NCBI GenBank assembly: GCA_007693585.1
Contig: REDH01000173.1
Coordinates: forward strand, 1 to 39,313
Direction: 5' to 3'
Length of the DNA: 39,313 bases
DNA from: Deltaproteobacteria bacterium
GTDB taxonomy: Bacteria > Myxococcota_A > Bradymonadia > REDH01
The notes below the pieces were generated by a model. It searched no databases. It was not told where the DNA came from and worked only from the letters and a program-made list of their open reading frames with translations. Below are positions 1 through 39,313 of this stretch, piece after piece. The position numbers were made by a program, and so were the translations under genes. Position 1 is the stretch's first letter; each line of letters opens with the position of its first letter.

Positions 1-1
1 G

Positions 2-64
2 ATTTGGGGCGAGCGCCGGATCCCGGTCGGCTGCGTGGGCCGCACCGGGGGAGCGCCTGAGTAG
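2..64 (+). CDS. possible C-terminal end of an upstream gene (partial)
   Basis: Frame 2 is open from the window edge to a TAG at 62-64 and would encode about 20 residues ending GRTGGAPE. Most of its codons end in G or C, as in the real genes here, which is a little better than frame 1 (TGA at 58-60). The piece is too short to assign to a family, and no function is proposed. It may also be non-coding. Confidence 0.25.
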   Translation: MWGERRIPVGCVGRTGGAPE

Positions 65-206
65 CCGGGGAGGCAGCGGCCCATCGAAGGGGGGGGCGGG
101 GGCATGCCCGTCCACTCAAGGCCTGAAGTGCCGCTTCCCGGCTTGTCGCGGGATCGGCTCCGTGATCTACCGTCATCGGTTTTCGGACTGAACGACGGAG
201 GTTCAG

Positions 207-581
207 ATGGTCGGTTCCGAGGTGCGCGAGAGATTGGAGACGTTGCTTCCGGCCGAGGAGATCAAGCGTTTGTGCCGAGAGCTCGGCGTGGTCGAGCGGG
301 AGCGAAAGCTCGATGTGTCGATGCTCGTGCGCATGATGATGCTGTCGGCCGGTACGCCGAGCGGTGCGCGGCAGGCGGACGTCCTGCGCTCGCAGTCCAT
401 CGCCATGACCTTCGAACTCGACGGCAATGCCGCCGAACTCGCATGGGAACGCATTGCCCGGGTGCTTACCCACACTGGCAAGGACCCCAACGGGAAACGA
501 AAGCCCTCGGTGCTCGACCAGCTGCGAGGCTGGCAACCCGCGTCGAAACGCAAGAAGCCGGGTACGAGGAGCCATGAGTGA
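207..581 (+). pseudogene. IS4-type transposase remnant with internal deletion
   Basis: A 124-residue frame follows a good ribosome site (GGAGG, 192-200 region). Residues 1-62 (LLPAEEIKRLCRELGVVERERKLD, then MLVRMMMLSAGTPSGARQ) resemble the N-terminal domain of IS4-family transposases. Residues from about 63 on (QSIAMTFEL, then RIARVLTHTGKDPN and SVLDQLRGW) resemble the extreme C-terminus of the same family. The roughly 300 residues between them, which carry the DDE catalytic triad, are absent, yet the frame is kept. It is therefore an inactive remnant. I found no convincing terminal inverted repeats. The family call comes from remembered motifs and is not certain. The two joined ends could still make a small DNA-binding peptide. 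Confidence 0.6.
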
Positions 582-755
582 TCACGCATGCGTCAGAACC
601 AATCGAGTTCTTGTGGTCGACCTGTCGCGCGACCGCCACGCCATTGTCACCGGAACCCCGGCACGCTAGACTGCCCCGCTCCGCGGCGCAGTGCGACCAC
701 CGCTGCGGAGGCCGGCAGCGGCCGGCACCCCTCAGGCCACGACCAGGTGCGACCC

Positions 756-2357
756 ATGGCCCCCGACTCCTTCCCCGCCCCGCGGCGCGGCGCAGCCGTG
801 CTCCGCCCCATTCCCCTCCTCCTCGCGCTCGGCCTCCTCGCCTGCGGCGCGGACGACGGCGCGCTGCCGACCCCGTCGGCCACCGCGTCTTCCCCGCAGG
901 GGACCGGCGCCCCACCGACGACGGAGCAGGAGTCCACCCCGACGTCGGATCGGCAGTCCACCGCGACGAGCGGACCGCGTCCGAGCACCCCCGTGACCAC
1001 CGGGCAACCCTCGGGGGAGCCATCCGGGGAGCCCGCCTGCACGCGGCGGCCGGTTCGGCTCGGAGACAGCGACGCCACCCTCGCCCTGGCCGAAGACCCG
1101 GCGGCCTGCGGCGCACCCGAGTACCGGTGGCTGGATCCGGCCGGACTCGCCGAGATCACGGCCACGGGGCGCAGCGGCGCCTTCCCCGCAGCGCTCCTGG
1201 CCGCCGCGCTGCGGGCGGAGGACATCACTCCGCCCGAGCCGCCGCGGCTGGACACCCAGTGGCGTGTCGTCACGTACACAACGCAGGATCGCGGCGTGCC
1301 CGTCGAGGCCACCACGCTGCTCGCGTGGTCGCGCGACGTGGACCCGGGCGCGCCGGTGCTGCTGCTCCTGCACGGGACGAGCGGGTTCACCGACGGGTGC
1401 GGCACGGCCCTCGAGCTGGGGTGGCAGGCGCTGGCGGCCTACTTCGCCTCGCTGGGGTACGTGGTCGTGGCCCCGGACTACATCGGCCTGCGCATGGACG
1501 ACGAGGAGACCGGTTTCCCGCACCCCTACCTGGCCGGGGAGCCCACCGCCATCGCCTCGCTCGACGCGGTGCGCGCGGGGCTCGCGCACCTGGACGCCGT
1601 GGCGCCCGCGCTCTGCCCGTCGCAGGACGTCGTGATCCTCGGAGCATCCCAGGGCGGGCACGCCGCACTGTGGGTGGATCGGCTGGCGGCGCACTATGCC
1701 CCGGAGCTGGAGCTCCTGGGCACGGTCGCCACGGTGCCACCGGCGGATCTGCTCGCGCAGCTCCGGCCCGCCCTGCTCGAGCGCATCAGCGCCACCGGGA
1801 ACACCCTCGCCTTCCTCGCCACCACCCCCTTCTGGTACGGGCTCGGCGATCGGCTCGCCGAGGCCCTCGTCGCGCCCTTCGACGAGGACATCCCGGCGGC
1901 GCTGCAGGAGGGGTGCTCCACGAGCCGGCTCGTCCGCTCGCTGCCGGACGACATCGAGGAGATCTTCCAGGCGCCGCTGCTGGAGGCGGCCCGCGCGGGT
2001 CTCGACGAGCTCGCGCGGCTGGAGCCCTGGGGATGTCTCGCGTCGGTCAACAGCCTCACGCGCACCACGATCCCCCGGATCGTGGAGGACGCGGACCACT
2101 ACGGCATCCTGTGGGTGCTCGGCGAGCAGGATGAGCTGGTGGACTCCGGGCTCTCCCGCCGCTCGGCGGAGCAGCTCTGTGCGGACGGCACGCCCGTGGC
2201 GCTGATCGAGTGCGAGGGTTCGAACCACACGCGCGCCACCTATCATGCCCTGCCCGAGATCCAGTCGTTCCTGCGGGACCGCGCCGACCGGCAGCCGTTC
2301 CAGGCTGCGGCCGGCTGTTCGTTCCCGCCCGCGGCGCGCTGCGCGAACTCCCCCTGA
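756..2357 (+). CDS. exported alpha/beta-hydrolase (secretory-lipase-like) lipoprotein
   Basis: This is a 533-residue protein. The ATG at 756 is chosen because it puts a lipoprotein signal first: an Arg-rich start, a hydrophobic run and the lipobox LLAC at about residue 27. The frame stays open upstream to 588, but that part has poor coding character. After the Cys comes a Thr/Ser/Pro-rich linker (about 30-100), then an alpha/beta-hydrolase domain with LLLHGTSG (oxyanion region), the nucleophile elbow GASQGG (Ser298), a likely acid at GEQDELVD (Asp459) and a likely His at EGSNHT (His491). The layout fits the fungal/bacterial secretory lipase (LIP) type, which hydrolyses esters outside the cytoplasm. 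The substrate cannot be told. It ends 10 bp from the convergent epimerase gene. Confidence 0.85.
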   Translation: MAPDSFPAPRRGAAVLRPIPLLLALGLLACGADDGALPTPSATASSPQGTGAPPTTEQESTPTSDRQSTATSGPRPSTPVTTGQPSGEPSGEPACTRRPVRLGDSDATLALAEDPAACGAPEYRWLDPAGLAEITATGRSGAFPAALLAAALRAEDITPPEPPRLDTQWRVVTYTTQDRGVPVEATTLLAWSRDVDPGAPVLLLLHGTSGFTDGCGTALELGWQALAAYFASLGYVVVAPDYIGLRMDDEETGFPHPYLAGEPTAIASLDAVRAGLAHLDAVAPALCPSQDVVILGASQGGHAALWVDRLAAHYAPELELLGTVATVPPADLLAQLRPALLERISATGNTLAFLATTPFWYGLGDRLAEALVAPFDEDIPAALQEGCSTSRLVRSLPDDIEEIFQAPLLEAARAGLDELARLEPWGCLASVNSLTRTTIPRIVEDADHYGILWVLGEQDELVDSGLSRRSAEQLCADGTPVALIECEGSNHTRATYHALPEIQSFLRDRADRQPFQAAAGCSFPPAARCANSP

Positions 2358-2367
2358 GCGCGTCGCC

Positions 2368-3369
2368 TCAGGGCCGGGGCAGCAGCCCGCGTTGGCGAAA
2401 GTCGTCGAGGGCGTCGCCGATCGTCTCCTCGAAGGGGCGCCAGGTCATGCCGAGCTCGTCGGTGGCGCGGGCGTTGTCGAAGTAGAGGTGGCGGAGGCTG
2501 TAGTCGAGGAAGGCGCGGGTGAGCGGAGGCTCGGTGCCGCGCAGGGCGGCGATGCGTTCCATGGCGCTGACGGCGGCCTTGCCGACGGGGGCGGGCATGC
2601 GGAGGAACCGTCGCGGGCGGCCGTGGGCGGTGCGCCAGACGCGGTCCATGAAGTCGCCCATGGAGAGGTTGTGGCCGCTCGCCACGTAGCGCGCACCGGA
2701 GCGTCCGCGGGTCGCTGCGCGGACGTGGCACAGGGCGGCGTCGCGGACATCGACGAAGGAGGCGCCGCCGTCCACGTATCCGGGCATCTCGCCGCGGACG
2801 ACGGAGAGGATCATGCGGGCGCTGGGAGTGGGGCGCAGGTCGCCGGGGCCGAGCACGGCCGCCGGGCAGACGGTGCGCACGTCGAGTCCCCACTCGTGGA
2901 AGCTGTCGGCGATCCAGCGACTGAACAGCTTGGAGCGGCTGTAGTGGAAGTCGACCTCCCAGGCGTCATAGGGGGTGTCCTCGTCGGCGAGCCGACCGGG
3001 TCCGCTGCGGCCGAGGGACACGACGCTCGCGGTGTAGACGACGCGGCGCACGCTGCGCTCGCGCCTGCACGCCTCGAGCACGTGGTAGGTTCCGCGCAGG
3101 TTCACCGCGTACATGGGCGTGGGGTCGGCCATCCCGTCGGCGTAGATGGCGGCGCCGTGGAAGACGGTGTCCACGCCGCGCACGACCTCGCGCATCCGCT
3201 TCGCGTCGAGGACATCTCCGCGCACGATCTCCACGTCGAGCCCGTCCAGGTTCGCGGTCGGCTCCCCGTCGAGGGCGAGCCCGCGGACCTCGACCCCCTC
3301 GTCGCGCAGGGCGGCGCACAGGTGGCTGCCGAGGAACCCGGGCGCGCCGGTGACGAGGACACGCTTCAC
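2368..3369 (-). CDS. NAD-dependent epimerase/dehydratase-family (SDR) protein
   Basis: This 333-residue protein starts at a GTG (3369-3367) that overlaps the TGA of the TetR gene (GTGA), so the two are translationally coupled. The N-terminus KRVLVTGAPGFLGSHL is the NAD(P)-binding Rossmann motif of extended short-chain dehydrogenases. GDVLD, VFHGAA, VNLRGT and YTASVVSLG follow, and the catalytic YSRSK (YxxxK) lies near residue 165. The C-terminal part (SFVDVRDAA, ASGHNLSMGDF) matches dihydroflavonol-4-reductase / HpnA-like members. The substrate could be a nucleotide sugar, sterol-like or hopanoid-related compound; the sequence does not decide. The coupling suggests that the TetR protein controls it. 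Confidence 0.85.
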   Translation of the reverse strand: MKRVLVTGAPGFLGSHLCAALRDEGVEVRGLALDGEPTANLDGLDVEIVRGDVLDAKRMREVVRGVDTVFHGAAIYADGMADPTPMYAVNLRGTYHVLEACRRERSVRRVVYTASVVSLGRSGPGRLADEDTPYDAWEVDFHYSRSKLFSRWIADSFHEWGLDVRTVCPAAVLGPGDLRPTPSARMILSVVRGEMPGYVDGGASFVDVRDAALCHVRAATRGRSGARYVASGHNLSMGDFMDRVWRTAHGRPRRFLRMPAPVGKAAVSAMERIAALRGTEPPLTRAFLDYSLRHLYFDNARATDELGMTWRPFEETIGDALDDFRQRGLLPRP

Positions 3370-3968
3370 CGGTCGCCCCCGGCGAGGAGCCCGCCCTGCA
3401 CGAGCGCGAGCCCGGTGGTGATCAGGTCGGGGATGTCGATCTCGTAGCCGAGCGCGAAGCCCTGCTCGATGCCGTCGATCAGCAGCTTGAGGAACATGGC
3501 GACCCCGCGCGGGCTGAGTTCGCGGAACTCCCCGCTGTCGGCCCCCGCCTCGATGATCTCCGTGAGCGCGTCCACGTACGAGCGGTGGGAGTCGAGGATG
3601 CGTGCGTGGACCTCGGGCTCGCGCATCCCCATCTCGCCGAGCACGATGAGGAAGCGCCGGTGTTCCTCGTTCCCGTGGAAGTAGGTGACCATCTGGTTGG
3701 CCATGCGGGTGAGCTTCTCGGAGGCGGGGATGTCCTCCTGGCCGATGGAGGCGAGCACCGCCATGTTCCGCTCGTATTCGAGGTCGTGGAGGGCGTCGAA
3801 GATCTCCCTCTTGCTGCTGAAGTGGAAGTAGATTCCGCCCTTCGACAGTCCGGCCTCGCGGGCGATGTCGTCCACGCGCGTGTGGGCGAAGCCGTCGCGG
3901 ATGAAGCATTTCTTCGCGGCATCCAGGATCTGTGCGCGACGCTCCTCGGGCGAGCGATGTCGGGTCAT
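3366..3968 (-). CDS. TetR/AcrR-family transcriptional regulator
   Basis: This is a 200-residue protein. Residues 8-55 form the TetR helix-turn-helix domain: RAQILDAAKKCFIRDGFAHT, then VDDIAREAGLSKGGIYFHF and SSKREIF, very close to the family consensus. The remaining helices (about 60-190) would form the ligand-binding and dimerisation domain. The gene is first in a two-gene unit with the overlapping SDR gene and diverges from ttcA, so it probably represses its own operon and responds to a small ligand. A perfect inverted repeat at 4081-4100, about 115 bp upstream, is a possible operator. Confidence 0.93.
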   Translation of the reverse strand: MTRHRSPEERRAQILDAAKKCFIRDGFAHTRVDDIAREAGLSKGGIYFHFSSKREIFDALHDLEYERNMAVLASIGQEDIPASEKLTRMANQMVTYFHGNEEHRRFLIVLGEMGMREPEVHARILDSHRSYVDALTEIIEAGADSGEFRELSPRGVAMFLKLLIDGIEQGFALGYEIDIPDLITTGLALVQGGLLAGGDR

Positions 3969-4319
3969 GTCCCTCTCCCCGTTGCAGTCCTTGAAGCCCG
4001 GTCGCGCAGCACCCGCGGCCGCACGCCCCCCGTCGCCCTCCGGTGGGCTCTAGCCCCTCGTCGGGCCCTTGGGAAGCACCCCGGTCGGATTTCCGACCGG
4101 CCGCGCCGCACGGCCGCCGCTCCCGGTCGGGGTCTTCCGCGCGCGCCGTGCCCTCGGGCGGCCCGGGACCATGACTCGCACAGGTTCCCGCCGTCCCGAA
4201 GTGCCGCCGGTGGATCCGCGCGTTGCCCGCAACTCGGCGTTGTCGCGCCGCCCCCGAGAGGCTATGCCGGGGCTCCCGGCGGCAGGTCGCCCGCCAGCCA
4301 CCCGATCCCCTCCGAAGCC
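3969..4319. other. 351-bp divergent intergenic region, tetR/ttcA
   Basis: This gap between the TetR gene and ttcA carries the perfect inverted repeat at 4081-4100 and otherwise very GC-rich DNA. I see no convincing gene and no clear -35/-10 pair in it. Confidence 0.5.
4081..4100. promoter_or_regulatory. perfect inverted repeat, candidate TetR operator
   Basis: CCGGTCGG, a 4-base ATTT centre and CCGACCGG form a perfect 8-bp inverted repeat, 20 bp in all. It lies between the divergent tetR and ttcA starts. Size and symmetry suit a TetR-family operator. It could also fold as a small RNA hairpin. There is no T tract, which argues against a terminator. Confidence 0.4.
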
Positions 4320-5108
4320 ATGAGCCGACTCGAGGACCGCCTGCTGCTCCGCGTCAAGCGCGCCAACAAGGAGTTCGCCCTGATCGAGCCCGACGACCGG
4401 GTGATGGTCTGCCTCTCCGGCGGCAAGGACTCCTACACGCTCCTGCACCTCGTGCGCATCCTGCAGCGCCAGGTGCCGTTCCGGTTCACCTTCTTCGCGG
4501 TGAACCTCGACCAGGGCCAGCCCGGGTTCCAGGGGGACGTGCTGCGCAACTGGCTCGCGCAGCAGGACGTGGAGTTCCACATGCTCCACGAGGACACCTA
4601 CCGCATCGTCACCGAGAAGATCCCCGCCGGAAAGACGTACTGCTCCCTGTGCAGCCGTCTGCGGCGCGGCGTCCTCTACGACGCGGCCGTGCGCCTGGGC
4701 GCCACCCGCATCGCGCTGGGCCACCACCGGGACGATCTGATCGAGACCGCCCTCATGAACATGCTCTACTCGGGCAAGATCGCCACCATGCCCCCGAAGC
4801 TGCGCTCCGACGACGGGCGCAACACCGTGATCCGCCCCCTCGTGTACTGCGCCGAAGAGGACATCGCCGCGTTTGCGGGTGAGCAGGGCTTCCCCATCCT
4901 CCCCTGCGACCTGTGCGGCTCCCAGGACGGCCTCAAGCGGCAGCAGATCAAGGCGCTCATCGCGCAGCTCGCCGCCGAGAACCCCAACGTCAAGGGGAAC
5001 ATGCTCGCGTCCCTGGCCAACGTGAACCCCTCGCACCTCCTCGACCCGAGCCTGCGGGCCGTCACCCAGCCCGTCGCCGACGACGAGGACGCACCCCTGT
5101 GGCACTGA
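4320..5108 (+). CDS. ttcA: tRNA 2-thiocytidine(32) synthetase TtcA
   Basis: This 262-residue protein is full length for the family; the start is the ATG in GAAGCCATGAGC. The PP-loop ATP-pyrophosphatase motif SGGKDS lies at residues 33-38. Two CxxC pairs, CSLC near 108 and CDLC near 198, would ligate the [4Fe-4S] cluster typical of TtcA. GHHRDDLIETALMN and SGKIATMPPKL are also family signatures. TtcA adenylates cytidine 32 of certain tRNAs and transfers sulfur to give s2C32 in the cytoplasm. The gene stands alone, diverging from the TetR unit; its relation to the neighbours is unclear. Confidence 0.95.
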   Translation: MSRLEDRLLLRVKRANKEFALIEPDDRVMVCLSGGKDSYTLLHLVRILQRQVPFRFTFFAVNLDQGQPGFQGDVLRNWLAQQDVEFHMLHEDTYRIVTEKIPAGKTYCSLCSRLRRGVLYDAAVRLGATRIALGHHRDDLIETALMNMLYSGKIATMPPKLRSDDGRNTVIRPLVYCAEEDIAAFAGEQGFPILPCDLCGSQDGLKRQQIKALIAQLAAENPNVKGNMLASLANVNPSHLLDPSLRAVTQPVADDEDAPLWH

Positions 5109-5164
5109 ATCCCCCCCGTGGCCCGGAAATTGTTTCCCTGCCTGGGGATTCCTGCATGCGTCAC

Positions 5165-5192
5165 TTGCGTGTCACAGAAAAGGAGTTATGCT
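5165..5192 (+). promoter_or_regulatory. sigma70-like promoter before the small gene at 5251
   Basis: TTGCGT (5165-5170), a 16-bp spacer and TATGCT (5187-5192) match the -35 and -10 consensus fairly well, and the stretch is unusually A/T-rich for this window. Transcription would begin near 5199, about 50 bases before the ATG at 5251. Confidence 0.5.
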
Positions 5193-5200
5193 GTCATGGT

Positions 5201-5223
5201 TGCGACGACGTCAGTTCGTCGCA
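5201..5223 (+). promoter_or_regulatory. hairpin at the predicted 5' end of the leader
   Basis: TGCGACGA and TCGTCGCA form a perfect 8-bp stem around a 7-base loop. It would sit at the very start of the mRNA made from the 5165-5192 promoter, so it could protect the 5' end. As DNA it could act as an operator at the start site. Confidence 0.45.
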
Positions 5224-5250
5224 CCCCCCTGCTCCCAAGGGAGGACTACC

Positions 5251-5643
5251 ATGAGCACCATCACCCCCCGCGTGCCTACCGAAGAGACCCTGGCCTGCCG
5301 ATCCACCGCCGCCACCGAGCTGCTCCGCAACGCACTCGGCGACGACTGGACGATCACGCAGACGAACCGCGGCGCCCGCGCCCGCTTCCGGCTTCTCACG
5401 GTCAGCCTCAAGTATCACCCCGAGAACGATGACGGCGCCTGGCGCTGCCGGCTCCGGGACAGCTTTCCCCGCCGCACGCTCATCGAGCGCCGCGCCGACG
5501 GCCTCCGCGAGGCCACCGACGACGTCGTCGCCCGGGCCCTGCACGCCCGCGCCATGATCGGTGGCGACCTGGGTCTCGCCCAGACCCCCGCCAAGTCCTG
5601 GCTCGCCTACCGGGTCTGGTCCGCGGTCCGCAACCCCGGCTGA
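5251..5643 (+). CDS. small protein of unknown function (130 aa)
   Basis: The ATG at 5251 follows a strong ribosome site (AGGGAGGAC, 5238-5246); an in-frame start at 5188 lies inside the promoter/leader region and is rejected. The protein is soluble, Arg-rich and without a signal peptide. The middle (WTITQTNRGARARFRLLTVSLKYHP, continuing DDGAWRCRLRDS) reads as a small alpha/beta or mostly beta domain, followed by an amphipathic helix with ATDDVVARALHARA. I do not recognise the family. It has its own promoter and a leader hairpin, and convergent repeats follow it. Confidence 0.6.
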   Translation: MSTITPRVPTEETLACRSTAATELLRNALGDDWTITQTNRGARARFRLLTVSLKYHPENDDGAWRCRLRDSFPRRTLIERRADGLREATDDVVARALHARAMIGGDLGLAQTPAKSWLAYRVWSAVRNPG

Positions 5644-5767
5644 AGCCGCGCCCCCGGGACCGGCCCGCGCCCGTCCCGGCACAGCCAACCCGCGACGGGA
5701 TCCCCGCGCGCGGGGTCTGTCTTTTTGTGCGGGCAACGGCTCCAGGCCGCTGCATCGCGACCCGGGG

Positions 5768-5807
5768 CATCCGGGTATCCGGACATCCGGGTATCCGGAC
5801 ATCCGGG
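5768..5807. repeat. 16-bp tandem repeat, 2.5 copies
   Basis: The unit CATCCGGGTATCCGGA occurs at 5768-5783 and 5784-5799, with a half copy to 5807. Each unit is itself rich in CCGG palindromic cores. It lies between the convergent ends of the small gene and the acetyltransferase gene. It could fold as a structured RNA end, but there is no T tract. Confidence 0.75.
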
Positions 5808-5853
5808 TTTCGCGGCCATCGGCCCGAGTCGTGCGTACCCGTTGCGGGACGAC

Positions 5854-6303
5854 TCAGGCGTGTGCGGAGGTCCCGGACCACCGCATGGTGACGTGCGGGA
5901 TGCGCGCCTCGAGGAAGGACGCGCCGTCGCGGACCCAGCCGAGGGAGGCGTACCAGTCCTCGAGGTGGGCCTGGGCGTGGAGCTCCGCGTCGCGGCCGTC
6001 GAGCCACTCCTGCACGGCGCGCATGAGGACCGTGCCAAGCCCGCGGCGCTGGTGGTCGGGGTGAATCGCCACGCGCCCCACGGAGACGGGGGTGCGGTCG
6101 GCGAAGCAGCGCGCGGTGCCGAGGAGGCGGCCGTGCTCGTCCTCGAGCATCATGTGGACGCACTCGGGGTCGAGGCCGTCGACCTCCGGGACGGCGGTGA
6201 TGCCCTGACCGACGACGAAGACGAGGTCGCGCAGGTGGAGGATGGCGTAGAGCTCGTGGCGGGTGAGGGCGTCGAAAGGCAGGGCGCGGACGCGGGTGGA
6301 CAT
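5854..6303 (-). CDS. ElaA-like GNAT N-acetyltransferase
   Basis: This is a 149-residue single-domain GNAT protein. The start FDALTRHELYAILHLRDLVFVVGQG and the following E-x-D-G-x-D matches the ElaA branch (HELYALLQLR, VFVVEQ, ELDGKD in E. coli-type proteins). The acetyl-CoA-binding motif A is VGRVAIHPDHQRRGLGTVLM (about residues 80-99), and LHAQAHLEDWYASLGW is motif B. It transfers an acetyl group from acetyl-CoA to an unknown amine in the cytoplasm. It follows the outer-membrane gene by 30 bp on the same strand, so they may be co-transcribed. Confidence 0.88.
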   Translation of the reverse strand: MSTRVRALPFDALTRHELYAILHLRDLVFVVGQGITAVPEVDGLDPECVHMMLEDEHGRLLGTARCFADRTPVSVGRVAIHPDHQRRGLGTVLMRAVQEWLDGRDAELHAQAHLEDWYASLGWVRDGASFLEARIPHVTMRWSGTSAHA

Positions 6304-6333
6304 CGCGGAGGTCTCCGGGGAAGGGGAGCGGGC

Positions 6334-7035
6334 TCAGAGGTCGACGCCGAGGAGGATCATCATGCCCTGGTGCCGGAGCTCGGGGCGGGGGCCCTCGGCC
6401 GGGGGGCCACGGTCGATGAGGTTGGCGGTGCCCCGGGTGAAGCGGGCGGCGACATGGGGCTCGACGCGTCCGATGCGGAAGGCGGCGCCGACGCCGGCGA
6501 GGAGCTGGACGTCGAGGGAGGCGAAGCGGTCCTCGAGGGCGGCGAGTGCCGGGCTGTCGGCCTCGACGGCGGCGCCGAGCAGGGCGGCGGCGCTGATTCC
6601 GGCGAGGAGGTGGAGGCGCGCGGGGCGCACCAGGGGAATCGAGGCGCGCAGGAGGATGGGCATCTCGAGGGAGTGGAGGGTGATCTCGGCGCGTTCGTCG
6701 GCGAGGCCGACGGCGGCGCCGCGCTGGGCGTAGAGCAGGTCGAGGGCGAAGCCCATGACGGGACCCTGGACGACGGCGCCCCCGCCGGCGACGAGGGAGG
6801 AGCGGCGGGAGGGATCGGTGGCGTCCGCGCCAGTGAGGGTGGTGATCCCGAGGCCCATGCGGGGGCCGACGCGGAACTCCTGTGCGGCGCACGGGAGGGC
6901 GGGGAGCAGGAGGAGGAGCGCGAGCGCTGCGGCGAGGAGGCCCGGGAAGGCCGCGCGGCGGCGTGGACTCCGGGAGGGAGGTGGGCGGTGCCTCGCAGCG
7001 TGCGGGGATCGGGGGCGGGCCTGGGGCTTTGTCAT
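6334..7035 (-). CDS. outer-membrane beta-barrel protein
   Basis: This 233-residue protein starts at the ATG 7035. A long Pro/Arg-rich N-region (about 30 residues) leads into a strong hydrophobic core (LLAAALALLLLLPALP) and a likely signal peptidase site CAAQ|EF near 50. The mature part alternates hydrophobic and polar residues in short strands: FRVGPRMGLGITTL, MGFALDLLYAQRGAAV, LHLLAGISAAALLG, VQLLAGVGAAFRIG and VEPHVAARFTRG. This is the pattern of a small porin-like 'outer membrane protein beta-barrel' domain (PF13568-type). It ends in an aromatic-poor GVDL rather than the usual C-terminal Phe. Its function is unknown. Confidence 0.75.
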   Translation of the reverse strand: MTKPQARPRSPHAARHRPPPSRSPRRRAAFPGLLAAALALLLLLPALPCAAQEFRVGPRMGLGITTLTGADATDPSRRSSLVAGGGAVVQGPVMGFALDLLYAQRGAAVGLADERAEITLHSLEMPILLRASIPLVRPARLHLLAGISAAALLGAAVEADSPALAALEDRFASLDVQLLAGVGAAFRIGRVEPHVAARFTRGTANLIDRGPPAEGPRPELRHQGMMILLGVDL

Positions 7036-7061
7036 TCTGGGGTTCCGGGGAGCGGCGGCGA

Positions 7062-7099
7062 GAGTGCCGGGGTGATGCGGGAGTGCCGGGGTGATGCGG
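7062..7099. repeat. 19-bp perfect tandem duplication
   Basis: GAGTGCCGGGGTGATGCGG occurs at 7062-7080 and again at 7081-7099, followed by two copies of GGTCCGGGC. It lies in the 160-bp gap between the permease end and the outer-membrane gene start. Confidence 0.8.
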
Positions 7100-7195
7100 G
7101 AGGTCCGGGCGGTCCGGGCGGCGAGGGGGGCTTGTGCCGGAGCGGTGCGAGAGTCCGGGAGCGCGGGGTGGGCGGGGTCGTCCGGGTGAGGCCCC

Positions 7196-8515
7196 TCAGC
7201 TCCGGGGGCCGTGGGGCGTGGGCCAGGCGAGGGCGCCGAGGAGCGTGGCGGTGAGGGGTGCGCCGATCCACAGGGCGAGGTGGCCCGGGGTGACGGTGGC
7301 GCCGAGGTGGGCGAAAGGCAGGTGGGGGGCGAGGAAGCGCATGGCGACCTGCTCGAGGGCGAAGGCGAGGGCGAGGGCGGTGAGGACGAGGACGAGCCCC
7401 TGTCCGGCGGTGAGGACGAGTCGGTCGAGGGGGCCGTAGCCGAGCGCGCGGAGGAGTCCGCGGTCGAGCCGGCCTGCTTCGCCGCGGGCGCGGAGGGTGA
7501 GTCCGAGGAGGAGGATGGCGATGGCGAGCACGAGGGTGGCGCCGAGGCTGGCGGGTCCCTGGCGCGAGAGGGCGCGAACCTCGTCGAGGAGGTCATCGAC
7601 GTGGACGACGACTTCGGCGCGGCGGGTGTGGAAGGTGTCGAAGAGCCAGGCGGCCTGTTCGGGGCGTTCGGGGTCGAGGAGCACGAGGAGGTGGGTCATG
7701 AGGTCCTCGTGGTACTGGCGTCCGCCGAGGTGTCGCACGACGTTGCGGTAGGCCTGGCGCGCGGTGTCGATGGGGACCCAGGCGGCGTGGTCGATGGGGG
7801 TGCCCGTGGGCTGGAGGATGCCGACGACGGTGGCTTCTCCGGTCCAGACGGGTTCGCCGGCGTGGCTGAAGTCGGCGTGGAGGGGGACGGTGTCGCCGGG
7901 GGCGAGGCCGGTGCGGCGGGCGAGGGTGGCGCCGAGGGCGACCTGCCCGGGGGTGCGGGGCCGTTCGCCGGTGCGCAGCCGGGGGGAGAAGACGTCTGCA
8001 GGCCTGTCCCACCATGCGTCGTCGACGCCGACGACGGGGGTGCTGCCGGGGGGAGGGACAGCGACCGGTCGTCCCCCGCTGGCGCGTGCGGCGGAGCGTT
8101 CGGCGAGGCGGCCGGAGGATGCGCCGGAGTGCTGGGCGCTGGGGCTCCGGGCGCCGGGGCTCCGCGCTCCGGGCCCCTGGGTGGCGGGGATGTGGGCGAA
8201 GCGGGCGAGGGCGATGACGTGCCGGGGGGGATCGGCGCCGTCCTCGAAGGTGCGCATGGCGGTGAGGCCGCGGACGTAGTCGTGGTGGTATCGCCCGAGG
8301 TGGAGGGACCCCTCGACGAGGCGCAGGGCGTTGCCCTTGGGTCCGATGACCACGTCTACGGCGGGGTCGACGCGGTGCAGTCCGCGTTCCTGGATGTCTG
8401 CGACGCGGAGGAGGAGGCCGGCGAGGGAGAAGAGCAGGAGGAGGGCGGCGAGGGTGATCGCGGTGGCGCCGGGTCGGCGGCGGAGTTCGAGCAGGAGGAG
8501 GGCGAGGGCGGACAT
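7196..8515 (-). CDS. ABC transporter permease (FtsX/MacB-type), second of the pair
   Basis: This is a 439-residue protein. The ATG at 8515 is preferred because GGGGG lies about 7 bases upstream; a GTG at 8521 would overlap the previous stop (GTGA). It has one N-terminal membrane segment (TAITLAALLLLFSLAGLLL), a large periplasmic domain beginning with DVVIGPKGNALRLVEGS, and three C-terminal segments (TLVLAIAILLLGLTL, GLVLVLTALALAFAL, LALWIGAPLTATLLGALA), the classic FtsX layout. A low-complexity Gly/Ala/Ser stretch near residues 115-150 (GARSPGARSPSAQ) comes from small DNA repeats. The VVIGPKG motif is shared with its partner. With the ATPase it would form a MacB/LolCDE-like mechanotransmission exporter or lipoprotein extractor. 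Confidence 0.85.
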   Translation of the reverse strand: MSALALLLLELRRRPGATAITLAALLLLFSLAGLLLRVADIQERGLHRVDPAVDVVIGPKGNALRLVEGSLHLGRYHHDYVRGLTAMRTFEDGADPPRHVIALARFAHIPATQGPGARSPGARSPSAQHSGASSGRLAERSAARASGGRPVAVPPPGSTPVVGVDDAWWDRPADVFSPRLRTGERPRTPGQVALGATLARRTGLAPGDTVPLHADFSHAGEPVWTGEATVVGILQPTGTPIDHAAWVPIDTARQAYRNVVRHLGGRQYHEDLMTHLLVLLDPERPEQAAWLFDTFHTRRAEVVVHVDDLLDEVRALSRQGPASLGATLVLAIAILLLGLTLRARGEAGRLDRGLLRALGYGPLDRLVLTAGQGLVLVLTALALAFALEQVAMRFLAPHLPFAHLGATVTPGHLALWIGAPLTATLLGALAWPTPHGPRS

Positions 8516-8517
8516 GG

Positions 8518-9786
8518 TCACACCCCCGTCAGGGCGTCGCGCACGTCGAGGAGCGCGAGGCGGAGCGCGAGGATGAGCAAGCCCGGCAGGAGGGCGAGGG
8601 CGGCGACGGAGGCGAGCTGGGGACCGGGGATCCACGGCCCGGGGGTGGACACGAGGGGGGCGGCCGCCTCGAGGAGCAGGCGCAGGGGCGCGGAGAGGGC
8701 GAGGGCGAGGAGGACGAGGAGGGCGGCCTCGAGGGCGAGGGTGCTCCACAGGGCGCGGCGGCCGTAGCCGAGGGCGCGCAGCACGACGAGCCTGGGGCGG
8801 AGGGCCTCGTAGCGCAGATGCAGGAGGAGGAGCACGGCGAGGGCGGCGAGGGCGAAGCCCCCGTGCACGAGGCGCCGGGCGCCCGCGGCGGCGTCGCTGG
8901 CAAGGGCGGCGAGCTCGGCCTGGGCGTCGTGGAGGTCGATGATGTCGGCGACGCTGCGCCGGTCGATGAGCTCGCGCAGGGCGGGCAGGCGTTCCGGGTC
9001 GTCGAGGGTGACCCACATCAGGCTGAAGGCGCCCTCGTTGCCGGTCTCCCGGGCGACGCCGGCGGCCTCCCGGAGGTGGTGGTGGATGTAGGCCGTGTCG
9101 TGGTGGATCAGGATGAGGTCGTCGCCGGGGTCGCCGGCGTGATCGGCGATGCCCACGATGGAGAGGCGCTGGGCGTGGAGGGCGCGCTCCGGGCGGGGAG
9201 CGAAGGGCTCGGGGACGGGCACCCAGCGGAAGTCGCGCGCGGCGCCGGGGTCTCGGCGTGCGGCGGCGCGGGTCTCCTCGACGGTCGGCGCGGAGCGCAC
9301 GGACAGGGTGTCCCCCGGGCCCACGCCCAGGGCGGCGGCGGCGTGCACCCCCACGACGGCCTCCTCCTCGCCGCGCAGCCAGCGGCCCTCGACAATGCGC
9401 GGCGGGCGCTGGTCGGGCGGGCGGTGGAGCCATGCGTCGTCGGTGCCCGCCACGAGCCAACGGTCAACGCGGCCGATCACGTGGAGGGTGGTGGCGTGGC
9501 GGACATCGAAGAGCTCCTCGATGTTGTGGGCGAGGGCGCGCGGCAGTACGTCCACCGGTGGGGCGTCGAGCCGCGCCGCGCTGCGGAGGAGCCCGAGTCC
9601 GCCGGACTTGGGCCCGATGAGCACGTCATGGGTAGGTGGTGCCAGGGAAGCGCCGTCCCCCTCCTGCTGGAGAGCGCGCACGAGGGCGTCGGTCATGGCG
9701 AGCACGGCCGCCAGGGCGAGGACGGCGAGGCTCGCCGAGAGTGCGCGCCGCCGGATTCCGATCCAGGCGAGGGCGAGGGGACTCAT
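8518..9786 (-). CDS. ABC transporter permease (FtsX/MacB-type), first of the pair
   Basis: This 422-residue protein starts at ATG 9786 and overlaps the ATPase stop by 4 bp (ATGA). The topology is one N-terminal segment (LSASLAVLALAAVLAMTDAL), a periplasmic domain starting DVLIGPKSGGLGLL, then three segments (GFALAALAVLLLLHL, LALEAALLVLLALALSA, LASVAALALLPGLLILAL). The VLIGPKS motif matches the partner permease, so the two are ancient paralogs that probably form a heterodimer. A His-rich stretch (LILIHHDTAYIHHHLREA, near 225) could bind a metal or simply be structural. Related permeases occur in zinc- or peptide-linked operons, but the substrate here is unknown. Confidence 0.85.
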   Translation of the reverse strand: MSPLALAWIGIRRRALSASLAVLALAAVLAMTDALVRALQQEGDGASLAPPTHDVLIGPKSGGLGLLRSAARLDAPPVDVLPRALAHNIEELFDVRHATTLHVIGRVDRWLVAGTDDAWLHRPPDQRPPRIVEGRWLRGEEEAVVGVHAAAALGVGPGDTLSVRSAPTVEETRAAARRDPGAARDFRWVPVPEPFAPRPERALHAQRLSIVGIADHAGDPGDDLILIHHDTAYIHHHLREAAGVARETGNEGAFSLMWVTLDDPERLPALRELIDRRSVADIIDLHDAQAELAALASDAAAGARRLVHGGFALAALAVLLLLHLRYEALRPRLVVLRALGYGRRALWSTLALEAALLVLLALALSAPLRLLLEAAAPLVSTPGPWIPGPQLASVAALALLPGLLILALRLALLDVRDALTGV

Positions 9787-10421
9787 CGTACCGTCCCATC
9801 CTCGATGCGCCAGAGCGCCCCGAAATCGTCGCCGATGCGGGCGTCGTGGGTGACGACGACGACGGTGCAGCCGCGCTCGACCTCGCCCCGGAGGGCCGCG
9901 ACGACCCGCTCGGTGTTGGTGTCGTCGAGCGCGCTTGTGGGCTCGTCCGCAAGGAGCAGCGCGGGGCGGGCGGCGAGCACCCGGGCCATCGCCACCCGCT
10001 GCTGCTCGCCGAGGCTGAGCACCTCGGCGCGGCGGCCCGCGAGGTCCGCGAGACCCATGGTGTCGAGCGCGGCGCGGGCGTCGGCGACACGGACGCCCGG
10101 CCGGCCGAGCCGCACATTCTCGAGGGCGGTCAGGTGCTCGAGCACGTTGAGCCGCTGGAAGACGATGCCCATCTCATGGCGGCGCAGGCGGGCCCGGGCG
10201 GACTCGCCCAGCGTGGCGAGGGCACGGCCCGCCAGGGTGATGCTGCCCGCAGCCGGAGGAATCAGGCCCGCGATCACGTGCAGGAGCGTGGTCTTTCCAC
10301 TGCCGCTCGCGCCCCGCAGCACCACGGCGGTGCCGGACGGGATCTCCCGAGCCGGCACACGGAGAAGTGGCTTCTCCATGCCCGGGTGACGCAGTTCGAC
10401 TCCGTCGAGAACGATGTCCAT
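9783..10421 (-). CDS. ABC transporter ATP-binding protein, LolD/MacB type
   Basis: This is a 212-residue ATPase. The ATG at 10421 is chosen because MDIVLDGVEL is the normal start of these subunits; the frame runs further upstream without coding character. Walker A is GASGSGKTT (37-45), the Q-loop is VFQRLNV, the signature is LSLGEQQRVAMARVL, Walker B is ALLLADEPTSALDD and the switch His is VVVVTHD. It belongs to the LolD/MacB/FtsE group that powers FtsX-type permeases at the inner membrane. It is first in an ATPase-permease-permease operon with 4-bp overlaps, 87 bp downstream of the Irr-like regulator gene. Confidence 0.92.
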   Translation of the reverse strand: MDIVLDGVELRHPGMEKPLLRVPAREIPSGTAVVLRGASGSGKTTLLHVIAGLIPPAAGSITLAGRALATLGESARARLRRHEMGIVFQRLNVLEHLTALENVRLGRPGVRVADARAALDTMGLADLAGRRAEVLSLGEQQRVAMARVLAARPALLLADEPTSALDDTNTERVVAALRGEVERGCTVVVVTHDARIGDDFGALWRIEDGTVR

Positions 10422-10508
10422 GAACCTCGGTTGCCCAAAGCCCTCCCCCCGGCGACGAATGGTTCCACGAATGGCGGGCCCGGGCAAGCCGACGCAGGCG
10501 CGGACCGT

Positions 10509-10940
10509 TCAGTCCTTCCGGCGCCGCCCCTCGATCACCACGCGGACATCCGACGCCTCGACATGCTCCAGAAGCGCGGGGTCGAGCTCGATGGCCACGA
10601 GCGCCTGATCGAGGTCGTGAAGGGTACCCTCCTCGACGTCGAAGAAGTGGTGGTGGGGGGTGGTGTTTCCGTCATAGCGCACACGCTCGCCGGTGCGCTG
10701 GAACTGGTTGATGATCCTGCACTCCACCAGACGGTTGAGCGTGTTGTAGACCGTGGCCTGGCTCACGCCGTCGAGCCCCTCGCGCACGCCCATGAAGACG
10801 TCCTCGGCGGTCGGGTGATCGGCCGAGCCAAGCACGAAGCGGGCGATCGCGACGCGCTGGACGGTCGGGGAGAGACCGTGCTCCCGGAGGAGCGCGCGGA
10901 GCGTCTCCTCGCCGGGCGCCTTCTGGTGGGTGATCAGCAT
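10509..10940 (-). CDS. Fur-superfamily regulator, Irr-like
   Basis: This is a 143-residue Fur-superfamily protein. The winged-helix domain contains GLSPTVQRVAI, HPTAEDVF and the recognition helix SQATVYNTLNRL (60-71). The sensor half has RYDGNTTPHHHFFDVEEG: the His triplet at 96-98, the YNTLN spelling and the complete lack of CxxC zinc pairs (only one Cys, in VECRI) are features of Irr/PerR-like members rather than Fur or Zur. Alphaproteobacterial Irr senses haem and iron and binds an iron-control element. The gene follows dps by 50 bp on the same strand and is probably co-transcribed from the palindromic promoter at 11558-11591, which would make it autoregulated. Whether it senses haem, iron or peroxide is not shown. 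Confidence 0.85.
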   Translation of the reverse strand: MLITHQKAPGEETLRALLREHGLSPTVQRVAIARFVLGSADHPTAEDVFMGVREGLDGVSQATVYNTLNRLVECRIINQFQRTGERVRYDGNTTPHHHFFDVEEGTLHDLDQALVAIELDPALLEHVEASDVRVVIEGRRRKD

Positions 10941-10990
10941 GGGCGAGCAGGGTTCGGGGTCGGGGGCAGGCGCAGGGGCGCCCGGCACGA

Positions 10991-11479
10991 TCAGCCGTGC
11001 AGGTGGCTCTCGAGGAACCAGAGGTCCTTCTCGACGGCCCGGAGCTGGGCCGTGAACAGATCCTCGGTCGCCGGATCGCCACTCTCCGCGGCCGTCTCCA
11101 CGGCCTTGCGCAGCTCGGTGGCGTGGACCGCATAGCGCTCGGAAAGCGCATGAAGATGCTGCATCGCGGACACGGCGCCGAAGTCGTACTCGTCGACCGT
11201 CGCCGCCTGGGCGATCTGCCGGGCCGTGCCCACGGGCACACCACCCAGCATCGCGGCCCGCTCCGCCGTCTCGTCGCTGTGCTCGCGCAGGTTGACGAGG
11301 ATCGTGTCGAACAGCTCGTGCACGAACTGGAAGTTCGGGCCGCGCACGTTCCAGTGCGCCTGCTTCACCTGCAGGCTCAGCACGATGGTGTTCGCCAGGT
11401 TGCGGTTGAGCAGGTCGACCAGACGTGCGCGGGTCTCTTCGGGAAGGTCGATGCGACTGGGGAACTTGAGCGTTGCCAT
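10991..11479 (-). CDS. dps: Dps-family ferritin-like DNA-protection protein
   Basis: This is a 162-residue protein. The ATG at 11479 follows AAGGAG at good spacing; an in-frame ATG at 11557 borders the promoter palindrome and is rejected. The family signature KQAHWNVRGPNF and the inter-subunit ferroxidase residues are all present: His42, His54, Asp58, Asp69 and Glu73 (numbering from MATLKF). Dps 12-mers oxidise Fe(II) with peroxide and store the iron, protecting DNA. The protein lacks a long Lys-rich tail, so direct DNA binding is uncertain. It is first in an operon with the Irr-like regulator and lies behind an iron-box-like palindrome, so iron or peroxide control is likely. Confidence 0.95.
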   Translation of the reverse strand: MATLKFPSRIDLPEETRARLVDLLNRNLANTIVLSLQVKQAHWNVRGPNFQFVHELFDTILVNLREHSDETAERAAMLGGVPVGTARQIAQAATVDEYDFGAVSAMQHLHALSERYAVHATELRKAVETAAESGDPATEDLFTAQLRAVEKDLWFLESHLHG

Positions 11480-11557
11480 GGGGCTCCTTGGGAAGCGGGG
11501 GAAGGGGAGGCGGTGTGTGTCGGCGGAGGCGGCGCGAAGCCGGTTCCACCGCGCCAT

Positions 11558-11580
11558 GGATTTAGAATAAGTCTAAATCC
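11558..11580 (-). promoter_or_regulatory. iron-control-element-like operator
   Basis: GGATTTAGA and TCTAAATCC form a perfect 9-bp inverted repeat around a 5-base centre (ATAAG). The core TTTAGAA-TAA-GTCTAAA differs by one base from the TTTAGAA-N3-TTCTAAA iron-control element bound by Irr as I recall it. It overlaps the predicted -10 of dps, a position suited to repression. Confidence 0.75.
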
Positions 11581-11591
11581 AAAGCCTGCAA
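11564..11591 (-). promoter_or_regulatory. dps promoter
   Basis: Read on the minus strand, TTGCAG (11591-11586), a 16-bp spacer and TATTCT (11569-11564) form a sigma70-like promoter. It is in one of the very few A/T-rich stretches here and ends about 80 bp before the dps ATG. Its -10 lies inside the inverted repeat. Confidence 0.6.
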
Positions 11592-11625
11592 GGGCTGCCG
11601 GCCGACTTTCCCCGACATCCGTGAG

Positions 11626-11660
11626 CCGAAGCAGGGAGACCCGAAGCAGGGAGACCCGAA
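11626..11660. repeat. 15-bp tandem duplication
   Basis: CCGAAGCAGGGAGAC occurs at 11626-11640 and 11641-11655, with CCGAA starting a third copy. It is intergenic, upstream of the dps promoter. Confidence 0.8.
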
Positions 11661-11798
11661 CCCGGTTGATTCCCGGGCCTGCCGGCCGCGAAGGCGCCAC
11701 GACCGGCATGTGCCCGTGGCAGACGGGTTCGACGCGGTCTGGCCGGTCCTCCCGGAGCGGATCCCGGGCGCAGGCGCCGGAGCCCGGAAGTGGTCCCG

Positions 11799-12800
11799 TC
11801 AGGCGCGGTTCGGCCCGCCGAACTCGTCGCGCAACCACTCGGAGAGCAGCGGGACCTCCTCGCCCTCGAGGAGCGGCATCATGCACCACCGGAGCACGTG
11901 AGGCCCGATGGGCAGGTGTGCCATGCGCCCGGCGCGGACCACCCGGAAGAGGGGCGGCGGGATCAGCCCGTCCTCCTCGGGTTCGCAGAGCGCCCACGAC
12001 GTCTGCACGCCCATGGACGCGGAGAGCACGACTCCGATGAAGTCGCACAGGGCCTGGAAGAGCAGCGGCGGCATCCAGCGGACCACTCCGACGGACCGGG
12101 AGACGAGGAGGAATTCCATCCGGTCGAGTCCGCCCGGAGTCGGTTCGATCGACTCCCCGACCTCCTCCCGCAGGTAGAGGGAGAGCAGCTTCGAGGGTCC
12201 GCCCGGGGTGGCGCCCCACACGTCGTCCCCCATGCGCTCGGCCATCCAGCGCTGCAGGGTGAGGAGCTTGTCGCCCCAGGTTCCGTCCTGCATGTCCACC
12301 CGGGAGCGGAAGGCATGGATCGGCGTGCCGGGGACCGGGCGCCCCATGGCCTCGGCCTCGGCGCGGATCACGGTCATGACGTCCTGTCCCGCCTCGTCGT
12401 CGAACGGGACCGCGGACATTCCGAAGGCCTGGACGGCGCGCTCGATGCCGGTCACGTCGGCGAACGACAGGAAGCGCAGTCCCGTCCAGCGCCGCGACAG
12501 CACGGCTTCGCCCCGGACTGCGGGCTGGGTGAGCGCGTTCAGCAGGGTGGCCTCGATCATGCGGCGGAGCCCCTCGTGCAGCGCCCGCGCTCCGCCCGGG
12601 TCGGACCAGCCGACGAAGACCAGCTCCTGTCCCTCGCCCGTCCGCACCTCGAGCACCCGCGGGTGGATGGGGTGCTGCCCCTGGACCGGGGGTCCGCTGC
12701 CGAGCCGCCGCTCGGCCGCCGGGGCCAGCCCCTCGATCAGGCTGTCCAGGGGGCGCTCCGCCGAGACGGGCTCGGGCATCATGCGTGGCTTTCTGCTCAT
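11799..12800 (-). CDS. protein of unknown function (333 aa)
   Basis: The ATG at 12800 follows GGGAGAG at good spacing. The protein is soluble with no signal peptide or clear membrane helix, although a stretch near 250 (MPPLLFQALCDFIGVVLSAS) is hydrophobic. Recognisable runs include LVFVGWSDPGGARALHEGLRRMIEA, TGLRFLSFADVTGIERAVQAFG and RMEFLLVSRSVGVVRW. The last third contains PEEDGLIPPPLFRVVRAGRMAH and a C-terminal helix SEWLRDEFGG. I do not recognise a family. It lies between the ferredoxin-reductase-like gene (115 bp upstream) and dps, all on the minus strand. Confidence 0.7.
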   Translation of the reverse strand: MSRKPRMMPEPVSAERPLDSLIEGLAPAAERRLGSGPPVQGQHPIHPRVLEVRTGEGQELVFVGWSDPGGARALHEGLRRMIEATLLNALTQPAVRGEAVLSRRWTGLRFLSFADVTGIERAVQAFGMSAVPFDDEAGQDVMTVIRAEAEAMGRPVPGTPIHAFRSRVDMQDGTWGDKLLTLQRWMAERMGDDVWGATPGGPSKLLSLYLREEVGESIEPTPGGLDRMEFLLVSRSVGVVRWMPPLLFQALCDFIGVVLSASMGVQTSWALCEPEEDGLIPPPLFRVVRAGRMAHLPIGPHVLRWCMMPLLEGEEVPLLSEWLRDEFGGPNRA

Positions 12801-12915
12801 GATCTCTCCCCGGTACGTGAAGCGGGTGTGCGCCTGCCGCGCCCCCGATCCGGCGCGCCGCAGGCGCAGCCCGGACCTCCGCGGACGTGGGGGATCGCGG
12901 AGGACGCGCCGAAGG

Positions 12916-13677
12916 TCAATGGTTGAAGTGGATGCGATCATCGGGCACGCCGGCCTCGCGCAGCCGGACGACCGCCGCGTCCTGCATGGCGGTCGCCCCG
13001 CACACCACGAACGCAGCCTCGCGGCACTCCGCCTCGTTCGTGCTGTCCCACCAGCTTTCCTGCACGTAGCGCCGGGACGCGGACCCCTCCCCGGGAGCAT
13101 CGCACAGGAGGTGCACCTCCGCCCCGTCCTCCCGCCAGCCCCGGAGCTCGTCGCGCCACGCGTGCTCGCACGGCGCACCCTCGCCGTAGAACAGCCGGGT
13201 GCGCGCGCGAAGCCCCGGCTCTCGCCGCCACAGGCTCCGCACCACCGGCCGCACCGCGGCGATCCCCGACCCCGTCGCCAGAACCACCAGTCGCGGGGGC
13301 TCCTGCGCCATCACCCGGTACCCCTCTCCGAACACGGCGCTGACCTCCACGCCGTCGCCGGCCTCCAGCGATGCCAGCGCATCCGTCGTCTCCGTGCCCC
13401 GAGACACCAGGAAATCCATCACCGGCAGCTCCTCCGGGGTGCTCGCGATCGCGAAGTACCGCGCCGGAACGCCCGCCGCCCCCATGGCCACGAACTGTCC
13501 GGGCAGGCGATACCGCCCTCCTCCGTCCTCCATGCAGGGATGTCCGGTGGCGTCGACGCGCAGCAGCCGGTGGCGCGCCGTCTCGTCCCACGCCTCGACG
13601 ATCCTCATCGGCCAGCGCAACAGCTTCTCCGGATCCTCCAGCACCTCTTCCTCCTCCCGGTCCCTCGTCGCTCCCAT
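12916..13677 (-). CDS. ferredoxin-NADP reductase-like flavoprotein
   Basis: This is a 253-residue protein with an ATG at 13677 preceded by GGGGG. The N-terminal half is an FAD-binding beta-barrel (RYRLPGQFVAMGA, then RYFAIASTPEE, where R-x-F-x-I/L-x-S/T is the FAD motif). The C-terminal half is the NAD(P) domain with LVVLATGSGIAAVRPVVRSL, ARTRLFYGEG and VVCGATAMQDAAVVRLREAGVPDDRIHFN. There is no 2Fe-2S Cys cluster, so an external partner is expected. It would pass electrons between NAD(P)H and a small redox protein. It is downstream of sfsA by 46 bp on the same strand and may share its transcript. Confidence 0.85.
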   Translation of the reverse strand: MGATRDREEEEVLEDPEKLLRWPMRIVEAWDETARHRLLRVDATGHPCMEDGGGRYRLPGQFVAMGAAGVPARYFAIASTPEELPVMDFLVSRGTETTDALASLEAGDGVEVSAVFGEGYRVMAQEPPRLVVLATGSGIAAVRPVVRSLWRREPGLRARTRLFYGEGAPCEHAWRDELRGWREDGAEVHLLCDAPGEGSASRRYVQESWWDSTNEAECREAAFVVCGATAMQDAAVVRLREAGVPDDRIHFNH

Positions 13678-13723
13678 CCCCCGCAAACGATGCGCCCACG
13701 GCCCCGCAGGTGCATCCACCGCG

Positions 13724-14449
13724 TCACATCTCGAGGGGCAGCCGCGTCCGGGGCACCACCCGCTCGGGGGACACCGCGCAGTCCACCACCACCACATCGA
13801 CGCCCGCCGTCACCGCGCGCTCGAGGCCCGCCGACCACGCCGGATCGATCTCCCGCGCCGGCGAGAACCGCTCGCAGTCCCCCCGCGCCACCACCAGCAG
13901 GAGCGCCGCGAGCTCCCCCGCCTGCGGATCGTGCAGCGCCATCAACTCCTCCAGATGCTTCAGCCCGCGGCTGGTCACCGCATCCGGGAACATCGCGACG
14001 GGCGGCTCGGCGAGCGTCACCATCTTCACCTCGCACCACGTCCTCCGCCCGTCCTCCCACGTCAGCAGAAAGTCCAACCGAGATGCCCCGATCCGCTGCT
14101 CGGCCCGGACCTCCGCGGGCACCATGCCCGTCCCGCCACCCGGGCCGAGGACTCCCGCGGCGATGGCCTCGCCGGCGAGCGCATTGCCGCGCGCCGTGTT
14201 CACGACCACACACTCCCCGTCCACCTCCACCAGCTCCAGCGAGTGCGACAGCTTGCGGCGAGGGTCCCGGGCGTCCCGGATCCAGCAGCGCCCGCCCTCC
14301 CGCACGAGCCCCTTCATGCTGCCCGGGTTGGCCACGTGCACGGTGCGCTCGCTGCCATCCGCGAGCCGCACGTCCGCCAGAAATCTCTTGTACCGGCGCA
14401 GCAGCACCGCCTCCTCGAGGGGCTCCTCGAACTCCACATCGACCTCCAC
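13724..14449 (-). CDS. sfsA: SfsA family DNA-binding/nuclease-fold protein
   Basis: This is a 241-residue protein. The GTG at 14449 is chosen because GGAG lies 6 bases upstream and the length then matches SfsA; the frame is open further back. Signatures are LLRRYKRFLADV, HVANPGSMKGL (usually NTGSM), ARGNALAGEAI, RLDFLL, WCEVKMVTL (the E-x-K of the restriction-endonuclease-like core) and FPDAVTSRGLKHLEELM. SfsA was first described as a sugar-fermentation stimulation protein; its real biochemical role is still unsettled. It is followed by the flavoprotein gene. Confidence 0.93.
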   Translation of the reverse strand: MEVDVEFEEPLEEAVLLRRYKRFLADVRLADGSERTVHVANPGSMKGLVREGGRCWIRDARDPRRKLSHSLELVEVDGECVVVNTARGNALAGEAIAAGVLGPGGGTGMVPAEVRAEQRIGASRLDFLLTWEDGRRTWCEVKMVTLAEPPVAMFPDAVTSRGLKHLEELMALHDPQAGELAALLLVVARGDCERFSPAREIDPAWSAGLERAVTAGVDVVVVDCAVSPERVVPRTRLPLEM

Positions 14450-14824
14450 GCTGCTCCAGCCCCGCCCTTCCCTGCGCCGCGTTGTGCGCTCCCAGTCGCC
14501 AGCGCGCAAGACGCGCACGGCCCATGGGGGTCCCGAAACGGAGCGTTCCGCGACGGACCGACCGGATCGGCGCATCACGCCGGGAGCGACTCCGGGCGCG
14601 GCGGCACCGATCGGGTGTCACCACCGGCGCGTGACGCTCGGTCGAGCGCGACTCCCGGACGAGCGCGACTCCCCCGCGTTCCCCAACGCCATGGAGCGCA
14701 CCGTCGGATGACCGTGGGCCCTGGCCGAGTGGGAGGCCTGCGCGGACGATGGAACGCCATCCTGCCCGCCAGCCCCGTCGACGACCGGATCGTGGCGGCC
14801 CGTGGGGCGCGGACGATCGAGCGG
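14450..14824. other. 375-bp intergenic region, no gene seen
   Basis: This region separates the end of the giant lipoprotein gene from sfsA. It contains two 14-bp copies of CGAGCGCGACTCCC (14643-14656 and 14660-14673, 17-bp period). I see no reliable terminator, promoter or small gene. Confidence 0.5.
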
Positions 14825-17800
14825 CTACTCGCCGTTCTCGCCGTTCTCGCCGTCTTCGGTCGGGACGCCGCTTTCGCCGTTCTCCGTCGGCATGCCGGTC
14901 TCCTCGCCGTTGTCTTCCTCGCTGTCGGCGAACGTGACATGGACCAGCTCGGCGATGGCGGGGGCCGCGCGTCGTCTCAGGCGCAGGGAGAGGACCTCCA
15001 CGCCGCGGTCATCGGCCCATGCGCCGAGGGCGAAGCCGAGTGCGGAGAGGCTATCGGAGACGGGACTGAAGTCGACACGGGCGGGTTCGGTCCAGGTGCC
15101 GCCGCCCTCGAGGGTGGTGGCCCAGACGGAGTGGTCGGTCATGTCCTGGTAGAAGATCCAGGGCGCGCCCTGCCAGGAGGCGGTGCGAATCGAGCCACCG
15201 ACCTGGTGGACGGCGAGGCGCTCGTCCACGATGCGGAGGCCGTCGTCGACCACGGTGACCTGGCCGCTGGCGAGGTTGACGACACGAAGCTCTCCGCTGA
15301 GCGCCTCGAGGTAGGCGACGAACGCTACGCCGTCCGCGGCATGCAGGGCGGCGAAGCGACCGGCGTCGGCGGGCAGGCCTTCCTGCGGGCCGTCGAGAAC
15401 GACGCTGCGCACGGCGTTTTCGAGGCCAGTTCCCGGGGTCTCGGTCGGGTCACCGTTCTCCGTCGGGTCACCGTTCCCGGACGGTTCCGTGGGTTCCGGA
15501 GTGCCTTCGACGGTCAGGTAGCGGAGTTCGCCCGCACCGCGGTCGTAGTGGACGACGTGGAGGACGCCGTCGGGGGTGCGGAGTCCGTCGACGAACTGTC
15601 CTGCGGAGGGCCGAAGCTCGACGAAGGGCGCGCGAGGCGCGGTGGGCCGGCAGGCGAAGCCGTCGTCGACGGCAAAGCAGGCGTCGTTGCCTTCGCAGCC
15701 GGGGCTGCACTGGCGGGGCCGCTCGGGGATCTCGCAGGTGTTGGTGTCCGTACGGCATTCGCGGGTGGCGCTCTCGCAGCCGCCGCCGCAGGGGCTGGTG
15801 ATGGCGATGCGGTCGAGGAGGACGCTGTCGCCGTGGGAGAGGTCGGCCTGCACTTCGATGGCGCGGACTTCGGCGAACCACTGTGCGGGCAGGGGATCGT
15901 CCTCGATGACGAGGGGCCGGCTGTAGACGATGGTGGCGGAGCCGTCGTCCTCGGGGACGGGTCGTGCCCATCGTCCGGCGCCCTGCTGGTCGTCGAGGGT
16001 GATGGTGTTCCAGGCGGGGGTTCCGTTGTCGAGGGTGACGCGGGTGAGCCGGAGGTCGTTCTCGGTGGCGCTGCGGCGTGTGCGCGAGGTGATCCATGCG
16101 GTCCCGTCTTGGCCGAGGGCGATGCGGACATCCCGTCCGGCGTCGGTACCGGTGCCGGTGATGCCCTGGCGGGGTCCGTCGGGATCGGCGGTGGGTTCGT
16201 CTTCGGGGACGCCGTCGAGGTGGGTCCACCGGAGGGAGCCGTCGTCCTGCTGGATGCCGAGGACGAGGTCGCGGAAGGTGTCGTTGCGGGCGGCGACGAG
16301 GCGGAGGGAGCCATCGCTGGAGGAGGCAGCGTCGAGGCTGGCGCCGAGCCGTCCGAAGGCGAGGGGATCTGCGGGGGTGCAGCCGCAGGCACCGGGGTCG
16401 GTGACGGTGCAGGCATCGAGGTCGACGTCCGGGAGGGTCTCGAGCACGGGCTGGGTGCCGGGGGGGCACTCGAGGTTGGCGCAGGGGTCCGGCACGGGCT
16501 CGCAGGAGGAGGTGCTGGCGCAGCACCAGGAGCCGTCGGGGCAGCCGCCGTCGCAGAGGTCATCGCAGGCGCAGGCGTTGGAGACACAGGTGCCGCCGAA
16601 TCGGCAGGAGCTGTCGCAGTCGCCATCCTCGATGCAGGCGACGGGCAGGCACTGTCCGTCGTCGCAGATGGCGATCCCTTCGCAATCGGCGTCCTCGGTG
16701 CAGGAGGGTGCAGGGTCGGAGGAAGGGAGGTCGCTGGGGAGCGAGCCGGTGGACCCGGGCGGGGTGGTCGAGTCGCTGCTGCCGCACGCGGCGAGCAGGA
16801 TGCTGGCTGCGAGGAGGGCGAGGACTCGGGGTCGGCGCAGGCCGAGGAGGAGTCCGAGGAGGAGGAGTACGGAGACGGGAGAACCGGACGCGGGTGCTGC
16901 GCTGCAGCCGCCGGCGCGTGGCGTGGCGGCGCTCGGCTGGGCGGGATCCGTGTCCAGGCGCTTGTCGGTGCGGGTGTGGAGGCCGGCGTCGTCGGTGGCG
17001 AGGACGGCGAGGTGGCGGACGCCGTGGAGCTGTCGTGCGGAGAGGGTGGTCTCGGGTCCGTCGAGGGGGAACCAGGCGCCGCCGTCGAGGCTGGCCCGGA
17101 GGTCGAGGCGATCGGCTGGGGTCAGGTTGTCATGGGCGAGGATGCGTACGGTCTCCCCGTCGTGTTCGAGGTGCACGGTGGGAGGGGTGAAGTCCTGCAC
17201 GAGGGCGAGGGTCGCGGTGCGGGCCGAGACGGATCCCGGGAGATCGGCGTAGCGCACGCGGATGTCGACGGTGTGGAGTCCTTCGGCGAGCATCTGTCGG
17301 CCGTCGATGCGGAGGGTGTCGGCGGGTTGCCAGGTGGACCAGAGTCCTCGTCCGATGCGCACGCTGGCTTCGAGGTCGCGAGCGGGGTCGCGGTCGAGTG
17401 CATCGACGCGGACGCGGACGGTGGGGGTGAGCGCGCGGGCGACGTCGTCGGCGTGAGCGCCGTCCTGCTGCAGCTGGCGGGCGAGGCGGGCGTCGCCGGC
17501 CTCGACGTGCTGCTCGACGAGGACGGGCAGGGGAGCGCCTTCGCGCTGGAGGCCCAGCAGCGTGGCGGGCTGGAGGTCGGCGAAGATGCCGAGCATCTCT
17601 CCGTCGTCGGTGGCGGTGATGGCCCCGGGGCCGAGGACGAGCTGGAAGCCGAGGAGTTCGGGGAGCTCGATGGGGTCCTCGAGGGCTTCGGTGAGTGCGG
17701 GGAGGAAGAGCCCAAGGAGGCTGGGGAGGGCGTTGATGAGCCCGTCGGTGTCGGCGGAGGCGAGGAGGTGGGCGTTTCGGGCCTCGATGCGGGTGATGGC

Positions 17801-19354
17801 GTCGCCGACGTCCCCGAGGAGGATCTGGATTCCGCCGGCATCGGAGGAGTCCAGGTCGATGGGGAGGTGGAGGTCGAGGTTGAGGGTGAAGACGCGGGTG
17901 TAGCGCTGGTAGGCGAAGAGGTAGAAGTCGATGTCGAGGTTTTCGAGGATGACGAGGAGGAGGGGTTCGCCGACCTCGGTGCCGTCGGGGAGGGTTCGGG
18001 TGCCGTTGCCGAGGGCGATCCGGGGGGGTTGTTGCGGTCGCAGGGCGAGTCGCATGGGCCGGATCTCGTTCTCGGTGAGGTCACCGAGGCTCGGCACGAG
18101 GATGGAGAAGGTGCCGCTGGTGAGCTGTTCGATGGTGTCGGAGCCGAGGGTCAGGCACAGGGCCCCGGAGCGGTAGACGGCCCACAGGGCGAGGTCGAGG
18201 GCGGTGCGGTGCACGCCGATGCCGATGGCGAAGGGATTGCCGACGGGGCTGAGGCTTCGGAAGAGTTCGCTGGAGAGCGGGGTCTCGTCGAGGGTGGGAG
18301 GATCGACGGCGGGGACGCAGAGGTTGGGGTCGGCGGTGAAGCCGAGCTCGGCGCCGAGGTCGAGGCCGTAGCCGGGTCCGGCGTCGACGGCGCGGGCGAG
18401 GCCGCCGAGCCAGGCCATGAAGCCGAGTTCGGCGGAGAGTCCCGGGGCGAAGTCGGCGAGGAGTCCGCCGAGGTCGAAGCGGTCCTCGAGGCCGAGGTCC
18501 ATGCCGAGGCAGGTGTCGGTGGCGGCGTCGAGGCAGAGGTTGTCGAGGCAGGTGAAGTCTCCGGGGCAGGGGACTTCGTCGGAGCATCGTCGGCAGAGGG
18601 TGTCGCCGAGGAGGTCGTCGATGGGTCCGGTGAGTTCGCTGGCGAAGACGTTGAGGAGGAGGGGGGCTGCGCTGGCGGCGACGCCGCACAGGGGGTCGCT
18701 GCCGGAGACGTCGATGCCGAGGGCACCGAGGTCGAAGTCGATGGCATCGGCGGGAATGTCGATGGTGGTGCGTCCGCGTTCCTCGTCGGAGAGGAACTGG
18801 AGTTCGGCGCGGATGGGGAGTCGTTCGGCGGAGAGGGTGAGGGTGCAGGAGGCTGCGCCGCCGATGGCGATGGATTCGTCGAGGTCGATGACGCCGAGTT
18901 CGACGGCGAGGCCGCTGGGGGGCAGGGGGCTGAGGAGGACCTCGCCGATCTCGAAGGTGAGCTGGCAACCGGGGATGCCGTCGTCGCAGGTGGCGCCGTC
19001 GCCGCAGATCTCGATGTCGCCGAGGCCGGGCAGTTCGAAGGCGAGGGGTTCGAGGCAGAAGGAGAGTCCGCCGTCGCCGATGAGGTCACCGATGAGGGGT
19101 CCGAGGTTGTCGGCGAGGAAGTCGAGTCCGCGTTCGGTGACGTGGACCTGCACGGCGTTGGCGAAGGAGGGGCCGTCGGTGGGGAAGGACCACTCGGGCG
19201 CGGTGGGGGGTCCGGCGTCGTCATCGCAGGCGAGGAGGTCGCAGCCGTCGCCGCAGCCGTCGTCGCAGCCGGCGCCGTCATCGGCGCAGGCCCATGCGGC
19301 GAACAGCAGTCCGGCAAGCAGGAGGCGGTTGAGTCGTGGGTCGGTCCAGCGCAT
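14825..19354 (-). CDS. giant BPI/TULIP-like lipoprotein with internal sorting signal and second lipobox (paralog 1)
   Basis: This is a 1509-residue protein. The ATG at 19354 gives MRWTDPRLNRLLLAG and lipobox AWAC (Cys23), matching the paralog; an ATG at 19426 overlaps the upstream stop but adds 24 odd residues. Residues about 65-590 resemble BPI/LBP/CETP proteins: VQVHVTERGLDFL opens a first barrel, FAIGIGVHRTALDLALWAVY opens a second, and LPELLGFQLVLGPG with IFADL closes it. Ig-like domains follow (about 610-800). Residues 816-818 are Gly-Cys-Ser, followed by a hydrophobic run, RRPR, a second hydrophobic run and lipobox LLAAC (Cys857). Then come Cys-rich repeats and a propeller-like domain (about 960-1480). 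The tail is repetitive (PTENGE). Probable cell-envelope lipid binding is inferred, not shown. Confidence 0.8.
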   Translation of the reverse strand: MRWTDPRLNRLLLAGLLFAAWACADDGAGCDDGCGDGCDLLACDDDAGPPTAPEWSFPTDGPSFANAVQVHVTERGLDFLADNLGPLIGDLIGDGGLSFCLEPLAFELPGLGDIEICGDGATCDDGIPGCQLTFEIGEVLLSPLPPSGLAVELGVIDLDESIAIGGAASCTLTLSAERLPIRAELQFLSDEERGRTTIDIPADAIDFDLGALGIDVSGSDPLCGVAASAAPLLLNVFASELTGPIDDLLGDTLCRRCSDEVPCPGDFTCLDNLCLDAATDTCLGMDLGLEDRFDLGGLLADFAPGLSAELGFMAWLGGLARAVDAGPGYGLDLGAELGFTADPNLCVPAVDPPTLDETPLSSELFRSLSPVGNPFAIGIGVHRTALDLALWAVYRSGALCLTLGSDTIEQLTSGTFSILVPSLGDLTENEIRPMRLALRPQQPPRIALGNGTRTLPDGTEVGEPLLLVILENLDIDFYLFAYQRYTRVFTLNLDLHLPIDLDSSDAGGIQILLGDVGDAITRIEARNAHLLASADTDGLINALPSLLGLFLPALTEALEDPIELPELLGFQLVLGPGAITATDDGEMLGIFADLQPATLLGLQREGAPLPVLVEQHVEAGDARLARQLQQDGAHADDVARALTPTVRVRVDALDRDPARDLEASVRIGRGLWSTWQPADTLRIDGRQMLAEGLHTVDIRVRYADLPGSVSARTATLALVQDFTPPTVHLEHDGETVRILAHDNLTPADRLDLRASLDGGAWFPLDGPETTLSARQLHGVRHLAVLATDDAGLHTRTDKRLDTDPAQPSAATPRAGGCSAAPASGSPVSVLLLLGLLLGLRRPRVLALLAASILLAACGSSDSTTPPGSTGSLPSDLPSSDPAPSCTEDADCEGIAICDDGQCLPVACIEDGDCDSSCRFGGTCVSNACACDDLCDGGCPDGSWCCASTSSCEPVPDPCANLECPPGTQPVLETLPDVDLDACTVTDPGACGCTPADPLAFGRLGASLDAASSSDGSLRLVAARNDTFRDLVLGIQQDDGSLRWTHLDGVPEDEPTADPDGPRQGITGTGTDAGRDVRIALGQDGTAWITSRTRRSATENDLRLTRVTLDNGTPAWNTITLDDQQGAGRWARPVPEDDGSATIVYSRPLVIEDDPLPAQWFAEVRAIEVQADLSHGDSVLLDRIAITSPCGGGCESATRECRTDTNTCEIPERPRQCSPGCEGNDACFAVDDGFACRPTAPRAPFVELRPSAGQFVDGLRTPDGVLHVVHYDRGAGELRYLTVEGTPEPTEPSGNGDPTENGDPTETPGTGLENAVRSVVLDGPQEGLPADAGRFAALHAADGVAFVAYLEALSGELRVVNLASGQVTVVDDGLRIVDERLAVHQVGGSIRTASWQGAPWIFYQDMTDHSVWATTLEGGGTWTEPARVDFSPVSDSLSALGFALGAWADDRGVEVLSLRLRRRAAPAIAELVHVTFADSEEDNGEETGMPTENGESGVPTEDGENGENGE
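16780..16910 (-). other. internal MYXO-CTERM-like element plus second lipobox (paralog 1)
   Basis: Within the giant gene, codons for Gly-Cys-Ser (Cys codon 16904-16906, residue 817) are followed by VSVLLLLGLLLGL, RRPR, VLALLAASILLAA and Cys857 (codon 16784-16786). I see no in-frame ATG, GTG or TTG close enough to start a separate lipoprotein, so both signals are inside one frame. It looks like a C-terminal sorting signal fused directly to a lipoprotein signal peptide. Confidence 0.75.
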
Positions 19355-19422
19355 GGCGCCCTCGCGTCGCGGGTGGGGTCGTGAATTCGGTGGGGTCGAG
19401 CGTGCCGGCGGGGCGGCGGGAG

Positions 19423-22400
19423 TCATTCGGCGGGGCAGAGTTCGGCGGAGCGCACGCGGACGTCATTGCCTTCGTTGAAGAGCGTGCTGCTGGCGAGCTG
19501 CACGCTGGCGCCGGAGCGGGGTCCCACGCCGATGTAGAAGCCCCAGGCGCCGTCCCACTCGGGGGAGGCGCCGCCGAGGGTGACGGGTTCGAGCCAGCCG
19601 TTGTCGAAGACGGAGGCGACGAGCGTTCCGGAGGTGGCGTCCTGGTAGACGAGGGCCGCGGAGGATCCGCAGTCGACGAGCTGGACGGCCTGGCCGACGC
19701 GGCTCAGGAGCACGCCGTCGTCGGTGATGCGGACGCCGTCATCGACGAGCACGCTGAGGTTGGTGTCGAGCTGGAGGGCGACGAGTTCGCGGCGGGTTTC
19801 GTCGACGAAGGCTGCCCAGGGTTCGCCGGCGACGGTTCCCGCGGTGGCGAAGCGTCCGGCGTCGATGTCGGCGGTTCCGGCGATGGTGGTGGCGGGGGTG
19901 GAGGTGCCGTCGTCGAGGACGCGGGCCTGGAGGAGGGTGCCGGCCACGGCGTCGTGGAAGACGACGCGGAAGCCGTCGTTCTCGCGGAGGGCGCTGGCGA
20001 AGAGTCCGGTGCCGGCGGGGAGGGTGACGATGCCTTCGTGTGCGGTGACGGGAGCGCAGGTGAAGGTGTCGGGGCTGTCGGTGCGGAAGCATGCCTGATC
20101 GCCGGGGCAGCCGCCGCACCAGCGTTCGCTGATGGTGCGTGTGCAGGCGTTGGTGTCGGCGTTGCAGGCTTCTCCGGTGGGGCACCGGCCGCCGCAGGCC
20201 TCGGTGTTGGGGATCCCGTGGACGACGGAGATGTCGTAGTCGCCGTCGGTGCCGGCTCGCGCGGCGCGCAGCTCGCTGCGCCAGGCTCCGGCGGAGTCGG
20301 CGACGCGGGGGGCCATGTAGAAGACCCAGGGGGTGCCGTCTTCGGTGACGTGGAGTTCTCCGTAGAGTCCGCCGCCGCCGTCGGCGTCGACGGTGCGGAT
20401 GGTCCACTGTCCGCTGGCGTCGCGGACGCCGTGGCGGAGGGTGAGGGCGTGGGGGCCGCTGGCGACGTGCCAGGTGGCGTGGAGGGTGCCGTCCGGGGCG
20501 AAGGCGAGGCTGGGGTGGTGGCCGGCGTCGGGTCCGGGGTCGGCGATGCCGCTGCGGGGTCCGGCCGGGTCGGCGGAGGCGCGTGCGCCGGCGGGCAGAC
20601 CGTCGACGGTCTCCCAGGCGATGGCGCCGTCGTTGCCGACGAAGCCGACCGCGAGGTCGCCGTAGGTCTCGTTCCAGGCGGCGACGGCGAACTGATCGCC
20701 GTGGCTGGCGCTGGTGAGCCAGCGGCCGATGCGGCCTTCGTCGAGGGGCGGGAGGGGGACGCACTCGCATTCGCCGGGGCTGTCGAGGGCGCAGGTGCGG
20801 CTGCTGGCGGTGGCGGCGGAGCGCACGACGGGCTGGGTGCCGGCGGGGCATGTGGTGCTCGAGCAGGCCCACGGCTCCGGGGTGCAGCGGTCGGTGTCGT
20901 GGCAGCAGAAGGTGCCGGCGGGGCAGCCGTCGGCACAGGGCACGCCGCAGAAGCAGTCGCCGTCGAAACACTGGCCGATCTCGCCGTTCTCGCAGGGGTC
21001 GGTGCACTCGGCGGAGGAGGTGCAGGCCACCGGTTCACAGGAGTTCCCGACGCAGCGTTCGCCGGCGGGACAGTCGGTGTTCACGATGCACTCCGGGGCG
21101 TCGGCGCCGGGGACGCACTCGCGGGCCCGACAGACGAGGCCCTCGCCGCAGTCGGCATCATCGAAGCACTCCGGGGGGGCGGGCGGTGGGACGCAGCGGT
21201 TGTCTTCGCAGCGCAGGTCGTCGGGGCACATGTTGTTCGTGACGCACTCGGGGGGGCGGGGCGTGCAGTGGCCGGCAACGCAGGCCTCGTCCGCGCTGCA
21301 GTCGGCCGGGCCTTCGCAGGCTCGCCCGAGGTCGAGGTCGTGGCAGGTGAAGTCGCGGCAGACCTGGAGGTCGCCGCAGTCGAAGTCATCGCGGCAGTCG
21401 ACGGTGACGCATGCGCCGTCGACGCACCGTTCGCCGGTGCCGCACTCGAGATCCACCTGGCACTCCGGTCCGGTGGTGGTCTCGATGCCGGAGGATTCCT
21501 CGCTGCTGCCCGCGGGGGGGGTTGTAGCGCTGTCGGACCCGCACGCGCCCAGGAGGAGGGCGGCGGCGGCGACGGCGAGGAGGCCGCGGCGGCGGCGCAG
21601 GACGAGCAGGCCGGCCAGGAGCAGGAGCGAGGCGAGGGGACCGCTGGTGGGCGCGCCGGCGGCGCTGCAGCCGGCGCGGGGGACGGCGGCGAGGGGATCG
21701 CCTCCGGCCACGGCGCGTTCGCTGCGGAGGCCGGGGACCTCGACGCGTTTCTCGGCGCGACCGATGTTTCCGGCCTCGTCGCGCACCTCGACGGTGACGG
21801 TCACGCGCTGACCGGCGTGGTCTGCAAGGCGGATGGGGGTGAGGTCGGTGGCGAAGTCGCCGAGGGGTTCACCGTCGACGAGGACGCGGCGGGCAAGCCG
21901 GTGGGCGGGGGTCAGGTCATCGTGGGCGATGACGTGGACCTGCGCACCGCTGGTTTCGAGGCGCACGCGCGGGGCGAGGAAGTCGGTCGTGACGGGGATC
22001 AGGATGGTGTCGGGGTGCAGGGTGGCGGGCTGGTCTGCGTATCGGGCGCGCACCTCGACATGGTGCTGGCCGGGGGCCCCGAGGCGCCGGTCGTCGATGC
22101 GGAGGGTGTTGCCCGCGTGCCAGACGCTCCAGGGTCCGTGCCCGATGCGCCAGCCGAGCTCGAGGTCGTCTCCCGGGACGGTCACGTGGACCACGGGGCG
22201 CACGGCATCGAGGGAGAAGGGGGTCCCTTCTCGGACGTCGGCCATGTGCCGGGCGATGTCCTCGGTGGCGGGCCGGTCGACGCGGGCGATGTGCCGGTCC
22301 ACTGCCGGGAGGGCGACCATCGGCAGGGGGATGGGGTCGCCGGTGAGCTCGAGGTCGGCGAAGATGGCGAGCAGGTCACCGTTGTCGATCGAGGTGATGC

Positions 22401-24015
22401 TGCCTGGCCGGAGGACGAGCTGGAATCCGAAGAGGTCGGGCAGCTCGAGGCTGGGGAGGGCGTCGTCGGTGAGCCCGGGCAGGAGCAGGCCGATGACGGT
22501 GGGCAGGAGCTCGACGAGGACCTGGGACTCGGCGGGGGTCAGGAGGGAGGCGTTGCGGGCCTCGATGCGGGTGAGGATGCCGCCGAGGTCTCCGAGGAGG
22601 GGGGTGAGCACGCCGTCGCTGGTGACGTCGATGCCGATGGGGATGTTGAGGTCGACGTCGAGGGTGAGGACGCGGCCGTAGCGGTCCTGGTGAAAGAGGT
22701 AGAAGTCGATCTCGGTGTTCTCGAGGACGAGCTGGACGAGCTCGGCGCCTTCGCCAAGCTGGACGCGGGGGGCGAGGTTCGGCCGCAGGACGATCCGCAG
22801 GGGTCGTTCGAGGCCGTCGCCGAGCCGGTCGAGGGTGGGGAGGAGCAGGCCGAGCACGCCGGTGGAGAGGAACTCGATGTCCTCGGCGCCGAGCTCGAGG
22901 CAGAGGGCACCGGAGCGGTGAACACCCCACAGGGCGAGGTCGAGGAATTCGCGGTGGATGCCGATCCCGAGGGAGAACGGTCGCTGCGCGGGGTCGACGT
23001 CGGTGTGGAGGGTCGGCGAGGGGGGGATGGGCCCGGTGATGGGGGGCGGGAGCACGGGGACGCAGAGGTCGGGATCGGCGGTGGTTCCGGCGAGCATCCC
23101 GAGGCTGAGGCTCTGGGGGCTCTCCGGTCCTTCGGCGGAGGCGTATCCACCGAGGTATGCGGAGTAGAAGAGGAGCCGCGGATCGACCGGGGGTGCGGGC
23201 GTGTCATCCTCGTCGTCGCCGTCTCCGCCGAGCAGGCCGCCGAGCAGGTCCCCGAGGTCGAAGGCTCCTTCGGCGCCGACTTCTTCGGGGAGCACCTCGG
23301 TGATTTCGCCGAGGGCGTCGCCGATGGCGTCGTTGATGGCGCCGCTGAAGAGCCCCGAGAGCAGGTCGGCGATGAAGCAGACGAAGCCCCCGCTCACGTC
23401 GATCCGCAGGTTCTGGATGGTCGCGGTGGGATCGGAGACCGCGAGCTGCGTGCGTTCGAAGACGTTCTGTTCGGAGAGGAGAAACCGGATTGGCAGGTTG
23501 GCGATGACCCGGTTGAACCGGATGCGCGCGTTGCAGTTGGTGGCAAGGAGCCGGGCCCGCACGGTGCGGTCGAACGAGGCGATGCGCACCTGAACGTCGA
23601 GTTGATCGGGTGCTCGCGGGGTGAGCGAGGCCCCTTCGAGGGTGAGGTTGAGCTGGCAGCCGGTCTGGCCGTCGCTGCATGTCTCGTTGCCACAGATCGT
23701 GGCGCCGGAGGCCGTCGTCTGCGGGAAGCAGAAGCTCAGGCCATCTTCCCCGAGGAGGAGTGGCACGAGCTCCTCGACGGCTTCCTCGAGGAGTTCGAGG
23801 CCGCGCTCGGTCACGTGGATCTGCACGCCGCCGGGCACGAGGGGTCCGTCGTCGGGGTAGGGGAACTCGGGTTCCGCCACGCCGCCGTCGTCATCGCAGC
23901 CCAGGCAGCTGTCGATGTCGCATCCCTCGCCGTCATCGGCACAGGCCCACGCCGCAAGGAGGAGAGCGGCCATGAGCAGGCCGTTCCAGCGTCGATCGGT
24001 CCACGTCGCGCGCAT
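19423..24015 (-). CDS. giant BPI/TULIP-like lipoprotein with internal sorting signal and second lipobox (paralog 2)
   Basis: This is a 1530-residue protein that starts MRATWTDRRWNGLLMA with lipobox AWAC (Cys25). VQIHVTERGLELL opens the first BPI-like barrel near residue 65. FSLGIGIHREFLDLALWGVH (about 345) opens the second, and LPDLFGFQLVLRPGSI with IFADLEL (to about 560) closes it. Ig-like domains follow to about 770. Residues 782-784 are Gly-Cys-Ser, then LASLLLLAGLLVL, RRRR, LLAVAAAALLLGA and Cys825. The Cys-rich part is longer than in paralog 1, about seven C-x-x-x-x-C-type modules (such as CGTGERCVDGAC and CPAGERCVGNSC). A propeller-like domain with a Cys-rich insert ends the protein. 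Its stop overlaps an upstream-extended ATG of paralog 1, so the two genes form an operon. Confidence 0.82.
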   Translation of the reverse strand: MRATWTDRRWNGLLMAALLLAAWACADDGEGCDIDSCLGCDDDGGVAEPEFPYPDDGPLVPGGVQIHVTERGLELLEEAVEELVPLLLGEDGLSFCFPQTTASGATICGNETCSDGQTGCQLNLTLEGASLTPRAPDQLDVQVRIASFDRTVRARLLATNCNARIRFNRVIANLPIRFLLSEQNVFERTQLAVSDPTATIQNLRIDVSGGFVCFIADLLSGLFSGAINDAIGDALGEITEVLPEEVGAEGAFDLGDLLGGLLGGDGDDEDDTPAPPVDPRLLFYSAYLGGYASAEGPESPQSLSLGMLAGTTADPDLCVPVLPPPITGPIPPSPTLHTDVDPAQRPFSLGIGIHREFLDLALWGVHRSGALCLELGAEDIEFLSTGVLGLLLPTLDRLGDGLERPLRIVLRPNLAPRVQLGEGAELVQLVLENTEIDFYLFHQDRYGRVLTLDVDLNIPIGIDVTSDGVLTPLLGDLGGILTRIEARNASLLTPAESQVLVELLPTVIGLLLPGLTDDALPSLELPDLFGFQLVLRPGSITSIDNGDLLAIFADLELTGDPIPLPMVALPAVDRHIARVDRPATEDIARHMADVREGTPFSLDAVRPVVHVTVPGDDLELGWRIGHGPWSVWHAGNTLRIDDRRLGAPGQHHVEVRARYADQPATLHPDTILIPVTTDFLAPRVRLETSGAQVHVIAHDDLTPAHRLARRVLVDGEPLGDFATDLTPIRLADHAGQRVTVTVEVRDEAGNIGRAEKRVEVPGLRSERAVAGGDPLAAVPRAGCSAAGAPTSGPLASLLLLAGLLVLRRRRGLLAVAAAALLLGACGSDSATTPPAGSSEESSGIETTTGPECQVDLECGTGERCVDGACVTVDCRDDFDCGDLQVCRDFTCHDLDLGRACEGPADCSADEACVAGHCTPRPPECVTNNMCPDDLRCEDNRCVPPPAPPECFDDADCGEGLVCRARECVPGADAPECIVNTDCPAGERCVGNSCEPVACTSSAECTDPCENGEIGQCFDGDCFCGVPCADGCPAGTFCCHDTDRCTPEPWACSSTTCPAGTQPVVRSAATASSRTCALDSPGECECVPLPPLDEGRIGRWLTSASHGDQFAVAAWNETYGDLAVGFVGNDGAIAWETVDGLPAGARASADPAGPRSGIADPGPDAGHHPSLAFAPDGTLHATWHVASGPHALTLRHGVRDASGQWTIRTVDADGGGGLYGELHVTEDGTPWVFYMAPRVADSAGAWRSELRAARAGTDGDYDISVVHGIPNTEACGGRCPTGEACNADTNACTRTISERWCGGCPGDQACFRTDSPDTFTCAPVTAHEGIVTLPAGTGLFASALRENDGFRVVFHDAVAGTLLQARVLDDGTSTPATTIAGTADIDAGRFATAGTVAGEPWAAFVDETRRELVALQLDTNLSVLVDDGVRITDDGVLLSRVGQAVQLVDCGSSAALVYQDATSGTLVASVFDNGWLEPVTLGGASPEWDGAWGFYIGVGPRSGASVQLASSTLFNEGNDVRVRSAELCPAE
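21541..21669 (-). other. internal MYXO-CTERM-like element plus second lipobox (paralog 2)
   Basis: The Cys of Gly-Cys-Ser is codon 21667-21669 (residue 783); the lipobox Cys is codon 21541-21543 (residue 825). Between them are two hydrophobic runs separated by RRRR. The spacing (42 residues) is close to that in paralog 1 (40). The only alternative in-frame GTG, in ERAVAGG, would give a poor signal peptide with two hydrophobic runs. Confidence 0.75.
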
Positions 24016-24088
24016 GTTGTCTCACCAGGCTGGTTGGTCTTGGTAGAGCGGCGAGCATCGCTCGCGAGGGCCATCGCATCCGAGACTG

Positions 24089-24117
24089 GTCGTACCAGCG
24101 GAAATTCTTGGCAGCAA
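24089..24117 (-). promoter_or_regulatory. weak candidate promoter for the giant lipoprotein operon
   Basis: Read on the minus strand, TTGCTG (24117-24112), a 17-bp spacer and TACGAC (24094-24089) could be -35 and -10. The -10 is a poor match. A short inverted repeat CTGGT-CGT-ACCAG (24086-24098) overlaps it and could be an operator. Confidence 0.25.
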
Positions 24118-24180
24118 TGGGAGCGCATGACGCTCCGCGTCCAATCCACACAACGGTCACGCTCGCCATGGCGCTGTCAC

Positions 24181-24218
24181 CGGGGGAGCGGCCGTGGCCC
24201 GGGGGAGCGGCCGTGGCC
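24181..24218. repeat. 19-bp perfect tandem duplication
   Basis: CGGGGGAGCGGCCGTGGCC occurs at 24181-24199 and 24200-24218, four bases beyond the stop of uppS and in the gap before the giant gene. Confidence 0.8.
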
Positions 24219-24222
24219 CGCC

Positions 24223-24978
24223 TCAGCGGACGGGTGCGCGCACGGCCCCGAACCGGCGCTCCCTCGCCGCGAAGGTCCGCAACGCTTCGTCGAGGTCCGC
24301 GGCGCCGAAGTCCGGCCAGAGCCTGGGGTCGACCACGAACTCGGCGTAGGCGATCTGCCAGAGCAGGAAGTTGGAGACCCGGAGCTCTCCGCTGGTACGG
24401 ATGACCAGGTCCGGGTCGGGGGCCCCTGCGGTCCACAGGCGGGCGCTGAGCGCGGACTCGTCGACGTCCTCGGGGTCGATGCGACCGGCGAGGGCATCGG
24501 CGACGAGCTGTCGGGCGGCGGAGACGAGCTCTTCGCGTCCGCCGTAGCTCAGCGCGATCTGGAGGGTCATGGCGCGGTTGTCGCGGGTGGCGCGCTCCAC
24601 GGTCTCGGCCGCGAAGCGTGCAGGCGCGGGGATGCGATCGCGCTGGCCGATCACGCGCAGTCGGATGTCCTTGTCCATCATGAGCTGCCGCTCCTTCTGG
24701 CAGAACTCGATCAGCAGGGCCATCAGGGCGTTGATCTCGTCGGCCGGCCGGCGCCAGTTCTGGGCGCTGAAGGCGTAGAGGGTCAGCCACGGGACACCGA
24801 GCTCGCGCGCGCGGGTGACGACCGCCCGCACGGCGCGCGCGCCCTCCTGGTGTCCCCACGTCCTCGGCTTTCCGCGCTGTGCGGCCCAGCGGCCGTTTCC
24901 GTCCATGATGACGGCCACGTGCCGCGGCACCTCGGCGAGGCCTGCATTCAGGCGGTGCTGTTCTTCCTCGGTCGGCAT
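24223..24978 (-). CDS. uppS: isoprenyl transferase (undecaprenyl-diphosphate synthase)
   Basis: This is a 251-residue protein with an ATG at 24978 (GGGGGAG upstream); an in-frame TTG at 25002 is less likely. Signatures are HVAVIMDGNGRWA (catalytic Asp26), RGKPRTWGHQEGARAVR, WLTLYAFSAQNWRRP, ALSYGGREELV and DLVIRTSGELRVSNFLLWQIAYAEF. It condenses isopentenyl diphosphate with farnesyl diphosphate to make the C55 lipid carrier for peptidoglycan and other cell-wall polymers. Its usual partners cdsA and dxr are not next to it. It is 75 bp downstream of the metallophosphoesterase on the same strand. Confidence 0.95.
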   Translation of the reverse strand: MPTEEEQHRLNAGLAEVPRHVAVIMDGNGRWAAQRGKPRTWGHQEGARAVRAVVTRARELGVPWLTLYAFSAQNWRRPADEINALMALLIEFCQKERQLMMDKDIRLRVIGQRDRIPAPARFAAETVERATRDNRAMTLQIALSYGGREELVSAARQLVADALAGRIDPEDVDESALSARLWTAGAPDPDLVIRTSGELRVSNFLLWQIAYAEFVVDPRLWPDFGAADLDEALRTFAARERRFGAVRAPVR

Positions 24979-25009
24979 CGTGACCGGCTCCCCCGGCTGC
25001 AAGCCTATG

Positions 25010-25050
25010 GGCTGACTCGCGGTGGCTGACTCGCGGTGGCTGACTCGCGG
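25010..25050. repeat. 14-bp tandem repeat, three copies
   Basis: GGCTGACTCGCGGT occurs at 25010-25023 and 25024-25037, with a third copy lacking the last base at 25038-25050. It fills most of the gap between the metallophosphoesterase stop and uppS. Each unit contains a TGA in the plus direction. Confidence 0.85.
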
Positions 25051-25053
25051 CCC

Positions 25054-25800
25054 TCACGGACCGAAGATCTCCGTGGTGGACTCTACCCCATCACGGCGTG
25101 CGTGCAAGCGCAACACCCGCTTCTCTCCATCGACGAGGAGCCAGCGGAGGGTGCCATCGAGGCAGCCGCCGGGGTTGGCCAGCACCCGCCCGTGGCCGAC
25201 GGGTTCGAGGACGGCCTGGTGCGTGTGGCCTATCACAAGCACGTCCGGCCCGTCGGCGGCGCGCCCGAGCCAGCGCCCTGCCCGGCCGCTCACCCCTCCG
25301 CCGGTCGTTCCGGCGCCAGTCAGGAGCGTCTCCGCGCGTCGCATGCCGGAGAGGATTGCGGAGGCGCCGCGGCGCTCGGCCTCTCCGGCGCACCACGTGA
25401 CGAGGCTGGCGAACCGGCGCGCGCGCTTGATCGGGGCGTCGAAGCGGTGCCCGTGCTCGATGCGCACCCGCCAGGTTCCGGCGCGCAGGTGCAGGGCGTC
25501 GGGCCAGCCATGCCGCACGCCGAGCCATCGGTCGTGGTTGCCATGGGTGCGCAGCCACCGCGGGTTCGAGAGCAGCTCGATCCAGCCGGCCTCGGCTTCC
25601 CGGATGGCCGCGAGTGCTCCGGCGAAGTCGAGCGGTCGCGCCCCGCGGTCGAGGTCGAGCAGGTCGCCGTTGAGCACCACGGCATCGGCCGTGCCGGCAA
25701 TGTCCTCGAGAGCGGATGCGAACGCCGCGGGGCTCCAGAACCGGGCGGCACCTCCGTCCGGATGCACGTGCAGGTCACCGAGAACGGCCACCCGACGCAC
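25054..25800 (-). CDS. calcineurin-like metallophosphoesterase
   Basis: This protein has about 248 residues from the GTG at 25800; the start is uncertain because no good ribosome site or ATG is seen, and it may begin slightly upstream, overlapping the previous gene. The two-metal phosphoesterase motifs occur in order: GDLHVHPD (D-x-H), LNGDLLDLDRG (GDxxD), THGNHDRW (GNHD), IEHGHRFD and GHTHQAV (GHxH). The spacing and the LLSNPRWLRTHGNHD stretch suggest the LpxH-like/YbbF branch, but lipid A processing cannot be concluded. It is last of three overlapping or tightly packed genes. Confidence 0.85.
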   Translation of the reverse strand: MRRVAVLGDLHVHPDGGAARFWSPAAFASALEDIAGTADAVVLNGDLLDLDRGARPLDFAGALAAIREAEAGWIELLSNPRWLRTHGNHDRWLGVRHGWPDALHLRAGTWRVRIEHGHRFDAPIKRARRFASLVTWCAGEAERRGASAILSGMRRAETLLTGAGTTGGGVSGRAGRWLGRAADGPDVLVIGHTHQAVLEPVGHGRVLANPGGCLDGTLRWLLVDGEKRVLRLHARRDGVESTTEIFGP

Positions 25801-25826
25801 CGCTCGGGGTGTCGCAGGCGGAAGGC

Positions 25827-27005
25827 TCAGCGCGCGTCCCACTGCAGGCGCATCGCGCAGCGGTTCACCCACTCCTCCGGGTCGACCCCATGGGCGAGGA
25901 TGGCCCAGCGTCCCTCGATCACCTCGAGCACGCCCTCCGCGAGCCGCGGATCGGCGAGGACGCGCCGGACGGAGTCCTCGTCCTCGAGATCCACCCACGC
26001 TGCCGACTCGGCTCCGGATGCGGTACGGACGACCTTGGTCAGGGCCGGCTCGGCGGGCTCGGCCTGCCGGGACGCGCGCATGGACAGACCGGGCAGTTCC
26101 ATGGTGGACGGTCTGCCCACCGGCATGGTCGGTTCGCCCGCGGCTCGCGGGACGCGGCTCGGCAGGAGTTGCGGGAGGGTGGGTTCGGTCGGTGGCGGGC
26201 TGGCGCCGCGGCCTCCCGGGCTCGGGCGGCGCACGCTGCGTGGGCGGGACTGCTGCTTCGCCTCCGGTGCGGGCGGCACCTCCTCGAGCCACGCCTTGAG
26301 GACAGGCTGCAGCTCGAGGGGGACGACTCGCCGCACCGCCTCGCTGCGCGCGGGCTGCGCGACGCGGAAGACGAGTCCGAGCTGGCCGGCCTCCGAATCG
26401 TCCAGGGCGACCTGTGGCGGGCTTCCCTCCAGGGCGAGCCGCTCGAGGTCGTCGGGGAGCTCGCCGCCGGAGAGCGCTTCGTGCACGGTCTCGCGCTGCG
26501 AGGCGGAGAGGCGGGCGAGGCGTGGCAGGACGGCCTCGCGGCGGGTCAGCAGACCGGCCAGCTCGATCAGGAGATCGGCGCGGTTGGGCCGGGGTCCGAC
26601 CCCGAGTCGTCGGGCCAGCTTGACGGCTTCCTCGGTCTCGAGTCGAGCCGAGAGGGTCAGGGCGAAGCCGAACTCGAGGGTGGTCCGCGGCACGATGGCC
26701 AGGGCGAGGTCGAGGTTCACGGCGAATTCGTCGGCACCCACCGCTTCGATGAGGCCGACGCGGCGGAAGCCGCCCGCCTCGGCGATCTCGTCGCTCCGGA
26801 CGGCGTCGAAGGGATTCGCGCTCAGCAGCACGACATCCTCGCGCATCAGCTCGCTGTCGCACAGGCGCAGCACCCGGTCGAAGATGTCGGGCGCCCGCAT
26901 CGCCGCGAGGATGGCCTCGACGGAGGTTTCTTCGGCCTGCAGGCAGCGCGCCATGATCGCCCGGTCCTCGGGCGGGCGCCCCTTCACGAGCTCAGCGGCC
27001 CGCAT
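25827..27005 (-). CDS. protein of unknown function (392 aa)
   Basis: The ATG at 27005 lies 14 bp inside the end of the upstream gene. The first 230 residues are alpha-helical and look like a HEAT- or ARM-like repeat domain (LVKGRPPEDRAIMARCLQ, VLRLCDSELMREDVVLLSANP, VKLARRLGVGPRPNRADLLIELAGLLTRREAVLPRLARL). A Pro/Arg-rich linker (about 250-310) follows, then a short C-terminal helical region (DEDSVRRVLADPRLAEGVLEVIEGRW). There is no signal peptide. I do not recognise a named family; such proteins are common in myxobacterial operons. Confidence 0.7.
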   Translation of the reverse strand: MRAAELVKGRPPEDRAIMARCLQAEETSVEAILAAMRAPDIFDRVLRLCDSELMREDVVLLSANPFDAVRSDEIAEAGGFRRVGLIEAVGADEFAVNLDLALAIVPRTTLEFGFALTLSARLETEEAVKLARRLGVGPRPNRADLLIELAGLLTRREAVLPRLARLSASQRETVHEALSGGELPDDLERLALEGSPPQVALDDSEAGQLGLVFRVAQPARSEAVRRVVPLELQPVLKAWLEEVPPAPEAKQQSRPRSVRRPSPGGRGASPPPTEPTLPQLLPSRVPRAAGEPTMPVGRPSTMELPGLSMRASRQAEPAEPALTKVVRTASGAESAAWVDLEDEDSVRRVLADPRLAEGVLEVIEGRWAILAHGVDPEEWVNRCAMRLQWDAR

Positions 27006-27945
27006 GGCGCACCTGCCCGGTCGGCTCCTGCAGGGCCTCCACCTCGAATCCGCTGGCCTCGAGCAGCGCGCGGGCGCGACTCCAGGTGCACTCCGCGTCG
27101 GTCAGCACGACGCGGTCCCCGAGGAGCCGGACCACGTGCCGCGACAGGGCGGGCTGTCGCACCGCCTCGTCCGCGGCCGCGGCGGTGCTGAACCGCAGGA
27201 GCGCCCCCGAGCGCCCCCAGTCCGGCAGGCGCACCTGCCGGGGAGCCACCTCCGGCTGGAGGCGGAGCTCTCCCTCCACGAGCTGTTCCGGAAACACGTG
27301 TCCCGCGCGCTCGGCGAGCTCGCGGGGAGCCACGCGCAGCGCACCCCCGTCCTGCAGGGTGAGCCGCCAGACGCCACCGCGGCTGCCGGGCTCGACCTCC
27401 ACGGACGCGATGGCCTCCCCGGGCACGGAGCCCGCCTCGGCGCATGCGGCCAGGCACTCCGCCGGGGGGGTGGCCTGCCGCGCCACCTCGTCGGCGACGT
27501 ACCCCACGCGCCGGATCCAGGAGCCGACGGGCGCGAGCCCCAGCTCCCGCTCGAGCGTGGCCATGGCGTCGGGCCCGGCGCGCAGGAGAAGGGTGCGCCC
27601 GAAGAGGCGCTCCGTCTCCGTGGGCTTCCACAGGGCCATCGCCACATCCGAGGGCAGCGACCACCCGTCGGCGGACCGTCGCAACAGGAGCCAGCGCTCG
27701 AATTGCTTCGCCTCGTCCTCCAGGGCGGGCTGGACCGCCATGGCATGGCCCGCATGCTGAGCGAGCAGCGACGGCAGGAGATAGAGGCCCATCTCGTGAA
27801 GCCGCCGCACGGTGCGCTGGATGACGCGGGGAATCCGCAGCAGCTCGGCCATGACCGGGACCACCTCGGTGCCGAGGCCCCATCGCTGGGCGACCATGGC
27901 CCGGTCCATCGGGGACAGGGCACGCAAGTACTCTTCGGTCTGCAT
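26992..27945 (-). CDS. protein of unknown function (317 aa)
   Basis: The ATG at 27945 follows GTGAGAG. The first 150 residues are helical (YLRALSPMDRAMVAQRWGLGTEVVPVMAELLRIPRVIQRTVRRLHEMG, LLPSLLAQHAGHAMAV). The C-terminal half appears beta-rich (GVWRLTLQDGGALRVAPREL, HVFPEQLVEGELRLQPEV) and ends in a repeat-like helical part. There is no signal peptide. The family is not recognised. It is the first gene of a three-gene cluster overlapping the 392-residue gene. Confidence 0.7.
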   Translation of the reverse strand: MQTEEYLRALSPMDRAMVAQRWGLGTEVVPVMAELLRIPRVIQRTVRRLHEMGLYLLPSLLAQHAGHAMAVQPALEDEAKQFERWLLLRRSADGWSLPSDVAMALWKPTETERLFGRTLLLRAGPDAMATLERELGLAPVGSWIRRVGYVADEVARQATPPAECLAACAEAGSVPGEAIASVEVEPGSRGGVWRLTLQDGGALRVAPRELAERAGHVFPEQLVEGELRLQPEVAPRQVRLPDWGRSGALLRFSTAAAADEAVRQPALSRHVVRLLGDRVVLTDAECTWSRARALLEASGFEVEALQEPTGQVRHAGR

Positions 27946-28190
27946 GGCTCTCACTGGTGATGGCCGGTGCACGTACAGGAGCCGTCGCGCTGGCCGACCT
28001 CTTTCGGGTCCGGACGAGGACACGTCCGGTGGGGATGTACACGCCCCGCAGGGGAGCGATTCGCAGGAAGTCCGCGGGCGTGCTTCCGGGAAGGCGACGT
28101 GTGCAGCGCTCCGGGCGCGACATGGGGTCGGGCCCGTGAGCCGGTCAGGCCACCTCTGGAGTGGGAAACTAACGGGTCGCCATGCGGGAG

Positions 28191-28213
28191 ACAATCGCCC
28201 CACCGACGATTGT
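28191..28213. promoter_or_regulatory. 7-bp inverted repeat upstream of bcp
   Basis: ACAATCG and CGATTGT are perfect arms around a 9-base centre. The position is suitable for a regulator site or a small hairpin. Confidence 0.4.
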
Positions 28214-28233
28214 GCGACCGGGCCGCTTCGATC

Positions 28234-28248
28234 GTTCCACAATGGAAC
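28234..28248. promoter_or_regulatory. palindrome GTTCCA-CAA-TGGAAC upstream of bcp
   Basis: This is a perfect 6-bp inverted repeat with a 3-base centre, lying just upstream of a weak -35/-10 pair for bcp. It is a candidate activator or repressor site. Confidence 0.45.
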
Positions 28249-28343
28249 ACCCCGGGGACTTGTCGCGCCGCCGGGCCGACCCTATCGCGCCGCGGCACGA
28301 TCGGCGTGCCCCCTCTCCCCCCACCCACCGGAGCGCCCCTGCC

Positions 28344-28820
28344 ATGCCCAACCCGTTGCTCAGCACCGGCGACATCGCCCCCGAGTTCACCCTCCAGAGC
28401 GATGAGGGGGTTCCGTTCTCGCTCACCGATCAGCGCGGCAAGTCGCTGGTGATCTACTTCTACCCGCGCGACAACACCCCCGGATGCACCACGGAGGCCA
28501 ACGAGTTCAACAGCCTGCTGGAGGAGTTTGAGGCAGCCGGGGTGCAGGTGGTCGGGATCTCGCCCGACGGGCTCGAGAGCCATCGCAAGTTTCGCACGGG
28601 CCAGCACCTGCGGTTCCCGCTGCTCAGCGACGACGGCCGGGAGGTGGCTCGGCGCTTCGGCGTGTTCCGCACCAAGAAGATGTATGGACGCGAGGTCGAG
28701 GGCATCGTTCGCTCCACGTTCCTGATCGACGCCGAGGGCCGCATCGCCGAGCTGTGGGACAACGTGCGCGCGAAGGGGCACGCTGCCCGGGTGCTCGAGC
28801 GGGTGAAGAAGGGCGTGTGA
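28344..28820 (+). CDS. bcp: thiol peroxidase, Bcp/PrxQ type (1-Cys)
   Basis: This is a 158-residue peroxiredoxin. Start choice: MPNPLLSTGDIAPEF, the normal Bcp start, at ATG 28344. The peroxidatic site is YFYPRDNTPGCTTEANEF, with catalytic Cys48 in the P-x-x-x-T-x-x-C motif. The usual Bcp resolving Cys five residues later is replaced (Asn), and Cys48 is the only Cys in the protein. It would therefore act as a 1-Cys enzyme that needs an external thiol. It reduces H2O2 and organic peroxides in the cytoplasm. The stop overlaps the next gene (GTGA). Confidence 0.93.
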   Translation: MPNPLLSTGDIAPEFTLQSDEGVPFSLTDQRGKSLVIYFYPRDNTPGCTTEANEFNSLLEEFEAAGVQVVGISPDGLESHRKFRTGQHLRFPLLSDDGREVARRFGVFRTKKMYGREVEGIVRSTFLIDAEGRIAELWDNVRAKGHAARVLERVKKGV

Positions 28821-29440
28821 CCCTGCGCCTGCCCCGTCTGCTCGGGATCGTGGACACGGCCCTGTGCGCCCGTCTCGGGCTCGACCCGGTCAAGCTCGTG
28901 GACGACCTGCTGGAGGCCGGGCTGCCGATGCTTCGTCTTCGGGCGACGGGACTCCCGCCGGACGAGCACCTCGCCCTGGCCGCCCGCTGCGCCGGGCTCG
29001 CCCGGGAGGCCAACACACCGTTCGTCGTCTCGGACCGGGTGGACATCGCCCGGCTCGTGGGCGCCGGCGTCCACCTGCCGGTACGAGGGCTCGGCGTCGG
29101 GGACGCCCGGGCCCTGCTCCCTCCCGATCTGCCCGTCGGCCGCTCCGCCCACGACGGCGCGGAGCTGGAGGCCGCTTCCGCGGCCGACTATGCGACCCTC
29201 TCCCCGGTACACACGAGCACCTCCAAGCCCGATCACCACCCCCGTCTGGCGATCGGCGCGCTTCGCTCCCTCGCCCGAAAGACCCCCGTCCCGGTCTTCG
29301 CCCTCGGGGGAGCCGGCCCCGCGGACGCTGCCCTCGTGCCGGACTTCCACGGCATCGCACTCCTCGGACCGCTGCACGGCCTCGGCGCGCGTCCTGCGGC
29401 GGAGGTCATCGCCTCCTGCATCCGCGCCCTGCCCCCCTGA
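28817..29440 (+). CDS. ThiE/TenI-family protein (thiamine-phosphate-synthase-like)
   Basis: This is a 207-residue protein starting at GTG 28817, overlapping the bcp stop by 4 bp. The TIM-barrel frame of ThiE/TenI is visible: LLGIVDTALC, LVDDLLEAGLPMLRLRAT, TPFVVSDRVDIARLVGAGVHLP, VGRSAHDGAELEAASAADYATLSPVHTSTSKP and VPVFALGGAG. Compared with true ThiE, the QLREK Lys is replaced (LRLRATG) and the GVHLGQxD motif is degenerate (GVHLPVRGL). It may therefore be TenI-like (thiazole tautomerase) or degenerate. A ThiS gene lies 165 bp further on, which supports a thiamine context. Confidence 0.75.
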   Translation: MTLRLPRLLGIVDTALCARLGLDPVKLVDDLLEAGLPMLRLRATGLPPDEHLALAARCAGLAREANTPFVVSDRVDIARLVGAGVHLPVRGLGVGDARALLPPDLPVGRSAHDGAELEAASAADYATLSPVHTSTSKPDHHPRLAIGALRSLARKTPVPVFALGGAGPADAALVPDFHGIALLGPLHGLGARPAAEVIASCIRALPP

Positions 29441-29466
29441 GTCGAGCGCGCGGCTGGCACCCGCGC

Positions 29467-29513
29467 CGCACAGCGCCGTGTTCCGCAGAGGACCCGACCG
29501 AGGGCGCTGTGCG
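29467..29513. promoter_or_regulatory. perfect 11-bp inverted repeat between thiE-like gene and thiS
   Basis: CGCACAGCGCC (29467-29477) and GGCGCTGTGCG (29503-29513) can pair perfectly around a 25-base loop in the untranslated gap. There is no U tract, so a Rho-independent terminator is unlikely. It could be a leader hairpin or RNA processing/attenuation element. Confidence 0.45.
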
Positions 29514-29605
29514 CGATGGATGACGCACAGTCCCCTCGCTTCCCCTTGCACGGTCGCCGGCGCCGGACTACCCGCGCAACGGACGACCCACCCTGCGGAG
29601 GCCGA

Positions 29606-29830
29606 ATGTCGAGTCCGGAACGCATCACCGTCGACGTCAACGGAAGGCCGGTGGAGGTCCCGCCCGGCGCCCCGGTCCCCGATGTGCTCCACGCAGCCGG
29701 CATTCCGGCGGACCGCAAGGGCATCGCCGTGGCCCTCGACGGCGCCGTGGTGCCGCGCAGTCAGTGGGCCGAAACCCAGGTCGATCCGGGGGCCGTCCTC
29801 GAGGTCGTCACCGCAACCCAGGGCGGCTGA
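29606..29830 (+). CDS. thiS: sulfur carrier protein ThiS
   Basis: This 74-residue beta-grasp protein starts at ATG 29606, preceded by GGAGG. It has ITVDVNGRPVEVP at the start, GIAVALDGAVVPRSQW in the middle and the essential C-terminal Gly-Gly (VVTATQGG) that is adenylated and turned into a thiocarboxylate. It donates sulfur for the thiazole ring of thiamine. ThiG and ThiF partners are not in the window. The downstream HEAT-like gene starts 31 bp later. Confidence 0.88.
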   Translation: MSSPERITVDVNGRPVEVPPGAPVPDVLHAAGIPADRKGIAVALDGAVVPRSQWAETQVDPGAVLEVVTATQGG

Positions 29831-29861
29831 AGCCCGCATCGATCCCCGACGGAGCCCCCGC

Positions 29862-30995
29862 ATGGAACTCGTCCCCCTCGCGCTCGACGCCTTTCCGGAG
29901 AAGCTGCAGCACCACGTCGCCCCCGACGCGGCGCCCCCGCGCAAGCTCATGGCGATCCGCGGCCTCGTCCCCGCATCCCCCACCGAGCTGCTGATGGTCC
30001 TGCATCAGCTCTCGCTGGACGACGACGAGAAGGTCCGCAGCGCGGCCGTCGAGGCGCTCGTGGACATGCCATGGGATGTGTTCCAGCCCGCCCTCTCCGG
30101 CCTTCGCCACCCCGCGGTCCTGACCGGGATCGCCGTCCACCGCAACGACGAGGAGTCCCTCGAGCAGGTCATCCTCCACCCCCGCGTGAGCGACGACCTC
30201 GTCCTCGCCCTCAGCCGCACCGTGCCCTCGTGGCTCGCGGACGTCATCGCCGAGAACCAGGTCCGCCTTCTCCGCACACCGAAGATCATCGAGGCGCTCT
30301 ACCTCAACGAGCAGACCCTCATGTCGACGGTGCACCGCATCGTCGAGTTCGCCCGCCGCAACGACGTCGCCTTCTCCGATCTCCCCGCCCTGCAGGGGCT
30401 CCTCCGGGAACTCGAGGCCGAAGAGCTCGGGAGCCAGGACGAGGAGCGGGACGGCGCCTTCGCCCTCCTCCTTCAGGAAGGTCTCGCCGAGGAAGAGGAG
30501 GAGGAGCGACGCGCGAAGGACCGCGGCCCGCTGCAGACCGGCGAGGAGGAGGAGAGCGCCGAGAAGTCCCGCAAGGGGTCGAACCGGGCCGCCGAAATCG
30601 ACAACATGAACCTGTCCGAGAAGATCCGGCTCGCGACCCTCGGGAGCCAGGGAGACCGGGACTACCTGATCCGCAACTCCAACCGACTGGTCCACATGGC
30701 CGCGGTCACCAGCCCCAAGATCCAGCCGAAGGACATCCACACCTGGGCCGCCAACCGCTCGCTCCCCGACGGCGTCATCACCTACATCGCCAACCACCGG
30801 GAGTACAGCCGCAACTACCAGATCCTCGTGCGGCTGATGAACAACCCGAAGATGCCCCATCAGCTCGCCACCCGAAAGCTCACCCAGCTCAACAAGAACG
30901 ACCTCAAGAAGCTGATGAAGAACCGCAACGTCTCGCCGATGCTGCAGCGACAGGCCAAGGCGATGGTCGACCAGATGGAGAAGAAGAAGCGATGA
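29862..30995 (+). CDS. HEAT-repeat-like cytoplasmic protein of unknown function (377 aa)
   Basis: The ATG at 29862 gives MELVPLALDAFPEKLQHHV. Residues about 25-200 are helical repeats (DDDEKVRSAAVEALVDMP is a HEAT-like turn; then HPAVLTGIAVHRND, SDDLVLALSRTVPSWLADVIAEN, RTPKIIEALYLNE). An acidic low-complexity stretch (EEEEEERR, about 205-245) follows, then a conserved C-terminal domain (NMNLSEKIRLATLGSQGDRDYLIR, TRKLTQLNKNDLKKLMKNRNVSPMLQRQAK). I have seen such a C-terminal domain in deltaproteobacterial hypothetical proteins but know no function. It overlaps deoB by 4 bp (ATGA), so translation is coupled. Confidence 0.75.
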   Translation: MELVPLALDAFPEKLQHHVAPDAAPPRKLMAIRGLVPASPTELLMVLHQLSLDDDEKVRSAAVEALVDMPWDVFQPALSGLRHPAVLTGIAVHRNDEESLEQVILHPRVSDDLVLALSRTVPSWLADVIAENQVRLLRTPKIIEALYLNEQTLMSTVHRIVEFARRNDVAFSDLPALQGLLRELEAEELGSQDEERDGAFALLLQEGLAEEEEEERRAKDRGPLQTGEEEESAEKSRKGSNRAAEIDNMNLSEKIRLATLGSQGDRDYLIRNSNRLVHMAAVTSPKIQPKDIHTWAANRSLPDGVITYIANHREYSRNYQILVRLMNNPKMPHQLATRKLTQLNKNDLKKLMKNRNVSPMLQRQAKAMVDQMEKKKR

Positions 30996-32173
30996 CCGAC
31001 CGCCTGTGCACCCTCGTCGTCCTCGACTCCGTCGGCATCGGCTTCCTGCCCGACGCCACCGACTTCGGAGACCACGGTGCCGACACCCTCGGGCACCTTG
31101 CGGCAGCGGTGGGCGGGCTCGCCCTCCCCAACCTCACCCGCCTCGGCCTCGCACGCGTGCCCCGCGACCTCGGGCCCATCGCCGGCCTCGACCCGACCGT
31201 GGAACCCGTCGCCGCATACGGACGCATGGTCGAGATCGCCAACGGCAAGGACACCGCCACCGGCCACTGGGAGTTCATGGGGCTCGTGCTCGACCATCCC
31301 CTGCGGACCTTCCCCGACGGCTTCCCCCCGGCGATCCTCGGCCCCTTCCTCGAACGCATCGGGAAGCCCCGCGCCCTGTGCAACCAGCCGGCCAGCGGCA
31401 CCGCCGTCATCCACGACTTCGGCGCCGAGCACATGGAGACCGGACTCCCCATCGTCTACACGTCCGCGGACCCCGTGCTCCAGATCGCCGCCCACGAGGA
31501 CATCGTCCCCATCGACCAGCTCTACGCCTGGTGCGAGGCCGCCTACGACATCGCCATCCCCGCCGGCCTCGGCCGCGTCATCGCCCGCCCCTTCGTCGGC
31601 GACCCGGACAGCGGGTTCACGCGCACCTCGCGGCGCAGGGACTTCGCCCTCGACCCGCCGCAGCGCCTCTTCCTCGACGACCTCGCCGACCACGGCGTCC
31701 GGGTCCACGGCATCGGCAAGATCCCCTCCATCTACGCACAGCGCGGCATCGCCCGAAGCACCTCCACCGCCGACAACGACGCGGGCATCGACGCCACCGT
31801 GCTCGCCATGCAGCGCCGCGAGGACCCCCTCGTCTTCACCAACCTCGTCGACTTCGACATGCTCTACGGACACCGCCGCGATCCGGAAGGCTACGCCGCC
31901 TGCCTCGAGGCGTTCGACGCCCGGCTCCCCGAGCTGCTCGACGCCATGCGGCCCGACGACCTCCTCCTGATCACCGCCGACCACGGCAACGACCCCACCT
32001 GGCCCGGCACCGACCACACGCGGGAGTACGTGCCCGTGCTCGCCTTCGGCGCAGGCATCCCCCCCATGGCGCTCGGCACGCGCGACACCTTCGCCGATCT
32101 CGGCCGCACCGCGCTCGACTTCCTCGGCGTCCCCACCTCCCTCCCCCTCGGCACCTCCTTCCTCCCGCGGTGA
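30992..32173 (+). CDS. deoB: phosphopentomutase
   Basis: This 393-residue protein is normal length. It starts CTLVVLDSVGIGFLPDATDFGDHGADTLGH, has GKDTATGHWEFMG (the active-site Thr region), the SGTAVIHDFG, YTSADPVLQIAAHE and RPFVG stretches, and ends with the metal motif TADHGNDPTWPGTDHTREYVPVL of the alkaline-phosphatase superfamily. It interconverts ribose or deoxyribose 1-phosphate with the 5-phosphate (two Mn ions) in nucleoside salvage. It is directly followed by deoA, 22 bp away, whose product makes the 1-phosphate; together they make a salvage pair. Confidence 0.96.
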   Translation: MTDRLCTLVVLDSVGIGFLPDATDFGDHGADTLGHLAAAVGGLALPNLTRLGLARVPRDLGPIAGLDPTVEPVAAYGRMVEIANGKDTATGHWEFMGLVLDHPLRTFPDGFPPAILGPFLERIGKPRALCNQPASGTAVIHDFGAEHMETGLPIVYTSADPVLQIAAHEDIVPIDQLYAWCEAAYDIAIPAGLGRVIARPFVGDPDSGFTRTSRRRDFALDPPQRLFLDDLADHGVRVHGIGKIPSIYAQRGIARSTSTADNDAGIDATVLAMQRREDPLVFTNLVDFDMLYGHRRDPEGYAACLEAFDARLPELLDAMRPDDLLLITADHGNDPTWPGTDHTREYVPVLAFGAGIPPMALGTRDTFADLGRTALDFLGVPTSLPLGTSFLPR

Positions 32174-32195
32174 CCGCCCAGAACCAGGAGAACCG

Positions 32196-33512
32196 ATGCT
32201 CCGCATGACCGACATCCTCGCCGCCAAGCGAGACGGCCGATCCCTGAGCGAGGCGGAGATCCGCTTCTTCATCGAGGGCTACACCCGCGACGAGATCCCG
32301 GACTATCAGGCGTCCGCGCTGCTCATGGCGATCTTCCTCAACGGCCTCGAGGACCGCGAGCTCAACACCTGGGCCGACGCCATGCTCCATTCCGGCGAGG
32401 TCCTCGATCTCTCCGACATCCCCGGCGCGAAGGTCGACAAGCACTCCACCGGCGGGGTCGGCGACAAGATCTCCCTGCCGCTCGCCCCCCTCGTCGCCGA
32501 GGCTGGACTCATCGTGCCGATGATCTCGGGGCGCGGGCTGGGGCACACCGGGGGGACCCTCGACAAGCTGGAGTCCATCCCCGGGTTTCGCACCGACCTG
32601 CCCGTCGATCGCCTCCGCGCGCTGCTGCGCACCTTCGGGTTCGGCCTGATCGGACAGACCGCCCGAATCGCCCCCGCCGACCGCAAGCTCTACGCGCTGC
32701 GCGACGCCACCTCGACCGTGGAATGCATCCCGCTGATCGCCAGCTCGATCATGAGCAAGAAGCTCGCGGAAGGGCTCGACGCGCTCGTGCTCGACGTGAA
32801 GGTCGGCAGCGGCGCCTTCATGAAGCGGCGCGAGGATGCGCGCGCCCTCGCCGAGACCATGATCCGCATCGGCGAGGCGGCGGGCTGCCGGGTGCGGGCG
32901 CTGCTCACCGACATGGATCAGCCGCTGGGACGCGCGGTGGGCAATGCCCTCGAGGTGGCCGAGTCGGTGGATGTGCTGCGCGGCGAGGGGCCGTCGGATG
33001 TGCGCGACCTCACCCTCGAGCTCGGCGCGGAGATGCTGGTCCTTGGAGACAGGGCGCGCACGGTGGACGAGGCGCGGGAGACCCTGGCCGCGATCCTCGA
33101 CAGCGGCGCCGCGCTCGATCGCTTCGCGAAGCTCGCGGACGCGCAGGGCGGAGACGCGGAGGCCGTACTCGATCCGTCGCGGTTGCCCCGCGCGGAGCGG
33201 ACCGTCGTGCTGGAGGCCCCGCGGGACGGTTTCGTGGAACGGTTCCTCACCGACGACGTGGGCCGAGCCGCGATGGTGCTGGGCGCCGGACGCGCGCGGA
33301 AGGAAGACACGGTGGACCCGGCGGTGGGGCTGGTCCTCGAGGTGGAGCGGGGTGATCGCGTGGAGCGCGGGCAGCCGCTGGTCACCTTGCACGTGAACGC
33401 CGGGAGCGACGTCGAGGGGGCCCTGGGCCGGCTGGGCGAGGCGATCCGGATCGGGGATGAGGCGCCGGCGGAGGTGCCGCTGGTGCTGGAGCGGCTGGGG
33501 GTGACGCCGTAG
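32196..33512 (+). CDS. deoA: pyrimidine-nucleoside / thymidine phosphorylase
   Basis: This is a 438-residue protein starting ATG 32196 after AGGAG. Family signatures are MTDILAAKRDGRSLSEAEI, KVDKHSTGGVGDKISLPLAP (phosphate-binding), SGRGLGHTGGTLDKLESIPGF, ATSTVECIPLIASSIMSKKLAEG and LDVKVGSGAFM. The C-terminal domain ends with the usual GLVLEVERGDRVERGQPLVTLHV. It cleaves thymidine, deoxyuridine or uridine with phosphate to the base and (deoxy)ribose 1-phosphate, which DeoB isomerises. The choice between DeoA and the uridine-accepting Pdp is not decided by sequence. Confidence 0.95.
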   Translation: MLRMTDILAAKRDGRSLSEAEIRFFIEGYTRDEIPDYQASALLMAIFLNGLEDRELNTWADAMLHSGEVLDLSDIPGAKVDKHSTGGVGDKISLPLAPLVAEAGLIVPMISGRGLGHTGGTLDKLESIPGFRTDLPVDRLRALLRTFGFGLIGQTARIAPADRKLYALRDATSTVECIPLIASSIMSKKLAEGLDALVLDVKVGSGAFMKRREDARALAETMIRIGEAAGCRVRALLTDMDQPLGRAVGNALEVAESVDVLRGEGPSDVRDLTLELGAEMLVLGDRARTVDEARETLAAILDSGAALDRFAKLADAQGGDAEAVLDPSRLPRAERTVVLEAPRDGFVERFLTDDVGRAAMVLGAGRARKEDTVDPAVGLVLEVERGDRVERGQPLVTLHVNAGSDVEGALGRLGEAIRIGDEAPAEVPLVLERLGVTP

Positions 33513-33523
33513 AAGAGGGGGGG

Positions 33524-33544
33524 CGCGGCGAGCGACGCGCCGCG
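33524..33544 (+). terminator. candidate hairpin after deoA
   Basis: CGCGGCG and CGCCGCG form a 7-bp GC stem around a 7-base loop 12 bp after the deoA stop, between convergent genes. There is no T tract, so it may only slow RNA polymerase or protect the mRNA end. Confidence 0.35.
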
Positions 33545-33686
33545 GGTCACCGTGATGCGACCGGCGGCCAGGTGGCGCGGATCCGGGACGAGCAGGCGGG
33601 GTGCGACGGGGAAGCGAAGCGGCCGGTGGAGTCCTGGGGGGATGTGCGATGCCGGCGGCGGGGCGTGCGGAGGTTCGGAGGAGTGG

Positions 33687-36458
33687 TCAGGGTCCGGCGG
33701 GGCGGGTGATGGTGACGGTGGCGATGGCGAACTGGCCGGAGGGATCGATGACCCTGAAGTCGAAGGCGTCGGTGAGTTCGAGGGAGGCATTGCTGGCCTC
33801 GAAGGTGAAGCTGCCATCGGGCGAGATCAGCACGACGCCGGACTCCGGCTGCTCCAGGAGAACGAACACGAGCTCATCGAGGGGCACCGTGCCCGGCTCG
33901 ACAGCGGTTCTCAGGCCGTCCTCGGCATCGATCGTGAGGGTCGTGGTCTCGGCGACCATCACGTAGGTGGTGCTCGACGCCGCGGGAGGCACGGTACGGA
34001 CGTTGATCATGACCGTCGCCGGCGCAGAGTTGGTGGTGCCGTCCTGCGCGACGTAGGTGAAGGCATCGGAGCCGAAGAACGTGCCACTCGGGGTGTAGGT
34101 TGCGGTGTCGCCGTCGATGTCGACGGTCCCGCTGGCTGGGCCATCGGCCAGGGCGAAGGTCAGCGGGTCATCGTCCGGATCGGTCGCGACGAGCGTGATC
34201 TGGACCGGTTGGCCGGACAAGGCTTCCGCCTCGCGATCCTCGGCCGTGGGTGGGCGGTTGACGTACGCGACGGTGATGGTGGCGGTGGCGGGGTCGGAGA
34301 ACAACTCGCCGTCGAAGGCCTGGTAGAGGAAATCATCTTCTCCGAAGAAGTCGCCGTCGGGGATGTAGGTGGCTTCGTCCCCGATGACGACGAGGGTGCC
34401 ATGCTGCGGGTTCTCGACGATTCGGAATTCGATGGGGTCGTCGTCCGGGTCGCTCCCATCCAGTGCGAACGTGCCGCCTTCGCGCTGCGGAACGGTGACG
34501 GCGATATCCCGGGCGACGGGGGGACGGTTTCGGGGGGTGACTGTGATGGTGACGGTGGCGGGGGACGAGACGACCTCGCCGTCGGAGACCGTGAAGGTGA
34601 AGGTGTCTTCGCCGAGGAAGCTGGCGTCGGGGGTGTAGGTTGCAGCATTCCCGTCGAGGGTGACGGAGCCATGGGCTGGGGCTTCGGCGACGGTGAAGGT
34701 GAGTGTGGCCTCGGGGTCGCCGGAGCCGTCGAGGTCGAAGGTCAGGGGTGAATCGCGCTGTGTGGACAGGGAGAGGTCGCGCGCTGTGGGGGGGATGGTC
34801 GCGCGCTGGACGTTCACGCGGACCTCTGCGGGCGCGGAGGTGGCCTGGCCGTCGGAGGCTGTGTAGGTGAAGGTCACCTCTCCGTGGAAGTCGGGGTCGC
34901 CGGTGAGATCGAGGCGCGTGAAGGCGCCGACGATCGAAGCCGATCCGATGGCAGGGGGATCGGCGATGGCGAAGGAGAGTGGGTCGCCGTCGGGGTCGGT
35001 GGCATCGAGGGCGATCAGGGTGGAGGAGCCCTGCGGTACGGTGTCCGAGACGGCGCTGGCGACCGGGGGACGATTGACGTAGCGGACGGTAACGGTGACG
35101 GTGGCCGGCGCGGAGAGGAGTTCGCCATCGAAGGCGCGGAAGGTGAGCAGGTCCTGTCCGAAGAAGTCGGCGTCGGGGGTGTAGGTGAGTTGGAGCCCGT
35201 CGAGGGTGGCTGTCCCGTTCCGGGGGTCGTCGACGATCTCCAGCGTGACGTCGTCGCCATCGGGGTCGGTGGCCGTGAGCGTGCGGCTGAAGGAGGTGCG
35301 CTGATCTCCGCTGAGGTTGGCATCGAGGGCGACAGGGGGCCTGTTGACGAAGTTCACGGTGATGGAGACGGTGGCGGGCTCGGAGAAGTGTTCTCCGTCG
35401 GAGACGCGGTAGGTGAAGGCATCCTCCCCGTGAAACGCGGGTTCCGGGGTATAGGTCGCGGTCCGACCGTTGAGGGTGATCACGCCGTGCTGTGGCTGAG
35501 CCACGATCTCCCAGGTCAGGGGTTCTCCATCAAGGTCGAAGCCGCGCAGGTCGAAGGTCGTGCTGCTGCGCTGATCGAGGCTGACGGCAAAGTCCTCGGC
35601 CACAGGTGGGCGGTTCTCGAGGGGCAGGACGTCGAGCGTGACTGTGGCGGGATCGGAGTTCAGTTCGCCGTCCGAGGCCACGTAGGTGAAGCTGTCCTGA
35701 CCGGAGAAGCCGGCGTCAGGCGTGTAGGTGGCGAGGTCCTCGTCGAGCGACACCACGCCGTGTTCGGGTTCGTCCACAATGCGGTACGTCAGTTCGTCCC
35801 CGTCGGGGTCTGATGCGACGAGCCGAATGACGGTGTCGCGTTCGGCTGCGGCGTCGACCTGCAGGTCGTCCGCGACGGGAGGACGATTGGGCAGGGCGAG
35901 CACGCTGACCGAGACGGTCGCGGGAGCAGAGCGGACATCGGCGTTGCCTACGGTGAACTCGAAGGAGTCCTGTCCGACGAAGTCATCGTCCGGAACGTAC
36001 TCGAGGTCGGGCGCTGCGCCGTGGAGGAGCCCCGAGTCCGGTGCGCGCGCGACCTCGTACACCAGGGCGATCCCCTGGGGTCCGGAGCCTTCGAGTCCGA
36101 TCTCGATGCCGGTGTTGACCGCGGTCGTGACGGTTGCGGACACGGCCGAGAAGTCTTCGGGTCCGAGGACGACCTCGGTCACGTCGGAACTCGGAGGCTC
36201 CTCCGAGACGTCGATGTCGGACCTCGGAGCGGTGGCGTCCGGAGCGGTGGCGTCCGGAGCGGTGGCGTCCGGAGCGGTGGCGCTCCGATCGGGGATTGAC
36301 CCGGTCGGGCGGGAATCATCCGATGGGTGGGTTGAGGTTGGGGCGTCACGCTCGGGCTGATGCGGGTCATCGCCACCACAGGCGAATGTCGCGAGCGCGA
36401 TCGTCAGGGCGATAGCGACCGCCAGCGGGCGGTCGAGATGGAGCGGTGTCACGCGCAT
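33687..36458 (-). CDS. surface lipoprotein with about nine Ig-like (cadherin/Big-type) domains
   Basis: This is a 923-residue protein. The signal PLAVAIALTIALATFAC gives lipobox Cys27. A Thr/Pro/Asp-rich linker contains four ATAPD copies. Then come tandem domains of about 90-95 residues whose starts read NRPPVADDLQ, NRPPVAEDFA, NRPPVALDAN, NRPPVASAV, IPPTARDLS, NRPPVARDIA and NRPPTAEDRE, with divergent first and last domains. Each has a D-P-D-G-D calcium-type motif, a YTPD strand (YTPDAGFSGQDSFTY) and an S-x-PATVTV close. This is the Big_9/'VCBS/cadherin-like' type of adhesive stalk. It would be anchored to the envelope and extend outward. Ligand and role are unknown. Confidence 0.88.
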   Translation of the reverse strand: MRVTPLHLDRPLAVAIALTIALATFACGGDDPHQPERDAPTSTHPSDDSRPTGSIPDRSATAPDATAPDATAPDATAPRSDIDVSEEPPSSDVTEVVLGPEDFSAVSATVTTAVNTGIEIGLEGSGPQGIALVYEVARAPDSGLLHGAAPDLEYVPDDDFVGQDSFEFTVGNADVRSAPATVSVSVLALPNRPPVADDLQVDAAAERDTVIRLVASDPDGDELTYRIVDEPEHGVVSLDEDLATYTPDAGFSGQDSFTYVASDGELNSDPATVTLDVLPLENRPPVAEDFAVSLDQRSSTTFDLRGFDLDGEPLTWEIVAQPQHGVITLNGRTATYTPEPAFHGEDAFTYRVSDGEHFSEPATVSITVNFVNRPPVALDANLSGDQRTSFSRTLTATDPDGDDVTLEIVDDPRNGTATLDGLQLTYTPDADFFGQDLLTFRAFDGELLSAPATVTVTVRYVNRPPVASAVSDTVPQGSSTLIALDATDPDGDPLSFAIADPPAIGSASIVGAFTRLDLTGDPDFHGEVTFTYTASDGQATSAPAEVRVNVQRATIPPTARDLSLSTQRDSPLTFDLDGSGDPEATLTFTVAEAPAHGSVTLDGNAATYTPDASFLGEDTFTFTVSDGEVVSSPATVTITVTPRNRPPVARDIAVTVPQREGGTFALDGSDPDDDPIEFRIVENPQHGTLVVIGDEATYIPDGDFFGEDDFLYQAFDGELFSDPATATITVAYVNRPPTAEDREAEALSGQPVQITLVATDPDDDPLTFALADGPASGTVDIDGDTATYTPSGTFFGSDAFTYVAQDGTTNSAPATVMINVRTVPPAASSTTYVMVAETTTLTIDAEDGLRTAVEPGTVPLDELVFVLLEQPESGVVLISPDGSFTFEASNASLELTDAFDFRVIDPSGQFAIATVTITRPAGP
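36226..36286. repeat. 15-bp tandem repeat, four copies, in the lipoprotein linker
   Basis: GGAGCGGTGGCGTCC is repeated at 36226, 36241 and 36256, with a slightly changed fourth copy from 36271. It encodes the ATAPD repeats on the minus strand. Copy number is likely to vary between strains. Confidence 0.85.
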
Positions 36459-36589
36459 GTTGGTGTGAATCCGTGGAGGAAGTGTGTGATCTGCTCACCG
36501 TGGCGGGGCCACCTGGTGAGACAGGTCATCTGGTGTCGGGAGAGGGATGGGACCGTGTGGGAGAGGCCGGTCGAACGCGAGGCTGCTTC

Positions 36590-39313
36590 TCACGGATCCA
36601 GGACCTTTGCGGGGCCGAAGGGCCCGACTCCGGACGCAGCGCGTCCGAGGGAGCCATCGTAGTTGGAGCCCCAGCACCAGATGTCGTTGTCCTGATCGAG
36701 CAGGCAGAAGAATCCGCGACCGCCTCCGATGTGAACGGCCTCGGGTCCGTTGTACGCGGTCATGGGGATGGGCGTATTGCTCTGGACCGGCGTGTCCGTG
36801 CCGAACACCTGATAGAAGCTCTCGTTGCGTCCCCAGCACTGGAGGGCGTTGTCGTCGGCGTTCCATGCACAGGTCGCCCTGTCGGAGAGCCCGACGGCAG
36901 ACCAGGTGCCCGTCACGACGGCGGGCGTTTGCTGGTTCGTGGTGTTGCCGATGCCGAGTTGCCCCCGGTCGTTTTCTCCCCAGCATCGGAGAGACTGGTC
37001 GGAGTCGATGATCCCGCATCGGTGGTAGCCGTCGTTGGAGGCGAGGATTCTGTCGAACTGGAAGCCCCCGCTCATGGGCTGAACACTGTTGTTGAAGGGG
37101 CGGCCGAGGTTCGAATAGCCGCTGTAGCCCCACGAGCGCCAGGTTCCGTCCTCCTGCTGAGCGAACCCGGTGTTGGAGGCGGTCTCCACGGCTCCCCCGG
37201 CCGTGACGCCGGCCGCAGTACACTGCGTGATGGACGTCGACTCGCACGGGTAGGATCCTCCGGTTCCCCAGCACCAGAGTTCGCCGTTGGTGCGGCGAGC
37301 ACAGTTCGTGCGTGTTCCTGCACGCACGCTTCGAAAGTCCGACGGGGTCCCGCCCGGCATGCTCACGGGGCTGAACTGGTTGCTTCCGAAGCTGCTTCCC
37401 AGCCTGTTTCCGTTGGCGATTCCCCAGCAGTACAGTTCCCCGCCTTCCGCCTCTTCGCCGCGTATGCCGCAACAGTGCATGTACCCGCAGTGGACGTCGA
37501 ACCAGTCGGTATGTCCTCCAGCCACCTGGGTCGGGCGATTGCGGTTTCCGGAAGTTCCGATTCCGAGCTGCCCGTAGTAGTTGTATCCCCAGCAATAGAG
37601 GCGTCCCGAGCTTCGGATCGCGCACGAGGAGAAGGTTCCGACGGACAGCAGGGTCCAGACCTCCGGTTCGGCGCGCCAGCCGGTGGCCGGGTTGGACGAG
37701 ACCGGGGAGGGCACGCCTGTCGCGCGAACTTCGGCGATGTAGGTCTGTGGCGTCTCGTCCTGGGGAGCATCGGTGTCGTTGTAGGTGTTGCCGGTGCCCC
37801 AGTCCCGCAGTTGCTGGACGTTCCCTCCACCTGCATCGAGCAGGAACCGGTATTCGAGTGGCCCGGGGCTGCGGCTGGCAGTCGCCGTTGCGGACCAGGG
37901 GCCGCTTCCGGCGTTGGTGGCGGTGCGGACGCGGTAGGTGAGGGTTGCGCCGGGGGATGTCGAGAACCCGGATGCGTGCAGAGCGACATGCTCGGTGCTC
38001 GTCCCTTCGGACGCGGTCAGCGTCCCGCTCTGGATGGAAGGAGCCGGGGCACCGCTGTCCACGCGGGACTGGGCTGTTGGTGCGAGGAGTTCGCTGTCGA
38101 TGGAGTTGTCGAATTCGATGCCGGTGATGGTCGGGGCGGCGCGCCAGCCGGTGCGCTCGGGGGACTCGCCCACGCCGGTGTCGTTGACGGCCACCACCTT
38201 GTAGGTGCGCGCAGCGCCTGCCTGGGGCGTGGGATTGCTCCAGTTCACCTGGATGCTGGTGGGGCCGTTGGTGGCCGTGAGACCGGTGGGTGCACCGACG
38301 CTACCGGCAGGGGCGGCCGTATCTTCGAAGGCGGAGGCGGAGCCGGGCACGGTCTGGACGAGGGCACCCTGGCGATAGATGCGGTAGGCATCGACTTCCT
38401 CTCCACTGTTGTGGCTCCAGCTCACCCGCACATGGGGTTCGTGGACGCCCTGCGTGGCCTGCACCCCTGCGGGAGCGCTGGGCAGGGTCAGGAGGTTGGG
38501 GATCACGTTGCTGTCGAAGGTTCCGTGGAGATGAACCGCGCGCAGCATGACATCGACGCGGGTGCCGCGGGGGAGGCCGGTCAGGACCCGAGTGGCGGCG
38601 CCGGGGATCTCGGCGGACGCCGCACCGCAGGTCCAGACACCCCCGCTGCTGGGGCGCCAGCAGGCCGACAGGTCCACGGGCAGTGGGGCGGCGGGCGGGA
38701 GTTCGCCGGCGAGCGTGATGCTGGGCGCGCTCTCGCTGGCCACGGCACTCGTGAGCACGGGGATCGCCTGGGCCCCGGGAGTGCCCGCGACGAACGCGGA
38801 CTCTGCCGCGACCAGTCCATCCGCTTCCACCACGAGCCGGTACCATCGTTGCTCGACCGGCGTGGCCTCCGCGTCCTGTCCGGTCCACGCGAACGTACCC
38901 CCGCCGAAGGCGGCGATGCTCTCCGTGGACGACACCAGTTGCGTCATCGATCCGGGAGACGGCGTCGGTCCGCGTTCGAGCGCAAGACTCAGCTCCTCGA
39001 CGTCCCGGTGGCCGGCTGTCGGAGCGCTCGGAGAGGAGTCGAGCCCTTCGGCGTACCGCTGCCGAATGGTGTACAGCACGGTGTCTCCGGGCACGGGGCG
39101 CGGCACGGTGGCGGTCAGGTCCACCCGAGCGAGCACGGTGCCGTCGGTTCCGGAGAGTCCGAGCGGGGCCTGGAGGATCGGCGCCGGGGCGGAGGTGTCC
39201 AGGTACGACACCTCGCCGTCCGCGATGGAGAACGTCGTCACCGTTCCGCCGATGTCCTGCTCGATCGTGAAGCCATCGAGGGTGTACGGAAGCCGGGCCA
39301 CCGACACCTCGAT
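36590..39313 (-). CDS. FN3-plus-RCC1 propeller surface protein (partial, N-terminus beyond window)
   Basis: The frame is open to the window end, so the N-terminus (probably with a signal peptide) is missing; 907 residues are present. The first part is beta-rich with fibronectin-III-like modules: PSAPAGVQATQGVHEP to AYRIYRQG, and GAPTGLTATNGPTSIQVNWSNP to YKVVAVND. The last ~350 residues are a seven-bladed RCC1-type propeller with recurrent C-x-W-G strands: GRLYCWGYNYYGQLGIG, ELYCWG, ELWCWG, LRCWGENDRGQLGIG, LQCWG and IWCWGSNYDGSLG. Paired Cys in each blade suggest disulfides, so the protein is probably exported. Such RCC1 proteins are abundant in myxobacteria with unknown functions. It is 131 bp upstream of the Ig-like lipoprotein gene. 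Confidence 0.85.
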   Translation of the reverse strand: MEVSVARLPYTLDGFTIEQDIGGTVTTFSIADGEVSYLDTSAPAPILQAPLGLSGTDGTVLARVDLTATVPRPVPGDTVLYTIRQRYAEGLDSSPSAPTAGHRDVEELSLALERGPTPSPGSMTQLVSSTESIAAFGGGTFAWTGQDAEATPVEQRWYRLVVEADGLVAAESAFVAGTPGAQAIPVLTSAVASESAPSITLAGELPPAAPLPVDLSACWRPSSGGVWTCGAASAEIPGAATRVLTGLPRGTRVDVMLRAVHLHGTFDSNVIPNLLTLPSAPAGVQATQGVHEPHVRVSWSHNSGEEVDAYRIYRQGALVQTVPGSASAFEDTAAPAGSVGAPTGLTATNGPTSIQVNWSNPTPQAGAARTYKVVAVNDTGVGESPERTGWRAAPTITGIEFDNSIDSELLAPTAQSRVDSGAPAPSIQSGTLTASEGTSTEHVALHASGFSTSPGATLTYRVRTATNAGSGPWSATATASRSPGPLEYRFLLDAGGGNVQQLRDWGTGNTYNDTDAPQDETPQTYIAEVRATGVPSPVSSNPATGWRAEPEVWTLLSVGTFSSCAIRSSGRLYCWGYNYYGQLGIGTSGNRNRPTQVAGGHTDWFDVHCGYMHCCGIRGEEAEGGELYCWGIANGNRLGSSFGSNQFSPVSMPGGTPSDFRSVRAGTRTNCARRTNGELWCWGTGGSYPCESTSITQCTAAGVTAGGAVETASNTGFAQQEDGTWRSWGYSGYSNLGRPFNNSVQPMSGGFQFDRILASNDGYHRCGIIDSDQSLRCWGENDRGQLGIGNTTNQQTPAVVTGTWSAVGLSDRATCAWNADDNALQCWGRNESFYQVFGTDTPVQSNTPIPMTAYNGPEAVHIGGGRGFFCLLDQDNDIWCWGSNYDGSLGRAASGVGPFGPAKVLDP

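Follow-up and report, generated by a model that had tools for sequence, protein, structure and literature searches.

Does a reading frame that carries two complete sorting signals in its middle encode one surface protein or the precursor of two? As a rule, each bacterial surface protein has a reading frame of its own. The question is raised by a gene in the window, that is, the whole stretch of 39,313 nucleotides analysed here (contig REDH01000173.1, Deltaproteobacteria bacterium), and by its tandem paralog.

Two membrane signals within one reading frame

Gene 1 is a minus-strand open reading frame (ORF) at positions 14825-19426, which contains no internal stop and encodes 1533 amino acids from its first ATG. 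Met25 at 19354 is the preferred start, because this codon lines up with the paralog's start, has GAGGG immediately upstream and yields the residue numbering of a preliminary description of the locus. Residues are counted here from the first ATG; Cys817 and Cys857 of that description, which counted from Met25, correspond to Cys841 and Cys881. The features of both genes are:

14825..19354 (-): putative polyprotein gene 1 (its open frame begins with the ATG at 19426), encoding in order a lipoprotein signal, the BPI-like half, a MYXO-CTERM tag, a second lipoprotein signal and the Cys-rich/propeller half
19286..19354 (-): lipoprotein signal peptide at the N terminus of the first half, MRWTDPRLNRLLLAGLLFAAWAC (from sequence; orthologs also have lipoprotein-type N termini)
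16907..19204 (-): first half, predicted BPI/LBP/CETP-like fold followed by Ig/FN3-like domains (structure model and Foldseek)
16826..16906 (-): internal MYXO-CTERM tag comprising Cys841, a hydrophobic segment and RRPR (TIGR03901 and codons)
16784..16837 (-): internal lipoprotein signal peptide, which has the Arg cluster in common with the tag; lipobox LAAC881 (codons and lipobox pattern)
14828..16783 (-): second half, predicted Cys-rich region and beta-propeller (structure model and Foldseek)
19423..24015 (-): putative polyprotein gene 2, the tandem paralog, with a stop codon that overlaps the first ATG of the gene 1 open frame
23941..24015 (-): lipoprotein signal peptide at the N terminus of paralog 2, ending in LAAWAC25 (from sequence)
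21586..21669 (-): MYXO-CTERM tag inside paralog 2, from Cys783 to RRRR810 (19.8 bits with TIGR03901, whole-protein scan)
21541..21597 (-): internal lipoprotein signal in paralog 2 with lipobox LGAC825; its junction lacks ATG, GTG and TTG

The junction of gene 1 reads GGC841SAAPASGSPVSVLLLLGLLLGLRRPR and continues directly with VLALLAASILLAAC881. Cys841 is encoded at 16904-16906, the RRPR cluster at 16826-16837 and the lipobox residue Cys881 at 16784-16786, and the stretch between the two cysteines lacks any ATG, GTG or TTG codon. The first half has an N-terminal lipobox of its own, AWAC47. Paralog 2, whose main aligned block is 39% identical to gene 1, shows the identical order of Cys783, RRRR and Cys825, and the junction occupies the homologous place in both proteins. 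A single frame without a break thus encodes two complete membrane signals that face opposite ways and stand back to back. The preliminary description had claimed that a MYXO-CTERM anchor is fused directly to a type II signal peptide and that no in-frame start is available between them, and both claims held at the level of residues and codons.

The internal tag satisfies the MYXO-CTERM layout, with an invariant cysteine in a short signature, a hydrophobic helix and an Arg cluster. The curated model TIGR03901 is borderline for it, though the layout is clear: the gene 1 tag scored 25.0 bits in the genome search (cut-off 20), and whole-protein scans gave 18.0 bits for gene 1 and 19.8 bits for the paralog, both just under the cut-off. 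The tag is not at the extreme C terminus of the fused protein, where more than 660 residues follow it; the split orthologs described below do have a terminal tag. The second signal satisfies the layout for signal peptidase II (positive n-region, hydrophobic h-region and a lipobox with cysteine), as judged without a dedicated signal-peptide predictor. It is not N-terminal to the translated product, there being no start codon between the cysteines, and it is N-terminal in the split orthologs.

The junction is not due to chance, because the composite pattern was rare in residue shuffles of the two proteins (7/2000 and 15/2000), lies at the homologous place in both paralogs and is present in every one of the class ORFs that hold both halves. 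A lipobox pattern was matched by 48 of 50 junction cysteines; among the remaining cysteines of these proteins, 25 of 1958 matched it. Net charge is positive in nearly all junctions. Weaker junctions exist, with a net charge of 0 in L037 and non-canonical residues ahead of the cysteine in L030 and L070 and, by eye, in L296 and L306. In an alignment of 28 junctions the mean column identity was 32%, and the two cysteines were the sole invariant columns. This alignment is supporting and not independent evidence, since two of its rows are non-homologous junctions and the rows were trimmed around the cysteines.

That the halves would be BPI-like and Cys-rich/propeller, as previously proposed, is supported by structure models and Foldseek searches. 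The AlphaFold model of the first half (pLDDT 85) had BPI as its top match (1ewf, E 3.8e-17, TM 0.60 by target), and this half is predicted to consist of a BPI/LBP/CETP-like (TULIP) lipid-binding fold with Ig/FN3-like domains. A Pfam search found nothing in the gene 1 protein (P0001), LBP_BPI_CETP included, and LBP_BPI_CETP was detected in 1 of 38 relatives (E 0.0067). The model of the second half (pLDDT 82) matched best the lectin CV39L (6gxs, E 1.3e-9, TM 0.65 by target), predicting, from the fold alone, a Cys-rich domain and a lectin/sialidase-like beta-propeller. A role in surface lipid or glycan handling is possible, and is a guess from the folds.

Directly upstream of both genes lies a gene for undecaprenyl diphosphate synthase, 24226-25053 (-); in G010, G036 and G047 the neighbour at that place instead resembles tRNA nucleotidyltransferase, as judged by eye. 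Elsewhere in the window, 33690-36494 (-) encodes a 935-residue lipoprotein-like protein with many bacterial Ig/cadherin-like repeats.

Conservation, natural splitting and recurrence of the junction

A third copy with the junction is found on another contig of the source genome (L014, the same as L054), and matches were obtained in 45 of the 58 related genomes searched. Among the ORFs fetched from the class, all 48 that hold both halves carry the MYXO cysteine, a hydrophobic segment, a basic cluster, a second hydrophobic segment and the lipobox cysteine. This set was chosen by the presence of the two halves and not by the cysteines; about 20 of the junction bounds were placed by hand. G010, G036 and G047, all of them single-contig genomes, hold fused ORFs. 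Of 20 loci fetched from other families of the phylum, 19 are fused with the same junction, the single-contig genome G200 included, and in the sole exception the first half terminates exactly at its own MYXO-CTERM. A search for related loci with a narrower alignment returned seven loci from metagenome-assembled genomes titled Deltaproteobacteria, delta proteobacterium, Myxococcales, proteobacterium or bacterium.

Two side observations concern individual loci. L304 (G200:C1:7585000-7592000) contains only a first half with a terminal MYXO-CTERM, no second half being detected by profile within the same 7 kb, and G200 also holds the fused form (L300). A divergent polyprotein paralog lies within about 6 kb of a myxosortase gene in L250, L251 and L252 (G017, G025 and G006); this proximity may be mere shared gene order and is not counted as evidence.

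In three loci of the class (L055, L057 and L077) the halves are naturally split. The first half stops after a normal terminal MYXO-CTERM, and the next gene, overlapping or adjacent, opens with a lipoprotein signal. In a tree of 49 first halves, rooted at the midpoint only, the split loci form three separate tips, and L055 (G035) groups with full support as sister to the fused L029 (G008) from the same genus. The simplest reading is that the halves fused long ago and were later split again, each half retaining what its sorting requires. The persistence of splits in some genomes does not suggest a need for equal amounts. The preliminary description had named as a check a survey of homologs for a conserved junction and for genomes with the halves as separate genes, and both were found.

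The joint is not confined to this family. A TIGR03901 census of three single-contig genomes gave 83 matches, 71 of them terminal and 12 internal, and behind each of the 12 internal tags lies a further hydrophobic segment with a site for signal peptidase II or I, as judged by eye. By a profile search of its contigs, the source genome has 6 internal tags out of 24, namely those of the two window genes, L054, L074, L075 and L076. The joint thus recurs in unrelated proteins, including a three-part chain. A bolder reading, towards which we lean without firm commitment, is that the MYXO-CTERM/signal-peptide hairpin is a general and ancient polyprotein joint in Myxococcota, a reusable module for unrelated pairs (once three) of surface proteins that are separated by two membrane proteases.

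Several of these proteins may be described individually. In the source genome, L075 (G000:C148:19000-27000) has one internal junction and a second, terminal MYXO-CTERM, and therefore both products would bear a tag. L076 (G000:C99:9000-17000) is a chain in which MYXO-CTERM and a signal peptidase I-type site connect an M10 (matrixin) peptidase half with a SpoIID half. The three-part chain is L122 (G047:C1:4105000-4116000), a 3056-residue ORF of a single-contig genome with FG-GAP and cadherin-like repeats and two internal MYXO-CTERM/lipoprotein-signal junctions. Signal peptidase I-type sites follow internal MYXO-CTERM tags also in L193, L208, L228, L186, L124, L140 and L243; in L140 and L243 adhesin-type domains are joined to a terminal OmpA, which recalls MXAN_5598 and TraA/TraB.

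Proposed processing and rival explanations

The best explanation of the locus is that the ORF is a polyprotein precursor cut by myxosortase and signal peptidase II. This is considered likely, with a probability of roughly 0.77; cleavage is inferred, there being no protein-level data. In the proposed mechanism, the first signal peptide would start export of the BPI-like half and the MYXO-CTERM helix would halt transfer, leaving the Arg cluster in the cytoplasm. The same cluster would serve as the n-region of the internal lipoprotein signal peptide, which would re-enter the membrane and export the second half. A cut by MrtP beside Cys841 would then give a BPI-like lipoprotein with a processed C terminus, lipidation and cleavage at Cys881 by Lgt and LspA would give an independent Cys-rich/propeller lipoprotein, and the two-helix hairpin between the cuts would be discarded. 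Because the first half has its own N-terminal lipobox, the mature first product is expected to be lipid-anchored at its N terminus via AWAC47, and its C-terminal cysteine would probably be modified too. The type II secretion system would probably then take the MYXO-CTERM product to the surface. In this view, fusion would ensure co-production of the two partners in one place and at one time.

The required enzymes are encoded. MrtP of the source genome (L084) scored 325.5 bits with NF040674 (cut-off 250), and LspA and GspD are present as well. The Mrt core is above cut-off in 54 of 57 class genomes; myxosortase presence is therefore necessary but not discriminating, as it is nearly universal in the class. 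Myxosortase cleaves MYXO-CTERM in Myxococcus xanthus and in Escherichia coli, and MrtX cleavage is Cys-dependent (PMC11980579). Against a polyprotein it may be objected that known myxosortase substrates bear the tag at the C terminus, and that acceptance by MrtP of a tag continuing into another helix is inferred. The earlier proposal of a polyprotein cut by a myxosortase-like enzyme and signal peptidase II is thus supported with regard to the enzymes encoded, both cuts remaining inferred. Its further claim, that equal amounts of the partners are guaranteed, is an inference only, plausible but not shown.

One alternative is that the chain is never cut and that a permanent membrane hairpin tethers two periplasmic domains, the signals being relics of an old fusion. 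Such a hairpin is topologically sound, agrees with the positive charge of the junctions and is not contradicted by any cleavage data. It is nevertheless unlikely: both cysteines and the lipobox are kept in all 48 class ORFs while the remaining junction drifts, the re-split genes retain both signals complete, and unrelated proteins share the joint, all 12 internal tags of the single-contig genomes preceding a cleavable-type signal. Similarly improbable is cleavage at one site only, for example by LspA at Cys881 with the BPI-like half held by an uncut MYXO-CTERM helix, or the reverse. In its favour, the surface-localization defect of the M. xanthus mrtX mutant is not absolute, so that MYXO-CTERM proteins may arrive at the surface even when uncut (PMC11980579), and the internal position might hinder one enzyme. 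On the other hand, the two sites are conserved to an equal degree, and the archaeal protein HVO_0405 provides a case of cleavage at an internal sorting tag (PMC7157517).

Internal translation starts could yield the second lipoprotein separately, alongside full-length read-through, and 33 of 50 junctions do have an ATG, GTG or TTG 15-32 codons before the lipobox cysteine. The other 17 (P0001, its paralog P0002 and 15 others) have no candidate codon at -32 to -15, however; the candidates lie at scattered positions, a Shine-Dalgarno-like sequence is no commoner at them (7/76) than at other in-frame codons (14.5%), and full-length synthesis would continue anyway. This explanation is very unlikely, being rejected by the codons for P0001 and P0002 and statistically for the others. 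A last alternative is an assembly or sequencing error, or separate genes merged through a missed stop; a sequencing error hiding a stop and a start was one refutation foreseen in the preliminary description, and the source genome is indeed a draft of 223 contigs. This alternative is excluded by the three paralogs in that genome, the 48 class ORFs and the 19 loci outside the class, which include the single-contig genomes G010, G036, G047 and G200.

Relation to known systems

With the polyprotein reading preferred, the locus likely represents an ancient and little-described form of bacterial polyprotein, found across much of Myxococcota, in which two membrane enzymes probably do the cutting. If this is true, the conserved two-enzyme joint is a systematic polyprotein strategy in a whole phylum, MYXO-CTERM tags are not exclusively C-terminal, and many large surface proteins now annotated as "single" are in fact two or three. 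The joint would also offer a clean reporter for myxosortase research, as cut and uncut forms differ greatly in size. No on-topic paper on bacterial polyproteins was found in the open-access literature searched. What seems to be new is that the tag is fused straight to a cleavable signal peptide, together with how old and widespread this fusion is, the pairs of split and fused genes and the three-part chain; part of this may be known already.

The MYXO-CTERM/myxosortase system (TIGR03901; MrtX, MrtC and MrtP) has been described by Guo, Haft and Wall (2025, PMC11980579). The present proteins share with it the tripartite tag, the invariant cysteine and a cognate MrtP in the genome; they differ in that their tag sits inside the chain, with an Arg cluster continuing into a second export signal, and not at the end of the protein as in the pathway described. 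Internal MYXO-CTERM tags are called rare and atypical in that study, which gives MXAN_5598 of M. xanthus as an example and proposes its processing. MXAN_5598 likewise has an internal MYXO-CTERM between two surface/envelope modules, and L243 and L140 have its adhesin-then-OmpA layout; the relevant passages do not report that a lipoprotein signal follows its tag, nor that the arrangement is deeply conserved, has split orthologs or extends to three-part chains. TraA and TraB of myxobacteria (PMC11980579 and its reference 21) also pair a MYXO-CTERM protein with an envelope partner, in touching (overlapping) genes, but they are two ORFs and not one. The cytochrome b/c1 precursor encoded by fbcH of Bradyrhizobium is a bacterial precursor split at an internal signal peptide; unlike the present joint, it has no upstream sorting tag, and it belongs to a respiratory complex. 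A parallel in which a central cut has been shown is HVO_0405 of Haloferax volcanii, a substrate of archaeosortase A (PMC7157517), which is also a two-gene fusion with a central tripartite tag. Its tag is of the archaeal PGF type, the enzyme is unrelated and the fusion is strain-specific, whereas the fusion described here is old and widespread.
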